Assembly (NCBI GenBank): GCA_029834535.1
Contig: JAQMWT010000544.1
Coordinates: forward strand, 62,001-126,000
Direction: 5' to 3'
From: Chrysophaeum taylorii
Lineage: Eukaryota; Sar; Pelagophyceae; Pelagomonadales; Pelagomonadaceae
DNA: 64,000 nt
Shown here: positions 1 through 64,000 of the stretch, piece after piece
Layout: each line of letters begins with the position of its first letter
Position numbering within the stretch: position 1 is the first letter of the stretch
Notes under the pieces: model-generated
Databases searched by the model: none
The model's input: the letters and a program-made list of their open reading frames with translations, nothing else
What the model was told of the DNA's origin: nothing
Made by a program: the position numbers and the translations under genes

Positions 1-838
1 CGACGGCCGCCGATCTCGCGTCGTGCGCGTGAACGTCCGCCTCGGCGTACCATCGGAGGGTTCCTGTCGAGAGGGTGAACCACTTGCGCGAGGCGCCGCG
101 CCCTCCGCCAAAAACAACCAAAAAGCCGGCAGCGCGGCGGGGAACGGCCGCGACGAGGCGTCGAAGAGAAGGAACGTCCCGGGGTTCGTGGGCTAGCAAC
201 ACCGCCACCTCGTCGCGCGCCGCGGCCGCGCACCCCGCGAAATCCATCGGCCCCGCATCGACGTCGCGCCGCGCTCGTTCTAGGGCCTCCAGTGCCGCCA
301 CGTGCAGCTCGAAGAATCCTCGGCTCGACGATTCCAACAGAAACCTCGCCCTCGACTCCGAAACGCGAAAATTGCGAATTCCTAAAGGGTCGAGGTGGCC
401 CTCCTCGGGCTCCAAAACGCCCGCGAGCCGCGCGACGACGATGGTCATGTTTATCGAGGCCGCAGCAAACGGAAAAGGTCCCTCGATAACCGCCCGGCAC
501 GCGTCCGCGCGATGTTCCAGCGCGAACGCGAGGCAGTGCAACCCAAGCATGCCACCCCCCCGGAACTCGCGGTCGGGGGCCGCGGCCTGGAACCCGATCG
601 CGTCCCAGGACGCACACGGGTCGCGGTGACCGCACGCCTCGACCCCCGCGAGACTCATCGCCGCAACGTACACCTGCGCGAGCAGCTCCTCGTACGCGGC
701 ATCCCCGACGCACGCTGGCGTGCGGAGCAGCGTTCGGAGGACCTCCTGCCGGGCCTTGGCGCCCTCGCTCAACGGGGCGAGGGGGGGCTCCGCCTCCTCG
801 GCGTCCACCAATCCGAGCCGTCGCCGCACGAAATTCAT
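1..838 (-). CDS. ELMO domain protein, N-terminal part (runs off window)
   Basis: An open minus-strand frame starts at the ATG at 838 and stays open to the window edge (279 codons). The core ELMO signature is clear at about residues 75-105: WDAIGFQ followed by a DREFRGGGMLGLHCL block, matching the 'W..iGFQ..dP..DfRg.GllgL' consensus. After it, GFLVVFGGGRGASRKWF and LRWYAEAD look like the first strands of a PH domain, as in ELMO1-3. ELMO/CED-12 proteins are partners of DOCK exchange factors or GAPs for Arl GTPases and act at the cell cortex or membranes. The CS-domain gene lies 233 bp upstream on the same strand. The C-terminus is outside the window, so the exact subfamily cannot be set. Confidence 0.8.
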   Translation of the reverse strand, partial: MNFVRRRLGLVDAEEAEPPLAPLSEGAKARQEVLRTLLRTPACVGDAAYEELLAQVYVAAMSLAGVEACGHRDPCASWDAIGFQAAAPDREFRGGGMLGLHCLAFALEHRADACRAVIEGPFPFAAASINMTIVVARLAGVLEPEEGHLDPLGIRNFRVSESRARFLLESSSRGFFELHVAALEALERARRDVDAGPMDFAGCAAAARDEVAVLLAHEPRDVPSLRRLVAAVPRRAAGFLVVFGGGRGASRKWFTLSTGTLRWYAEADVHAHDARSAAV

Positions 839-1071
839 GCTGAGGGAGGGTTTTTCCTTGTCACTGGACTGACTGCTAATGGCTGCTGCCTGCTGCCCCC
901 AAACATCCGATGAGAGGAACACAAGCGTGGACGCCGCCGCTGCGCCCTCACAACAACGCCGACAGAACGAGGTGGTCAAGGCGAGCTCAAGAAGCTCCCC
1001 CCCCCGACGACGACGACGACGACGACATGAAGAGATGATGTCGAGTAGAAGACGAGGAATAAAAATAATAC

Positions 1072-1701
1072 TTAGTCGACCTCTTCGGCGGCGGCTTTTT
1101 TTTGTGGGTCCTCGACCGATGTGAGGGCGGGCCAGGTGTCGGGGTATCGCTTTGTGAGCGCTAAAGTGAGTCGCGTCGACGTCTTCTTTTTGATTCTAAC
1201 GTCGTCGACGGGGCCCCTCAAATTCGTGAGCGCCAGGACGTAGGTAGTCCCCGAGTCCTCGACCTCGAGGCGCACTGCCGTGTCTGAGGTCTTTGACAGT
1301 TTGGCATTTTCGCAGGCGCGCTCGACGTATACCAGGACTCGATTCTTCGAATCGCTCCAAGAATACCTTCCGATCCGCTCGACCGGCGGCTTTGGTGGTC
1401 GTTCGACGCTCATCGTTGTCGGCGGGGTCACAGCATGATCGTCGAGCAAAGGCCGCTTGGTTCGGGGGTCGAGGCGCCGCGGTCCGTTCATGCGGTAATC
1501 TTCGGCTCGCAACCCATCGCTCGGCCGCGTGGCGTGCGCAAAATAATACGAATTCTCGCCACGCTTCTGGCTCGCGACCCAGGGAGCCTCCTTTCTCGGC
1601 ATCTTCTTTCGGGTCGCCACATACCACGCCACAACACACGCGATCGCCACCGCAACGGCGACGTACGTCGTCGCCATCGTTGTTCCTCTTCCTCCTCCCA
1701 A
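1072..1701 (-). CDS. Membrane-anchored CS-domain protein, CacyBP/SIP-like
   Basis: The frame has 209 codons from the first ATG (1701); a second Met eight codons in (ATG at 1677) starts directly before a hydrophobic segment TYVAVAVAIACVVAWYVA and may be the real start. After a basic, proline-rich linker, the C-terminal half (about residues 105-200) reads as a CS domain: RYSWSDSKNRVLVYVE, then TYVLALTNLRGPVDD, a Lys-rich strand and the closing TWPALTSVE. The spacing resembles the CS domain of calcyclin-binding protein/Siah-interacting protein, a co-chaperone and ubiquitin-ligase adaptor. An N-terminal anchor is not usual for that family. It lies head to head with the ubiquitin-fusion gene, only tens of bases apart. 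The family call is by eye. Confidence 0.6.
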   Translation of the reverse strand: MGGGRGTTMATTYVAVAVAIACVVAWYVATRKKMPRKEAPWVASQKRGENSYYFAHATRPSDGLRAEDYRMNGPRRLDPRTKRPLLDDHAVTPPTTMSVERPPKPPVERIGRYSWSDSKNRVLVYVERACENAKLSKTSDTAVRLEVEDSGTTYVLALTNLRGPVDDVRIKKKTSTRLTLALTKRYPDTWPALTSVEDPQKKAAAEEVD

Positions 1702-1735
1702 ACCCTACGTTTCCGATTTTATTCGTCGATTTCCG
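1702..1735. promoter_or_regulatory. Very short divergent promoter (CS gene / ubiquitin fusion)
   Basis: Only 34 bp separate the first ATG of the minus-strand CS gene from the ubiquitin ATG (58 bp if the second Met is used). An AAACCCTA telo-box-like motif lies at about 1699-1706, the kind seen in promoters of translation genes in plants. No TATA box is seen. Function is inferred from position. Confidence 0.4.
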
Positions 1736-2405
<670 letters not shown>

Positions 2406-3050
2406 AATTGTGGTGGCGGCGGCGGCGGTGCCATTCTCCCTCTTCTTCTCCCTTCTTCTTCCTTTTCTTCTTCTTCTTTTTCTTTTCGAAGGGCACCTTT
2501 ATTATTCGAAGGTAGCCCCCGGTCCTCGGTCGTGCAATCTAATATTATTGTTGATGGAACGAAGTTCCAGAGGCAGGCGCACCTACGAATAAGTAATCGG
2601 AGAAATCCGGGCGGTCGTCTATACGGCGAAACTACCTAGTGGTCAGCGCGATGCGTGGGGCGAGGTAGGCTTATCCCGCGCCAAGGGAGTAGGGTCACTC
2701 TGGGCGATGAGGGTGGGGGGGTATAGAGGGGGATTGAGGACGAGTTGCTTTGTTGTCGCCAGTTGTCACGGTCTTGAGCGAGGGAGTACCGGGTCGTGGG
2801 GAGGATATTGACCTGGCGGAGTGCCTTGTTGAGACCACGGCCGTATGGGGATCTGTGGGGGCCCGCGGGGGCATTTGGAGACAGACGCACCACGCGGACA
2901 TCAACACCCCCCAGCGTCGTCAGCACTGTTACGCGCCCCTTAATTTGTACCCTTCCAAAACACGAGAATAGTCAGTCAGTCAGTCAGTCAGTCAGTCACC
3001 TAGTAATAAAATACTTACCCTTTTACGAAAGAAAAGTTTAACGCGCACCA
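2406..3050. other. Intergenic, no gene seen
   Basis: A pyrimidine-rich stretch follows the ubiquitin stop (2440-2485), probably 3' UTR. A (CAGT)n microsatellite lies at about 2967-2997. Open frames here are short and show no family motif. Confidence 0.5.
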
Positions 3051-3197
3051 ATGCGGCTCTCGGCTGGCACGCCTCAAGCAGACTTCCGTTTTCGCGACAC
3101 CTGCGCGCACGTCCCGGAGGGAGAGAGGACCGCCCTCATCGTCTTCGCCACCGCGACCATCCTCACCTGCTCACTCCTCTTGTGGTGGTACACCTAG
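3051..3197 (+). CDS. Candidate 48-residue single-pass membrane micro-protein
   Basis: ATG at 3051, TAG at 3195-3197. The N-terminal half is polar with two acidic/basic clusters; the C-terminal half is a hydrophobic span of about 20 residues (TALIVFATATILTCSLLLWWYT), which would make a tail-anchored protein. An AT-rich leader (2995-3045) precedes the ATG in otherwise GC-rich DNA. No family is recognised, and it could be the last exon of a gene whose other exons I cannot see, or chance. Confidence 0.35.
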   Translation: MRLSAGTPQADFRFRDTCAHVPEGERTALIVFATATILTCSLLLWWYT

Positions 3198-4335
3198 TCG
3201 GCACTTTTTCCCGACGTCAACAACAATTCTCGCCGCCCGCGGACTTGATGGCTAAGATGCAGCGGGCTGCGCCACCACGAGCTGGGACTAATTCAACAAT
3301 CAACCAACCAACGGGAACAAGCTCGAGGGTCTGGCTCTTTACGCGCCGGCCTCTGATGAGCACGCTTGGGATAGGGTAGAAGATACACAATCGAGCAGGA
3401 GGCCACGTCAAACACGCCGAGGGCCGACCAACACGTCTCCCCAGAGCTATAGCTCGAGACACACGTGCGGTGTACGGAAGGTCCGCGTTTGTGTCGGCAG
3501 TGTAGTCGTCGTGTGGAGACCAAGCAGAGCCCAGGGTGTTTTGAGCCGCTCGTCCAGCCGTGGACGTAAAAGACGAGGCCATCGTGCAAATCAAGCACTG
3601 GTGCCCCTGGGCCTGTGCGACAGCAACTCCTAGGCCACTCCAGCTGCCACTACCTTGTGGGCACCTCCTCTGGTAAATGAATGTAGCAGCGCCCTCCTCG
3701 GCCTTGCCCCCCTAATTGTAGCTGATCACGATTGGCGTCGGATGGGTGCTCGCAACGATGCGTACCGTGATGCAGCTCTTTCGCGCGCTCAGCTTCTTCT
3801 TCCATCGCAGATCCCCTTGACACGTGTCCCACCCTAATAAACAACAACGCCCCCTCGACGATATATCCTTGATGATTTCCTTCGCGACGCGCGCGTGCGG
3901 AGAGCCTTGTCTGCTCAAGTATATTGCCAGCGTTCCGGCGATGGGCTCACTCCTCAGAGTCATTCACCCTCTCCCCTTGGTCACCGCCAGGGCTACACGC
4001 CGGGAGTAGGCAGGCCACTACTGCCTTGACCCCTAGTAGTGTGCGTGTGGGTCATCACGACTCTCGTCAAACAAATGCCGTCTTCTCCTCGTCTTCCCTA
4101 TCCTCCCTCGTTGTACCTCGCCTCTTAGTGGCCGTTACCTCATTGAAATATCTGCATGTCGTCTGCGCCCGTCGAAGACGTTCTCGCCGGCCGTTTATGT
4201 TTGTTGATCATCCTTTGACTTGTGACCTGTTTTTGATCGAGAGGCGACAGTAGTTTCGCGCGAGGCGGCGAAGGTGTAGGTGCGGAGAGAGGCTCACGGC
4301 GCAGCCGTCGGTACCGGCGCAGGTGTAACCGCCAC
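3198..4335. other. Intergenic, no gene seen
   Basis: About 1.1 kb without a supportable gene. Frames on both strands are short and lack recognisable domains. The right end runs into the 100-bp tandem repeat. Confidence 0.4.
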
Positions 4336-4531
4336 GGGATTTGGTGTTGTGGGTGCAAAATTGGTGTGAGGTTCTTCCTCTCGAGCATTCGCAGTCCCGA
4401 AGGCGCGTAGGCTTCCCCCTCCAGGATTATTACTCGGGATTTGGCGTTGTGGGTGCAAAATTGGTGTAAGGTTCTTCCTCGAGCATTCGCAGTCCTGAAG
4501 GCGCGTAGGCTTCCTCCTCCAGGATTCGCAG
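4336..4531. repeat. 100-bp tandem duplication at the 3' end of the GT8 fusion gene
   Basis: Two head-to-tail units, 4336-4435 and 4436-about 4531, start with GGGATTTGG(C/T)GTTGTGGGTG and differ by a few substitutions and small indels. The stop codon of the minus-strand gene (4430-4432) falls at the unit boundary, so one unit is coding and the other is 3' untranslated. A smaller internal repeat gives the LRILEEEAYAPSG/LRMLEEEPY doublet at the protein C-terminus. Confidence 0.8.
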
Positions 4532-7500
4532 TTCTGCCTGTTCCGGCAGTTTGATGACGACGTCAAGAGGCGCCCGTTGTTCCCAGACGCCGCGATAGGG
4601 CGACCTCGCATCCCAAGGCTTGACTTCTCCATTGAAGTGGAGGGCGAAGGCCTCAGGAATCGACAGGTTTCCCGCTGCCAGATCTCGAGGCTGGACGTAT
4701 CCCAGGCCTTGTAAGACGTCGATGTTCTGCTCGTCCGTCACCAAAGATTCCCAGCACTTGACTTGATCCTCTAAAGCCAGATACGCAAGTCCCAGACCGT
4801 GAGCGAGCGAGCCTGCTGGAAAGATTCCGCGACTAGCAGCGATACGCGTCCAGGCGTGGTAGGCAAACGTCAAGTTCTTGCGACGCCACGAGGGTATATT
4901 TATCGCCGCGAGGCCAAAATTCCACGCCGGCTGCGCTGCAATACCGCGGATGATGGCATCGTGCTGCTGCTGCTGCTGCTGCTGCTGCTCGGGACCGTCC
5001 TCGCGACACCCAATTGTTGTTGTTTCGCAACGCACGTCTTTCCAAGCAGCTGCCAAGGTGTCCAAGAAAGTTGACGGCATGCAGTCGAATTCGGCGTCGT
5101 CCTCGCACAAGGCGTCGCTGAGGTTCCCGCCAGGGCGGATACGCCGGAAGCCAAAGTGTGGCGTATCGAACACTTTGAGAGCGTAGTTCGGAGACATTCG
5201 CATCTCCTCCTCCTCGATCTGGGTACTGATCCAGTTCTGGCACCCGGCGAGAACGACGGCGTTTTTTTCGTCTTCCGCCGCCTTGTTTGCAGCCCCGATG
5301 GCGCCTTGCACGACGACGTCGTCGTCGAGGAGGATGAGACGCGGCACGTCCTCGTACTCCCGAAGGAGTGGGACATAGAAGCGAGCCAGGTTAAAGGGCG
5401 ACGAGTGCTTATCCGAGCGGTCGCGAGCATAACGCGGCGGCGGCGGCGGCGCATCCCTGTGGTGGTTCGTCGAGGCGTCAAGCCAGGACATCCAGACAGG
5501 CCGCAGGTCGTGGCGTTCCAGCAGTTCTTGCTGAACGCTGTCGATAGAGCGAACTTTGAATCGAGCGCCGTCGCACGCCTCGACGGCAGCGGAAACGTCC
5601 CAAAGACTCGGGTCGGTCGATTTGCTCGGCACCACGAGGTGAACCACGAGAGTCGCGATGCTTGTCGTCGTCGCTGCGGAACACAACGACGACAACGTGG
5701 TTGCCAGGGCTGGCGCTCGATCAGACATGACGAGAACGTGGACGTCGTCGGGCGCGCTGCCGCTGCCGGCATTCGACTTGGTGTTGATTTCGTCGGGCGT
5801 CCTCAAGTAACGCTCCATGCCAGCCTCGACGAGGGCCCGGGCGACCTCGTCGAAATTCAGCACGCGCTCGACCGCGGTTCGAACGTCTCGGGACGTCACG
5901 TCCGACGAACCGGCCAAGAGGCCGTCTAGGGCGCGATCGTCGTCGTCGACGTCGAGAAACCCCAGAACCTTTCGGAAGCATGCCGGCTTGTTCTCGACGC
6001 AGAACTCGTACTGGATGCGCAACACCTCGAAGCTCCGCTTGTTCGCCAGAAGAAGATCCCGTTTTTCGCGCTGGCGCAAGTTGTGGCGAACGAAGCCGAG
6101 GAGCTGGTCGACGTCGACGCGAACGCGTCCTTCGTGGCGGCACGAGCTTCCTCGGCAGTGAAAACTCCGCGTGAACTCGGCGACACGAAGACTCACGTAG
6201 GCCGCAAACCTGGATGACGACAGCACGCCTAATAACAATGAAAGTATCGAAGACGCACAGATTCTCGCGATCGAGGACTACGATCTTCGAACCGAGTTCC
6301 TCGAGAATACTGGTAAAAAAGTAGAAATCGTACTTCTTCTTCTTCTTCGAGGGCGAGACATCTCGTGAAGCGCTGCTCGCGGCGATATCTAGCCAGTCGT
6401 TCATGATCTTGGTGCCCGTCGTCGTCGTGTTTGGCGGACACGCGCACGGCATCATCCGACGCGGCTCTTCTGGTAGACCGCCCCCAAAAAAAAGTTTGCG
6501 GTCACGCCAACCACTCGCGTTTTTTTGTTGTAAAGCATCACTTCTACCACCACCACCACCACCGAGGGCACGGGTGACAAAGATGCGGAATGATTCCCGC
6601 ATAACCCGGGCGCGCCACGAATCCTCGGTCCGATCGTCGGCCGAAGCGGCCGGCACGGCTTGCCCCAAGATTGCGCACAACGAACCGAGGTGGGTTTTGT
6701 AGTGGTCATCACCATATCGCTCGCTACGAAGCTTTTTGGGGCGCGACTCACACACCGACGGGATTTTCGTGTCGTTCCCGGCTCGTATCAAGAGCGTCTC
6801 GAGCAGGCGCGACGCGATCGCCCAATAACAGACCGCCTTGGGCTGGCAGACCTCCACGTTGTCCCCCAGAAATTGCGACGGAAGCAGGGATTCGCGCGGC
6901 CAACCGCGTCCACTGCTGTGCACTTCGCCGGACGCGCAGACGTTCGAATGCTTGTCGATGACGTTCATAAACCATTCGGACCCGCTCCGAGGCTCCGTCC
7001 AAACAACAAAAGATCTCGATTTGATGGCAGTCGCCAGCGTGCGACGACGAGCCTTGTCGTACCCTTTCTTGATGGTAGGCGCGTGCACGAGGAAATAGTC
7101 TGCGTATTCGGGAATCGCATTGGTTGGCGAGTACGGCTTGCGATCGCCGTTCCAGTGCAGCGCGTAAAAGTCGCGAATAGTGCCGAGCGGGATACCCCCG
7201 AGAATAAGATCGTCGGGCTCAACAAAGCCCAGCCCGTGCAGCACGGACATGCCGACATCGTCGTCGTCCGTGCAGATCACGTCGTCGGCGAGCGTCAGAT
7301 AAGCAATGCCGAGGCCGTAGCCGAGGCTCGTCGTCGGAAACCAGCCAAACTCTTTGTTGGCCACGATCCAGGCGATGTATCGCTCGGTCAGATTCGCGGC
7401 GCGCCACGCACTCAGGTTAAACTTGTTGAGCCCAAAGTTCCAGGCGCGCTTGCTGCGCAGCCCGTCGATATCGAGGCGACACCCCTGAATTTTTTCCGAC

Positions 7501-8208
7501 GTCTCGGCGAGCGATTCGAAGAAGCCCGCGGGCGCACACTCCCTCTGGTCGTCGGACGCGCACGTGAGGCTCGCGACCGACCCCTCTCCGCCACGCGGCA
7601 GCATGCCAAACCCCATGTAGGGTACCTCGACGTACGACAGGTCGAGGAAGGCCTCCATTCTCGCGCACGAATTCCAGATCCAGTTAAGGCAGCCCGCGGT
7701 CAGAGGTTTGTCGAGAGGGAATTCCCAGAGTTTCGCGAGATCGCCCTGGATGATGATGTCGTCGTCCATGAAAATAAGCGACTCGAGCTCGGCGAACTCG
7801 GGGAGCCGCGGCAAGTAGAAACGCAGGCAGTTGAAGACAGAGTTGTGTTTCGACGAACGGTCCCACCGCGGCACGCGGACGCTCGAGTTCGTCCGCGGCA
7901 CCTCGATTTCCCACGTGAGTGCGAGACCAAAGTCGCGGATGCTCTGCACGACTGCGCTCTCCGCGAGGAGCCGCCACTCCGCACCCGCGCACTGGGCCGG
8001 CATCAGTTGGGCGCGCGCCTCGTCGAGCGCCGAATCGGGCACGACGACGTGGAATCGCAGACGCCGCGCTTTGGTATTGACGCACGCGGATGCCAAGACC
8101 GCGCTGGACGGCGCAATCCGGTCAGTCAACAAGATCACGTCGATCGCACTCCCGGCGCCCCCGTCATCCATCAAGGCAGCTTCCACCGCGTTGAATCCCT
8201 CCCAAGCA

Positions 8209-8249
<41 letters not shown>

Positions 8250-8375
8250 GCCTCGGTCCTCATTCGCTGTCGCGCAATCCCCTCCGTGACAAGATCCAAC
8301 CGGATTCGATTGCGAGCTGTACCACCACAACAAGCCCACGACAGCGAGCGCGAGAGGCAGCCAGGCGGATCGCAT
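4430..8375 (-). CDS. GT8 glycosyltransferase - sulfotransferase - GT8 fusion, type II membrane protein
   Basis: Exon 1 is 8375-6259 and exon 2 is 6209-4430, with a 49-nt intron (6210-6258, GTGCGT...TCCAG); the spliced frame gives 1298 residues. Residues 6-20 are a signal anchor, followed by a Ser run from (GAT)n. GT8 domain 1 covers about 78-420: FMDDDIIIQGDL (DXD near 204), AWNFGLNKFNLSAWR and LHWNGDRKPY. A PAPS-dependent sulfotransferase follows: P-loop WTEPRSGSEWFM (about 445), then VVLDRENLFAAYVSLR spanning the splice, and FLDVD. GT8 domain 2 has LLDDDVVVQG, WNFGLAAINIPSWR and LHFNGEVKPWD. The LDDDVVVQ motif resembles the GAUT branch (pectin-type glycosyltransferases). It probably makes and sulfates a surface polysaccharide in the Golgi. 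Splicing is inferred from motif continuity. Confidence 0.8.
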
Positions 8376-10479
8376 CTTGTCGCCGAGCAAGCTCGCACAG
8401 TTTTGGAATGGTACTTGACACTTCTAAGAATGAGGGATGCGTGGCTGAGAGTTTTGTGCACTTCTAAGTACAGTAGTACAAGCACCAGGAAACAAACAAA
8501 CAAACAAACAAACAAACAAACAAACAAAAGGCTGTATGTCTTTCCTTGGATTGAACTCAGACCATAGTAGTTATTAGTTGCCGCGGAAAGAATAACGCAG
8601 TGCTGCGAGAAGCCCGTCGTGAGTGAATATTGTGGCTAGTAGACGCACGCGAGTGGCCACTACACTACCGACCAAGCAGCGAATCGAGTCGTAGTGACTC
8701 GCAACAAAAGCTTCGCGATATAATATCGTAATACCAACAACGAGAAGTTCAACTAAAACTTTACTCCTTCTCACTTCCAAAGTACTACTACCAACACTTG
8801 TTGAATGTTCGTGCAAATGTTGTTTCATTCTTTTTTTGCGATAATAATTTGGATTCCCAGAACATGGCTGAACTCAGAGTAAAAAACTGAAAAAAACTTA
8901 TCTCAAGATGTTGCCGAACGATTTCCGCACAGATTTGTCGTCCGTTCGCATTGCGATCATGGGCCCGGCTCGAGATGATGTTGGCAGCACAACAGTGTTT
9001 GCAGGGCATGCGACAGACAGACAACAACAACCTGACAGCGACCTGAAGGCGAGCCACGTGCGAAACCGCGAAGGCGCCGGACGAAAGCCGAAGCGCGAGC
9101 GTAGAGGATAGAAGCGAAGCTGTGGCGACCAACGCTCGGCGAGAGGACGCGTGACGGGGAACTGTTCTCATTCGGAAACTGTCCTGAGGCGTCGGTACGT
9201 GGGGGTGGAACCCCCGGGTTGAGGCTGGCGAATCTGCTTGCAAGTGGTTGTTAGAGGCGGAGACTAGAGTCGGTTCGCAGTGGTCGTGGGTGGGCAAGAA
9301 TGCTGCGCAGAAGCCGCGGGCCTTCCGAGGTCGCGGACATTGTCACGTCGCGCACGGGCTATGAGAGTAGTAGTTCGTAATAATCATTGTGGCAAGCAAG
9401 CTACTCCCAGGCTCGTTCAAAGAGCCAGAGTAGCTAGAACAGAGCAGAAGAATATCTCCCAACGAGCCAGGATGGAAGACAAGAAGGGACGAGGAGGCTG
9501 AGATTAGCGAACTGAAAGAGGAAAGAAGTGCAGGTAGGTGCACGCGTAAAAGGGAGCATGGATAAGAAGGCCCGGGCGCCTGAGCTCATGCAAAAAGAGC
9601 AAGCAAGCGGGAGAGCGCGGAAAAGGCAACCTGGCAAAGGCAATGGCCGCGGCGGAACGAACGCCACGAGTTAAGTTATTATTATCAGGCGTTTTGACGT
9701 CGACCTCGGCGCTACATTGATTCATGGCAGCACCCGCAATTACTTGTCCTTCGTCGGGAAAGCAGCCAACAGGACATTAGGGCGACCAAAAAAAAAAGCG
9801 AAAAGAGAATAGCTACGATAAGCTGCAACACACCACTCGGCAGGGGGCGTCTCTGCCTGGGCCTCGGAGGTCAAACCGGCGCTTCCGCACTCACGCAGAA
9901 AAAGAAGATCCAGTACAGAAGACCATCACGATAGGCGGGCGGGCGGGCTCATGGACAGGCGCTAGTGACGTCGCGAGTCGGTGTTCCTATCACCTCGTTA
10001 TAGTGCGGTGGCAAAACCGGAAAATAGACATGGGAAACTTAACCAGGGATGACCGACCCCTGGGGGCGCTACATAAACCGCACGCAACGCGGGAGATGAG
10101 GCGGGTCGTCGGTGGTGGTACCGGTCGTCGGCTGTGCAACCGAAGGAAGGGAACTAAATCTCTTGCCTAGGTGTTTGACACCACCGGAGGCCCCGAAGGA
10201 GGAGAGGTGGAAAGTAGGGTGAGAGTCGAGAGCTCTGGCGTGGGCAAAAAAGTGCGAGTCGCGGTTTGTTGTTGTTGGATAGGGGCGAAAAAGTCGAGCC
10301 TATGTTCTCGAACACAAAAGAAGGGGTTTTGTGCGTGTGTGGTTATTAAGTCTCTCGTCACCACCCCCCTCGTGTGTGTGGCGATACCTTCTTCCCCAGG
10401 TCCGGTGGATGAGTAAATCCTCTGGCCAACAGGATCGGCGATGATGATGATGATGATGATGGTGTGGGGTTAGGTGAAG
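8376..10479. other. Intergenic, about 2.1 kb, no gene seen
   Basis: Lies between the divergent GT8 fusion and SRP72 genes. It contains an (AAAC)n run at 8489-8528 and an (ATG)n run at about 10439-10461 just before SRP72. Frames are short and motif-free. A phrase near 10030-10050 faintly resembles small-subunit rRNA but is too short to call. No tRNA with a credible cloverleaf was found by eye. Confidence 0.4.
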
Positions 10480-12408
10480 ATGATGGAAGTGGCGAAAGAG
10501 GACCTGGAAGGAGTGGTGAAGGCGGCGCGGCTGAACCAGGTGGATAAGGTGGTGGGCGCATGCGAGGCGTTGCTGGAGAAGTTTCGAGGGGACGAGGTGT
10601 TGCTGCGCACGAAGTGCGTCGGACTTGCTAAGAAAGGCCGTGTTGGCGAAGCCCGGACAATCGCTCGGGAGCTCGGGCTCGGGGACGAGGAAGCGTACTG
10701 CGCGTACCGGCTCGAGGCGTTCGATGAGGCATTGGCGCTCGCGGGGACGACGCCGTTGGGGGCGCACGTCGCCGCGCAAGCGCTCTACAAGAAAGGCGAT
10801 CCAAAAGCCGAAGATGCGTACGCGCGGCTGATGGCCGAGGAGCCGAGGCCCGCGATAGCAACGAATTACCTCGCCGCCACCACGAGCGGCGGAAACCTCT
10901 ACGAATCGTACGTCGCCGCGGTCGAGCCGAAGCATTACGAAGTCGCGTTTAACGCGTCGGTCGCTTTCTTGGCTCGAGGCGATCCGCGGCGCGCGCTGTC
11001 GCTGTTGTCGCGAATCGAGGAGGTCGTGGGTGGGAGCGACGCCCTGCTCGTGTCCGTGCAGATCGCGGCGTGCGAGGCGTCCCTCGGAATCGGGGGATCG
11101 ATCCAAAGGTGCAAGGCAATCCTTTCCGCTCTCGAATCCAAGTCGACCGCGAAGAGTCGGGCCGTAGCGTGCTGCGCCGCGCACGCTCTGTATGCCGCGC
11201 GGAAGCGGGGCGACGAGCTCTTCGACTCGCACAAGAGGCTCCGGCCCTTCGCGGACCGACGAGCGGCTGTTCCTTTGACCCCCGTCCAGCGCCGCGTCGC
11301 GGCCTTGAACTGGGGGTGCCTCCTGGTCGACATGGGCAAGACCAACGCGGCGAAAGACGTGCTCTCCGGCCTTCTCGAGGAGTGTCCGGGCGGCGCGATC
11401 CGCGCCGACGCGATCCTCTTGATGGCGCACTGCGAGGCTTTGAAGAAGAAGAAGAAGAAGGAGAAGAAGGCTGAAAAAATTTCGTCGAGCGACGAGGAGG
11501 GCACCGACGTCGAGCGGTTGACCGCTCGGTGTGCGAGAGCGCAGCTCTGCGTCGACTCGGGCGACCTCAAAGGAGCTGCCGCGCTTCTCGCAGATCTCCG
11601 CGATCCCGCGGCCATATCGGCGACGGCCTGTCTCCTCGAGGCGGCCGGGGATTCGGAGGACGCGTTGAAGGCGCTGGACGCGGCGCCCCCGAGCCGTAAT
11701 CTCGCGGCGCACCGCCTCCGTCTCGGGGACGTCGACGGGGCAGCAGACGTATTGGAAAAACTGGATGACGTCCAAAGAGCCGCTGCCCTCGTCGCCTCGT
11801 GGCGCGACGTCGACCTCGCGGAGAGCCTGGTGCTAACCCTGCAACTTCCCGAGGTTTCTGACGACGATAACGTCGTCGTCGTCGATGCGGAGGCGTTGCT
11901 GGCAGAGCCGCTCGTGCGCTCCTCACAGCAGCAGCAGCAGCAGCATTCGCAGCAGCATTCGCAGCAGCAACATTTTTCGGCGGCCTTGGAGACGGAGGAG
12001 ACGAGCAAGGATGTCGCGGCCCTCGAGACGACGACGGCGGCGGCGGCGCTGCGGCGGTCGCAGCGGCGACGCGACAAGCGCCGCGAGGCGTATCTCGCCA
12101 AGCTGGCGGAGCGCGGGGACTACGACCCCAAGAATCCATCAAAGCCCGACCCCGAGCGGTGGATTCCCAAAAAGCTCAGAAGTTACAACCAGAAGCGCCG
12201 GAAGAACCGCGGCGGAAAATTCTCGGGAGCGCAGGGAGGCGGCGAATCCAAGGACGCGGCCAAGCTCGACGTCGCGGCTAAGGTCAAAGCAGCAGCAGCT
12301 GCTGCTGCTGCTGCGTCGGAGCAGAGCAGCAACGGCCATAATGCTCCTCCCCCCCGGAAAGGACAGCGCAAGGGCGGCGGCGGCCCCAAGAAGCGCGGCG
12401 GCGGATAA
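10480..12408 (+). CDS. SRP72: Signal recognition particle subunit SRP72
   Basis: 642 residues from the ATG at 10480; a further ATG follows at once at 10483. The N-terminal two thirds is a run of TPR-like helical pairs (for example VVGACEALLEKFRGDEVLLRTKCVGLAKKGRVGEA). The C-terminus has the SRP72 RNA-binding signature: basic RRDKRREAYLAKLAERG, then PKNPSKPDPERWIPKKLRS and a Lys/Arg/Gly tail. SRP72 binds SRP68 and 7SL RNA in the cytosolic particle that targets ribosomes to the ER. A Gln/His-rich loop near residue 485-505 comes from CAG repeats. The stop codon (12406-12408) abuts the stop of the convergent aminopeptidase with no base between. Confidence 0.88.
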   Translation: MMEVAKEDLEGVVKAARLNQVDKVVGACEALLEKFRGDEVLLRTKCVGLAKKGRVGEARTIARELGLGDEEAYCAYRLEAFDEALALAGTTPLGAHVAAQALYKKGDPKAEDAYARLMAEEPRPAIATNYLAATTSGGNLYESYVAAVEPKHYEVAFNASVAFLARGDPRRALSLLSRIEEVVGGSDALLVSVQIAACEASLGIGGSIQRCKAILSALESKSTAKSRAVACCAAHALYAARKRGDELFDSHKRLRPFADRRAAVPLTPVQRRVAALNWGCLLVDMGKTNAAKDVLSGLLEECPGGAIRADAILLMAHCEALKKKKKKEKKAEKISSSDEEGTDVERLTARCARAQLCVDSGDLKGAAALLADLRDPAAISATACLLEAAGDSEDALKALDAAPPSRNLAAHRLRLGDVDGAADVLEKLDDVQRAAALVASWRDVDLAESLVLTLQLPEVSDDDNVVVVDAEALLAEPLVRSSQQQQQQHSQQHSQQQHFSAALETEETSKDVAALETTTAAAALRRSQRRRDKRREAYLAKLAERGDYDPKNPSKPDPERWIPKKLRSYNQKRRKNRGGKFSGAQGGGESKDAAKLDVAAKVKAAAAAAAAASEQSSNGHNAPPPRKGQRKGGGGPKKRGGG

Positions 12409-14286
12409 TTAAGATGAGTCCTTATTATTAAAAAATTGCGGGGTGCGTTGAAGACGGAGGCCGAGGAAGAGGAGGATGAGGCCGGCCGTCAGAGCGCCAA
12501 ATTGTACCCTCCTCCTCCGGCGGAAAAATCCGCGGAGGTCTTCGTCAAAACGGAGGAGGTCGGAGGTGATCATTTTGCGGCATATAGGGTGGTAGAATGC
12601 GTAGTGGTCTTTGAAGGTTTTTTTTGCGGCCGCGAGGGCGCCGGGGATGGGGGCGGCGGCGAGCGCCTTGTAGAGAGGTCGCACGAACTTCATCCGGCCG
12701 TTGGAAGTGACAAAGTCGAGCGCGAGATCGACGCCCCGGTCGACGCCCGAAGACAAGAGAAGTCGACACCACCGGAACCTGATCTCGGCATTGGGGGTGG
12801 CCGTCAGTCCGAGCGCGGCGTCGAGGGCTTGGAGGTCGTCTTTTTCACATTTCTCGAGGAGGAGCAGGCGCTCTAAATAAGCGAGCTTAAGAGCCGTCGG
12901 CCACGAGAAATAAGAACAAGCAGGAACCCAAGGGAAAGCGGCCGCGGCCTCGTCGACGGCGACAGTCAGCGAGGTGTCGAGCGCGTAGGTCTGGGGGAGA
13001 TTCCCCGGCGCATGAAACCAGGCGTCCCAGTCGATATCTTCCGAACTACTACCGAGAAGATTTTCCACGGCAAAATTTTTGAAATCTTCCGAGGTCACTA
13101 CCCCATCCTCGAAGCGACCGAGGTAGGACCGCACAAATTCGCGGAACCTATCTTTCCCAACAAGATGCTCGATGTAATGCAAGAGACCGCTGCCCTTTTC
13201 GTAGGGAACGATCGAGAAGGCGTCGTCGGGGTCGACGCCGCGGAGCGGAGGCACGAGCGCCGTCAATTCCGGTCGGGGAAAATGTTCCACGCACTCGGTC
13301 AAGGCCGCCCGGCTCCTCGAAATGTCAAAGTCCACAGGAACCCCCGAAATCTGACGTTCCAACCACCGCGTCCACCCCTCGTTGAGCCAAAAGTGAGCCC
13401 ACGTCGCGTTCGTGACCAAGTTTCCAAACCAAGAGTGAGCTACCTCGTGCGCCACGACGTTCGCGAGGGACTTGTCCCCCGCGAGGAGCGTGGGGGTCAC
13501 GAAGGTCAGGTTCACGTTCTCCATGCCACCGTACGGAAAACTCGGAGGAAGGCACACGAGATCGTACCGGTCCCATTGGTACGCCACGCCCGTCGCCTCC
13601 TCGGCTCGCTCGACGTACGTCTCCGCGTCCGCGAATTCGGAGGCGGCTCGTTCGACCACCGACGGTTCCGCCCACACCCGACACCGCGGCGACACGTCGC
13701 GCGCTTCGACTCGCGCGCACACGATGGCAATGAGGTACGGGCTCACGCGCCGCGGCTGGCGCCACGAGTCCGTTTCTTTTTCTTCCAGCCCGCTCATCAG
13801 CACGGTCGCCCACGCGGGTTTCTCGACGCGCGCTTCCCACGTAAGTTTGACGCCGGGGACATCCTGGATCGGAATCAGGGATCGGCAGTGGATGGCCTGG
13901 CATTGGGTGAACAGATACGGAAACTTCCCGTCCGCGGTCTGTTCGGGTTCCAGCCATTGCGCCGCCGCGCACGCCGTCCCCGTCTCGTACTCGAAGACGA
14001 CCTCCGACCCCACCGGTACGGCGACAGCAGTTCCGAAAATAGGGTGCGGGACGCCCAGCTTGGGGGAAACAACGCGCCCGTTCACCAACGCGCGGTGGAT
14101 GCGAAGCCCGCCGTTCGTATCGACGACGAACTCCGAAACGCCGACACCACTACTTTCGACGACATACCGAACACGACCACGGATCTGCTGTTTCTCGAAG
14201 TCTATCGTCCACTCGAGCGCCGCGTGCGTCGCCCACGCTTCCTCGTAGTTGCTCTGCGTCGCTGCCTCGCGCCTCGACGATGCCAT
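12409..14286 (-). CDS. M1 metallo-aminopeptidase, leukotriene-A4-hydrolase type, with C-terminal membrane anchor
   Basis: 625 residues from the ATG at 14286. The exopeptidase motif PYGGMEN is at about 251-257, the zinc site HEVAHSW begins at 280, and the third ligand Glu is near 303 in FWLNEGWTRWLE; VPYEKGSG supplies the conserved Tyr. The order and spacing fit the LTA4H/aminopeptidase-B branch of M1. A C-terminal armadillo-like helical part follows, then basic RRRRRV and a hydrophobic span FGALTAGLILLFLGLRL. That span suggests a tail anchor, which LTA4H itself lacks. Whether it has epoxide hydrolase activity cannot be judged; peptide trimming is the safe role. It is divergent from MsrB by 54 bp. 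Confidence 0.88.
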   Translation of the reverse strand: MASSRREAATQSNYEEAWATHAALEWTIDFEKQQIRGRVRYVVESSGVGVSEFVVDTNGGLRIHRALVNGRVVSPKLGVPHPIFGTAVAVPVGSEVVFEYETGTACAAAQWLEPEQTADGKFPYLFTQCQAIHCRSLIPIQDVPGVKLTWEARVEKPAWATVLMSGLEEKETDSWRQPRRVSPYLIAIVCARVEARDVSPRCRVWAEPSVVERAASEFADAETYVERAEEATGVAYQWDRYDLVCLPPSFPYGGMENVNLTFVTPTLLAGDKSLANVVAHEVAHSWFGNLVTNATWAHFWLNEGWTRWLERQISGVPVDFDISRSRAALTECVEHFPRPELTALVPPLRGVDPDDAFSIVPYEKGSGLLHYIEHLVGKDRFREFVRSYLGRFEDGVVTSEDFKNFAVENLLGSSSEDIDWDAWFHAPGNLPQTYALDTSLTVAVDEAAAAFPWVPACSYFSWPTALKLAYLERLLLLEKCEKDDLQALDAALGLTATPNAEIRFRWCRLLLSSGVDRGVDLALDFVTSNGRMKFVRPLYKALAAAPIPGALAAAKKTFKDHYAFYHPICRKMITSDLLRFDEDLRGFFRRRRRVQFGALTAGLILLFLGLRLQRTPQFFNNKDSS

Positions 14287-14340
14287 GTGGTTGGTGGGTG
14301 CACCCACCCCTCAATTCTTGTATATAACCCTAACCCTCAG
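14287..14340. promoter_or_regulatory. 54-bp divergent promoter (aminopeptidase / MsrB)
   Basis: Holds TATATAA at 14321-14327, well placed for the plus-strand MsrB gene, followed by CCCTAACCCT at 14328-14337. The inverted GGTGGGTGCACCCACC lies at about 14291-14309. Start codons lie directly on either side. Confidence 0.5.
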
Positions 14341-14883
14341 ATGCTTGCCTTCACCACCCTGCTCCTCGCGACGACGCCTCCTAGTCTCAAAACGCGGCGG
14401 CAGAACGCCGAGCTCACGGACGCCGAAAGGTGGGTCATCCGCGACAAGGGAACCGAACGCCCCTGGAGCTCGGAACTCAACGACGAAAAGCGCGACGGCT
14501 CCTACCACTGCAAGTCCTGCGGCGTCCTCCTCTTCACTTCCGACCGTAAGTTCGACTCGAAGACCGGCTGGCCCAGTTTCGACCAATACGAGGCCAACGT
14601 CGTCCAACGCCCCGACGTCAGCTGGGGCATCCTTGCCCTTCTAGCGGGACTCGTCATCGGTCCATCCCTCGTCGATCGACGACCACCATCGCTTCTCGTC
14701 GTCGCCATCGCCCTCTACGCGATTTTCGTCTATGGCGTCCGCACCGAGGTCGCCTGCGCCAACTGCGACGCCCATCTCGGCCACGTATTCAAAGACGGCC
14801 CCCGGAAAACCACCGGGCTCCGGTACTGTCTCAACGGAATCGCCTTGTCCTTCCGACCCGCTCCTGCAGCTCGAGACGACTAG
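14341..14883 (+). CDS. msrB: Methionine-R-sulfoxide reductase (MsrB) with an internal transmembrane hairpin
   Basis: 180 residues. The SelR/MsrB core is complete: zinc pairs CKSC (57, 60) and CANC (139, 142), TGWPSF, HLGHVF and catalytic Cys163 in RYCLN. The N-terminus (MLAFTTLLLATT) looks like a signal or targeting leader. Between PDVSW and VRTEVAC, where ordinary MsrBs have only a short loop (D.S.GMVRTEV), there are about 37 extra residues: GILALLAGLVIGPSLV, a DRRPPS turn, then LLVVAIALYAIFVYG. These read as two membrane spans. The insert is in frame, and no GT-AG intron would remove it cleanly: there is no AG before GCGTCCGCACC. It would tether the reductase to a membrane. Confidence 0.85.
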   Translation: MLAFTTLLLATTPPSLKTRRQNAELTDAERWVIRDKGTERPWSSELNDEKRDGSYHCKSCGVLLFTSDRKFDSKTGWPSFDQYEANVVQRPDVSWGILALLAGLVIGPSLVDRRPPSLLVVAIALYAIFVYGVRTEVACANCDAHLGHVFKDGPRKTTGLRYCLNGIALSFRPAPAARDD

Positions 14884-16721
14884 CCCCGGGGTGTCGATTT
14901 TTGCAACCCCTAATTAACTCGACGACGAATACGATCCATTTTTTGTATTCCGCGTGGTGGGTGCTCGAACAGCCGGCACAACAGCAGCGCGTTGATTTGG
15001 AACGCCTCGATTTTGTTGTTGTTGTTGTTGTTGTTGTTGTAGAATGTGGCACAGAACGCGGGTCTCTTCGATTATTCGGGACCCCTGGTGATGTTGCGTC
15101 GCTACCTTCGAGGGGTTGGTGGATCTGTGTTTTTTTTTTTTTTTTTTCCCTCCCCGAACTAAGGTGCGCCTTGTGCCTTGTGGTGGTGCACACGCCTTCT
15201 ACTTGCCATAAGGGGTATTATTCACGTTGGGATATTATTCGCGTTGATGTTCGTTCTTGACGGCTTCCGCAAAAATTGGCCGTCCTTCACCGCCCGCTCT
15301 CACTTCGTATGAACGCGCCCTTCGATTCGGCCTAAAAGCTTTTTCTCGCCACGCGATGCAGCAGCAGCAGCAGCAGCAGCAGTACCTTGGGAGGCCGGGC
15401 TTTGAACTACTACTTTTCGGGATTTGGATCTTTTACCTACCACAGGGACTTACACATCGACAGCCTCGTGTGCGTCGAAGCCCTTGCTCGCGACGCTCCA
15501 CGCAATAGGAACAACAATGTTGCGACTTTCATTCACGCCTTTAGAAGACAATGCGCGGGCGGGCTTCCATGTGTCTAGGGGAGGGAGCCAGCATTTTATT
15601 GGGGAGTTTATTTCGAGCCACATCACTTCGACAGCATCGGGCGGTCTTGGCGATGGCTCTCTTAGGGGCGATTTCGCCGACGTGGATAATCTTGAAGCCA
15701 TGCGCGGCGGTGCCTCGCGAGTCCGCACTTCTTGCTGCTCTTCGAGCAGCACTCTCGATCATTCATTCATTCATTCATTCATAGGCATTTCTTGTTCGCC
15801 AGATAGATAGATTTTCCTGGCTCCGCGGTTGCGACCTCAGGAACGAAATATTCCGTCGCTGCACATTGAAGAGACAGTGTCGTCTCCGCGCGTCGAAATC
15901 CAGTGTTATGCCATCACCACGAGACGAGACCTTCTTGTAGGCGAATCGGCGGCGGACTCCTCGAACGTAAGCCCACCTTTTTCTCGAAGACGGATTCCTT
16001 GGCCTTCTTGAATTCGGAGCAGCGTGCTTGCTATCACCTCCCGCTTTCGCATCGGCGTTGCGGGCATGCAGCCGCGTGGTCGAGGCGTGCGACGACGTAT
16101 TCCTGGTGGTGCTTTAATAATCCGCATCGCAATCACGCGAAGAGGCGCCGGCATGATTGGGCGTAAACACAAACGCCCCGACAGACCAGGTCACTGTTGT
16201 CGCGCGCATTCACTCGACGCGCAGAGAGAGGAACTAGCCCCGCTGTAGGAGGCGACCCCTTGCCACTGGAAGGAAGTGTTCACAAGCTGAGAAGCGACCG
16301 ACGTGCACTCCCCGTCCGTCCGGTCACGCTATAACTAACTAATTCGCAGGTGCGAACCCTCGTCGCCCTTGCCTCTCAGTGCGCTTCCCATCGCACCGTG
16401 TGCGTGGGTTTTGCTCTCAGGCTGCACAGGACGTGGGGCTATGCGATGGAACCGATATCCCACGGTGCGTGGATCAATGATTGGCTTGCTGCGCGCACGC
16501 GCCGGCGATGTTGCGCCCCCATGCATCTGCGACGCGCACGCGTGCGTCGTCGCGTTTGGCGCTGCGTGGGGTACATCACTTGTTGTTGTTTTGAACCGTG
16601 GTGGGTCAAAAAATAGCACTTTTTAAAGAATGTATGCTTCTGTTCTGCCCAGGCGACTGATGAGTGGAGTGGCATGAATAAAGGTTCTGTCGCCGTACGA
16701 CGCCCCAATTGCGTGCGCCAC
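14884..16721. other. Intergenic, about 1.8 kb, simple repeats only
   Basis: Lies between the convergent MsrB and QRICH2-like genes. It holds (GTT)n at about 15015-15041, a T run at 15131-15148, a CAG run at 15357-15381 and (ATTC)n at about 15757-15780. Open frames have no recognisable domain. Confidence 0.4.
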
Positions 16722-19284
16722 CTAATGAAATTGAGGTGAGCGAGGGGCGACCGAGGCGTCGGAAGCGTGGTGGGGGGCTTTGCGTCGACGACGAGCGCCT
16801 GTGGAGGGCGGAATCGGGGAGGCGACGTTGTAGACGGAGCCGGTCGAGCAGACAGATGTATCGGCCCTAGAATAGACCGAGCTGGAGAACTTCATTCGGA
16901 AGCCGCCACGCCAGACGACGGTGTCGGTCGAGCCGGAGTCGCCGACGAACTGGCGGTGCGCTGTGATCGGGCGTCCGGCGCGGCGCGCGGCCTGCTCGGT
17001 CGTCGGGCGGCGGCACGAGAGGCAGAGTAGCTTTGTTGTTGTTGCTAGAGTCCCGGGACCGTCGTCAGTCTTGGGCCCAACGAGCTGATGGTAGAGGTCG
17101 GTCGCGAGTTTGCGCAGCGTCGCGGCGCGTTCGCGGCGCTTGGCGTCGCGCTCGTCCTCGGTCGTGTCGAGGAGCTGGGCGAGCCAATCGGCTGCGGAAT
17201 TGGCATAGTCGCGAAAGCTTTCCAGCACAAGATGTGTCCCGGGCTTGACAGCCTCGAGCCGCCCCGCGAGCCTCCTGAGAGAGGTCTCGGCGCGCGGCGC
17301 TTCGTCGCGTCGCGTTTCGGACACGGCTAGTTGCTCGGCGACGTACTCCTCGACGACGCTCGCGACGTCGTAACGCCGCACCGCGCGCCGCACAGTTTCT
17401 TCCATCCGCGCCTCGACGCCCGCGAGTCGGGACTCGACCTCCGCGAGCCGTGCTGTCTCCTGCTCATCGCGGCGCTCTCTTGGAACCTCTCGAGCGATCG
17501 TCTCGCAACACGAGTCCTTTTCGTGCGTCGCCGTCTCTCGCGAGACGAGGTCCTCGGCGTCGCATGCCGGCGTGTGGGACCCAATGTCGCTCGCCGGCGG
17601 CGCGGCGAGCGGCCTGATGCATCGAACGCGCGTTTCGAGCGACGCGATCGCGTCCTTGAGCCGGCTCGCCTCGTCCTCGACGCGACGCAGGCGGTCGTCG
17701 TTCATCAGAACTGCAGCCGCACGCCTGCGGGACTGTGACCACAAAACCAAAAAAGACGCACATGTTTGTTTCGGCGCGTTCAACGTCGGCCGACTGGTCC
17801 CGGGTACCCGGTTGCTGGAGCTGCTTCTTGAGCTCGGCGACGACGCCTTCGAGCTTCCCGCACGTCTCGACCACGGGATCTAGTCGCGCGTGCCACGAGT
17901 CAATCTTCTCGTCGAGTTCCTCGATCGAGCCGGCGTGGCTCGGCGCGGATTGGATAGCACGTACCGCGGCGTCGAGCGCTGCGACCTGCGCAACCACGGC
18001 GTCGCGCGCGTTTCCTCCTCTCTCGTTCTCCTCTTCGTGCTGTTGAGCGTCGTCGTGAGTAGACTCCTTCTCTTGCTGTTGATGGTCAACACAACTCGAA
18101 TCAGCCTGTTTCTGTTGATTCTCTTGACCACAACCCGACTCCTCCTCCTCCTCCTCTTCCTCCTCATGTCTCTGTTGATGGTCGTGCTCGCAACTTTCCG
18201 AGTCATCATCATGTTGCTGTTGATGGTCCGCACAACTCGAATCCGCTTGTTGATGTTGAAGGTCCGCACAACGCAAATCCGCTTGTTGTGCTTGATTGTC
18301 CTGGCGAGGAGGACAACCCGCGTCCGCCTGTTGTGGTTGATTGTCCTGGCGACGAAGACAACCCGCGTCCGCCTGTTTTGGTTGATTGTCCTGGCGAGGA
18401 CAACCCACGTCATGCTGTTGTTGATTTTCCTGGCGAGGACAACCCACGTCATGCTGTTGTTGATTGTCCTGGCGAGGACAACCCACGTCATGCTGTTGTT
18501 GATTGTCCTGGCGAGGACAACTCGAATCCGGACGACGACGACGACGACGACCCGAGTCATCATCACCACCATCATTTGTGTGCTGTTGATGATGGTTTTC
18601 GCTCTCGGGATGTTGTTGATCGGGTGCTGGCACAGGGGGCTGTTGTTGGTGATCTTCTCGCAACAAATGCACTGGTTGGTCTTCGCGGCTCTTGTCGCGA
18701 GAGGCCCTTCTTGCCAAGTGAGCAGCAACGCACTGGTCGACGTATGCTTTGAGGTCGCTTCGAGTTGGCTGCGGGAGGTGTGCGGGCTGGATTTGCGCGT
18801 CGTTGACGACGACCTCGGCGGTGGCCATCGGTTCGAGTCGCAGGTCTTCGATACGCGCTTGGATGTCGTCGAGGTGTTGGGCTACAGCAGCACGGTCTCG
18901 GTCGACGGCGTCGGTTTGGCGGGCGAAGGTTGCCTCGAGGGTCGCGCATCTGTCCCGCGCGGCCGTCGAGTCCGCGAGGGCGGCGCCACACTTTGCATCC
19001 CGAGCAGCGAGCGCGGCCTCATACTTTGTTTCTTGTGCCGCCAATGCGGCCCCATACTTTGCATCTTGTGCAGCCAATGCGGCCCCATACTTTTCATCTT
19101 GTGCAGCCAATGCGGCCCAATACTTTGCATCTTGCGCAGCCAACGCGGCTTCGTGGTCGACCAAGCGAGCCAGAACCCCGCCCAAGAGATCGATCAGGGC
19201 GTTGCCGTCGGCCACGCTGTAGGTCAAGCCGCCCTTGGCGGGTCCGAGGTTGAGGTCGCGCACACCGACATTGTCGAGGTCCAT
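16722..19284 (-). CDS. QRICH2/DUF4795-like coiled-coil flagellar protein
   Basis: Exon 1 is 19284-17762 and exon 2 is 17724-16722, with a 37-nt intron (GTGCGT...CGCAG), giving 841 residues in frame. The start VRDLNLGPAKGG...NALIDLLGGVLARL recalls the N-terminal motif of QRICH2/C16orf96. It is followed by 11-residue repeats (AALAAQDAKYG, about 45-110), a coiled coil, then Gln/Asp/His-rich repeats of the type DNQQQHDVGCPRQ, and an acidic run. The C-terminal third is a long coiled coil ending in LLCLSCRRPT, which matches the CxSCxRP motif ending DUF4795. Vertebrate QRICH2 belongs to the sperm axoneme, so a flagellar role is inferred. The ATG at 19284 was chosen because longer frames run into the divergent KH gene. 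Confidence 0.55.
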
Positions 19285-19333
19285 TGGATATGCGCTGCGG
19301 ATACGGTCCTTCAAGTTGCATCGAATTCCGAAG
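19285..19333. promoter_or_regulatory. 49-bp divergent promoter (QRICH2-like / KH protein)
   Basis: This is the entire space between two opposed ATG codons. No TATA box or telo-box is visible. The regulatory role is inferred from position. Confidence 0.4.
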
Positions 19334-20083
19334 ATGGATCTGACTAGGGCCGATCTCACTGTCGTCCGCGTGCCCCGCATATGCGTCGCGTACCTCCTCG
19401 GGCGTGGGGGCGCGACCCTCCGGTCGCTCGAGCGGGAGTTCGACTGCGCGCTGCTCTTCGCCCGTGTCGACGGGCGGCAGTCGCTCTGTATCTTGAGCGA
19501 TTCGATCCTCCTGCGCCGGCGCGCTGAACTTAAAATCTTGGCTTGCATCGAGCACCGGTGCCCGGGGAGCTGCGTCGAGGGCCGCAGACTCCGCACGCCG
19601 CGGCGCATTGCCGCGGACCGCGATCCCCCCGGGTTTGGCGTCGATGTGTACGCGGACTTGGACAAGACAGAATTTGCGCTCGCTTTTGGCGCCAAGGGCG
19701 CGACGCGAGACAAAATAGCGGAAGCGGCAGACTGCGTTGTCGAGTTCGTTGGCCGCCTCTGCGTCCTGGCCGGCGACTACTTCCAGCGAGAGAGAGCCGC
19801 GTACTACTACGACCTCTTGCTCTCGCGCCGGAACTTCGTCGACGACCGGTTTGGCCGTACCGCGCTCCGTCATATGCCTCCCGCCGCGGCCGCCCGCGCG
19901 ATGCTGAACCGGGCCGCGCTCCTCCGCGACGTCGAGCGCCGCACGGGGTCCTTTTGCCTCATGAGCCGCGCTCTCGATCCCCGCGCCGGCGAACACCTCT
20001 TAATTTTTGCCGCCGACGACCGCCGCCAACTTCGGGCCAAACGCCTCCTCGAGGCCCGCCTTGGCCTCAAGTCTCCTTCCTGA
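19334..20083 (+). CDS. KH-domain RNA-binding protein
   Basis: 249 residues from ATG 19334. Two KH-like units can be seen. The first has VPRICVAYLLGRGGATLRSLEREFDCALLF, with the GxxG loop GRGG at 23-26 and the following helix. The second has FALAFGAKGATRDKIAEAADCVVEFVG, with GAKG at 119-122. A third, looser copy may lie in the C-terminal part, ending in REDLLIF-like strands and an Arg-rich helix. KH proteins bind single-stranded RNA; target and compartment are unknown. Confidence 0.65.
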   Translation: MDLTRADLTVVRVPRICVAYLLGRGGATLRSLEREFDCALLFARVDGRQSLCILSDSILLRRRAELKILACIEHRCPGSCVEGRRLRTPRRIAADRDPPGFGVDVYADLDKTEFALAFGAKGATRDKIAEAADCVVEFVGRLCVLAGDYFQRERAAYYYDLLLSRRNFVDDRFGRTALRHMPPAAAARAMLNRAALLRDVERRTGSFCLMSRALDPRAGEHLLIFAADDRRQLRAKRLLEARLGLKSPS

Positions 20084-20531
20084 GGATGACTCGCTACTTA
20101 CGTTTGCGCGTTATTGATGGGAGTTGCGAGCCTATAGATGATCCGCGCGGGCAATGTGCCCGGTCTACGACGTCCAGATCAGCGCGTGGAATGCCGAGGG
20201 CAAAATCGCCGCCAAACAAACAAAAAACATCCGTCTCCTCCGACCAGCGCGCCGCCGAGGCTCCATAGAAGTCCTAACTACTAAAGCGCACTTCTTCTTC
20301 TAGATTGAGCCACACCACGAGGGAAGCCACTCCTTGTCGGGAATGGAATTCAGCGCCGACCATTTCGAGCGAAAATAATTCAAGAGAATGGAATGTGCTT
20401 TGTTCGGGGCTCGTCCGTCTCCTTGGTGCGACGTATCGGAGACGGAGAAGTAAAAGTGTCTTCTCTCGTTACACACAACTTTGAAAACCCTAAAGCTTAC
20501 CACGATCGATCGATCGATCGATCGATCGCGC
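20084..20531. other. Intergenic with (ATCG)n microsatellite
   Basis: No supportable gene. AAACCCTAAA lies at about 20484-20494, and a (CGAT)n tract at 20502-20528 ends three bases before the next ATG. Confidence 0.4.
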
Positions 20532-21044
20532 ATGAGCTGGGTGCCCTTCGACGGCGTGGGTCGCGTTCTTCGCCGGGATGGTGGTGGCGTCGTGCGGCGC
20601 GTCGTCAAGGAGGCCTCGGGGGTCGGGATGCTCGCGGTGCCGCAAAGGAACGACGAAGATCTGCTTTGGTTCAGCGGCCACGTGAGCCTCGATGGCACGC
20701 AGCTTCAAGTCCTTGGGATCGCCGAGGCCACTGGGAACACGTGCTGCGAGCCCGCGTACAGGGTTTCGCTGTGCGGAGGGGGGTGTTGCGCCGTCGCGCG
20801 GTGCCACCGGAGCGGTGGGAACGCGCTCTGTTTGGATCCGTTGGACGCCTGCGGGCTCTCCTTCGACGCGATGCGCGTCTTCTCGGGCCCTCCCGCTGCG
20901 ACCCTCGTCGAACACTTTTTCCCCAACCTCCACCGTCGCCTCGGGGAAGACGACGTCGTGGTGGTCTCGGGGACACTCCGGGTGGCGCAGCTAGTGTTTA
21001 CAACGAGTGGGGATGATTACGCGCCGGCGAGGACTTTCCAGTAG
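20532..21044 (+). CDS. Unknown protein, 170 residues
   Basis: A clean frame with host-like GC-rich codon use, from ATG 20532 to TAG 21042-21044. It is rich in Gly, Val and Cys (GGGCCAVARC, NTCCEP), with a predicted beta-rich pattern and no signal peptide or membrane span. No family is recognised. Its last 28 bp overlap the 3' end of the convergent HA-repeat gene, which supports both being real or one 3' end being mis-set. Confidence 0.5.
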   Translation: MSWVPFDGVGRVLRRDGGGVVRRVVKEASGVGMLAVPQRNDEDLLWFSGHVSLDGTQLQVLGIAEATGNTCCEPAYRVSLCGGGCCAVARCHRSGGNALCLDPLDACGLSFDAMRVFSGPPAATLVEHFFPNLHRRLGEDDVVVVSGTLRVAQLVFTTSGDDYAPARTFQ

Positions 21045-21754
21045 CGCGCGCCGCGCTCCTTCCGGGCAGGGCGGGCTTTGGAGGGGCCGAGGCGCACGGC
21101 CTTGGAAGGTTCGAGGCGGACGCCGAGGGACGCGAGCTTGGCGTAGTGGGCGGGGTCGAGGGTCTTCTGGAGGGCCTTCGCCCGTTGCGCCGCGAGCCAG
21201 GCCCCGAGGCGCACGTTTCCGCCCTCGACGTGGTCTCGCGGCACGCTGACGTGTCCCTCGCGGCGCTTATACGCGCCGAGCGCGGACGCGTGCTTATCAA
21301 ACTTGGCGTCTCTCCCGTGTTTCTTCGAGGCGAAAATCCCTCGCACCCCTACCTCGACGAGCCGTTCTCGTCGTTCCGAGGGAAGACGGTCGTTCCGCGC
21401 CTCTCGCCGCTGTTCGTGGAGCCACGCGCTCAACGGAATACCCTCCTCAGTGTGATTTTTCGGAACGTTCGCGTGGCCTTCTCTCGAAACAAAAGCTTTC
21501 AGCAGCCGGAATCCCTCCTCCCACCGACCCTCGAGCGGCTTGAAGGTCAAGCCCATCTCTTGGAGAGCTGTCTTCTTGTCGCTCGGAAGCCTGCCCGTGC
21601 GCCCGGCTTTCCTGATCGACGCGACCCACCGCCCCAATTCCCCGTCGCGCGGCACGTCCGAGTGCCCGTGAGTCGCGATGAACGCCTCGAGATGCGCCGA
21701 ATAAGCTGCGAACCGCTCCGTCCGGTTCTGGGCGCCGGCGGCGGCGTTGATCAT
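21017..21754 (-). CDS. Helicase-associated (HA) repeat protein
   Basis: 245 residues from ATG 21754; an earlier in-frame ATG at 21781 only adds a Trp run from a (CCA)n tract. Three HA units (PF03457 type) are seen, with the pattern 'L..F....GH..VP......LG.W...R....L......L...G': residues from AYSAHLEAFIATHGHSDVPRDGELGRWV, GFRLLKAFVSREGHANVPKNHTEEGIPLSAWL, and ALGAYKRREGHVSVPRDHVEGGNVRLGAWL. There is no helicase core. Stand-alone HA arrays are common in stramenopile algae; they are thought to bind nucleic acid. The 3' LTR of the mobile element starts 75 bp upstream. Confidence 0.8.
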   Translation of the reverse strand: MINAAAGAQNRTERFAAYSAHLEAFIATHGHSDVPRDGELGRWVASIRKAGRTGRLPSDKKTALQEMGLTFKPLEGRWEEGFRLLKAFVSREGHANVPKNHTEEGIPLSAWLHEQRREARNDRLPSERRERLVEVGVRGIFASKKHGRDAKFDKHASALGAYKRREGHVSVPRDHVEGGNVRLGAWLAAQRAKALQKTLDPAHYAKLASLGVRLEPSKAVRLGPSKARPARKERGARYWKVLAGA

Positions 21755-21829
21755 CACACACCACCACCACCACCACCACATAATTTCAACGGCTATCAGA
21801 TAACAACCGCGCTGACGATTCTTCCGTTC

Positions 21830-22196
21830 TATAGCGGCACAGAAAAACCACTCCCATCGGAGTCCCGACCCCAAAAGGTGACAGACAAAAAGGGGGTACT
21901 CGCCGACTCGTCCTAGACCTCACTGAACGAGGAAAACACGGACTCGGGACCGCCGGATATGCTCGCCACACACCTTGTGCTCACGCTCACCAAGCCTCTC
22001 AACAAGATGGATGGAGAGATGGTATATGATAGCAAGAAGAATCCTACAAGAATGCTGCAAGCAATACGCTTCTCACGTCGTCACGAGGGAGAGGTATGAT
22101 GATGTCATTAGGAAAGTAGGAAAAGGCGTCCCGTTGAACGGGTATCAAGCCTCGAGAAGGAAGGGTAAGCCTTAGCGGTCAGGAGTTGCCGCCACA
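21830..22196 (-). repeat. 3' LTR of the gypsy element
   Basis: 367 bp, matching 32073-32441 along its whole length, with about a dozen substitutions and several small indels. The outer end TATAGCGGCA and inner end TGCCGCCACA form an imperfect inverted terminal repeat (ideal TGTGGCGGCA...TGCCGCCACA). A short purine tract AGGGGAG (minus strand, 22204-22210) lies just inside and may be the polypurine tract. Confidence 0.9.
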
Positions 22197-22591
22197 TGAC
22201 GGACTCCCCTGGTCAGAATACGAGCTGCCCTCACCGAGTCCGGCGAGAATCACGAGCCTTGGCTGAATGAGCATCTCGGGAACGAATCTTCTTGTAGACA
22301 CGTTCACACGACAGGTGTGCGGGAACGCGGGCACTACGCAAAGTGAACTTAGGAATCAACACATCGATCTCATGCGGGGCGAAGTCGGTGACACAAGGAG
22401 TGGTACTGTTGTTGACCTTGGACTTGTCGGTGAAACTGCGACCGTCCACGTCCTTGTATCATTCCGGCTTAAGCTTGCGAGTAGAGAGATGTGAGGTAGG
22501 CTTGTAATAGGAAACCTTGTCATGGGGACCAAGATCAGCATAAAAATGCAGAGCGACTCGATCATTCACAAAATCATAGGACTCATAAACT

Positions 22592-24353
22592 TCAGCTACG
22601 TAAATCTATCTTCTTTCGCCAATCAGACCGTTTGTTATCTGGAATCCGAAAGACAACGAACTTACCGTGCTTGTAATCATCCCGAAAGGTCTCCTTGGGT
22701 TTGGGCACAGCTCGATCGACCACTGGAGAAACCATCGCAGGGGTGATCTGACTGACATGAACACAACGGCGTTCAGGAGGAGAATCAAGAGACTCAATCC
22801 TGCAAGTGACCGGAGACAAGCGTTCCAAAATAACGAATGGACCGCGCCATTCCGGTCGAAGCTTGTTCTGAAGAAAAAGGGATGTAGAGCAGAACATGTG
22901 AACCTTTTTCATACTCCACATCGACATGGCCCGCAATGTAAGCGAGACGTTGTTTACGAAGAGCCTTCTCGCGAGCTTCGTTCACCGTAGTAGCGGTATA
23001 GAACTTCCGCCTCTCGCGAGTCTCTGCCACAACATCGGAGCGAGCTTTCGGCAGGAGGCGGACATCAAGATCCATGATCGTATAATCGGTTGGCAATAGA
23101 GGCTGCCGGTCGAGACGAAGCATGAAAGGTGAGATCTGAGTTCCCGGAATAAACTTACGATTGTAGCAAAAAGCAATGTACTCCGCGAATTCGGGCCAGT
23201 CCGTGATCTTGCGGTTTTGAAGACACGCACGGAGGAAAGCCTTGATAAAGCGGTTGACCCTTTCCGCAGGATTAGCCTGAGCACGATGCGGAATCGTGGT
23301 AATATAACAAGCATTGAAGAGATGACAAAACTCTTCCATCAATTTGTTGACGAACTCTTTCCCATAGTCGGTACGAATCCTCTGAGGTAGATAACCAAAA
23401 ATATTCGCGACAAAAGACTCGAGGATTGACTCAGCAGTCTTATGGTGTAGTACGTCAAGAATTAAGAAATGAGAAAATGGATCAAAAAAGATGATCAGAT
23501 ATGTCTCGGGACCAGCACTGGGCAAAGGTCCGAACAAATCCATACAAAGGACGGCGTAATCACCATCATACACCGGTTGCTGAAGAAGACCTGCTCTCTT
23601 TGGTTCAGGCGTGCGAGCTTTCTTGCACACTATGCAACCAGCAATATAAGCACCCACCTCATTAGACATGTGGGGCCACCAAAAACGTTCAAGTGTCGAC
23701 TGCACTGTACTTTGACGACCCATGTGACCACCATTGAGAGGTGTGTCATGGTACAATCGGATGATGCGCGTCCGTAAAGTTCGGGGTGCGACTATCATCG
23801 GGTGCAAGTCAGGTGCGGCACGGTAGAGAACTCCTTTCACCACTTGATAGCGATAATTGGCTCCGTACCGACGAAGAGAATGGCCCTGAGCCATATGATA
23901 ACGAATGTCCTCGCAAGTGGCATCAGTGATCTGCTCTTTGGCTATCTCTTCCAAAGTCAAATTATCCGGGATCTTGTCGATGTACTCTTGGTGATCATCG
24001 GCATCACGGAAAATACTAGGTTGGGTCTGCAGACGTTGCTTCTGACGTTGTCTCGTAGCATGAGACGTGACCAATTGCATCGGATCATCGAGATCCTCTT
24101 CTTCTTCCTCCACAGGCAACTCGGTCGTAACAAACGACAGAATGACATGGCACCCATGTAAAGGTACTCCTTCATCATCGACAGGGCGAGGAAGTTCTTG
24201 GCATACTAGATACGCGTGGTTCAAGGGTTCACCAAACTCATCCGTCTCGATGACATGATCTATAGGATTGCGAGAGGGACAGTCAGGGATACTCATTCCC
24301 AGCGACTTCCCTGGTTTGTAACCCAATTCAGGATCGAAATTGGCGAGCCGCAT
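22592..24353 (-). pseudogene. Retrotransposon integrase with GPF/Y module, frameshifted
   Basis: The long frame 24353-22794 holds the zinc-binding H2C2 domain (HDTPLNGGHMG...CIVCKKA) and the DDE core: Asp in LCMDLFGPL, Asp in IRTDYGKEF and Glu in PAERVNRFI. The GPF/Y-type module (LRPEWRGPFVILERLSPVTCRIESL) continues in another frame at 22936-22592, so a small indel lies near 22870-22890. The N-terminal part of the long frame also covers the end of RNase H. Confidence 0.85.
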
Positions 24354-25246
24354 CGCCCCATCGAGCCAACTGCCCAGACGAGTGCTTCGCCTTTCGTAAA
24401 AACGTCAAGTTGCGATGATCCGTTTCAAGGATCGTCTTGTGACCTTCGATATAAGAGCGGAAATACTCAAGAGAAAGAATAACCGCCAGTAGCTCTAGCC
24501 GGCGAGGCTCATAGTTCCGCATCTCTTTCGGCACAGCTCGGCTCCAATACTCAACTACTCGTTCCTCTCGTGTCACCTTGCCGGTTTCGTCCTTTACTTC
24601 CACGACCTGAAAAAGATACGCGCCCAGACCATCCTTGGAAGCATCCGAGCGGATCTGAAAAGGAAGATCGTAGTAACTAACTAACTAACTTCAGACCTCT
24701 CCCGAGCATGGGAGCCAGGCCGGACCTTCAGGAGCCGGTACGGGATCTCAGAGCTAAATCACGCAGTTGGGGCAGAGACGAGGGGCGAGGAGTGTTGATG
24801 GCGGACCGCCACTGCACACGGTCTTGTGCGACGTCGTGCAAAAACGTCGCAGGCCGCGAACGTGTTGGTCCACGAACAATCGACCTGTCCGTCGCGTTCT
24901 GCTCAACCGCGCGAATCCCATCCCAGCGCGGGCTTTCCGGTTGCTAACCGGCCAGCCCAGGAGGCGAGCAGGCACCGTCTCACTCCGGGACGGCCGGGGC
25001 CGCCGCAGGGAGCAAGCGTATTTGGCGCCGTCCTCCATCGCAACCATATGGTTAGCGATCGCAGCCGCCACTAGCTAGAAGATCGTAGTCAGGATGATAA
25101 ACTCCGCGAGAGTCCACCAAAGCTTCGATGATCGTGTCCCATGCCTTCTGGCACTCAGGCGTCCACTCAAACTTAACGCCTTCAAGACAAAATCGCCTCA
25201 ACGACTCCACAATCTTCGAGAATAATTCTTCGCATATCGGCGGCAA
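24328..25246 (-). pseudogene. RNase H domain of the gypsy element, split by a nested insertion
   Basis: The downstream part (24674-24328) reads IRSDASKDGLGAYLFQV, then YWSRAVPKEMRNYEPRRLELLAVILSLEYFRSYIEGHK and TDHRNL, the usual gypsy RNase H with its Asp/Glu/Asp residues. The upstream part (25246-25078) reads EGVKFEWTPECQKAWDTIIEAL...YHPDYDL. Removing the 403-bp insert plus one copy of a 12-bp duplication joins them as HPDYDLPFQIRSDASKDG with no frame change. Confidence 0.85.
24675..25089 (-). mobile_element. Nested 403-bp non-autonomous insertion, SINE-like
   Basis: The insert proper is 24675-25077, flanked by perfect 12-bp direct repeats GAAGATCGTAGT (24663-24674 and 25078-25089). Read on the minus strand it starts TAGCTAGTGGCGGC, which resembles a pol III A box lacking one base, and ends with a (GTTA)n tail of about four units. 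It is GC-rich, unlike its host element. No coding motif is seen. The target duplication and tail are direct observations; the SINE identity is inference. Confidence 0.7.
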
Positions 25247-26222
25247 TAGTTGCTCATGCCGATGAAAGATCGAATCTGGGTCTTCGGGGACGTGTTCGGC
25301 AACGTACCGGGAATCGGCATCTGCTGCAACGCTTCTAACGTCTTGGGATTCGGCTTCAAGCCTTCCGGAGTCGAAATGTGTCCCAAAAACTCGATTTCAT
25401 CTTTGAGGAGGTGGAACTTCGAAGTTCGTCCACTATATCCTCGCTGCGCTAAATGGCACAGCACTTCAATCAAGACTTGCAAATGTCGATGGAGTTCATC
25501 CGATCCCATCATAATATCGTCGACAAACGCGACCAAGTCCTTATACATCCAGGTGGACAAATCGCTAGCCATCTGCTTACAGAAGAGAGCTCCTGCTGCT
25601 TTTACTCCCAGAGGCAAGCGCAAGAAACTATGGGTTCCAAGTGGACTAACCATCGTAACGGTGTCCTGAGCGGCGGCGTCCAAACGTAGGTTATGATAAC
25701 CCCATCGAATATCAATGCACGTCCGCCAACGGCGCATGGCAAGAAAAGCCAAAGCATCATCTTGACGAATATTCGGCCAACTGTCATTGACCAGCTGATC
25801 ATTGAGCTGACGCAAGTCAACTGCAGCACGAAAAGCATTCGACGTCCCGGCGTCTGCTCCCTTCTTAGGCAGCATCAGTACAGGGAATCCCCACGGAGAG
25901 TTCGCCGGTCGGATGACTCCATCGCGACACCACTCAGTGATCTGCTTTCTGAGACACTCGAGCTTTGCTGGCGTCAACCTATAAGGCGTCATCTTGATCG
26001 ATAAGGCGTCATCTTGATCGGTCGCGGGTTTGCGTCTTTAAATCGTAGAGAAACCGGTGGCGAGTCAACGGGTCTCATAATCGGATCAAAGAAGGCCCAC
26101 GCGTATTGCACGCAGTGGCTCAACATCATCTCCGCATCCTCATCCAGATGCGGGTTGTCGGGAATTCCCAGTTCTCGAACAACCTTTTCGACTTCTTCCT
26201 TCGTCGAAGTTACGACTTTCAT
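25198..26222 (-). pseudogene. Reverse transcriptase of the gypsy element, frameshifted
   Basis: The frame 25992-25198 holds RT motifs in order: VIRPANSPWGFPVLMLPKKG, AAVDLRQLNDQLVNDSWPNI, ROSS-like DIRWGYHNLRLD, FLRLPLGVKAAGALFCKQM, the catalytic FVDDIMMGSDE (FVDD in place of YVDD) and EFLGHISTPEGLKPNPKTLEAL. The N-terminal part is in another frame (26222-25989). The break is a perfect 20-bp tandem duplication, 25981-26000 and 26001-26020. Confidence 0.88.
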
Positions 26223-26739
26223 CGCATCATTGTCCTTGACGTGCTCCGGAGTCTGCAGTAACGGTACACCGTCCGCGTCGCGCGGCGCATCCTTTCATGG
26301 CACATCGAACTTTTCTTCGTATTTGAACCTCACCTCAGGGTGGCTCTTATTGATCTTTTCACCTTTGACGCGCACATTCGGTTCGCTCCTTACTTTCGGC
26401 TCCTGTTCAGGTTCAGGATCCGACGGAAACGTCCACTTTTTTTGATTGTCGGGGGGGGGCAGCAGAAAAAGCATGAGCCGTCCCCGGCGCATCTGTTGGA
26501 AGCGGAAGCATAGGGACTTCTGGCGGTACCCATTTAGTGGGATCCTGGAGATCATCTTTTGACACCCACTTAACGACACGAGTACGCGTATTTAACAGCG
26601 GAATCTGTACGTGACGAAGGGTGGTGTCGGTAATTCGCAAATACTGCTCAAAGGATCGATCTGTCGGGCTCAACGCGGTCGGCAGGATTTCGCCACCTTC
26701 GGCGGAAACCTCTGGTCACGGAGTTGTGCAGATCGACGG

Positions 26740-27965
26740 CTAAAATCGCAAGAGTATCTGGAGGGACGCCAGATGCTAAGTGCTTAAACGGATCTGTCTT
26801 GGACAGGCCAGTCCAATCATATGGTCCAGCGGCATCGTGAGCAGCTCTGCCGTCATCTAGATAGTCAAAGGCTGAGTGTCCGAGCGGTGCGGTCCTAAGC
26901 GAAGAGGAACTCGCGTAACGGTGTAAGCCGTATCTGTTGCGTCTCGGGGCGAACCTAGATTATTCAGCTGGAGCAGGTGGCGTTCATCTGCGTGACCTAA
27001 TGCTGCAGCAAATTTCTGTTGCGTTTTCGCGCAGGTCTTCGGAGCCTCTTGCAGGTGCAGTGGGTGACTGGAGACCGACAACCGCACGCGAGAGCTCATC
27101 AACGTGGGCGTGATATCACGAAAATTGACGACGTACACGTAAGGGTGTAAGCGCGCTATATAAGAAATAATGGACGCCTCCTGTTCAATCAGCCACATCA
27201 TAAGCCAGCTATTTTGCACAGCTTCATCGTCCAATTAGTGGCCGTAACTCCCCCGCCAACATCTCTGGATGTCAAGTTGCAGGGTGCTGAATGAACGCAG
27301 GGTGGAGACGCTATGCACATCGACGATGACCATTCCGCTTCTGGCAAATAAGCCTTGATCAATCGGAGGGTCGACTCACATCGCCCGCAAAGCGCGTGCT
27401 GAACCACAGGTATCTTCGGAAAATTCTTCTGATGAATCTTGTTGGCAGCTGTTGAAGAGTCAAGAGCAAGGACAACCCGAAACGACGTCCCGCACAACTC
27501 ATTCGCTCGTTGCAGTCCTAAAGTACTGCCTCCGGCGCCGCTAAAGAGCATCACAACCTTGCGATACGTGACCGGCACCCAGTGGACTTTTTCAAACCTT
27601 CGGCGAATCTCGTCTTCTGTAACTTCTCGGCATTTCTTTTCCTCCTCGTCGGTTCGTCGGTCGAAATCGTCGTTACCGAGCGATTCTTGACGAGAATTCT
27701 TATTCTTATCGGCGGAAGGAGACGCCTTCTGCATCGAGCACAAAAGCATCGGTTCGGGAGCCGCATCGCCTTGAGTCAGATGGCTTGCGACCGAAACAGT
27801 GAACGATAGGTTAGCCTTGTCAGATTCGGCTTCACCATCCTTCGTTAAATCGTCGACCGTTTCAACATTCAGCTCGTCATCAAAACGAACAATATCGCCC
27901 AAAGCGAGAACTTCACCTTGAGTAATCACGGTCGTCGGCACATCCTGGGTAGAGGAGATCGCCAC
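26740..27965 (-). pseudogene. C5 cytosine DNA methyltransferase domain captured by the retrotransposon
   Basis: Motifs read in the canonical order from right to left. Motif I is VVMLFSGAGGSTLGLQRA (about 27551-27500). It is followed by VVLALDSSTAANKIHQKNFP, and motif IV SPPC with the catalytic Cys (27308-27297). A frameshift near 27200 leads to WLIEQE, probably motif VI (normally ENV). Then come SSRVRL, motif VIII-like (27096-27079), RDATDTAYTVT, motif IX-like (26946-26914), and, after further breaks, KTDPFKHLASGVPPDTLA, motif X-like (near 26760-26800). The target recognition part between VIII and IX is short. It lies between protease and RT on the same strand, inside the LTRs. Motifs I and IV are strong; the others are by-eye matches. 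As it stands it cannot encode one full protein. Confidence 0.75.
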
Positions 27966-28459
27966 TCGAGCTGCGCGAACTTGTCATGATCCTCAGGAGA
28001 AGAACACATTCCATCAACTACCCCGAGTTGCTCGTATCCAGAAGACGTAGCAACGAAAACTTGCCCGGTTTCCATGGGCTCTGAAAGAGCGACTGGCACG
28101 CAGTAAGTGCGCCCAGGCTCGACCTTCATCGTGCGCGCAGCATAGGCTATCACTTCATAGGCATCGCTGTTCGAACTTTGAGAAGGCGTAACTGTAGGGA
28201 CTCCCCAACAAGCCGTCGAAGCTCCCGCTCGTTTCGGCGGTGGACGCTGGAGGTCTTCAATCTTGCACAAGCGAGCGTAAACGCGGCTCTCAACTGTGCT
28301 CAGGCTCTTTTGCATCGCATGGTGCTGTTGCCCATAAACCTGAACTACCACGGGGTTGCGCTCATCATAAGTTGTTCTGAACGTCAAAATCGGAGAATCG
28401 ACTCGTCGATCCTGCACCTTTAACTTCTTGCGCCCATAAGCGACTTGTGTGCGGAGAAA

Positions 28460-29186
28460 CGCAATGCGATTTCGCGGGTAGTCCACTATGGCTCCCAACA
28501 CCCGAATATCGCGCGCTCCAAGCAGAAATAGGTGATTAGTATCGGCCACAATGGCAACCACTGGAACGGCCACGTCGTTCGCGAGCGCAATTCGCAATGC
28601 GACCTATTTGTGGATAGTCGTCTTATTCAATCCTGACCCGTACAGGGTGCGCTCGTCGAATGGGGGATCGATCGCCTCGGTCAAGGATTATATTATCCTT
28701 TGTCAGTTTTTCGACCATCCTACGACAAATATAGGAGACATCAGCCATTCCATCCACGCCTAAAGTCGTTGCGAACTTCGGCCCGTCTCGTCGTCTGTAA
28801 CTACGACCAACTATGAACGTAAGTGTACCAGGGTCCAGACAACCGATGGTGATGAGGTCTTGCTCGATCTTTTCCCCATCGCTCGGCGAAAGTGCAGTAT
28901 GATGACATCGTATCTCCGGTTTCGAATCGCCCGGCATCTGCATCGTCGACGCTGCCATATCTGGCGTCCCACATCTTGCCTCTGAATCTATATTGGCGCT
29001 CGCCGCTTCGGCTGCTTCCTCATTCCCCAGTTTCGCTGGCAACAAATTCTGACACTTCTCAATCGGAGGCACATATACTTCCTCCTTTATTTCCTCTGAC
29101 AATTTTCGTTTCTCGTCCATCAAATCGGACATTCCCGTCCACTTCTCCTCCATCGGCGCCGCTGTGGTCTGCTCTGCTGCGACCAA
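28460..29186 (-). pseudogene. Retropepsin-like protease region
   Basis: The frame 29186-28623 ends with TTLGVDGMADVSYICRRMVEKL, which aligns with the 'LVDTGASVSYI' start of retropepsins. The catalytic Asp is kept, but Thr-Gly is replaced by Gly-Met. The matching C-terminal strand FLLGARDIRVLGAIVDYPRNRIAF is in another frame (28597-27926), as expected for 'iLG.D.l...gaivDy..n.i'. The split and altered active site suggest decay. The stretch down to 27966 has no recognised domain. Confidence 0.6.
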
Positions 29187-29500
29187 ATCTGTATCGGCTA
29201 AAACATCGGCTAAAACAGTTTCGGGGGGGGGGCGTAGGAAAAGAAGACGTCGTCCCCGCCGTCAACTCAAAAGTTCTAACATCATTATCATTGTGAACTG
29301 CCCTGCAAGACATGCACATTGAAGAATGGGGGACACTGGAACCTGCGGCATGGGTTCGTCGGTCTCCGAGTCTGAGTCTTCCCAGTAGTGCCGAGAATCC
29401 AAAGTTGCATCTGATATTGCTTCCACATACGATGTAGAAGGCCGCCGAACGATCCGAGCGTTGGTGGTATTTTGCTCCTGTTGCAAGCGATGGCTGCTCG

Positions 29501-31556
29501 TCACAGCGGCATCGGCAACATCATCGGAGACTCGGGCGGGGTGCGCCGTCGGGTAAAAGACAACTCCCGACGATGGCCGCGCTTCGCGTAGAGATTTGAA
29601 CGCAAAAGTTGTGCTCGAATGTCCCGAACTATCCTGATATCGGCCTCCGTCATATTCGTCATCGCGCCGTCGATGACGTCTGCGCCGGCGCGAAAATTGC
29701 GACTAGAGCTCCGGCTATGGCGGCGACGGCGGGGGCTCGGGCTTGATGTAGGACTATTGGCCTTTTGATCAAGGCTCTTACTTCGGTGTCGGCGCGACGA
29801 TCGTCTAGAAGGTGATTGTCCGTCTCGCTGTCTTGTAGAAGACGACGTGCTATCTTTGATGCCTCTGACCTCGCTCACCATGGTCGCCATTGTGGTTTCC
29901 AAGCTCGGCGAGGGCCGTTTGTATTTCATTAGTAGGTTCCGATCCGCGCGTGGCGTGCACATTAGATGCATCGTCACGGTTCTCCCAATCGGAACGCGAT
30001 ATGGGTTGTTGCTTTTTGTATTTCCGAATGCGCTTCCACATCGCACAGTGATAAACGGTCCGGATCGCGGTTACAAACCACGCGATTTTTTTCCGTGTTC
30101 ATCTTCAAATCATGGGTGGACCAGAAGTATCCGCACTTTTTGCACGTCTTCTGGCACCACCAAAAAGGATCTCTCTCGCAAGATAGATCAGCGGAACCGC
30201 ATTCCCAGACGGTTTATCCGCATCTTGCTTAGCTTGTTGATCGGAAGTCATAGCTCGACCTCCCCTCCCTCGCGGCGGTTTATTTGGTTTCGGATTGGAG
30301 GGGCCTTGGTCCTTCTCCTCCTCCATCAACTTCCGAAAGTCGTTCTCGAGTCGCGTAATAAGCGCCACCATCGACGACTCAAAAGTCACGTATCTATCCG
30401 AGTGTCCGCTCCTCGTAGTGTCCGCACACGGGTCCGTAAATCCTTGGACGCCAAACCACACTGACAAGCTGGTCGATGATATCAGACGTCATCCATCGTG
30501 CGGCTGGACTCGGTACAAAAGGCTAAAGCCTCATTCTATAATTTGGTACAATATACGTTTGTACGTGCCACAAACTCCCTTCCGCAGCTTATCGAGCAGC
30601 TCCTGCTACGTACGTGCTCGGAGGTCGGCAAGTCGATCTAAAATAATCCAGAATCTTATCACAGTAAGTCTTGTTGAGACGATGGATGCGCCGAATCGAG
30701 GCTCCATACTCTTCGTCGCGAGCATCCAATTTCAAATAAAATGACGGACCGTGCGGTAGCTCATCGCAGAGCTCCTCGTAGTATTTCCGCAAATGCTCCT
30801 CAAAAATTGGTGCAACGGTATCGCGCAAATGCACCGGTAACGTAATTTCTCGACCGAGTAAAGTGGTCATCTGCTAACGTATGCATCACCGCTGCAGAAT
30901 CCAGATTTTGAATTACCGTTGATCTCGGCCGTCGATGACGAGTTTGAAGTTGTCAGCCTTCAAACTGGAAGTGGGGCGGCGAGATCGGCTATAGTTGGCC
31001 TTCTCGAAGGCGTCCGCAAACGTCTGCGATAATCCCCGTGATAGTCCCCGTAAAAATTTCGTACCTTCATCCTCTCAGTTTCCGCCCTACCCTCAGTCTC
31101 CGTATCGTCTCGGGGCGGAGGTCCATCCCCCGTTTCAGTGCTCCTTTCCGGTTCGGGTCGACTCACGGGTTGTTCGCGGCTACTCTCACGACGTGTACGT
31201 TCGGCTAACAGTTCATCTCGCTCACGACGAAATCGTTCAACCTCCTCACGTAGGGTCCTCGTTGTTTCGCTCTCGTGCTGCAACTCGTCGTCGTTCAGCA
31301 TATTGACTTCTCGTCGTCGAGCCGCTTCTTCTTTCGCTTCAGCCATTTCACGGGCAAATCGCTCAGCTAATCGTTCATTTTCGCGACGTCTCCGCTCGAG
31401 ATCGTCACGAAGTCGACTTCGGGTTACGGATCCGCGCTCAATCGTAACGCGCTCGCCACGGTCCGGGGTCGTGTCGTTGGGCTCAACGGCGAAAAAATTA
31501 TCTGGAGGCACGTCAGGGGGCACGTCAGCAGCGTCGACTGCCTCGGCCTCACGCAA
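29501..31556 (-). pseudogene. Gag region of the gypsy element, fragmented
   Basis: Read on the minus strand: 31556-30960 codes a charged coiled coil (RLRDDLERRRRENERLAERFAREMAEAKEEAARR); 30870-30589 codes a helical segment (DTVAPIFEEHLRKYYEELCDEL) that may be capsid; 30467-30105 continues it. Near 30170-30130 a Cys-rich WCQKTCKKCGYFWSTHD could be a zinc-binding motif but does not fit the CCHC knuckle. 30046-29501 is Ser/Arg/Lys-rich, like a nucleocapsid. The frames do not join without indels. Confidence 0.55.
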
Positions 31557-32051
31557 TTCACCTTCCTCGCGGCCTATATCTCAGGGGCGGCGGGAAGCAC
31601 TGGAGGAGATTCGTCCTCGCGCACGTCTGCGTCCGTATCCGTATTGTATCGACGTCGATGAGGAATCTCGAAACAAGTCCGGATTCGATCACTCGAAGTA
31701 ATGCACGTTGATCACAACAACAACGCTATCTGTCGCCGTAAAAACAGCACTCACGGAATTCTGATCCGCTGGCAATCCAAAAATGCCCGCGGGTAGCGAT
31801 CCCACTCGTTAACAGCTTCCGCCGTTCTCGCCATACCAAAATCAATTCCCGGGTGAATGCGCTTCCAACTTGCACGCGTGTTCCTCGTCTCTCGGGACGC
31901 ACGAACAAAACAAAGTCCGCGCATATTCATTCTCAACGCAAACCGGTCCACTGGAACTCCGCGTGCTTGATCAGGGCAAATCCGGACCACGTATATACAA
32001 CAATACGTACGGCGGCACTCGAGTGTTCGTCGGCGACCGACATAGTCGCAC

Positions 32052-32070
32052 GATCTCGTGTCCTCCACCA
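32052..32070 (-). promoter_or_regulatory. Candidate primer binding site
   Basis: Two bases inside the 5' LTR, the minus strand reads TGGTGGAGGACACGAGATC. The TGG start is what a site complementary to a tRNA CCA end should have. I could not assign the tRNA. Confidence 0.4.
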
Positions 32071-32072
32071 CG

Positions 32073-32441
32073 TATGGCGGCACAGAAAAAACCACTCCCG
32101 ACCCCAAAAGGTGACAGACAAAAAGGGGGTACTCGCCGACTCGTCCTCGACCTCTCACTGAACGAGGAAAACGTGACGGACTCGGGGTCGTCGAATATGC
32201 TCGCCACACACCTTGTGCCCACGCACACCAAGCCTCTCAACAACAAGATGGATGGAGAGATGGTATATGATAGCATTGCTACAAGAAGAATGCTGCAAGC
32301 AATACGCTTCTCACGACGAGAGGGAGAGGTATGATGATGATGTCATTAGGAAAGTAGTAGGAAAAGGCGTCCCGTTGAACGGGTATCAAGCCTCACAAAG
32401 GAAGGGTAAGCCTTAGCGGTCAGGAGTTGCCTGCCGCCACA
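32073..32441 (-). repeat. 5' LTR of the gypsy element
   Basis: 369 bp, direct copy of 21830-22196. Termini are TATGGCGGCA and TGCCGCCACA. Several differences from the partner LTR are short duplications or losses (for example ATGATGATG against ATGATG, AGTAGTAGG against AGTAGG), which suggests replication slippage. It ends 29 bp before the ELO gene's ATG. Confidence 0.9.
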
Positions 32442-32470
32442 TGTTGTGGCAAAAAAAAAAAAATTAAAAG

Positions 32471-33172
32471 ATGATGATGGATCCGACGATTCCGACGATA
32501 TTGTACGTGGTGTTCGCGATCGTCGCGCCACGAGTAAGGTGGACGCCGATGATGAGGTGGGGACCGGCAATCCTAGCTGCGCACAACGGATTTTTGAGCG
32601 TCGCGAGCGCTGCGATGTTCGGGTTGGTTGTTGTCGAGGCCTGGGGGCGCGCTCAAGTGGAGGGATGGGGTTTCGTGCTGTGCGAGCGCTTCGACCCACC
32701 GAGATCCTACGCCCTCGAGGCGTACTACATCTCAAAATACTACGAACTCCTGGACACAGTCTTGGCGTTTGCGTGTAGAGGAAAACCACCGCGACGTTAT
32801 TTCACGCACTGCTACCACCACGCCCTCGTGATGTATACGGGGTATTTTTGCGCGCAGGGACAGACACTGCGATACCCCGGCATGGCCACCAACACCTTCG
32901 TCCACATCTTCATGTACTACTACTACGCGCGCGCCGCGATTGGGTTGCGGTCGACGTGGAAAATCTGGGTCACGCGCGTCCAGGTCCTCCAGTTTGCCAC
33001 GACCTACGTCAGCCTGCTCCTCGCGCTCCGGAAGACCCCGAACCTCTTTTTTGATGGAACCAAGTGTTCCGGCCGCTTCCAGCTCGTCTTCACCTGCGCC
33101 TTCAGCGCTACCTTGCTCCACCTCTTCCTCAAGATCCTCGACGACGACGACCCGAAGAAAAAACAAGTCTAA
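32471..33172 (+). CDS. ELO-family very-long-chain fatty acid elongase (3-ketoacyl-CoA synthase)
   Basis: 233 residues from the first of three consecutive ATGs. ELO signatures are YYISKYYELLDT (86-96), the histidine box HCYHH (113-117) and NTFVHIFMYYYY (141-152), within a multi-span membrane protein. The C-terminal Lys-rich DDDDPKKKQV fits an ER retrieval signal. It condenses malonyl-CoA with acyl-CoA in the ER. The protein is short for the family (usually about 270-300) and its first span starts almost at residue 1. The retrotransposon LTR ends 29 bp upstream, so the original 5' end or promoter may have been displaced. The stop overlaps the stop of the convergent sulfotransferase. Confidence 0.9.
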   Translation: MMMDPTIPTILYVVFAIVAPRVRWTPMMRWGPAILAAHNGFLSVASAAMFGLVVVEAWGRAQVEGWGFVLCERFDPPRSYALEAYYISKYYELLDTVLAFACRGKPPRRYFTHCYHHALVMYTGYFCAQGQTLRYPGMATNTFVHIFMYYYYARAAIGLRSTWKIWVTRVQVLQFATTYVSLLLALRKTPNLFFDGTKCSGRFQLVFTCAFSATLLHLFLKILDDDDPKKKQV

Positions 33173-34296
33173 TACGATTTATTTGCACCACCACCACCAC
33201 CACCACATGCCTCGACCCGTTTGTCGAAGAGGGTGAGGGCGAAGTCGTAGAGGGCGACGTCGAGGGCGTTGAGCCTCGCGAGGAAAATTTGGTTCTCGCT
33301 ACTCGGAGGGGGGTTGGTGACGGCGGTCCTGTTGGGGTTGCACTTGTTGCAGACGGTATTAAAAATCGCGGTGTCGAGACCGCCAAAGAAGGAGGGGATG
33401 GTAGCGGCGAACAAGGCGAGACTGTCCCGCATCCGAGAGACGACGCCGACCGCGGGATGATGGCGGACCAAGTTGTGCGCGGCCGCCGACAACATCCCGG
33501 CGGCGCGATCTTTGTCGAGGGAGGTCGCGAGGGCCCCAGCATCGGCCGAGCAGGCGGTGCCGTGGCCGCAGAACCATCTCGTGAGGTAATTAGAGCTGCA
33601 TTCTTCCCTGAGTTGGCCGAACCTCGTGTGAGCGCCGCCCGCCGCGGCCTCCCTCCCGGTCCACTCGTGGAAGCGGCAGGGGCCGCGTATGCAGGCGTCG
33701 ATGGTGACGCCCTTTCCTACGGCGCCGCGGGCGTCGCGCTCGTAATAAAATCGACTGACGCAGCGCGACACGGGCTCGCGGATCATGTTCACGTGAAGGA
33801 CGTTTTTGTTTCGAAATTCGTAGAAAAACACGTGGCGGTTGAGGACCGCCGGGGCCGACACGTTGATGACCTTCCGGCACCGCGACGCGACAAACGGGTT
33901 CCGCTCGTACCGCTTCCTGTCGGGCGGCGCCAACCACCTCTGCGTGTACATCGTCGACCGACACAGCTGGAAGCCGTTTTTCTCCTGCGCTAAGGCGATG
34001 AAGATTGCGACAGACCCCGACCCGCACTTGGGGATGCGGTTGTAGATGAGCGTCCTCGGCCGGCGCACGGGGCACTCCTCAGAAGGAGGAACCGACGGCC
34101 ACTCCGGCTGCCGGCCGAGCACGCGCGCCACGTCGAAGGACACGGCTGGTTTTGTCGTCGTTGACGTACTCCGTCTTGGCGGCGGCGGCGGCGGCGGCGG
34201 GGGTTGCCGGTTCTGCAGCAGCAGCCACAGCAGCAGCCCGCTCGCGACGACCGCGATGACCTCGAGACGACGACGACGACAACGCAGCATCATCAT
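33169..34296 (-). CDS. Uronyl/heparan 2-O-sulfotransferase-like enzyme, type II membrane protein
   Basis: 375 residues. A basic N-terminus and signal anchor LEVIAVVASGLLLWLLL (11-27) are followed by a poly-Pro stem. The PAPS site YNRIPKCGSGSVAIFI is at about 85-100 (compare NRVPKTGSTS in HS2ST/UST), and the 3'-phosphate-binding MIREPVSRCVSRFYYERD at about 171-188. Cysteine-rich RFGQLREECSSNYLTRWFCGHG is also typical of the 2-O branch. It likely sulfates uronic acid residues of a polysaccharide in the Golgi, the same theme as the GT8-sulfotransferase fusion. Its ATG overlaps the stop of the upstream DUF4336 gene. Confidence 0.82.
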   Translation of the reverse strand: MMMLRCRRRRLEVIAVVASGLLLWLLLQNRQPPPPPPPPPRRSTSTTTKPAVSFDVARVLGRQPEWPSVPPSEECPVRRPRTLIYNRIPKCGSGSVAIFIALAQEKNGFQLCRSTMYTQRWLAPPDRKRYERNPFVASRCRKVINVSAPAVLNRHVFFYEFRNKNVLHVNMIREPVSRCVSRFYYERDARGAVGKGVTIDACIRGPCRFHEWTGREAAAGGAHTRFGQLREECSSNYLTRWFCGHGTACSADAGALATSLDKDRAAGMLSAAAHNLVRHHPAVGVVSRMRDSLALFAATIPSFFGGLDTAIFNTVCNKCNPNRTAVTNPPPSSENQIFLARLNALDVALYDFALTLFDKRVEACGGGGGGANKSY

Positions 34297-35441
34297 TTAT
34301 AGTCTGCCACTCGGGGCGCACCGAGGTTATTGTTGTCGATGATGTCATTCAGGTCGTCGAGGGGCTGCCAGTCGCTGTCGTCGAGGACGGGGATTTTCCG
34401 GGGATCGCCCGGGCCGTCGTCGAGCCGGCTAAAGGCGTCGCGGAACTCGGCGGGGGTCGCCGCGATCGGCGAGGAGAAGTGGGAGGTCAGGATCCGGTCG
34501 AAGTCCCAGGTCCGGGCGATGTCGTCGACCCACGCCCGCGTCTCCTCAGGGGCTCGGGCGTCGCTGAAGGCGCGCAGGATGGGGGCTCGAACCAGCCGGT
34601 TGGTGATCTTGTCGTAGGCCGGCCACGCATCCCCCTCTTTCCTCAACTTGAGGAACACGGCCTGCAGCACGCTCTTCGGCCAAAAATCAAGGTCGGTTTC
34701 TAATTCGCGGCCAAATAGGGACGCGAAGATGCTGGGGGGGGTTCGTGGGATCCACGAGACCGCGTCCGTTACTACGAGCGTCGACGTCGGACTATGGAGC
34801 AACGCGACCTCGCACGCCGGCCCCGCGTTCTGCGGGAGATCTACGAAGAATACTTTGACTTGGAGGTCCGGAGGCCACAACGGGTTCTGGGTCTGCGACG
34901 GTTCCCCAAGGACCCCCGCGACGGGATACGGCATCTTCTTGGGTAGCGTTCCGAACGGGCCGTACTGCCCGGGCGCGACCCATACCAGAGCCTCAGGGAA
35001 CCGCCGCGCGAAAACCCCCGCGAATGCCTTGTGTTCTAAAGCGTTGACGGGGAGCACGATGTGCTTGATGGTCCCGAGCGGCTCGAGAAGTCGCAGACAT
35101 TCGCCCGTCGGAGCGACGGGCGAGATCGCGCACAGAGATCCGTCAGCGAGAGTCAGGACATTCATGCGGATCGACGCGCTAACGTTGGCAAACTTCAAAA
35201 GCTGGTCGAAAGCGTACGCGCCGCGCCCGACCTCGTACCGGTGCGTGGCACGATTAAACACGGGCGGCAGTATGACCTCGACCAGTGCTCGCCCGGCCGA
35301 TGGAGCCTCCGCCGGCGAACCGACCTCGGCGACAGACGCGGCCTGCACAGGAGCTGCGACGAGCGACGCGAGCGCAACGCGTCGCTGCCTGCACCCCACG
35401 TCGACACCCCCAACGCCGCCAACAAACAACAACAACAACAT
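34293..35441 (-). CDS. DUF4336 (metallo-beta-lactamase-like) protein, probably plastid-targeted
   Basis: 382 residues. Family pattern: SIRMNVLTLADGSLCAISPVAPTGEC, then LGTIKHIVLPVNALEHKAFAGVFARRFPEALVWVAPGQ, and VALLHSPTSTLVVTDAV. DUF4336 proteins occur in cyanobacteria, plants and algae; the reaction is not known. The leader MLLLLFVGGVGG then CRQRRVALASLVAAPVQA looks like a signal peptide plus transit region, as expected for a secondary plastid. The stop TGA (34295-34293) sits inside ATGATGATG, overlapping the start of the next gene. It is divergent from the plus-strand glycoprotein gene by 50 bp. Confidence 0.8.
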   Translation of the reverse strand: MLLLLFVGGVGGVDVGCRQRRVALASLVAAPVQAASVAEVGSPAEAPSAGRALVEVILPPVFNRATHRYEVGRGAYAFDQLLKFANVSASIRMNVLTLADGSLCAISPVAPTGECLRLLEPLGTIKHIVLPVNALEHKAFAGVFARRFPEALVWVAPGQYGPFGTLPKKMPYPVAGVLGEPSQTQNPLWPPDLQVKVFFVDLPQNAGPACEVALLHSPTSTLVVTDAVSWIPRTPPSIFASLFGRELETDLDFWPKSVLQAVFLKLRKEGDAWPAYDKITNRLVRAPILRAFSDARAPEETRAWVDDIARTWDFDRILTSHFSSPIAATPAEFRDAFSRLDDGPGDPRKIPVLDDSDWQPLDDLNDIIDNNNLGAPRVADYK

Positions 35442-35491
35442 TTATGTGGTGCTCGATGATCTTTGAGGGTAAGAGTTATTAGTAGTAGGAC
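35442..35491. promoter_or_regulatory. 50-bp divergent promoter (DUF4336 / unknown glycoprotein)
   Basis: This is the full gap between opposed ATGs. It contains GAGGGTAAGAG and TTATTAGTAGTAGG but no clear TATA box. The role is inferred from position. Confidence 0.4.
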
Positions 35492-36754
35492 ATGTTGTTG
35501 TTGCCTGTTCCCGGTCCTGGCGTGAGCCAGACGGCGCTGTGGGTGGTCGGGAATGCCACGGCGCACGCGAGAGGACTGTCGATTGGCGCAGTTCCGGGGG
35601 TCCTGGACCTCGTCGCAAACGTGTCGTCGTCGCTGGGCATGTCCGCCGTGGAGATGGTGCGAAGGTTCGCCGAAGAAGTCGAGACTGTGGAAGTGGTCGC
35701 AAACTGGGAGGCGGTGGCGAATAGCTCGATCCTCGATACGGTCGTGGGATTGGAGGTATTGGAAGAGAACCCGTACCTCCCAAATTTGTACGAGATGCGG
35801 TACGGGGATCCAAACCTCGATTGCGATTGTCCCACGGCTCTGGCCCAAGAGAACTTGTTAGGATTTCCCGCGTGGCCCTTGGACAGGCACTGCTGCCCGC
35901 GGAACTTTACGTTCGAAGAAGCCTCGGAGCGGCCGACGTACGCCGCGCTCAACACTTTAAGAATTGACGCGGGAGCTTTCATGTTTGGGGACGCGGGGTT
36001 CGCGTTCCGGCGGAGAAGCGGCGCGACGATCGTTTGTCCCGGCGACTCTGGGGCCTACGAGTTGTTTTGTCGCATTCTGAAGGTCACCAAGAAGTTCGAC
36101 TGCAGCGCCAAGTGGCCGGCAATTGGGGAGTACGGGACGTTGGACGACTATCTTCACCTAGTCCCGTTCGCCCAAGCTCACAACGAGGACGTCGACTGGG
36201 TCCAGACGCACTTCCCGCGGCTCCTGGAGAACGAATGGGGGGCTACCGAGATCGACTTTGCAGCGGCCTTCTCGTACTGGGAGGTTTTGATGCTGCGGCC
36301 CGCGTTCTTCGACGACGCGGTTCTCTTTGTTTTGGCAAACTTCACGTCGCTCTACGGGAACGAAAACGAAGGATCGAGGGTGCGGGCGTGGTGCGTCGAG
36401 TATGGAAAGGTCCTCGTGTGGGCCAGGGCAGCCGGGCCCTCCTACAACGGTCGCTTTTTGGACCCCGTGGTGCTGCGGCAAATTGGCGGCGGTGGTGGTG
36501 GTGGTATCGGGGCGAACGTTACCGACGCGGTAGCCACCGAGGCCGCGTTGGCTCTCGTAGAGGCGACCTGGGAAGAGGCGGCGGCAGAAGACAACAACAA
36601 CAGAACACAACACGATGTTTTGTGGGAGCGTCTGGCGACTGGGCTGCCGGTGGAAGCCTTGCAGGAACCCCTCCGCTACGGGAAGTGTGGAAAACCAGAT
36701 TCGTGCGTCGGGACAGATCCTCTCGGGAACTGCGTGTGTTATATAGTAACTTAG
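35492..36754 (+). CDS. Unknown Cys-containing, probably N-glycosylated protein, 420 residues
   Basis: A clean frame with several N-glycosylation sequons (NAT, NVS, NSS, NFT twice, NVT, NRT) and paired cysteines (DCDCP, HCCPRN, KCGKPDSC, NCVC), which suggests a secreted or lumenal protein. The N-terminus MLLLPVPGPGVSQTALWVV is only weakly signal-like, so an upstream exon is possible. A Gly run near residue 330 comes from GGT/GGC repeats. No family is recognised. The stop TAG overlaps the AsnRS stop on the other strand by two bases. Confidence 0.6.
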   Translation: MLLLPVPGPGVSQTALWVVGNATAHARGLSIGAVPGVLDLVANVSSSLGMSAVEMVRRFAEEVETVEVVANWEAVANSSILDTVVGLEVLEENPYLPNLYEMRYGDPNLDCDCPTALAQENLLGFPAWPLDRHCCPRNFTFEEASERPTYAALNTLRIDAGAFMFGDAGFAFRRRSGATIVCPGDSGAYELFCRILKVTKKFDCSAKWPAIGEYGTLDDYLHLVPFAQAHNEDVDWVQTHFPRLLENEWGATEIDFAAAFSYWEVLMLRPAFFDDAVLFVLANFTSLYGNENEGSRVRAWCVEYGKVLVWARAAGPSYNGRFLDPVVLRQIGGGGGGGIGANVTDAVATEAALALVEATWEEAAAEDNNNRTQHDVLWERLATGLPVEALQEPLRYGKCGKPDSCVGTDPLGNCVCYIVT

Positions 36755-38979
36755 AATGCCGCGTGGCCGGGGTACCTCGGGAAGGGGATGACGTCGCGGA
36801 TGTTCTCGACGCCGGTAACGAGCATGATGAGGCGCTCGAAGCCGAGGCCAAACCCCGCGTGAGGGACAGATCCGTAGCGGCGGAGGTCGGCGTACCACGA
36901 GATGGACTTGGGGTCCAACCCGACCTCCTTGGCCCTCTGCTCGAGGGTCTCGAGGTCGTCCTCGCGCTGGCTTCCGCCAATAATTTCGCCAATCTTGGGC
37001 ACGAGGAGATCCATGGCGGCGACGGTCGGCGGGTTCGAGCCCGGGTTAAGCTTCATGTAGAAGGCCTTGATGTTTTTGGGGTAATTAACGATGACTACGG
37101 GCCCTTTATACACGACGTCCGTAAGATACCGTTCGTGCTCGGAATTGAGGTCAACGCCCCACGCGATATCTTTGTTCTCGAAATCGTGGCCGTCGCGAAT
37201 AGCAACGAGCAAAATCTCGATGGCGTCCGAGTATTCGAGGCGAGGGACGCGCGCGCTCGCCAACGACCTCAATCGATCCCGCAGCCCCTTTTCGTTGGCC
37301 TGTTCGAAAAACGCCAGATCGTCGTCGCAGCGCGTCAAAACTGCGGAAACGCAGTACTTGAGGTAGTCTTGCGCCAACTTGACGTCGTCGTCTAACGTCG
37401 CGAACGCCATCTCCGGCTCGATCATCCAAAACTCCGACAGATGGCGGGCCGTGTGCGAGACCTCCGCGCGGAACGTCGGTCCAAACGTGTAGCAATCCGA
37501 TAAAGCTACGGCGTGGGTCTCGACGTTGAGTTGCCCCGACACCGTCAGCCCGCACTTCCGCCCGAAGAAGTCTTTCGAATAGTCGACAAAACCCTCGGGA
37601 GTTCGAGGAATAGTATCCGCGCGCTCGCCCTCCTCCGGAAGCAGCGTCGTCACGGTGAACTGCTCCCCAGCGCCTTCGCAATCCGCAGCCGTGATGAGGG
37701 GCGTGTGCACGTACAAAAACCCCAACCCGTTGAAGAACTCGTGCGTCGCAAAGGCCAGCGCGTGTCTCACTCTTACGACGGCAGACCCGAGTCGCGACCT
37801 CGGCCGGAGGTGAGCGTGGGCGCGCAGGTGTTCGGGCGTGTGGAATTTTTTCGCCAAAGGATAGTATTGGGCACCCGGAGCGCGATCTGGGCCGCCCCGC
37901 GTCGGCCCGAGTACGGTCACCTCGGTCGCTCTCAACTCTATAGCCTGGTTCTTCCCCGGAGACTCGACGACCTCGCCCTTCGCTTTCACCGACGCCCCCG
38001 TGCCTCCGCAGCCCTTCATCTCCGAAAACCCCTCGATTCCCGATGCGACGACGACCTGAAGAGACCCGAGGCAGGACCCGTCGTTCAGCTCGACAAAGCA
38101 CAGCGTCCCTTTCTCGGCTTCTCTCACCGACCTCACCCACCCCGCGACCGTCGCGGTCGACCCGATCGATTTCTCCGAAAGAAGTTCCTTCAGCCGCACG
38201 CGCGACCGCGCGAACGTCCGAGAAAACAGCGACCCCGGATCGCCTGCACCACCACCACCACCAGCAGTACCCTTGGGGGCCTTTGCTTCTTCTCGCGGTA
38301 GCGAGGCGATAGGCTTGACCGCGTCGACCGCCCCTTTGCCGAGCTCGGGAGCGCACGCGTGGGCTACCGTCAGGTACCACCGGAGCGCGTGAGGGTATTG
38401 CTGCTTGAAAAGCGCCGGCCCGAGCAACTTTGCGTCACAAAAGACGGATTTCAGAACGCAAACTAGAGCGACGTCGGCGGCCGTCGCCCGCTCGCCGACC
38501 AAAAATGTCCGTTTTTCGAGAACGCGGTTCAGAACTTTGAGGGCCTTCTCGACGTCGGCTCTCGCGGCGGGCTCCACCACCTTCCCGTGCTCGATAGCCG
38601 CGACGACGGCAGTCTCGACCTCGAGCACGCAGAACTCTAACCACTGGTCCACCGTCGCTTCTTCGTACGCCGTCGAACCGTAGAGTCCGGACTGCGGCGA
38701 CAGCCCGGCGAGGTACCGGATCACAGCGTACGACTGGGTGATCGGCCCCTCCTTTGTCTCGAGGACGCACGTCCGCTGGGACCCCGTGAGTAATGCACTC
38801 CCCTCATCCTCAACCTTCACCCCGGCGAGCCGCGCCACCGCCGACACCTTTGCCTTCTTGAACGAAGCAGCCGACTCTGCCCACCGAATTCGAAAACCAC
38901 GCACGCGCGACCGCGCTTCCTTCGCCGCCTCCTTGCTCCCCCCGAGTACACGCGTTTCGCAAATCGCTTCGACACCCAT
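36751..38979 (-). CDS. NARS: Asparaginyl-tRNA synthetase with N-terminal GST-like domain
   Basis: 742 residues. About 1-220 is a GST-fold-like region: ITQSYAVIRYLAGLSP...YGSTAYEEATVDQWLEF and LNRVLEKRTFLVGERATAADVALVCVL. After a Gly-rich linker comes the anticodon-binding OB fold (ATVAGWVRSVREAEKGTLCFVELNDGS). The class II core has VHTPLITAADCEGAGEQFTVTTL, LTVSGQLNVETHA, motif 2 FGPTFRAEVSHTARHLSEFWMIEPEMAF and motif 3 GFGLGFERLIMLVTGVENIRDVIPFPR. The eukaryotic/archaeal-type AsnRS call is firm. GST domains occur in GluRS, MetRS, ValRS and eEF1 subunits, where they drive multi-synthetase assembly; on AsnRS it is unusual. A likely cytosolic enzyme. Confidence 0.92.
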   Translation of the reverse strand: MGVEAICETRVLGGSKEAAKEARSRVRGFRIRWAESAASFKKAKVSAVARLAGVKVEDEGSALLTGSQRTCVLETKEGPITQSYAVIRYLAGLSPQSGLYGSTAYEEATVDQWLEFCVLEVETAVVAAIEHGKVVEPAARADVEKALKVLNRVLEKRTFLVGERATAADVALVCVLKSVFCDAKLLGPALFKQQYPHALRWYLTVAHACAPELGKGAVDAVKPIASLPREEAKAPKGTAGGGGGAGDPGSLFSRTFARSRVRLKELLSEKSIGSTATVAGWVRSVREAEKGTLCFVELNDGSCLGSLQVVVASGIEGFSEMKGCGGTGASVKAKGEVVESPGKNQAIELRATEVTVLGPTRGGPDRAPGAQYYPLAKKFHTPEHLRAHAHLRPRSRLGSAVVRVRHALAFATHEFFNGLGFLYVHTPLITAADCEGAGEQFTVTTLLPEEGERADTIPRTPEGFVDYSKDFFGRKCGLTVSGQLNVETHAVALSDCYTFGPTFRAEVSHTARHLSEFWMIEPEMAFATLDDDVKLAQDYLKYCVSAVLTRCDDDLAFFEQANEKGLRDRLRSLASARVPRLEYSDAIEILLVAIRDGHDFENKDIAWGVDLNSEHERYLTDVVYKGPVVIVNYPKNIKAFYMKLNPGSNPPTVAAMDLLVPKIGEIIGGSQREDDLETLEQRAKEVGLDPKSISWYADLRRYGSVPHAGFGLGFERLIMLVTGVENIRDVIPFPRYPGHAAF

Positions 38980-39347
38980 CCTCTAAAAGAGCTAATCGCC
39001 GACTCTTCTTTCGCCGTTTCCGGAATGCGGAATGCTCCACGTTGTGCTGTTTGAGGGGGGGGGGGTCAAGATCACATTATTTATTATGATGGCTTCTTAA
39101 ATCACGCACCCACCATGGAGACATCCATCGTATTTGGGAGCACGCACGTCCCTCGCCATGGACTGCCACTTGCCATGCTTCATGCCGCCGCGACCCCGGC
39201 CCCGACCACGACCCCGACCCCGGCCCGGACCCACCCGTCGCCGGGGACCTTGGAAGGAAGGAAGGAAGGAAGGAAGAACACCCCCGCTTCGATATGTTTC
39301 TACCTAGGGTCCAGCCACATGTTATAAAGACTTATTACAGTTTCTGA
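38980..39347. other. Intergenic, promoter region of the FAAL pseudogene
   Basis: No gene is seen. It holds a G run at about 39055-39064, (GGAA)n at 39250-39274 and TATAAA at 39323-39328, about 20 bp before the ATG at 39348. Confidence 0.4.
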
Positions 39348-42300
39348 ATGGACGACGCGACCGTCGTCGTCGCGCGCGCAGAATCGTCGAACAAGCCGCC
39401 GCGATGGTGGCGGCCCTGGAGCGACGAAGTTACTTGGCAAGCACAGGCGCGTAAGACGGCAGTCGCGCTCGAAAACGAAACCTTCCTTACGTGGCTCGAC
39501 GGCGCGGGCTACGAAACTGCCAAACTGTCGTTTGGCGCTGTCTGGAGACGCTCGGCGTTCGTAGCCAAGTGGCTGCTTGGGGACGTAGGTCTCGCGCCCG
39601 GCGATGTCGCACTCCTCGCGTACGCGCCTGGGCCAGAATTCTTCGTCGCATTTCTCGCGTGTCTTCGCGCTGGCGTCTTGGCCGTGCCGAATTATCCTCC
39701 GGACCCCGCCAGCCTTGAGCGCGGCCTCGAGAAGCTAGACATCGTGTGCCAGTCCTGCAGCGCCACGGTCGGACTCGTGGATCATACCGTACGCGCGTTG
39801 CGCATCGCCACTCACCTTTGTCGCTCTTCGTGGCCGCGGATCGAGTGGTACAATACCGAGAACCTTGTTTTCGGGGCCGCGGCCGAAGACGACTCGCCCT
39901 TTTTTTTTCTCAAGCATGGCAGGTGATAACAAAGAGCCAGCGTCTAAACTTTTTTATCCCGCAGCGCTCGGCAACGCCTCGTAGAGCTTTCGTCGTCTTT
40001 GGCGCGCAACGAAGACTCGACGGAAGAAGAAAAAACCGCGCGTCGAGTACTCGCGCCTAAAAACATCCTCCGAGCCCAACGCTGTAAGAGTGGTAGCGAC
40101 ATCGACCAAGCACCCTCGGGTGCCATTGCCTTCCTGCAATTCGCGCCTGGATCCACGGGGTGCGTTATTCGCCGGCCCCAAACTACTATCATCACTCCCG
40201 CAGGGACCCCGAGGGCGTCATGATTTCGCACCGCAACATCTGGCACAATCTCAACGAAATTTACTTGCCTGCGCAGCGCCGATCCCTCGACGTCCGGTTG
40301 GGCGAGACCAAAAGCAGCCGTTTGCACAATCTCCACGGCTTTACGACGACGACGACGACGACAGAGCGCGTCGTGGCGGTGTCGTGGCTCCCGCAGTTCC
40401 ACGACACTGGCTTGATGCTCATGCTGGTTGGGCCGTTTTGCGCCGGCTACCACATGATCAACTTCTCGCCGCTATCCTTCCTCGCGGACCCACTGATGTG
40501 GATGCGCGCGATATTTAGACATCGCGCTCTCTGGACCCACCGCGGCGCCAGACTTTAGCTATCAGCTTTGCACGAAAAGGGCCGCACGTGCCGACGTCAG
40601 CAACATCGACCTCAGTTGTGTAGTTTATCTGGTTGGAGGGGCTGGTCAGCGGTGCGTGCCATCGTTTCTCCGAGAATTCGCAGCTTGTTTCGCGGTCCGC
40701 TGCAACCTGCGCGACGACGGTAACGGCAACATCTTCGTGCCAAATTATGGCCTGGCTGAGCACGTGGTCGCTACGTGCGGGGAGGCCGAAGGGCTCGTTT
40801 TGTGGCGGCGGCGGCCAGACCTCGCCTCGTGCGGCTCCGACTTCCAGATCGACCTCCGCATCGTCGACGCGGAAACCCGACGCGTCGCGCCCGACGGTAC
40901 TCGTGGCGAGCTGTGGTTGAGCTCTGGCTCGGTGGCCCAGGGCTACTGGGGCAAACCGGATCTAAGCAAGGAAACCTTCCACGCCCAACTCGAACCGGAC
41001 AATGGCCATTCGTACCTGAGGACTGGAGACGAGGCATTCATCGAGGACGGCCATCTCTTCCTTCGTCTGCGGTCGAATCAAAGACGCGATCATCATCGGC
41101 GGCGAAAATTACTACAGCGATGACGTCGAACTCGCGGCGGCGACCAATGCCTTGGCCGTGAGACCGGGATGTATTGCGGCCTTTGCCATCGATGGCGCTG
41201 ACGATAACGAGCGCTTGTGCATCGTGCTCGAAGTCCGCGATACAGCAACGTCTGAATGCGAGACCCTCGCGTCGATGCTCACAAAACGTGTTCACAAAGC
41301 CGTCGGCCTGCGACCGCATCGCATCGTATTCATCATCAAGCAGAAAACAAACTATTTTGAAGACCACGAGCGGAAAGCTTCGACGTCGAGCGATTCGTGA
41401 TGCGCTGCTCGCGGGAGAGCTAAGCGTCATCTTTGATTCAAATCCGACTCTCGGCGGGAAAACACAGCAAATTGCCAAGACATCCGGTGGAGACGACATC
41501 ACCGCTGCTGCTGCTGCTGATGTCACAGAAATATTTACCGGCGTCTTCGAATGGCTCGCCGGATTCTCCTTTATGGATGATGAAAATGTCGAGTCTTCGA
41601 ACTCATCGCTCGAGCCGCGCGCGCACCCGCGCGCTGGCGACACCGACGACCAACATGCAGGCATCGATGCTACAGTCTCTTCGACAACGCAGAATATGCC
41701 CGACGATAATTTTAGTTCCTGTTCGCTGGGTGACGGATGGCTCGACGCGATCCGCTCGCGCGTGACAGCAGACCACTCGCTGCAACTTTACTACGACGAG
41801 GATTGGAGCGCAAGTTTGATCATCATCTTGGAGGACCACCACCACCCTATTTTTCGGGCCTAGTCACAAACGAGCACGCTTCTTTCGACACCAGCAAGAG
41901 CACGGCGGGATCGACGGCGCCGTTGATGAATCACTCAGCTACTTCCTCCCTCGTTGCCTCAACCGCCGACGTCGTTCTTGGGGAGTACGCGGCGGCGGTG
42001 CCGACAGAAACACTCGAGACAGCCGTGCGTCGAGCACAAGTTGCGTACGTACAGACCACACTGTTGCGAATCCTCGCATCCACGGTAGACGACGAAATCG
42101 AATGCGAGAATATGTCCGTCGCACATCTGGGACTATCGTCGCGAGACGCGCTAAGCGTGCAAACTCGGTTGCAGCAGCAGGAATCAATTGTCTGTGGAAG
42201 TGCATTTCAGCGCACTCATGGATCCAAAGCTTACTATTGCTGAACTGGCCGGCGAAATTCACCGCATTGCACGCGGGCAAGATGATGATGAGAAGTCGCT

Positions 42301-44958
42301 TGCAATGATTGTCCCACTCCCAGACGGCAAGGATCTCGGGTCTACCGCGGAACTGCCGCAGTGGGTCGTCGACGTGGTCCAGGCCCTGTCGGTGATTGTT
42401 TGTTGTCGTCGTCTTGGTATCGATCGCGCTCATTCCAGCGTATCATTTCGGACACTGGGTGCAATGGCGGACCAAGCTGATCTGCTCAACGCGCGTTGAG
42501 ATTCGGCGCGACAATAACGCACCGTGGTCGCACGTCAAGGTTGTCGGGACAGATCGCGTTTACACTCATGGTCTGTTGCTGCCGTTGGTTATCCCTCTTT
42601 TCATGGTGTCGCTCGCGGCGATAAGCATTCTGTCAAAATGGCTCGTGATCGGTCGCTACAGAGTCGGGACAACGCGTCGAGGAACAGCGTACTTTTTGCG
42701 CTGGTGGTTTTTGTTGATCGTCTTCTCGACCAGTACAGCTTGTGGGTTGGCGTCTTTATCTATGACACGCTGCTGACAAACGTCTTGTACGTAGTGATGG
42801 GCGCGCAGATCTCTGTTCGTGCGTCCGTCGAGGTTCTGCTGCTTCGAGAATTCGATCTCATCTCAATCGGGGACCACGCGCGAGCGAGCGGCTTGCGTTA
42901 CACTCGCATGTTCGAGCCCAATAAAGGCATGCGCTTCGCGCGCGTCGTCATCGAATCCCACGCAAAGGTCGAGTCAACGGCGGTCCTTATGCCGGGCTGC
43001 ACGCTCGAGCACGGCGCTCTTCTGGACCACGGCGCGGCAACAATTCGCGGCCAGCTTCTTGCCTCTAATTGCGCGTATCGATCGAGCCCGGCGCAGTTGG
43101 TTGCGAACAATTTCGCGAACGTCGTCGTCGACGCGCCGTTGCCTTCCAATACCTTTTGCTTCTTCTTCGAGCTTGCGAAGCTGGTGACGCTCTCGTCCTA
43201 CCTTTACGGATCACTGGTTGGGTCTAACCTGCTGCTAGAATATATTTTGCAGCAGCAGCAGCAGCTTGATTGGTGGTACTCGTGGCGCTTTCGATATCGC
43301 GAGCTGATTTATTTTATTGTGGGCTATTTCCTCGCGATGTTTGCCTCGGCAGGTTTTGGAGTTGTCTTTTTGAAGTGGCTGCTCGTCGGCCGGCTGCGTC
43401 CTGGGACGGTGCGCCGGTCCGAAGACTGGACGTAGCGATTGCGGACGTGGTTCATCGAGTGGATTTGGTATCGCGTTCTGGCATCATTAGGGTCTATGGT
43501 ATGGGAAGAAAACGGATTGCTCAGCATGGTGTTGATAAAGACGCTAGGCATGCGCGTGCAGTTAACGGCAAGCGTGGCGAGCGTGTTTTTCTTCTCGCCA
43601 ATCGAAGCGGACCTGATCGAGGTAAACGAGACAGCGTTCGTCATATCACAAAAAAGCATGTCGCGTCGTTTATATTTGTATCTACCGCGAAGTAGTTAGC
43701 TAATGACACTCTCGGCACGTCTCAGGTCGGCAAATTCGCAACGCTATCCGGTCACGCCATTTCGTGCAAAGGCGCAACTGGAGAGTACAAGATGGTCAGA
43801 ATTGGGACACGCGCACAAGTTGGCTATCGCTCGCGACTCAATGCCGGCGTGATCATCGAAGATGACGCAGTTGTGGGACATCAAACGGTGGTGCCCGAGG
43901 ACTTTGTCGTCCAAACGGGATCGACCTACTTTGCTTCTAGGGTATTTCATCGCCGCCGCCGCCGCCGCCGCAAGGTCGTCGTCGACGGCGAAGATATATT
44001 TTCCACGCCCAAAGCTCGCTACGTGGTCACAGCAGCAGGACTCCAGCAATCTCTTTTGCGTGGTGTGGTCCTATTCTTGCTCAGCTTTGTCGCGCTCATT
44101 CCCGCGTACGAGCGTGCTGTTCTTATTTTTTACAACAAGGCAAACTACTTCAAATCTGACTACTACAACCGCGGATTTCGTGTCAGCGATACCGGTTGCG
44201 TCCGAGCGTGGCGACCTCCAGTCGCACGCACTCGGGCGCTCCTGCTCGTTGGGCCCATCGCCCTCGTGGCCTACGCGTCGATGGCCATGGTTTTTCGTTC
44301 GTGGCAGAGGTGGTTAATATTGCACGACTGGAAAAACGCAAACGCGTGGCCACTTTGGCGAAGATTCGCATACATGGACTACCAGCAGACTTTCTTTGGT
44401 CTTTGCGGACACGTTATGGTTCTAATCCGCGGCAGTCGAATTGCCAACGCGCACATGCGCGTGTTCGGAGCAGAGGTTGCCGCGACAGCATTCGTGAATA
44501 GTGCGTACTTTATGGAACCACCGTTGCTGACTAGCGGCGCCGACGCCGTCGTCGACGAGCACTCTGTGAATTTTGCTCACGTAGTGAACCAGAGTCTTCT
44601 AAATTTCTTCATTTTTGAAAAAAAAAAGCATTTCTTCTAAAGCTGTGGTGATTAATTATTCTTGAGTGGTACAAGAGGTGTGAACTCGGCTGACGATTGT
44701 AAGCAACAGGTCTATGCGCACAGGAAGCTCACATTCGAGAAGAAGGTTATCGGCAGAGGCGCGATTTTGCATCCGGCAACCATTACGTGGGCTGGCGACG
44801 TCGTTCCCGCCGGCGTTATCTTAGGCCCCAAAGCGCAACTCGGCCGCCATAGTACGTACGGCTATCCGCCAGGATCGTATCTCCAAGGGTGCCCGGCCAA
44901 AGACTACACGACGCTCTTCTACTACGGTTCTTCTCCTGTCGTGCACGATTCTCCATAA
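39348..44958 (+). pseudogene. Fatty-acyl-AMP ligase - ACP - membrane hexapeptide (NRPS terminal domain-like) synthetase, copy 1, disrupted
   Basis: Exons 39348-39922, 39965-40159 and 40204 onward are joined by 42- and 44-nt introns that restore FLQFAPGSTG-DPEGVMISHRNI. FAAL motifs: FVPNYGLAEHVV, YLRTGDEAF, GGENYYSDD and KTTSGKLRRRAIRD (to about 41450). An ACP follows (VAHLGLSSRDAL, about 42110-42160, Ser for phosphopantetheine). Then membrane spans alternate with left-handed beta-helix repeats (VSLAAISILSKWLVIGRYR, AQISVRASVEVLLLREFDLISIGDHA, VLMPGCTLEHGALLDHGA), as in TIGR02353/epsilon-poly-lysine synthetase C-termini. Damage: an extra C near 40535, a CTTC insertion near 41070, indels near 41345, 42180 and 42700, and TGG to TAG at 43433-43435. 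It may once have activated and transferred an acyl or amino-acyl group at a membrane. Confidence 0.75.
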
Positions 44959-45376
44959 TTAATTAATTAATTAATTATACACGCGTGTGGAGCAGGCTGC
45001 GGACTTGCTCGAAAATCATAGCTTCGTCATCACCAGACCTCATAGTAGGGTATAATAATAATAAGTTTGTCGTTAAAGGTCGACTGCTAAGAGGGGGGTG
45101 TGTGTGGGGGGCATGAAGGATGTGGGTGGTTAATAATAAGTTTGTCTTTTAATGTCGACTGCTAATAATAAGAAGTTTGCCATATTCTCGCACGTCGTCG
45201 TATCCTATGCATCCCCCTGTACCCTAATGACAGTTGACCGACTGACGTGAAGAAGAAGAAGAAGATATGTATCGGTGGTAGATAGTAATTATTACGATAC
45301 CCTTTTGGTAAAGTTTCGTTTCGTTTCGTTGCGTTTCGTTTCTTTCGGCGTTAGCTGCAATAAAATCTTCCAAGAG
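44959..45376. other. Intergenic, AT-rich simple repeats
   Basis: Starts with (TTAA)n at 44957-44978 and holds a repeated AATAATAAGTTTGTC(G/T)TT phrase (about 45055 and 45133). A (TTTCG)n stretch at about 45316-45345 lies just before the channel gene. No gene is seen. Confidence 0.4.
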
Positions 45377-46813
45377 ATGGAGGATACGTGGTCTAAGGAC
45401 GAAAAGGTCGCGGCGCTAGTGCGGGCGAGGTTGCGAAAGAGGCCGGGGCTCGCCGCAAAGGTCGTGCTGTCGCTGCCGCCCGGCGCGAATGCGCTCGCGC
45501 TGGGGCTGTGCGGCGCGACTTCGTTGGTGCTCGAGCTCGGCGAAGAGTTTTATCCGCATATCATCGACAATGCCCGGCAGGCGGTGCTCGCGGCCGGAAC
45601 GATCCCTGCGACGGTGGTGTGGTGTCTGTTCGCGCTGAGGGTTGCGTTGGTGGCGGCCAATCGCAGCCTCGACGCCGAGTTTGGCAGCCCTCGAACTGCT
45701 TCGGCGTACGCCGTGTGGGGCCTCGTGTTCTGCGTTGCCCTCGAGAGGTTGCGGTACGCCGGAGCAGTCGAAAGCGCCAAGCTGTTGCTGTACGTGGGTG
45801 CTGCGGCGCAACCAGTCGTCACGGCCACGTTTCTGAGAGCCGCGTGGAAGACGAGGGCGCGCGTCGAACCGTACTGGAGTCCGGCCGTCTGCAACGCCGT
45901 AGTCGTTGCCCTCGTTGGCAACTCCGTGTTGCAGTGTCACCCGGTCGTCGTGATCTCCTTTGCTTTGAGCCTACCGGCTGTCTGCCTCGTCGTGCCGCCG
46001 CAGCTCTGGGTGATCATGGTGCGCGATCCTGGCGAAACGGCTTCGGCGGGCGTCGCCGCCCTCCAGGCCGCACTCTCGGCGATGGCCTTGACCGCGGGGA
46101 ATTTGAAGCGATCGGGGTTTTTCGAAACGTGCGCGCCCTCTTTGAAATTCGTCGACGACCTCTACCTGGGCCTAGTCGCCGCGAGTTTCCTCGTCTTCTG
46201 GTGCACGGTCTACTCGGTCTACAAACGTCGCGGGACTATTTTCCGCAAGTTTGGTGTCGACTTTGCCGCCTTTACCTTTCCCACGTGCACCTCTGCGATG
46301 AGTGCCCTCACCTTTTCCAAAATCACCTCCTCCTCTGATTGGGCGAGGTTGCCGCGTCGCCTTCTTCGCGTCTACGCGGTCGGCTTGGGCCTCGCGGCGC
46401 TCGCGATCACGTTGGTCGTGTTCGCGGGTCTCCTCTTCAACGGGCTCGTCCACACTTGGGCTCTCGTCTCCTCCGAGGCCGAGGCTGAGGCCGCGGACCT
46501 CCCCGACGACCTCGAGTGCGGCGGCGACACCGCGTCGGCGGGAAACACCGTCACGTTGCCGCCGCGAGACGAGGAGGAGGGAAGGACGGAGCTGCCGCAA
46601 CAAAATGACGGCCGCCACGCCAAGGCCCTCCTCGCCCTCTTCGAGGACGATGATGGTTGCGAAGGGGGGATACCGGTATCAGCAGCAGCAGCGGCAAGAG
46701 CCGAGGAGGAGGAGGAGGAGGAGGAGGAGGAAGTCCCCTCAACAACAACAACAAGAACAACAACAACAACAACAAGAACAAGAACAACAAAGGTGGAGGA
46801 AGAAGGGTCTTAG
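45377..46813 (+). CDS. SLAC1/TehA-like anion channel or dicarboxylate transporter
   Basis: 478 residues from ATG 45377; an upstream in-frame extension has no ATG. About ten hydrophobic spans are present. Segments resembling the TDT/SLAC1 family: LPPGANALALGLCGATSLVLELG (span 1, with the family's G.gt pattern), AAGTIPATVVWCLFALRVAL, PYWSPAVCNAVVVALVGNSVL, and PPQLWVIMVRDPGETASAGVAALQAALSAMALTAGNL. The C-terminal tail is cytosolic, acidic and repeat-rich (Glu run, then Thr/Arg repeats from ACA/AGA triplets). In plants and fungi such proteins move malate, nitrate, chloride or sulfite across the plasma membrane. The substrate here is unknown, and the family call rests on pattern rather than a diagnostic residue. 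Confidence 0.6.
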   Translation: MEDTWSKDEKVAALVRARLRKRPGLAAKVVLSLPPGANALALGLCGATSLVLELGEEFYPHIIDNARQAVLAAGTIPATVVWCLFALRVALVAANRSLDAEFGSPRTASAYAVWGLVFCVALERLRYAGAVESAKLLLYVGAAAQPVVTATFLRAAWKTRARVEPYWSPAVCNAVVVALVGNSVLQCHPVVVISFALSLPAVCLVVPPQLWVIMVRDPGETASAGVAALQAALSAMALTAGNLKRSGFFETCAPSLKFVDDLYLGLVAASFLVFWCTVYSVYKRRGTIFRKFGVDFAAFTFPTCTSAMSALTFSKITSSSDWARLPRRLLRVYAVGLGLAALAITLVVFAGLLFNGLVHTWALVSSEAEAEAADLPDDLECGGDTASAGNTVTLPPRDEEEGRTELPQQNDGRHAKALLALFEDDDGCEGGIPVSAAAAARAEEEEEEEEEEVPSTTTTRTTTTTTRTRTTKVEEEGS

Positions 46814-46868
46814 GATAAACTTATAAGTAATAAAAGGCAGCAAGGCGGACGGACCTAATGAATGATAA

Positions 46869-49800
46869 CTAGACGAGGTAGTCCCCCGTGGTGAGGATGT
46901 CCGCGAGGGCGTCGTGCTGGTCCTGGGTAAAGAAGGGCTTGATGAAGTCCCAGGTGTCGGCGTGGGTTCTCTTGAATTCGGCGTAGGTGGCTTTGACGGC
47001 GTCCTTGACGGCGGCCGCGTGGTGTCTCTTTGAATCGCTGGCGGCCGCGGCGGCGGCGGCGTTCGAGTGCTGGGCGAGGACGACGAGGGCGCGGGGGACG
47101 TGGGGGGGAACGTCGTAGGGAAAGGCGAGGACCGAGGCGCCGAGGGCCTGGACCGCGCCGATCCGGAGCTCGCCGCTGTTTTTGTTGGATTTGCTGTTGT
47201 TGTTGTCTGGAAGCAAAACGGTCGCGTTCTCGAGGCAGGTTTCTGCGAGGGACGCGGTCGGCGAGGCGGAGATGATGGCGGCGAGCGAGGCGCAGGCGGC
47301 GTCGCGGACTTCGGAGGCGTCGTCCGAGGCGAGACGGAGCAGGGCGTTCGTGGCGGCGGCGCGGTCTTCGGGCGCGAGGAGAAAGGCGTGTCGGGCCGCG
47401 AAGGCGCCGAGGAAGGCGGCGACGGCGGCGCGAGCGCGCCACTTGGGGTGTCGGCGCGCCTCGGCGAGCGCCTCCGCGAGCGCGCGGAGGCTGGAAGCGT
47501 CCGGCGGGCCGCGGGCAGCGTGCATGACGGCCGAGATCGTCGCCGTCGCGAGGGCTCGGTGGTCTTCGTCGGGATCGGCCAGGCCGTCGAGCGCGCACGC
47601 CAGCAAGCCCGCGACGACGCGGAATTCGCCGTCGCGCGCCGCGTGTCGCGCCCACGCGAAGGCCGTCTCCCGGCGTCGCCTGTCGACGACTCGGAGGAGA
47701 CTCGCGAGGTCTTCTACGCCCAGAACGGCGCCGAAGGGCACCGCGCCGCCCGCTAGGGCCCCGAGGCACTGGCCGATTCTTTCCCGCACGGCCGCGTACT
47801 CGTGGTCGACCGCGTCGAGGAGCAAAGGTTTCAGCCGCAAGCCTAGGGCGGCAGAGGACGGCGCCGACAGTTCGTAGAGGACCGAGGGCGCGACCGCGAG
47901 AGCCTTGGCCGTCTGCGCCCAGTTGCCTTCCGACGAAGAGCTCGCGCTCAAGAGGGACGCCCAGTCGCGCGTCAGGAGGCGTAGCAGGTCGCTCGCCGCG
48001 AGCGCGTCGGCCGCCTTGCCGCCGCCCGCGTACCGGACCGCGTCTGCCCAGCACAACGCGTGATCGGGGCTCGAGCCGCGCAGCGCCTTGCGGATCGTCG
48101 GATAAAAAGACGCCGTCTCGAGCCCGCGGCGAAGCTGCACGCGGAGGGCTCCCGCCCAGACCTCGGCGGCGGCCGCGCAGGCCGCGCCGCGCTCCGAGGC
48201 CAGGGCGCGCTCGATGCACGCGTCGGCCGCGCGCGAGAGGCGCTCGGGCGACGCCCCCGACAACCGCACCAGGCGCTTGATGAACCGCGCGTGGCGAGAC
48301 CGGAACCCGCGCGACGAGTAGGGGGCCATGCTCTTGGGGAAGACCGCCCACGGCTCCGAGTGACGCGCCTCGCGGACCAGCGCCTCGACGATGGGCGAGG
48401 AGGCGCGAGTCGCCTCGTCGTCGTCGCGCGCGCGTTCGCGACGGTGTTCTCTCTGCAGCGCCGAAACCAAGCCGTTCAGCCGCGAATCCTCCTCCTCGTT
48501 ATCGGAGAAGAACGCCCGAAACAGAAGAAGATCTTCGTCAGCGTTGTTGTTTGTTGTTGCTTTTTCTTCGTAAGAAGCGACCCAGCGCATGAGCGCCGCC
48601 AGCGCGAGCCTTGGCAGCGGCTCGTCGTCGGACTTGGCCGCGTTCTCCAGCACGAAGGGGACGAGGTCCGAGGTCACGGCCGCGGACGCGGCGTGCGTCG
48701 CGACGAAAGCCGCGACGAAGCGGTGGCGCCAGTGGCTCGCGGGGTCGACCGCGCGCGCGAGCGCGCGGCGCGCGAGGGTCGGGGCGTCGGCAGGCGGCCG
48801 GCAGTGGCGGGCAGCGTAGGCCGCGACCACCGCGTCTAGCCTGTCGGCGACCTCGTCGCGGTCGTCGACGGGCAGACACGAGATCGTCGAATCGAGGTCG
48901 ACCGCCTTCTCGCACAACGCTCCCGAGAGCTTTTCGTCAGACGTCAGCTTCCGGACGGCGGCGCGCGAGGTCAGGAAGCCCGCCGCCCCCAAAAGAACTG
49001 GCGCGGGTTTGTGAGGAGAGAGCCAGGACACCGCCGTCCCGAGGCGGGGCTTCAAAGCCCACGAATACAAAGGCCAGCACGCGTCCAAGACGTCGAGGGC
49101 CGCGTTCCTCACGTCGGCGTAAAAGTGGGTCGCGAGCTCGAGAACTTTCTGGAGCATTTTTTCGTACAACGCTGCCGTACTCCGGGATTTAGAGATTCTC
49201 CGAACGTCGCGGTGCGCCGCGTCGAGGCTCCTCGCCCAAGAATGCACCATCGCGCGCTCGATTTGGTCGTCGCGGCCGCGGGGTTCGGCGCGTCGCTCGA
49301 GGCGCGCGAGCTCGCGGGTGGCCGCGTCCACCCCCAAGGCGCGGCGCCGCGCGCGAATGGCCGCGACCGAGGCGCGCGCGCGGTACGCGTGGACCGACCG
49401 CCGGAGCGCCAGCAAAACCCGCGCCGCTTTCAGCGCCGACCTCGCCACCTTGGGGTCGTCCATCGCGTCTTCGTTCTCCATCGCGTTCAGAAGAAGCGCG
49501 ATCGCCGCGGATCGCGAGAGCCCCCGCGCCACGAACCCGGCGTGGAGGGGCGACGACAGATGATGATCACCCCCACCATCATCATCATCATCACCACCAT
49601 CCTGGTGGTGGTCTCCGAGAGCCGAACAGGCGCCGCGCGCGCCGTGCGTGAGCTGGCGGAGCGCGCGCACCCGCTCGTGCGCGGTCGTTCGAGACGAGGA
49701 GGACGACGACGCTTGCCGCAGGGGCGCGAGCGCGAACCTGTCGACGAGGCGCGCCGCGGCCGCGACCGCATCTTCGGTGGGTTCGATCCACTCGAAAACT

Positions 49801-52115
49801 CCTTCAACAGCAGCAGCAGCAGCAGCAGCAGCGAATTCCCCCTCCTCTTCCTCCTCGGAGGGCCAGGCGGTAGCGGCCTCGGGGACGCACCTCCGCTCGA
49901 GCAAGCCGCGGAGAGCATCGCGGAGGAGCTTGCGCGCCGCTTTCGACACCGTCTTGTCGTCGTGCGCGAGGCCGCGGTCCAGCGCTGCCTCGAGCTGCGC
50001 GAGGGCGCGCGGGGCCGCGATGCGGGAGGGAGGCGACGCCCTGGTCGCGCCCGCGAGAAGCCGGAGGCCAAAGGCGAAACGAGAGGGAGTTCTCGCCGGA
50101 ACCGCCGCTTCTTCCCTCAGCTCGGCGACCAGATCATCCGCGCCGCCGCCCGCGACGCAGGCGGCGACCACGGAGGCGGCGTCCTTGGCCGAGGCGGCGC
50201 GCGGCGGCGCCGACCTGATCCACGCGGCCACCACCTCCTTGCACCTCGTCTTGGCTCGTCCGTCGAGACGCCAGAAGAGCCTCGTCGTCACCGACCTCAC
50301 GAGCTCGGCCGAGGCCGCGTCGCGCGCCGAGGCCACCACCCCGTTCTTCGACACCTTGTGCGCGGCGTCGCGGTGCTCGAGGGTGGCGAGGAGTCGTTCG
50401 AGGAAAAGCGGAGCCCACTCTTCCGCGAGCTCGGCCGCCTCCTCGTCGGTCGACCTCGAAAGAGAGGGCACCCACCGGAGCACCGAGTCGAAGAAGAGGA
50501 GGGCGCACCGGGTCTTCGCGTCGTCGGCGGCATCCACGGCCGCGAGGGCGGCCTTCATCATTTCCACCAACACCCCGGCCAGAGGCGGCCTGGTGGTTCG
50601 AGCCGCCTCCCCTTCTTTAGCGACGACGACGACGGCGGCGGCGGCGGCGGCAAAACAGTCGTCGTCCGCCGCCGCCGCCGACGAGGCGGAAGGGAAGCAG
50701 CCGTCGAAGAAAGCCGCGCGCTGGGAGCGGAGGGGATCGCGGAGAAATTCGTCCGAGTCGGGGTTGTCGGTCCAGAGGGAGCGGCGCACCAGGAGAGGTC
50801 GCGCGAGCGCGGCGAGGGCGCGCAGGGCCGCCGGCGCCTGGTGCGCCCAGACCGCGGCCTCGACGTCTAAAGCAGCCCCCAACGCCGGCACGCACACCTC
50901 GGCGACGAGGCGAGGGTGGACCCCACAGAGATCCCTGAGGGCCGCGATCGAGGCGGCCACCATCGCCGAGTGCCGCGAATAGAGGGCGTCGCGGGCGAGG
51001 GGAGCGAGCAGCGCTACGGCGTCCCTCGCCGTCTTCGGTCCGACGCCGTCTCCCTCGCGAAACCTCTCTTTCGCGACGCACGTCGCCAGTTCTCGCGACA
51101 GTTCGGCCAAAAGGAGACCGAGACGCGGGGTCCAGGGCCCCGCGTTGGAGGGGTGGAAGTAGGGCCGGAGCATCTTCGCGAGCCTCGAGAGTTTATCGAG
51201 ATGCTTTTCCGGATCAAAAGCCACCGCGCTCATCGAGAGCTTGGCCAACTTCCGAAGACACCTTTCCTGCGGCGCGTCTCCGCCAACAAACGCGAGCCAC
51301 CTGTACCGCGCGGGCCACGCGCGCCACGTCGACTCGAGGGCCCGCGCCCCGCCCACCGGCACCCCCGCCCGCCGGTAGGTCTCGGCGAACACCCGCGCCG
51401 TCGTCGCTTCCTCGAAAACGGCGGCCGCCAAAGACTTGCGCGCTCGACACAGCAGCGTCAGCCAGGTCGCGTCGGCCTCGACGCAGCACCCACCTCCCGT
51501 CCACCGCACCCACGACACCGCCCACTCCTTCGCAGCGTCCTCGTCGGGAACGGCACTGCTGCACGCGCGCAGCAGCCCGAGCGCGAAATTCGCGTCGTGA
51601 GACATGGGGCCTCCCGCGCGAATTATATCGCGCAGACTCAGCCACGCGACTCGCGACGACTCGGGCGTCGCGTACCTCCGTGCCTCGTCCACGAACCCGC
51701 ACAACGCGCGCCGCCGCGCGCTCACGCGCTCCGCAGACGCAAAGAACTTCCTCCCGGGATCCCGAAGAGCTTTAATCAAGTCGTTCGCGTCGCACGAATA
51801 ATGTAATCGCAGCTCGTCCCTCGTATTCGCCGGAACCTCCAACAACCGTCGCGCGGTCTCCAACAACTTCTCCGCGTTCGGGAGCCCCGCCTCGAGCCCC
51901 GCCGCGAAGCACGATCGTATCCAAGCGGCGCGCTCGCTCGTTGGGATACGATACTTGAGCTCCAGCAGACACTTCACCCCGGCGCAGGCGCGCCCGACCC
52001 CCGAAACACTCCCGGCCCCCGACGCTTCGGCGACCAAACCACGCACCTCCGCCACGCGTTTGCTTTCCTCCTCGACCCCGACATCGCGGTTCAGCCAGTG
52101 TACCTCCTGCTCCAT
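46869..52115 (-). CDS. ECM29: ECM29 proteasome adaptor/scaffold, HEAT-repeat protein
   Basis: 1748 residues from the ATG at 52115, in one uninterrupted frame; the upstream extension to 52325 has no ATG start and includes a (TTCC)n tract. The N-terminal third matches ECM29 in layout: MCLLELKYR-like and SCDANDLIKALRDP, then WVRWTGG. The rest is HEAT repeats, for example the closing ALVVLAQHSNAAA, VKATYAEFKRTHADTWDFIKPFFTQDQHDALADI, characteristic of the ECM29 C-terminus. Acidic and Ala-rich loops come from triplet repeats. ECM29 binds both the 19S and 20S proteasome, acts in quality control and tethers proteasomes to membranes. Length fits the family (about 1800). Convergent with the channel gene, 55 bp apart. 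Confidence 0.85.
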   Translation of the reverse strand: MEQEVHWLNRDVGVEEESKRVAEVRGLVAEASGAGSVSGVGRACAGVKCLLELKYRIPTSERAAWIRSCFAAGLEAGLPNAEKLLETARRLLEVPANTRDELRLHYSCDANDLIKALRDPGRKFFASAERVSARRRALCGFVDEARRYATPESSRVAWLSLRDIIRAGGPMSHDANFALGLLRACSSAVPDEDAAKEWAVSWVRWTGGGCCVEADATWLTLLCRARKSLAAAVFEEATTARVFAETYRRAGVPVGGARALESTWRAWPARYRWLAFVGGDAPQERCLRKLAKLSMSAVAFDPEKHLDKLSRLAKMLRPYFHPSNAGPWTPRLGLLLAELSRELATCVAKERFREGDGVGPKTARDAVALLAPLARDALYSRHSAMVAASIAALRDLCGVHPRLVAEVCVPALGAALDVEAAVWAHQAPAALRALAALARPLLVRRSLWTDNPDSDEFLRDPLRSQRAAFFDGCFPSASSAAAADDDCFAAAAAAVVVVAKEGEAARTTRPPLAGVLVEMMKAALAAVDAADDAKTRCALLFFDSVLRWVPSLSRSTDEEAAELAEEWAPLFLERLLATLEHRDAAHKVSKNGVVASARDAASAELVRSVTTRLFWRLDGRAKTRCKEVVAAWIRSAPPRAASAKDAASVVAACVAGGGADDLVAELREEAAVPARTPSRFAFGLRLLAGATRASPPSRIAAPRALAQLEAALDRGLAHDDKTVSKAARKLLRDALRGLLERRCVPEAATAWPSEEEEEGEFAAAAAAAAVEGVFEWIEPTEDAVAAAARLVDRFALAPLRQASSSSSSRTTAHERVRALRQLTHGARGACSALGDHHQDGGDDDDDGGGDHHLSSPLHAGFVARGLSRSAAIALLLNAMENEDAMDDPKVARSALKAARVLLALRRSVHAYRARASVAAIRARRRALGVDAATRELARLERRAEPRGRDDQIERAMVHSWARSLDAAHRDVRRISKSRSTAALYEKMLQKVLELATHFYADVRNAALDVLDACWPLYSWALKPRLGTAVSWLSPHKPAPVLLGAAGFLTSRAAVRKLTSDEKLSGALCEKAVDLDSTISCLPVDDRDEVADRLDAVVAAYAARHCRPPADAPTLARRALARAVDPASHWRHRFVAAFVATHAASAAVTSDLVPFVLENAAKSDDEPLPRLALAALMRWVASYEEKATTNNNADEDLLLFRAFFSDNEEEDSRLNGLVSALQREHRRERARDDDEATRASSPIVEALVREARHSEPWAVFPKSMAPYSSRGFRSRHARFIKRLVRLSGASPERLSRAADACIERALASERGAACAAAAEVWAGALRVQLRRGLETASFYPTIRKALRGSSPDHALCWADAVRYAGGGKAADALAASDLLRLLTRDWASLLSASSSSEGNWAQTAKALAVAPSVLYELSAPSSAALGLRLKPLLLDAVDHEYAAVRERIGQCLGALAGGAVPFGAVLGVEDLASLLRVVDRRRRETAFAWARHAARDGEFRVVAGLLACALDGLADPDEDHRALATATISAVMHAARGPPDASSLRALAEALAEARRHPKWRARAAVAAFLGAFAARHAFLLAPEDRAAATNALLRLASDDASEVRDAACASLAAIISASPTASLAETCLENATVLLPDNNNSKSNKNSGELRIGAVQALGASVLAFPYDVPPHVPRALVVLAQHSNAAAAAAASDSKRHHAAAVKDAVKATYAEFKRTHADTWDFIKPFFTQDQHDALADILTTGDYLV

Positions 52116-52494
52116 CCGCGGGCGTCGTGAAGAGAAAAACCTGAAGTAAAACCTTCGGGGATCAGTCGCCGACTTCTTCGTGCTTCTTGACGTGAGGGTT
52201 AAGGAAGGAAGGAAGGAAGGAAGGAAGGAAGGAACTACGTGGTTCTTTGATGTGACGGTTAAGGAACCACCAGAAAGTTCTTCCGCTGCGCCGAGCAACA
52301 ACCACTCGCTTTGCGGCCAGAGCACAGCGCTTTTTCATCGAGCTCAGCGTCGCTCGCAAGGCGCCGAGCCTCCAGCGCTCCTGTGTTTCCGTACGAAGCA
52401 CCGGCGGCGGCCGCCGAGGGAACAACAAGCTTCATCCGTCAACGCCCGCCTCTCCGTTTTCATCTCTTGTGCCGTAGATCTGCTTGAGAGAGAC
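52116..52494. other. Intergenic upstream of ECM29
   Basis: Contains (GGAA)n at about 52203-52232, flanked by GTGAGGGTTAAGG and GTGACGGTTAAGG, a near-direct repeat. No gene is seen. Confidence 0.4.
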
Positions 52495-54579
52495 ACTTGC
52501 CTAAAAAGGCAACATTCGCTTCTGAAAACCAAACTGGCCGACGAGTGCGTCCTTTGTCCAAGTGAGGGGAGCGCCGCCGCGATCGTTTCGGCATTTTTTC
52601 GCGCGCGGTGCCGATCGATCGATCACTGCTGCATTCGCCTCCTTGTAGTCCAGCCACCCCATTCGCGCTGCTTCAATCACTGCCGTCACAGTCTTGTCGT
52701 CGTGGAGACGACCGGGGGCGGATTTCCTTCCACCACTACCACCTCTGTCTGCTCCTTCGGCAGCGGCGGTGGCTCGGCGCTGACGCTTGCCGGCATGCGC
52801 AGCATCGGCCCGCTCTCGGAAGACGCTTGCCAAGGCCGCCGCTACGTTGTCGGTCGTCCCGACAGCACCTGCAAGACTGCGAACGCCGACGTCACCAATC
52901 GCAGGAATTCCGTCTCTCGAACCAACCATGTACGCGCCACAGAACTGATCAGAGAGGGTGCTCTGGATGTCGCTGAAGCGGATAGCCGGGGGTTCGCCGT
53001 GTGCGGTCTGGTCGGCGAGCTCGGTGGTGTCCATGGTCCAGCAGTCTCGAACTCCATGGTCGCCGTCGATTCGAGTTGCGTGCCGACGAGCACCTTGCCG
53101 TCGAGCGGCGACGCGTCCGATTGGAACGCATACACCTCACCCTCGCTGAGGCCGAGGGCCAAGAGGAGCTCGTGGAGACGTCCCATCCCGCTTCGCAGGT
53201 TGCGGACGAAACGCAAGGACGGGAACTCCATCTCCGCGGCGCGCTCTTGACGATCGATGCGATGACTTCAGAGACCTCGGACGGCGCGACGCGGGAACGC
53301 CAACAGACGCATACAGAGGTCTCGGACCCACGGAGGCAAGGCCTGGCCCTTTCGAGCACCGACGCCTGCCGGCAGGCATGGAACTCGAATTGTGGCGTCT
53401 CGCTTCTCGAGAGCTCGGCGACGCGCGCTCGTAGTCGATCGATCTCCTCGTCCCTCATCTTTAAGCTCGGCCTCGCCATTGTCGACCTCCAGGGCTAGGT
53501 GCTTCGCATCCCTGTCGGCGTAGCTGCGCTGGAGCTGGCGCATCTTTGCCTGGTCGCACTTTTTTTAGCCAGCTGCGCCTTGGTTCGCTCCGATGTCGCT
53601 GCCTGCCGCCGATTCGTTCACTGCTCGCTTCACTTCGGCGCGGGCGTCGGCCGCCGCCTGCTTCTCTTCAGCCCCGCCTGCAGAGTACGATACCGCTTCC
53701 CCGCCGCAGCCTCCTCGCGACGCTGGACCTTGAGTTGTTGCTCTCGACGGGCCGCCTCCTGAGCCTCGCCATCAGTTCGGGCAGCGACAGCTGCCGCAGC
53801 CTCCATGGCCTCGGCCTTCTCGGCCTCGAAGGCCTCTTCGGTTGCCACCATAATACGGCACGCTCGGCCGCGACGGCACGGTGTTGCTGGGACGCCCTTG
53901 CTGCCTCGAGCTGCAGGACCTTGAGCCGTTCCGCCACCAACTGCCTGTCCGCAACTCGGGCGACTGCGACTGCGATGGTGCTGGCTGCAGCGCAGGCGGC
54001 CGCCTGTGCGAAGCGGTCGATCGAGCGCGAAAGGCGATGGCGTTCTCCTTGGTCCGACGCTGCGCGGACGTCGCTCAAGCCCTGCCGTTGGAGACGCCCT
54101 CGACCGTGAGAGTGACCGAGCTCGTCGCCGCATCATAGTGGAGCCTCTGGACGGTAACCGCCGCAGCGTAGACTCTGACGCCCGTCGAAAGGTTGCCTAA
54201 CGCCTCGAATCAATCGCCGGGCCGGACGTCCGTCTCCAAGCCGCCGTCAACGCCGCCGAGATGCGTTTCTTGATCTCGAGCACAGGCAGGAGGTCGGCGT
54301 GCCATGGGCCAAAGTCATTGCGGCGGCGCATATTGCAGACGAAGAATTGAAGGGGCAGCTCGCCCTCGATGAAGAGCACTCGTTCCAGATCAATCGCCTT
54401 GCCCGGAGGACATCCTCCGGTAGCACAGCGACGCAGCAGCAACACTCTCCTTCGCGGAGGTTGGACCGGCGTACGCGCCGCTCGGCCGGTTTCATTGACC
54501 GATTCTGCGAGCCCACTGCCTCGGGGAGCTCGGTGACCGGATCAGGCAAGATCTGAACGGCCGCCGGGGCCGCAGCCAC
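52495..54579 (-). pseudogene. Degenerate minus-strand coding region, unknown
   Basis: Protein-like pieces follow one another in different minus frames. 54445-54197 has ERVLFIEGELPLQFFVCNMRRRNDFGPWHADLLPVLEIKKRI. It is followed by RVYAAAVTVQRLHYDAATSSVTLTVEGV. Next are coiled-coil pieces (54078-53268) with KMRQLQRSYADRDAKHLALEVD and MRDEEIDRLRARVAELSR. 53231-52842 has LRSGMGRLHELLLALGLSEGEVYAFQSDASPLDGKVLVGTQLEST, and 53034-52501 has KTVTAVIEAARMGWLDYKEANAAVID. The amphipathic patterns look like once-coding sequence broken by indels. No family is recognised, and chance frames in GC-rich DNA cannot be excluded. Confidence 0.35.
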
Positions 54580-54805
54580 GCGCTTCGGTCATCCCAACGG
54601 CTATAAAACGGCTTAAAAAAAGGCTCTCGTTTGCAAGTCGATTTTAGTAAGGGTTTCGCGCTCAGTGTCAGAAAATTATTAAAAACCCTTGGCAATTATT
54701 ACCAGAGGGAGGCGGCTTGATGTTTCTTCTCCGTCTGAATCTCGTGGCGTAGAACTCTCGAGGCGGCGAGCGGCGCTCGACCAGGCGAGGAGTGACGACG
54801 CTGGG

Positions 54806-57800
54806 ATGACCTCCACGAAGCCGCGATGGTTTCACCCCTGGAGCGACGAAGCGAGTTGGCAAGCACATGCTCGCAAGACGACAACTGGGCTCGACAATGA
54901 AACCTTCCTAACCTGGCTCGACGGCGCTGGTGCCGAAGCTGCCAACCTGTCGTTTGGTGGGGTGTGGAGCCGCTCGACGTTCGTGGCCTACTGGCTTCTC
55001 GGGGACGTCGGTCTCTTGCCGGGCGATCGCTCGATGCTCGTCGACGCTCCAGGGCAAGAGTTCTTCGTCGCCTTCGTCGCGTACCTTCGCGCCGGGGTCT
55101 TGGCCGTGACGAATTATCCTCCCGACCCTGCCAACCTTAAACCTCGTATGTACCACACGCGAAGCCAAGGTGGGCCTCGCCAACGGCGCCGTGCATCGAC
55201 TGCGCTTGACGACGAGCGTACGGAACGCGCGGCCCGAGATACGCTGGTACAACACGGATGGCCTAGGAGCGCAACCACTGCTCCATCGTCTGGCAAGCTC
55301 GCCCACCGAGTTAATACGCCGCGTCGCCACGTTCTCTCTTTTAAAGATGCTACCTCGGCTTCAGTTGAAGCGGGCATGCAACTGCCGGACAGACACTCGT
55401 CCAGGTCGCGCTCAGCTCCAGCTCGAGCTTAAACGAAGAGGCGAGTGAGTCACTTCTTGACGACCAGCACGATGTCGCGTGCGCGACGCCGGGTAGCGCT
55501 CGCAGTCACCAACAACAAACCACCAGCTTCCTCGACCAAGCCCCAAACGACTCGATCGCCTTCCTGCAATTCACCTCTAGTTCCACAGGGTGCGCCGCTT
55601 TAATTCAAAGCGCGATCTTCACATCTTGTCGCTTCACTCGCAGTCGAGACCCCAAGGGCGTCATGATTTCACATCGCAATATCTGGCACAACGTCAACAA
55701 AATCTTCTTGCTTGGCCAGCACAACATTCTCGGGAGTCGTCGGGTTGGCGAAGACGCCGTCGCTCGATTGCACGACATGGCGGAGCCATCGACACGGGTA
55801 GTTGCTATTAGCTGGGTACCGCAGTTTCACGATAGCGGCCTCATGCTCATGCTACTCGGCCCATTCCTTGCCGGCTGCTACCAGGGTCGACGACGCAAAC
55901 AGCATCTTCTTATCAAATCTTGATTCGCTGACTTCTTGGCTAATTCGGCGCAGGTTATCACATGGTCAACTTCTCGCCGCTCTCGTTCCTCGCCGACCCC
56001 GTGATCTGGCTGCGCGCAGTGACAAAGTATAGCGCCATCTGGACGACCTCGCCAGACTTTTGGTTACCGGCTGTGTACCAAGCGCGCTGTCGACGATGGC
56101 GGCGTCAGTGACATCAACCTGAGCAGCCTGGTGTCCTGCGTCGGCGGCGTTGGCCAGCGGTGCGTGCCGCATCTTTCCTTCGCGAATTCGCCGCCTGTGA
56201 AAACCCCATGTAGGTGCGTCCCGTCGCTCCTCCGCGAATTCGCCGCGTACTTCGCCGTTCACTGCAAGCTGCTGCCTGACGACGATGGCAGCCGAGGCAT
56301 CTTCGTGCCGAATTATGGCCTCGCCGAACACGTCGTGGCGACATGTGGCGAGAACGAAGGCCTCGTGATGTCCCGTCGACGACCCGATCTCGCTTCGTGT
56401 GGGTCGGACTTTCTCATCGACATCCGGATCGTCAATTTGGAGACCCGATGTATATCACGCCCGACGGCACTCCTGGTGAGCTAAGGTTGAGTTCGGACTC
56501 GGTCACCCAAGGTTACGTTACTGGGGCAAGCCGGAGATGAGTGACGAGACCTTCCGCGCCCGCCTCGATCCAGACGACGGCCGACAATACCTGAGGACCG
56601 GTGACGAAGCGTTCGTGGAGCGTGGCCGCCTCTTTATCTGCGGTCGCATAAAGGACTCGATCATTATCGGCGGCGAAAATTATTACAGCGATGATGTTGA
56701 ATTGGCTGCGACAGAGGCCATGGCTGACGCCGCCGCGAGACCGGGATGCATTGCCGCCTTTGCCCTCGACAGCACCGATGGCGAAAACGAGTACCTGTGC
56801 ATCGTTCTCGAGATCAGAGAACGCGTGCACACTGCCGAACGCGAGAATCTCGCATCGAAACTCAAGACGAGGGTTGCCAAGACTGTTGGTTTGAGATCGG
56901 ACCGCGTGGTGTTTCTAAGGCAGGAGACCATTTTAAGGACGACAAGCAGAGGGAAACTACGGCGCCGGGGGGCTATTCGAGACGCGATGGTGTCCGGCGA
57001 GCTCCAAGTCGTCTTCGATTAAAAAAATCCGACGCTTGGTATGCGACAGAGAGCGCCTATTTCCGTCGAGGATGTTGGCCATGACGCGGCAGAGGAGGAC
57101 GACGCAGGTGTCATGCAGCGGTTGAGGCGGCTTGTCAGCTCTGTCATTAGTTATACGGACCCTCCCATGGACTTGCTGGGCCGGTCAGCTGCGTATGAGG
57201 TGCGTAGAGACGCTCCAGCAGCACGAACCGATTCAACATTGAAATGGTCGGAGTGTTTGCTCGCAGAAACCGAGGCTCTCGGACGACCGCATGAGTTTTC
57301 TGACTTTCTGAGGGTCTGGAAAGTGCTTGACGGCCACTACGCACAATTCGAAGCTTCTACGTCAAAGCCAAAAACGCGATCAGCGACAGTACGAACCAGC
57401 GTTCATGTTTTCATAGAAGCATGTGAGACGGTTATATTACCGCGTGCCTCTACTATCTCAGCATGTGTTTGCGGGCTTGTCTGTTTGTGATAACACGCTG
57501 TTTGCAACTGTCTGTCGCTTTCCTCGAAGAAGGCATACAGCTACGCGAGCGCGTTGAGACTCGCGCGAAAAGCGTAGTACGTGTTCAACACGTGGGCTGA
57601 ACGTTGACCTCAGGTACGAACCTCTATCGCCAGCACCATCTGGGCTGCGGGCGACGTGCGCACGAAGATACGGTCGTCGCGAAGGTAGTGGTATCAAAAG
57701 ACGACATTGAGACGCGTCCGTATTTTTCGAGAAGAAGTGATTGCCCAACTGCCTTGCGAGCTCTACGTCCTCATCCTTCATCAAAACGGTGTGTGTGTCG

Positions 57801-60303
57801 TCATGTTTGTGCCGCACGCCTTAAGCTCACGGCCCCTGCTCGCGGCGCTCGATAGCTTCGATCACCTCGATACCAAGATGAATCTCGAGTCTTCGATGAA
57901 TGGTGTTTTGTTTTCGCGCGAGTTTCAAATGATGTCTCGACTCCAGCACACTGATAAGTTTGGTTGCTTCCGTTTTGTTTTTGTTGTCGGCGAGGGCCGA
58001 GATCGCAGAATGATTCGCTGCTGCAACCGGTGGGCAACAGATAACCGTTATTTCTGGTCCGCTGTCAACGTCGCGACCGACTTTCGACACCGGAGGACTT
58101 TGGTGAGCATCTAGTGGCGCAAGGCCTCGCCCTGCGCGTCTCGCGTTCAAATATCGGAGTCTGGGGTTTCTTTCTTATTATTGTAAAGTATGTGCATATG
58201 GGTGAAAATTTCTCGCTTCCACGTGAAAGTTCTATATCAGGTGCCAACTCTCGAATGCAATTGCCAATGCGAAGTACGGCTCGCAACATTGTTTTCAAGC
58301 GCGCACAAACGGATCCTCGAGAGGTATCAGATGTTGCAGAAAGCTGCGTTGAATCAGCAGCAGAGTGGTTCTCTCGGTCACGGGTGGCTAGACAAGATTC
58401 GGGATCGTGTGGCAAAGTCCGGTGATAAGAAGTCCGAAGGATATCACGTTGGAGTCGACAACACACCCCATTTTGTCGGCGGGCACTCCGGGAAGCACGC
58501 ACGACAACGCCGATATATCGACCATTACGCGGGTGGCTGATGCGGCAGCGCCGATCTATTTTTCTGGAGATCAAAGTGCGTCAAGAACAGCTTGAGTATG
58601 TAAAGCCACTCTTCTTCGCATACTTGCATCGATGGCAGAGGCCGACGTCGACGCGCAGACAACATCCGTCGCACATCTAGATCTGTCGTCACAAGACGCG
58701 GTGGTGGTGGTGCAGACAAACTTGCGGCATGAGTTATTAGCCTTGGATCGGGTTATTAGTTTGAACTTACTGATGGATCCAAGTTGCACAATTGCCGACT
58801 TGGCCAACAAGATGCTGTGCAGCATTGGGGAGAGATGAAAAAACGCGGCTCGCACAACTGGTGCCACTTCCCAACGGCATTAATCTCGGATCTACGAGGG
58901 GACTGCCGCTATGGGTCGTCGACATTGTTCAGGCGCTCTTGGTAATCGTCGTCGTAGTCTCGGTATCCGTCGCGCTCATTCCGGCGTATCACTTTGGGTG
59001 CTGGGTGCAGTGGCGTCACAAGTAGATAGGTTCGAAAAGCATCCTGGTTCGACGCGACAATGCTCATCAAGGTTGCCCGGACTGGCCGCGTCTACACTTA
59101 CGGGTTCTTGCTGCCGTTGGTTATCCCGCACTTCGTGGTGTCGCTCGCAGCGATCACCGTTCTTGCAAACTGGCTTGTGGTCGGTCGCTACAGAGTCGAC
59201 GTCTTCATCCACGTTACCCTGCTCATCAGCCTGTTCTGCTTGGCGACGGGTGCGGAGATCTCGGTCCGTGCGTCGGTCGAGGTGCTGCTGGGGGAGTTCG
59301 ACCTCTTCACAGTTGGGAAGCACGCGCGAGCGAGTGGTCCTTCCTTGTTATGCGCGCACGTTTGAGTCCGGCGGTCGCGCGCGCTTCGCGCGCGTCGTTA
59401 TCGAACCGCACTCGAGGGTCAAATCAGGGGACTGTTGTGATGCCGGGCTGCAAGCTCGAGCACGGTGCTCTTCTAGATCGCGGCCCTGCAACTATGTGTG
59501 GCCAAATAATGGTCTGGGATAGAGCGTATCAATCAAGCCCAGCGCAATTGGTGGGCGTCGCGAACGACGCGAGTCGCGACGTACCGTCGCCGATCGGCTG
59601 GCTCGTTTTCGAGCTTGCGAAACTTGAGATGCTGCTGCTCGTGTGCTGTCTCTACGGATCAGAGATCGTCTCAAACGTGCTGCACGTTTTGGGGCAGCTC
59701 GATTGGCACTCGTGGCGATTTCGATATCGCGAACTTGTATACTTCGCAAGTGGCTCTTTCTTGGCCACGTTAGTCTCCGAGGCAGGCGTTGGCATTGTGG
59801 TCGTGCTAAATGGCTGCTCATCGGGCGCTTGCGTCCAGGAGTAGTCCGCAAGTCCGAAGACTGGACGTGGCGTCTGCGGACGTGGTTCATCGAGTGGTTG
59901 TGGTATCGCGTCTCGTACGCGTTCGGCGGTTGTATTTTGTGGGAAAGAAGAAAATGGCTCGTTAAGTGAGGCATTGATTAAGGTAAAGGGCATGCGCGTG
60001 CATCCTACGGCGATCATGACAACTGTTTTCTTCTTTTCAGCGGTCGAAGCAGATTTGATCCAGGTCGGCGACAGTGTTCTTCCTAACGTAGTTCCGTGCA
60101 CTCCCGACGACACGATAAACGTCGCGCGTATGAGCGCGATGAGTACGCGCACTACTAAATTAAATCCGACTACTACAACAACGGATTTCGCGTCCGCGAT
60201 TCTGGTGGACGCGTCCAAGCGTGGCGACCCCCCGTTGTGCGCACTCCCGCGCTCCTGCTCATCGGGCCGGCCCATCCCATCATCGTTCTTGTGGCCTACT
60301 GTA
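54806..60303 (+). pseudogene. Fatty-acyl-AMP ligase - ACP - membrane hexapeptide synthetase, copy 2, disrupted and truncated
   Basis: A paralogue of the locus at 39348 with the same order. ATG 54806 opens RWFHPWSDEASWQAHARKT...ENETFLTWLDGAG-type sequence. The FAAL C-terminal half is intact in 56537-57022 (YLRTGDEAF, GRIKDSIIIGGENYYSDD, ILRTTSRGKLRRRGAIRD). The ACP is at about 58640-58840 (VAHLDLSSQDAV). Membrane and beta-helix parts follow to about 60303, where homology stops before the last third of the terminal domain. Damage includes a frame change after PANL (about 55140), a stop TAA at 57020-57022 where copy 1 reads DSNPTLG, and many later indels. It keeps Trp (EDWTWRLRTW) where copy 1 has a stop. 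A probable intron lies at about 55890-55953. Confidence 0.75.
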
Positions 60304-60361
60304 CTTGTAGTAAATGAAGTTGTTGTGGTAAAAAAAGGTGCGATCGATCGTCTTGAAGAAG

Positions 60362-63300
60362 ATGATGATGATGAGAGGAGGAGGAGGAGGCACGCCGCGG
60401 CGGGGTTCGTTGATGCGGGGTGACTCGGAGTACAAGGAGTCGTTCGAGATGCAGGTGGAGCAGACGTACGATCCTCTGGAGCGCGCCTTGGAGCACGAGT
60501 CGATAGGTCGTCTCTTGATGAAGAAGAAGAGCTCTAGTAGGATGTTGTGGGGGAAGACGAAGGAGAGGGCGACGACGCGGGATAAGGTAAAGATCGTGTT
60601 GGGCGAGCACCTCGAGGCGCTGCGAGGGGCCGGGCTCGCGTTCGACGTGACGTTCCGGGAGTCCAAGCTGAACCTGAGCGTGGCTCTCGCGCAATACGGG
60701 AAAAGCGGCCGGGAGTTTGTCGAGGTGGAGTCGGTGAAGGAGGCGAGCGAGGCGTTTTCCCGGCTCAAGCCGAGCGACGAGCTCGTGGCGGTGAACGACG
60801 TGCCCTTGCTCGAGCCGAGCCGCGATAACTTTGGGGAACTCTTGCGTCGAATTTCGTCCGCGTCCAGGCCGCTCAAGCTGACGTTCGTTTTGGGAGCTCG
60901 TCGCGACGACGCCAAGGCCGTCACCACACCGAAGAAGAAGAAGACGACGACGACGACGACGAAAAGGAAGAAAAACCAGCAGCAGCAGCAGCAGCAGCAG
61001 GAAGTGGCCGAGTTGGTGCGGAAGTCCCGGTCGGCCGAAGAGAAAGCCTCCGCGGCGTGGGACCGGGCGGAGGTGGCGGCGGCGCGGGGGAAGGCGGACG
61101 AGTCGGAATCTCTGGCGCGCGAGGCGCTGCGTCTCAGCCAGACGTGCGAGGCATGTCTGGAGGAGGCGCGAAAGCTGGGCGGCAGGGAGGCGGAGGCTGT
61201 TTTGGCGAAGAACGCGGAGAGCGCGAAGGAACGCGCCGCGTTGGCCGCGCGGGCGGCGAGGTCCGCTCGCGACAAAGCGCTGCGCGAAGAGCCCGAGTCT
61301 CTCGCCGACAGCGCCGGCGAACTCGCCCAGACGGCCGACGAGGCCGCCGACGCGTTGGTGGAGCACTTCGTGAAGCGGGTTGAGGGACTGGCCTCGGATC
61401 TCGACCAGGAGGCGACGGCCGCGGAACTCAAAAATGCCGTCGCCGAGTCTGACAGAAATCGCGTCGACGCGCAGGCCAAGGCCCAGGACGCGGCCCACCG
61501 GCGCACCGCGAGCGGGGAGAAGGAAGCCGCCCGGACGGCGGCCCTCGCCGCCAAGAGCGCGGCGCGCGCGCGGGACCTCGCGATCCGAGCGGAGCTCGCG
61601 CTCGACGACGTCAAGAAGGCCCACGAGCTATTGTGCGCCGCGGCGGAGGCCGCGAATTTTGCTGTTCAGCAGGAGACCGCAGCGGACGCGCGCCGCGCCG
61701 CCGACGACGCGGCCCTGGCCGACGCCGAAGCCTGCCGCTGGCTGCAGATGCGCCTGTCTGTGGTCTCGCCGCCCCTCTGCGACGCGAAGGACGACGCAAG
61801 CGGTTCGGGTTTGTTATCTCGGCTTTGCGCGCCGTCGCGGCCGGACGAAAACGAGCACCGCGTCCGCAAGACGGCCCGGGTCGTGCGCCAAGAGGCCATC
61901 CGGGCCCGCGACGCGGCTCTGCGCGCGGAGGGAGAAGAAGGCGGCACCTCTCTCCAGGAGGAGGAGTTGGAGGAGGAGGAAGATGAAGAGGAGGAAGATG
62001 AAGAGGAGGAAGAAGAAGAAGGTAGGGCGGCGGTGATCAAGGATCTCCTTGCCAAGGCGGACGCCGCCGCGGAGCGCGCCGAGATCGCCGCGCACGCGAG
62101 CGCCGAGGACGCCGAGGCGTCGTCGAGCGCGGCCGAAGAAGCGCGCGGTCGAGCAGACGACGTGAAACTCGCCGCGCGCGGCCTCGACGACGAGGAGAAC
62201 AACAAAGTGCTCGGGGACGACGCCGAGATGGCGGCCTCGGGGGCCGAGGACTACGCGTCGCAGGCCGCGACTCTTGCGGAAAACGCCGAAGCAGCGGCAG
62301 ACGCGGCGCGAGAGGCGGCGAACGGCGTCGAGAACGGAGACGAGAACGGAGACGAGAACGGAGGCGCGGCGGCCCTCTGCGCCAAGGCCGAGGCGTCCGC
62401 GCGTCGGGCCGAGACTATCGCGGGCGAGGTGGCCCAGCGCCGCGAGACCGCGGAGCGGTTCGCGACCCAGGTTATGGACGCGATCGAAGCTGCCCTCGAG
62501 GCCGTCCAGCACCAACAGGACGCGGCCGACGAGGCGGCTGTTCGAGACCAGATCGACGAGTTCGAGCAGTTTGTCCGAGAAGAAGACTCTATATTCCGAA
62601 CATCGGGGGACGTCGCGGGCGAGGCCAAAGACCTCGCGGCGCGGGCCTCGGACGCGCTCCACCGCGCCCTCGACGCGCGCGATCAGGCACGCGCCGAGGA
62701 GGCGGCGGAGGACGCCGACGACTGCGCGCGTCGAGCCGAGGCCCTCGCCGCGACCCCCGACGCGCCCCCGATCGTGGGGGAGTGCGCGAAGAGCGCGCGC
62801 GACGACGCCAAAGCTGCCCGGGTCGCGGTGACACCACCACCACCACCACCACCCTCGGAATCGACGCCGACCTGCGCCTTCTGCTTTCCGGACGGAGACG
62901 TCGATCTTCCGGTCGAACTCTCGGAAGAAGCGGCGGCTTTGGTCGGGCCGGGCGTCCTCGTGCGGCTCCGTCCCTTTGTCGACGCCCCCGACCACGGCTG
63001 GCAGGGCCTCGACGACCGCACCAAAATTGGCGTCGTCGTGCGCCTCCAATCCAATACGGCGATCGTCGCGTTTTCCGGTCTCGACGACCGCCCCTTTAAG
63101 GCCCGCTGCGCCGAGCTCGAGGTCGTCCACGACGACATAGAGGGCGAACTCTTGGTCGACACCGTCAAACGCGCCCACCATGCTTCCATTCTCAAGTCCC
63201 GCGACGACCGCCTCAAGCTCCCGGGCTACGGATACCATCACCGCCACGTCGAGCCCTCCATCGACCCCACCGCCGAGCCTCCGCCCGCCTCCAACGGCAC

Positions 63301-63397
63301 CGACTACGCCAACGCCGTCTTCAAGCCCTTTGCCGCGCCTCCCGACGAACAATCATACGACGATATCATCGACGATGCCCCTCTCGATCGAGGGTAA
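60362..63397 (+). CDS. PDZ-like / long Ala-Glu helical scaffold protein
   Basis: 1011 residues from the first of four consecutive ATGs. At about 80-190 lies a PDZ-like fold: FDVTFRESKLNLSVAL (ligand loop), KPSDELVAVNDVPL and LLRRISSASRPLKLTFVLG. A Lys/Thr and Gln run from triplet repeats follows, then about 600 residues of Ala/Glu/Arg-rich helix (AARAARSARDKALREEPESLADSAGELAQ) with a Glu-Asp run. Near 850-930 a beta-rich segment, GPGVLVRLRPFVDAPDHGWQGLDDRTKIGVVVRLQSNTAIVAFSGLDDRPFKARCAELEVV, resembles an SH3-like/MIB-HERC2 module. Probably a cytoskeletal or membrane scaffold. It starts 58 bp after the copy 2 pseudogene ends, and the C2 gene follows 60 bp on. Confidence 0.65.
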   Translation: MMMMRGGGGGTPRRGSLMRGDSEYKESFEMQVEQTYDPLERALEHESIGRLLMKKKSSSRMLWGKTKERATTRDKVKIVLGEHLEALRGAGLAFDVTFRESKLNLSVALAQYGKSGREFVEVESVKEASEAFSRLKPSDELVAVNDVPLLEPSRDNFGELLRRISSASRPLKLTFVLGARRDDAKAVTTPKKKKTTTTTTKRKKNQQQQQQQQEVAELVRKSRSAEEKASAAWDRAEVAAARGKADESESLAREALRLSQTCEACLEEARKLGGREAEAVLAKNAESAKERAALAARAARSARDKALREEPESLADSAGELAQTADEAADALVEHFVKRVEGLASDLDQEATAAELKNAVAESDRNRVDAQAKAQDAAHRRTASGEKEAARTAALAAKSAARARDLAIRAELALDDVKKAHELLCAAAEAANFAVQQETAADARRAADDAALADAEACRWLQMRLSVVSPPLCDAKDDASGSGLLSRLCAPSRPDENEHRVRKTARVVRQEAIRARDAALRAEGEEGGTSLQEEELEEEEDEEEEDEEEEEEEGRAAVIKDLLAKADAAAERAEIAAHASAEDAEASSSAAEEARGRADDVKLAARGLDDEENNKVLGDDAEMAASGAEDYASQAATLAENAEAAADAAREAANGVENGDENGDENGGAAALCAKAEASARRAETIAGEVAQRRETAERFATQVMDAIEAALEAVQHQQDAADEAAVRDQIDEFEQFVREEDSIFRTSGDVAGEAKDLAARASDALHRALDARDQARAEEAAEDADDCARRAEALAATPDAPPIVGECAKSARDDAKAARVAVTPPPPPPPSESTPTCAFCFPDGDVDLPVELSEEAAALVGPGVLVRLRPFVDAPDHGWQGLDDRTKIGVVVRLQSNTAIVAFSGLDDRPFKARCAELEVVHDDIEGELLVDTVKRAHHASILKSRDDRLKLPGYGYHHRHVEPSIDPTAEPPPASNGTDYANAVFKPFAAPPDEQSYDDIIDDAPLDRG

Positions 63398-63457
63398 TAA
63401 GGGTTATTGTTATGAGAGACCACACTTTCTTTCTTTCTTTCTTGCTTGCTTGCTTAT

Positions 63458-64000
63458 ATGGCCGAGCTGGACGATCGCATAGAGGTGCGCGTGATCGGCG
63501 CCGAGGACCTGCCCGAGGTGGAAGGGGGCGAGTGCAACCCGTTTTGCGTGGTGGTGTGCGGGGGCGAGCAGGAGCAGACCTCGGTGGTGAACGGGACGTC
63601 CTCGCCCGAGTGGCCCGATTCGCAGCGCATGGTGTTCAGCGGAATTTATGACAACGACGACGCCCACCTTCGCGTGCGCGTGATGCACAAGGTGCTGAGC
63701 GGGGGCGAGGTGGATCTCGGAACGGCGATCGTGAACTTGAACACGGCCATGCTGGGCCCGGGGATCGAGGTGGACGGATGGTACGAGACGGAGAGAAAAG
63801 GTCGAGTTCGCGTGAAAGTGTCCTACTTTCTCGGCGACGAGGAGGAGTATCTGGATGATTTGGAGGAGGATGATTTGGAGGAGGCTGGGAAGGCGCCGAA
63901 TTGCTTGAAGGGCACTGTGATTCGCGCGCGCGGTCTCGTAAAAGCGATGGAAGCGTGCGCGAGCGTGAAGTGCGGGTCGAGCAAGTTCGAAACCAAGGCC
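63458..64000 (+). CDS. C2-domain protein, N-terminal part (runs off window)
   Basis: ATG 63458, open for 181 codons to the window edge. The first C2 domain: IEVRVIGAEDLPEVEGGECNPFCVVVCGG, then NGTSSPEWPDSQRMVFSGIYDNDDAHLRVRVMHK and GEVDLGTAIVNLN. After an acidic linker (EEEYLDDLEEDDLEE) a second C2 appears to begin (LKGTVIRARGLVKAMEACASVKCG). C2 domains bind membranes, often with calcium; the usual loop aspartates are only partly present in domain 1. A CTTT/CTTG pyrimidine tract lies directly before the ATG. Tandem with the PDZ gene, 60 bp apart. Confidence 0.75.
   Translation, partial: MAELDDRIEVRVIGAEDLPEVEGGECNPFCVVVCGGEQEQTSVVNGTSSPEWPDSQRMVFSGIYDNDDAHLRVRVMHKVLSGGEVDLGTAIVNLNTAMLGPGIEVDGWYETERKGRVRVKVSYFLGDEEEYLDDLEEDDLEEAGKAPNCLKGTVIRARGLVKAMEACASVKCGSSKFETKA

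What the first reader, a model, noticed from the sequence alone, without database searches (positions are those of the whole stretch)
26740..27965. A gypsy retrotransposon that carries its own C5 cytosine DNA methyltransferase
Inside matched LTRs and between protease and RT lies a DNMT with motif I (LFSGAGG), the catalytic SPPC of motif IV and by-eye matches to VI, VIII, IX and X in the right order. Captured C5 methyltransferases have been described in a few LTR and DIRS-type retrotransposons of other algal lineages, but they are rare. A methylating element could mark its own or host copies to control silencing. The odd motif VI (EQE for ENV) and short target recognition region suggest a separate branch.
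Basis: partly seen in the sequence, partly recalled or inferred. Interest (0 to 1): 0.88.

Follow-up and report, generated by a model that had tools for sequence, protein, structure and literature searches.

The report
Retrotransposons carrying a DNA methyltransferase
In this algal genome a large family of virus-like jumping genes (Ty3/gypsy) carries its own DNA-methylating enzyme domain, kept by selection, and a second, different family (Ty1/copia) carries one too; such captures are known but rare, and why a jumping gene would methylate DNA is an open question.

Summary
Window 21829-32442 (minus strand) is a Ty3/gypsy element between LTRs that are 95.7% identical. Between a protease-like stretch and RT lies a C5-methyltransferase domain (26714-27566). 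The window copy is broken (two frame changes, one stop), but the domain is a standing part of the family: 149 scored copies (a cap), and 75 of 77 RT copies examined have at least a piece of it at the expected place. Open frames reach 3067 aa. Eleven key residues of motifs I, II, IV and VIII are identical in 22 of 22 stop-free copies; the motif VI Glu in 21. dN/dS between subfamilies is 0.06, similar to RNase H. Profile comparison with known C5-methyltransferases spans motifs I-X (probability 97.6; shuffles at most 0.4).

Beyond the finding: a Ty1/copia family in the same genome carries a different C5-methyltransferase domain after its protease (68 scored places; dN/dS median 0.13). Precedents are KnitGypsy-Dnmt3 and Symbiodinium DIRS/LINE elements; I found no copia case in print. 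Most likely role, inferred: methylating the element's own cDNA. Against: no strong CpG depletion. Catalysis is untested, both fold predictions failed, and the DNMT class and the independence of the two captures are unresolved.

The parts
32072..32442 (-). 5' LTR of the element
   Evidence: 334 of 349 ungapped columns identical to the other LTR
29504..31556 (-). Gag-like region in separate open frames (30963-31556, 30108-30467, 29504-30046)
   Evidence: frames resemble by eye the first part of the 1745-aa frame of L040; no Pfam family
28440..28800 (-). protease-like stretch (approximate ends)
   Evidence: by eye only: VDGMADVSYI and LGARDIRVLGAIVDYP in frames; no Pfam match
26714..27566 (-). 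C5-cytosine methyltransferase domain, broken in this copy: 27566-27204 (motifs I-IV), 27201-26821 (VI-IX, one stop), 26821-26714 (X)
   Evidence: tblastn of the intact domain of L040, 86-94% identity piece by piece; PF00145 20.4 bits for the first piece
25216..25998 (-). reverse transcriptase
   Evidence: PF00078 3.6e-14; 93% identity to the RT of the L039 frame
24286..25222 (-). RNase H region, split by an insert at 24673-25078
   Evidence: tblastn pieces 25222-25079 and 24672-24286; PF17917 and PF17919 on the matching residues of L039
23286..23786 (-). integrase: zinc-binding and core parts
   Evidence: PF17921 9.1e-17 and PF00665 1.1e-7 in window:22797-24353
21829..22197 (-). 3' LTR of the element

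Best explanation
The window holds a dead copy of an LTR retrotransposon family whose Gag-Pol polyprotein has, between protease and RT, a C5-cytosine methyltransferase domain that selection maintains (shown from sequence). The domain is probably catalytic, since it keeps the SAM loop, the catalytic PC, the motif VI Glu and RxR (inferred). Most likely it is packaged in the particle as part of Pol and methylates the element's own double-stranded cDNA before or at integration, so that the new copy enters the genome already marked; this would hide it from host sensing of bare DNA or keep it quiet and tolerated (inferred). Rough odds: identity and selection 0.93, catalysis 0.7, own cDNA as main target 0.4.
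For: 149 scored matches in the genome, 121 of them without a stop in the matched stretch (hand count; RT: 120 of 145). DNMT-to-RT offset 1596-1970 nt, median 1941, in 57 of 145 RT matches; 18 of 20 sampled from the other 88 also hold a DNMT match. Of 25 motif positions counted in 22 stop-free copies, 19 are invariant and 6 vary in one copy each. dN/dS medians 0.104-0.282 within, 0.058 between subfamilies; by domain DNMT 0.061, RT 0.018, RNase H 0.070, integrase 0.031, linkers 0.144 and 0.181. Profile match over motifs I-X with shuffle control. PHROGs DNA methyltransferase families at 1e-6 to 6.5e-8, motif I-III part only. Published retrotransposon DNMTs methylate CG de novo (PMC5890265, abstract).
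Against: No activity test. CpG o/e is 1.23 in the window element against 1.33 in the rest of the window, and 1.16-1.22 in four stretches with gypsy copies: no strong mark of CG methylation with deamination. The relative P0001 has lost the motif I loop. Motif VI is EQE, not ENV. The dN/dS set excludes copies with stops or gaps, the window copy included, which lowers the ratio. Both fold predictions had pLDDT 35-36.
Confidence: 0.55

Rival explanations
1. The domain is active, but its main target is not the element's cDNA: it methylates host chromatin near integration sites, competing elements or infecting DNA viruses.
For: The same selection and motifs. An opinion paper proposes antiviral roles for transposon methylases (PMC6338049, passages). 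Weak CpG depletion of the elements fits.
Against: No sequence evidence for any outside target; a Pol domain is expected to travel with the particle (established for RT and integrase).
Confidence: 0.2
2. The domain acts on RNA: the genomic RNA or the tRNA primer in the particle, in the manner of Dnmt2.
For: The best single match among solved structures is Dnmt2, E 0.034, over residues 3-62 only; little CpG depletion in DNA.
Against: The Dnmt2 similarity is limited to motifs I-III and not significant; against the host Dnmt2 alone the profile probability is 20.1.
Confidence: 0.1
3. A former methyltransferase now used for structure or DNA binding in the polyprotein, no longer catalytic.
For: P0001 lacks the motif I loop in a 2018-aa open frame; motif VI is altered.
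Against: C90, D36, the SAM loop residues F8, S9, G10, G12 and R160, R162 are invariant in 22 of 22 copies.
Confidence: 0.14
4. A one-off fragment in one copy, or chance motifs.
For: The window copy is broken and under the Pfam cut-off.
Against: 149 scored copies, fixed offset to RT, selection, profile match with controls.
Confidence: 0.01

Closest known systems
KnitGypsy-Dnmt3 of Klebsormidium nitens (PMC5890265, passages)
   Same: Ty3/gypsy element with a cytosine DNMT inside the Pol frame, many copies, purifying selection.
   Different: There the DNMT is of the Dnmt3 class and the repeats are arranged as in DIRS; here plain direct LTRs and a DNMT that I could not assign to a class; the host is a different alga.
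SymbioLINE-Dnmt and SymbioDIRS-Dnmt3 of Symbiodinium (PMC5890265, parts 1-2)
   Same: Hundreds of intronless DNMT copies in retrotransposons, more than one element class in one genome.
   Different: LINE and DIRS elements; Copia there is stated to lack any DNMT. Here gypsy and copia.
Bacterial and phage C5-cytosine methyltransferases
   Same: Motif order I-X in the profile match.
   Different: 18-21% identity in the profile alignments; short TRD; EQE for ENV; no relative of the domain in scans of viral and prokaryote contigs.
Gypsy elements of Chrysocystis (P0002) and of an unnamed MMETSP species (P0001)
   Same: RT 45-46% identical; the DNMT-like domain in the same place, 26% over 248 residues in P0001, the C-terminal third in P0002.
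   Different: P0001 has lost the motif I loop; the P0002 frame starts inside the domain.

Membership tests
C5-cytosine methyltransferase (PF00145) | Pfam score over the curated cut-off | tested here: met
   26.1 and 27.6 bits in two intact copies, cut-off 22, profile 2-52 only; the broken window piece 20.4, under it; inside the whole L039 frame 18.6, under it
C5-cytosine methyltransferase (PF00145) | catalytic PC (motif IV) and SAM loop (motif I) | tested here: met
   P89, C90 and F8, S9, G10, G12 in 22 of 22 copies
C5-cytosine methyltransferase (PF00145) | motif VI ENV | tested here: inconclusive
   Glu kept in 21 of 22, but EQE instead of ENV
C5-cytosine methyltransferase (PF00145) | motifs VIII-X after IV-VI in the usual order | tested here: met
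   profile alignment to residue 277; R160 and R162 invariant
C5-cytosine methyltransferase (PF00145) | methylation activity | not testable with these tools
   needs an enzyme assay
Ty3/gypsy LTR retrotransposon | direct LTRs and RT - RNase H - integrase order | tested here: met
Ty3/gypsy LTR retrotransposon | aspartic protease | tested here: inconclusive
   motif by eye, no Pfam match
Ty3/gypsy LTR retrotransposon | primer binding site, polypurine tract, target site duplication | not tested
   flanks printed, not analysed
KnitGypsy-Dnmt3 | DNMT of the Dnmt3 class | not tested
   no Dnmt3 sequence in the tree
Dnmt2 or DNMT5 | groups with host Dnmt2 or DNMT5 | tested here: not met
   own clade 100/99; backbone open; single-sequence probabilities 20.1 and 0.1
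Ty1/copia (second family, L063) | integrase before RVT_2, here with the DNMT between protease and integrase | tested here: met
   PF00145 32.1 bits at 349-475, PF00665 17.2 bits (under its cut-off of 32.6) at 1016-1110, PF07727 133.2 bits at 1686-1933 of one 1952-aa frame; protease DGGAS by eye

The most novel reading that the evidence does not exclude
In one alga two unrelated LTR superfamilies, Ty3/gypsy and Ty1/copia, each carry an old, selected C5-methyltransferase domain directly after the protease. The copia line is older than its present subfamilies, since copies with 42-44% RT identity and a foreign copia polyprotein have one too. A DNMT would then be a recurrent Pol module of LTR elements in protists rather than a rare accident, and copia a new class of carrier.
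Probability: 0.6. Interest if true: 0.75.

Novelty: new variant of a known kind. Interest (0 to 1): 0.62.

Why it matters
Cytosine methylation is usually a weapon against transposons. Element families that keep a methyltransferase of their own under selection ask why self-methylation pays. A small genome (70.8 Mb) with some two hundred or more copies of two such families, beside host Dnmt2-like and DNMT5-like genes, makes the question directly testable by long-read methylation calls and enzyme assays, and widens the known carriers from gypsy, DIRS and LINE to copia.

Tried and rejected
Rejected: one-off capture and chance motifs. A recent common origin of the gypsy and copia domains has no direct support (profile against profile, probability 0.4), but a joint clade is not rejected (p-AU 0.327), so two independent captures are likely, not shown.

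Led nowhere: the domain alone among 5.8 billion proteins, none at E 0.01; viral contigs and prokaryote contigs, no relatives; phage tblastn, two weak matches, E 0.02 and 0.1, over motifs I-IV; two fold predictions of low confidence, so no structure search was run. The tree has 11 reference rows (9 domain rows from eight bacterial or phage proteins, host Dnmt2-like and DNMT5-like), three gypsy and three copia rows; no DNMT1, DNMT3, CMT or DNMT6. No tool names the species: 84 matches to chlorophyll-binding proteins show a photosynthetic host, and the element relative in Chrysocystis hints at a pelagophyte or kin, no more.

Limits: 149, 145 and 150 are scoring caps. 68 of the 88 RT copies without a listed DNMT were not examined. 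Contig pairs C10/C297 and C25/C521 have the same hits at near-equal places, so some copies may be counted twice. Copia: one search got 75 of the 79 matches, 55 of the 57, and 58 near-full rows. The CpG comparison has no set of DNMT-less repeats as control.

Full report
Observation. The window is G000:C544:62001-126000 of a 70.8 Mb assembly in 697 contigs. A gypsy element lies on the minus strand between LTRs 32072-32442 and 21829-22197, 334 of 349 ungapped columns identical. RT and integrase are supported by Pfam (the integrase core just under its cut-off); the protease is called by eye. The methyltransferase is 27566-26714 in three pieces with two frame changes and one stop, so this copy is dead. 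An insert of about 400 bp (24673-25078) splits its RNase H part.

A standing part of the element? The window piece gave 149 matches in the genome, the scoring cap, with one group at 79-95% and one near 70% identity. By hand count 121 of 149 have no stop in the matched stretch; for RT, 120 of 145. Open frames reach 3063 and 3067 aa. Of 145 RT matches, 57 have a listed DNMT on the same strand at 1596-1970 nt, median 1941. Of the other 88, 20 spread over the list were read upstream at the expected place: 18 hold a DNMT match, 17 with a piece of at least 100 aa and one of 34 aa; two hold none. So 75 of 77 examined RT copies have at least a piece; 68 were not examined.

A C5-methyltransferase? In intact frames the domain is 284 aa: LFSGAGG (I), D36 (II), SPPC (IV), EQE (VI), RVR (VIII), a TRD of about 60 residues, LTMP (IX), VVPPD (X); motif names are recalled. 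Pfam scores 26.1 and 27.6 bits against a cut-off of 22, profile 2-52 only. Ten C5-methyltransferases (eight from plasmids and phages, one with two domains; two of the host) were aligned and compared with the gypsy profile: probability 97.6, 256 columns, residues 3-277; without the foreign relatives 96.8, residues 3-271. The reversed and 30 shuffled profiles reached 0.2 and at most 0.4. Against single references the match is partial, probability 0.1 to 85.7. Solved structures give E 0.034 at best and 0.6 with the profile. Among L009-L063 and the window, 27 copies are full length without gaps, 25 distinct, 3 of these with stops and dropped. In the 22 left, 19 of 25 motif positions counted are invariant and 6 vary in one copy each; 197 of 284 columns are invariant.

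Selection. Pairwise dN/dS (Nei-Gojobori) medians: 0.104 (28 pairs, dS 0.005-0.03), 0.282 (41), 0.193 (53), 0.123 (23), 0.058 (85 pairs, dS over 1); 230 of 231 pairs fall in these bins. L039 against L040 by domain, identity, dN and ratio: DNMT 0.82, 0.114, 0.061; RT 0.95, 0.033, 0.018; RNase H 0.87, 0.088, 0.070; integrase 0.83, 0.105, 0.031; linkers 0.62 and 0.71, ratios 0.144 and 0.181. Synonymous sites are near or past saturation in most stretches, so ratios are rough. The DNMT is held about as firmly as RNase H, less than RT and integrase, more than the linkers.

Relatives. The domain alone found nothing at E 0.01. Polyprotein residues 1000-1800 gave six proteins; the two best are P0001 (MMETSP, species not shown) and P0002 (taxid of Chrysocystis, Pelagophyceae). 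P0001 has the domain at 26% over 248 residues: Cys (PDC for PPC), EQ and RxR kept, motif I loop lost. P0002 keeps the C-terminal third. The other four were not examined.

A second family. PF00145 matched 57 places. The eight best are a Dnmt2-like gene (L001), a DNMT5-like gene (L002; Pfam sees only a weak RING; the class name is my reading) and six copies, L003-L008, of another methyltransferase with TLPC and ENV. Of the 55 beyond the two host genes, 29 overlap a listed copia match. L063 shows the element: one 1952-aa frame with PF00145, a weak integrase core and RVT_2, i.e. Ty1/copia. A search with L004 gave 79 matches from 68 scored candidates. Of 58 near-full RVT_2 copies from the top, 31 have a listed match upstream (1.2-7 kb allowed; 21 of the 31 at 2.4-3.0 kb) and 27 do not. 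dN/dS over 21 pairs of seven copies is 0.088-0.327, median 0.133. Two of five divergent copies (42-44% RT identity) were read upstream and both hold the domain, E 2.6e-17 and 3.9e-9; one keeps Cys and Glu as AEC and EEM. A foreign copia polyprotein, P0007, matches at 25% and by eye shows SAPC and a motif VIII-like string. In a 17-row tree the gypsy rows form one clade (100/99) and the copia rows another (99/97), not sisters, but the backbone is open and a joint clade is not rejected.

Mechanism and its limits. Self-methylation of cDNA is the leading reading, as in the published work, where retrotransposon DNMTs methylate CG de novo (PMC5890265: abstract and parts 1-2 of 7, passages elsewhere). 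CpG o/e is 1.23 in the window element, 1.33 in the rest of the window, 1.16-1.22 in four stretches with gypsy copies, 1.10 in 22 DNMT copies and 1.01 in the copia stretch: no strong depletion in gypsy, some lowering in copia, and no DNMT-less repeats as control.

Prior work. Gypsy with a Dnmt3 in Pol is known from Klebsormidium, DIRS and LINE cases from Symbiodinium, where Copia is said to lack a DNMT (PMC5890265). An opinion paper cites these and proposes antiviral roles (PMC6338049, passages). Passages of a DNMT survey of microeukaryotes (PMC9998398) and of a stramenopile review (PMC3145265) showed no such element. I found no copia case in print: searches, open-licence papers only. Hence: a new variant of a known kind.

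Noticed in passing
L063:2797-8652 (G000:C96), also L003-L008: A Ty1/copia family with its own C5-methyltransferase domain between protease and integrase; 68 scored candidate places in the genome.
   Followed up: yes
L072, L073 (G000:C560, C214): Divergent copia elements (42-44% RT identity) that carry a methyltransferase-like domain in the same place.
   Followed up: partly
P0007 (3226 aa, ENA, no name): A copia polyprotein from elsewhere with a methyltransferase-like domain (SAPC) before its integrase.
   Followed up: partly
P0001 (MMETSP transcript): A gypsy polyprotein whose methyltransferase-like domain has lost the motif I loop but keeps Cys, EQ and RxR.
   Followed up: partly
window 24673-25078: Insert of about 400 bp in the RNase H part, flanked by a repeat of about 12 bp (GAAGATCGTAGT) and with an AACT run at one end: a nested insertion.
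   Followed up: partly
L001, L002 (G000:C634, C621): Probable host methyltransferase genes, Dnmt2-like and DNMT5-like.
   Followed up: partly
window 32471-33172: ELO fatty-acid elongase gene (PF01151, 1.2e-33) starting about 30 bases beyond the LTR end.
   Followed up: no
window 21017-21874: Frame with helicase-associated domains (PF03457, 6.2e-47) that runs into the 3' LTR end.
   Followed up: no
G000:C10 and C297; C25 and C521: Contig pairs with the same hits at near-equal places, perhaps haplotypes kept apart in the assembly; they inflate copy counts.
   Followed up: no
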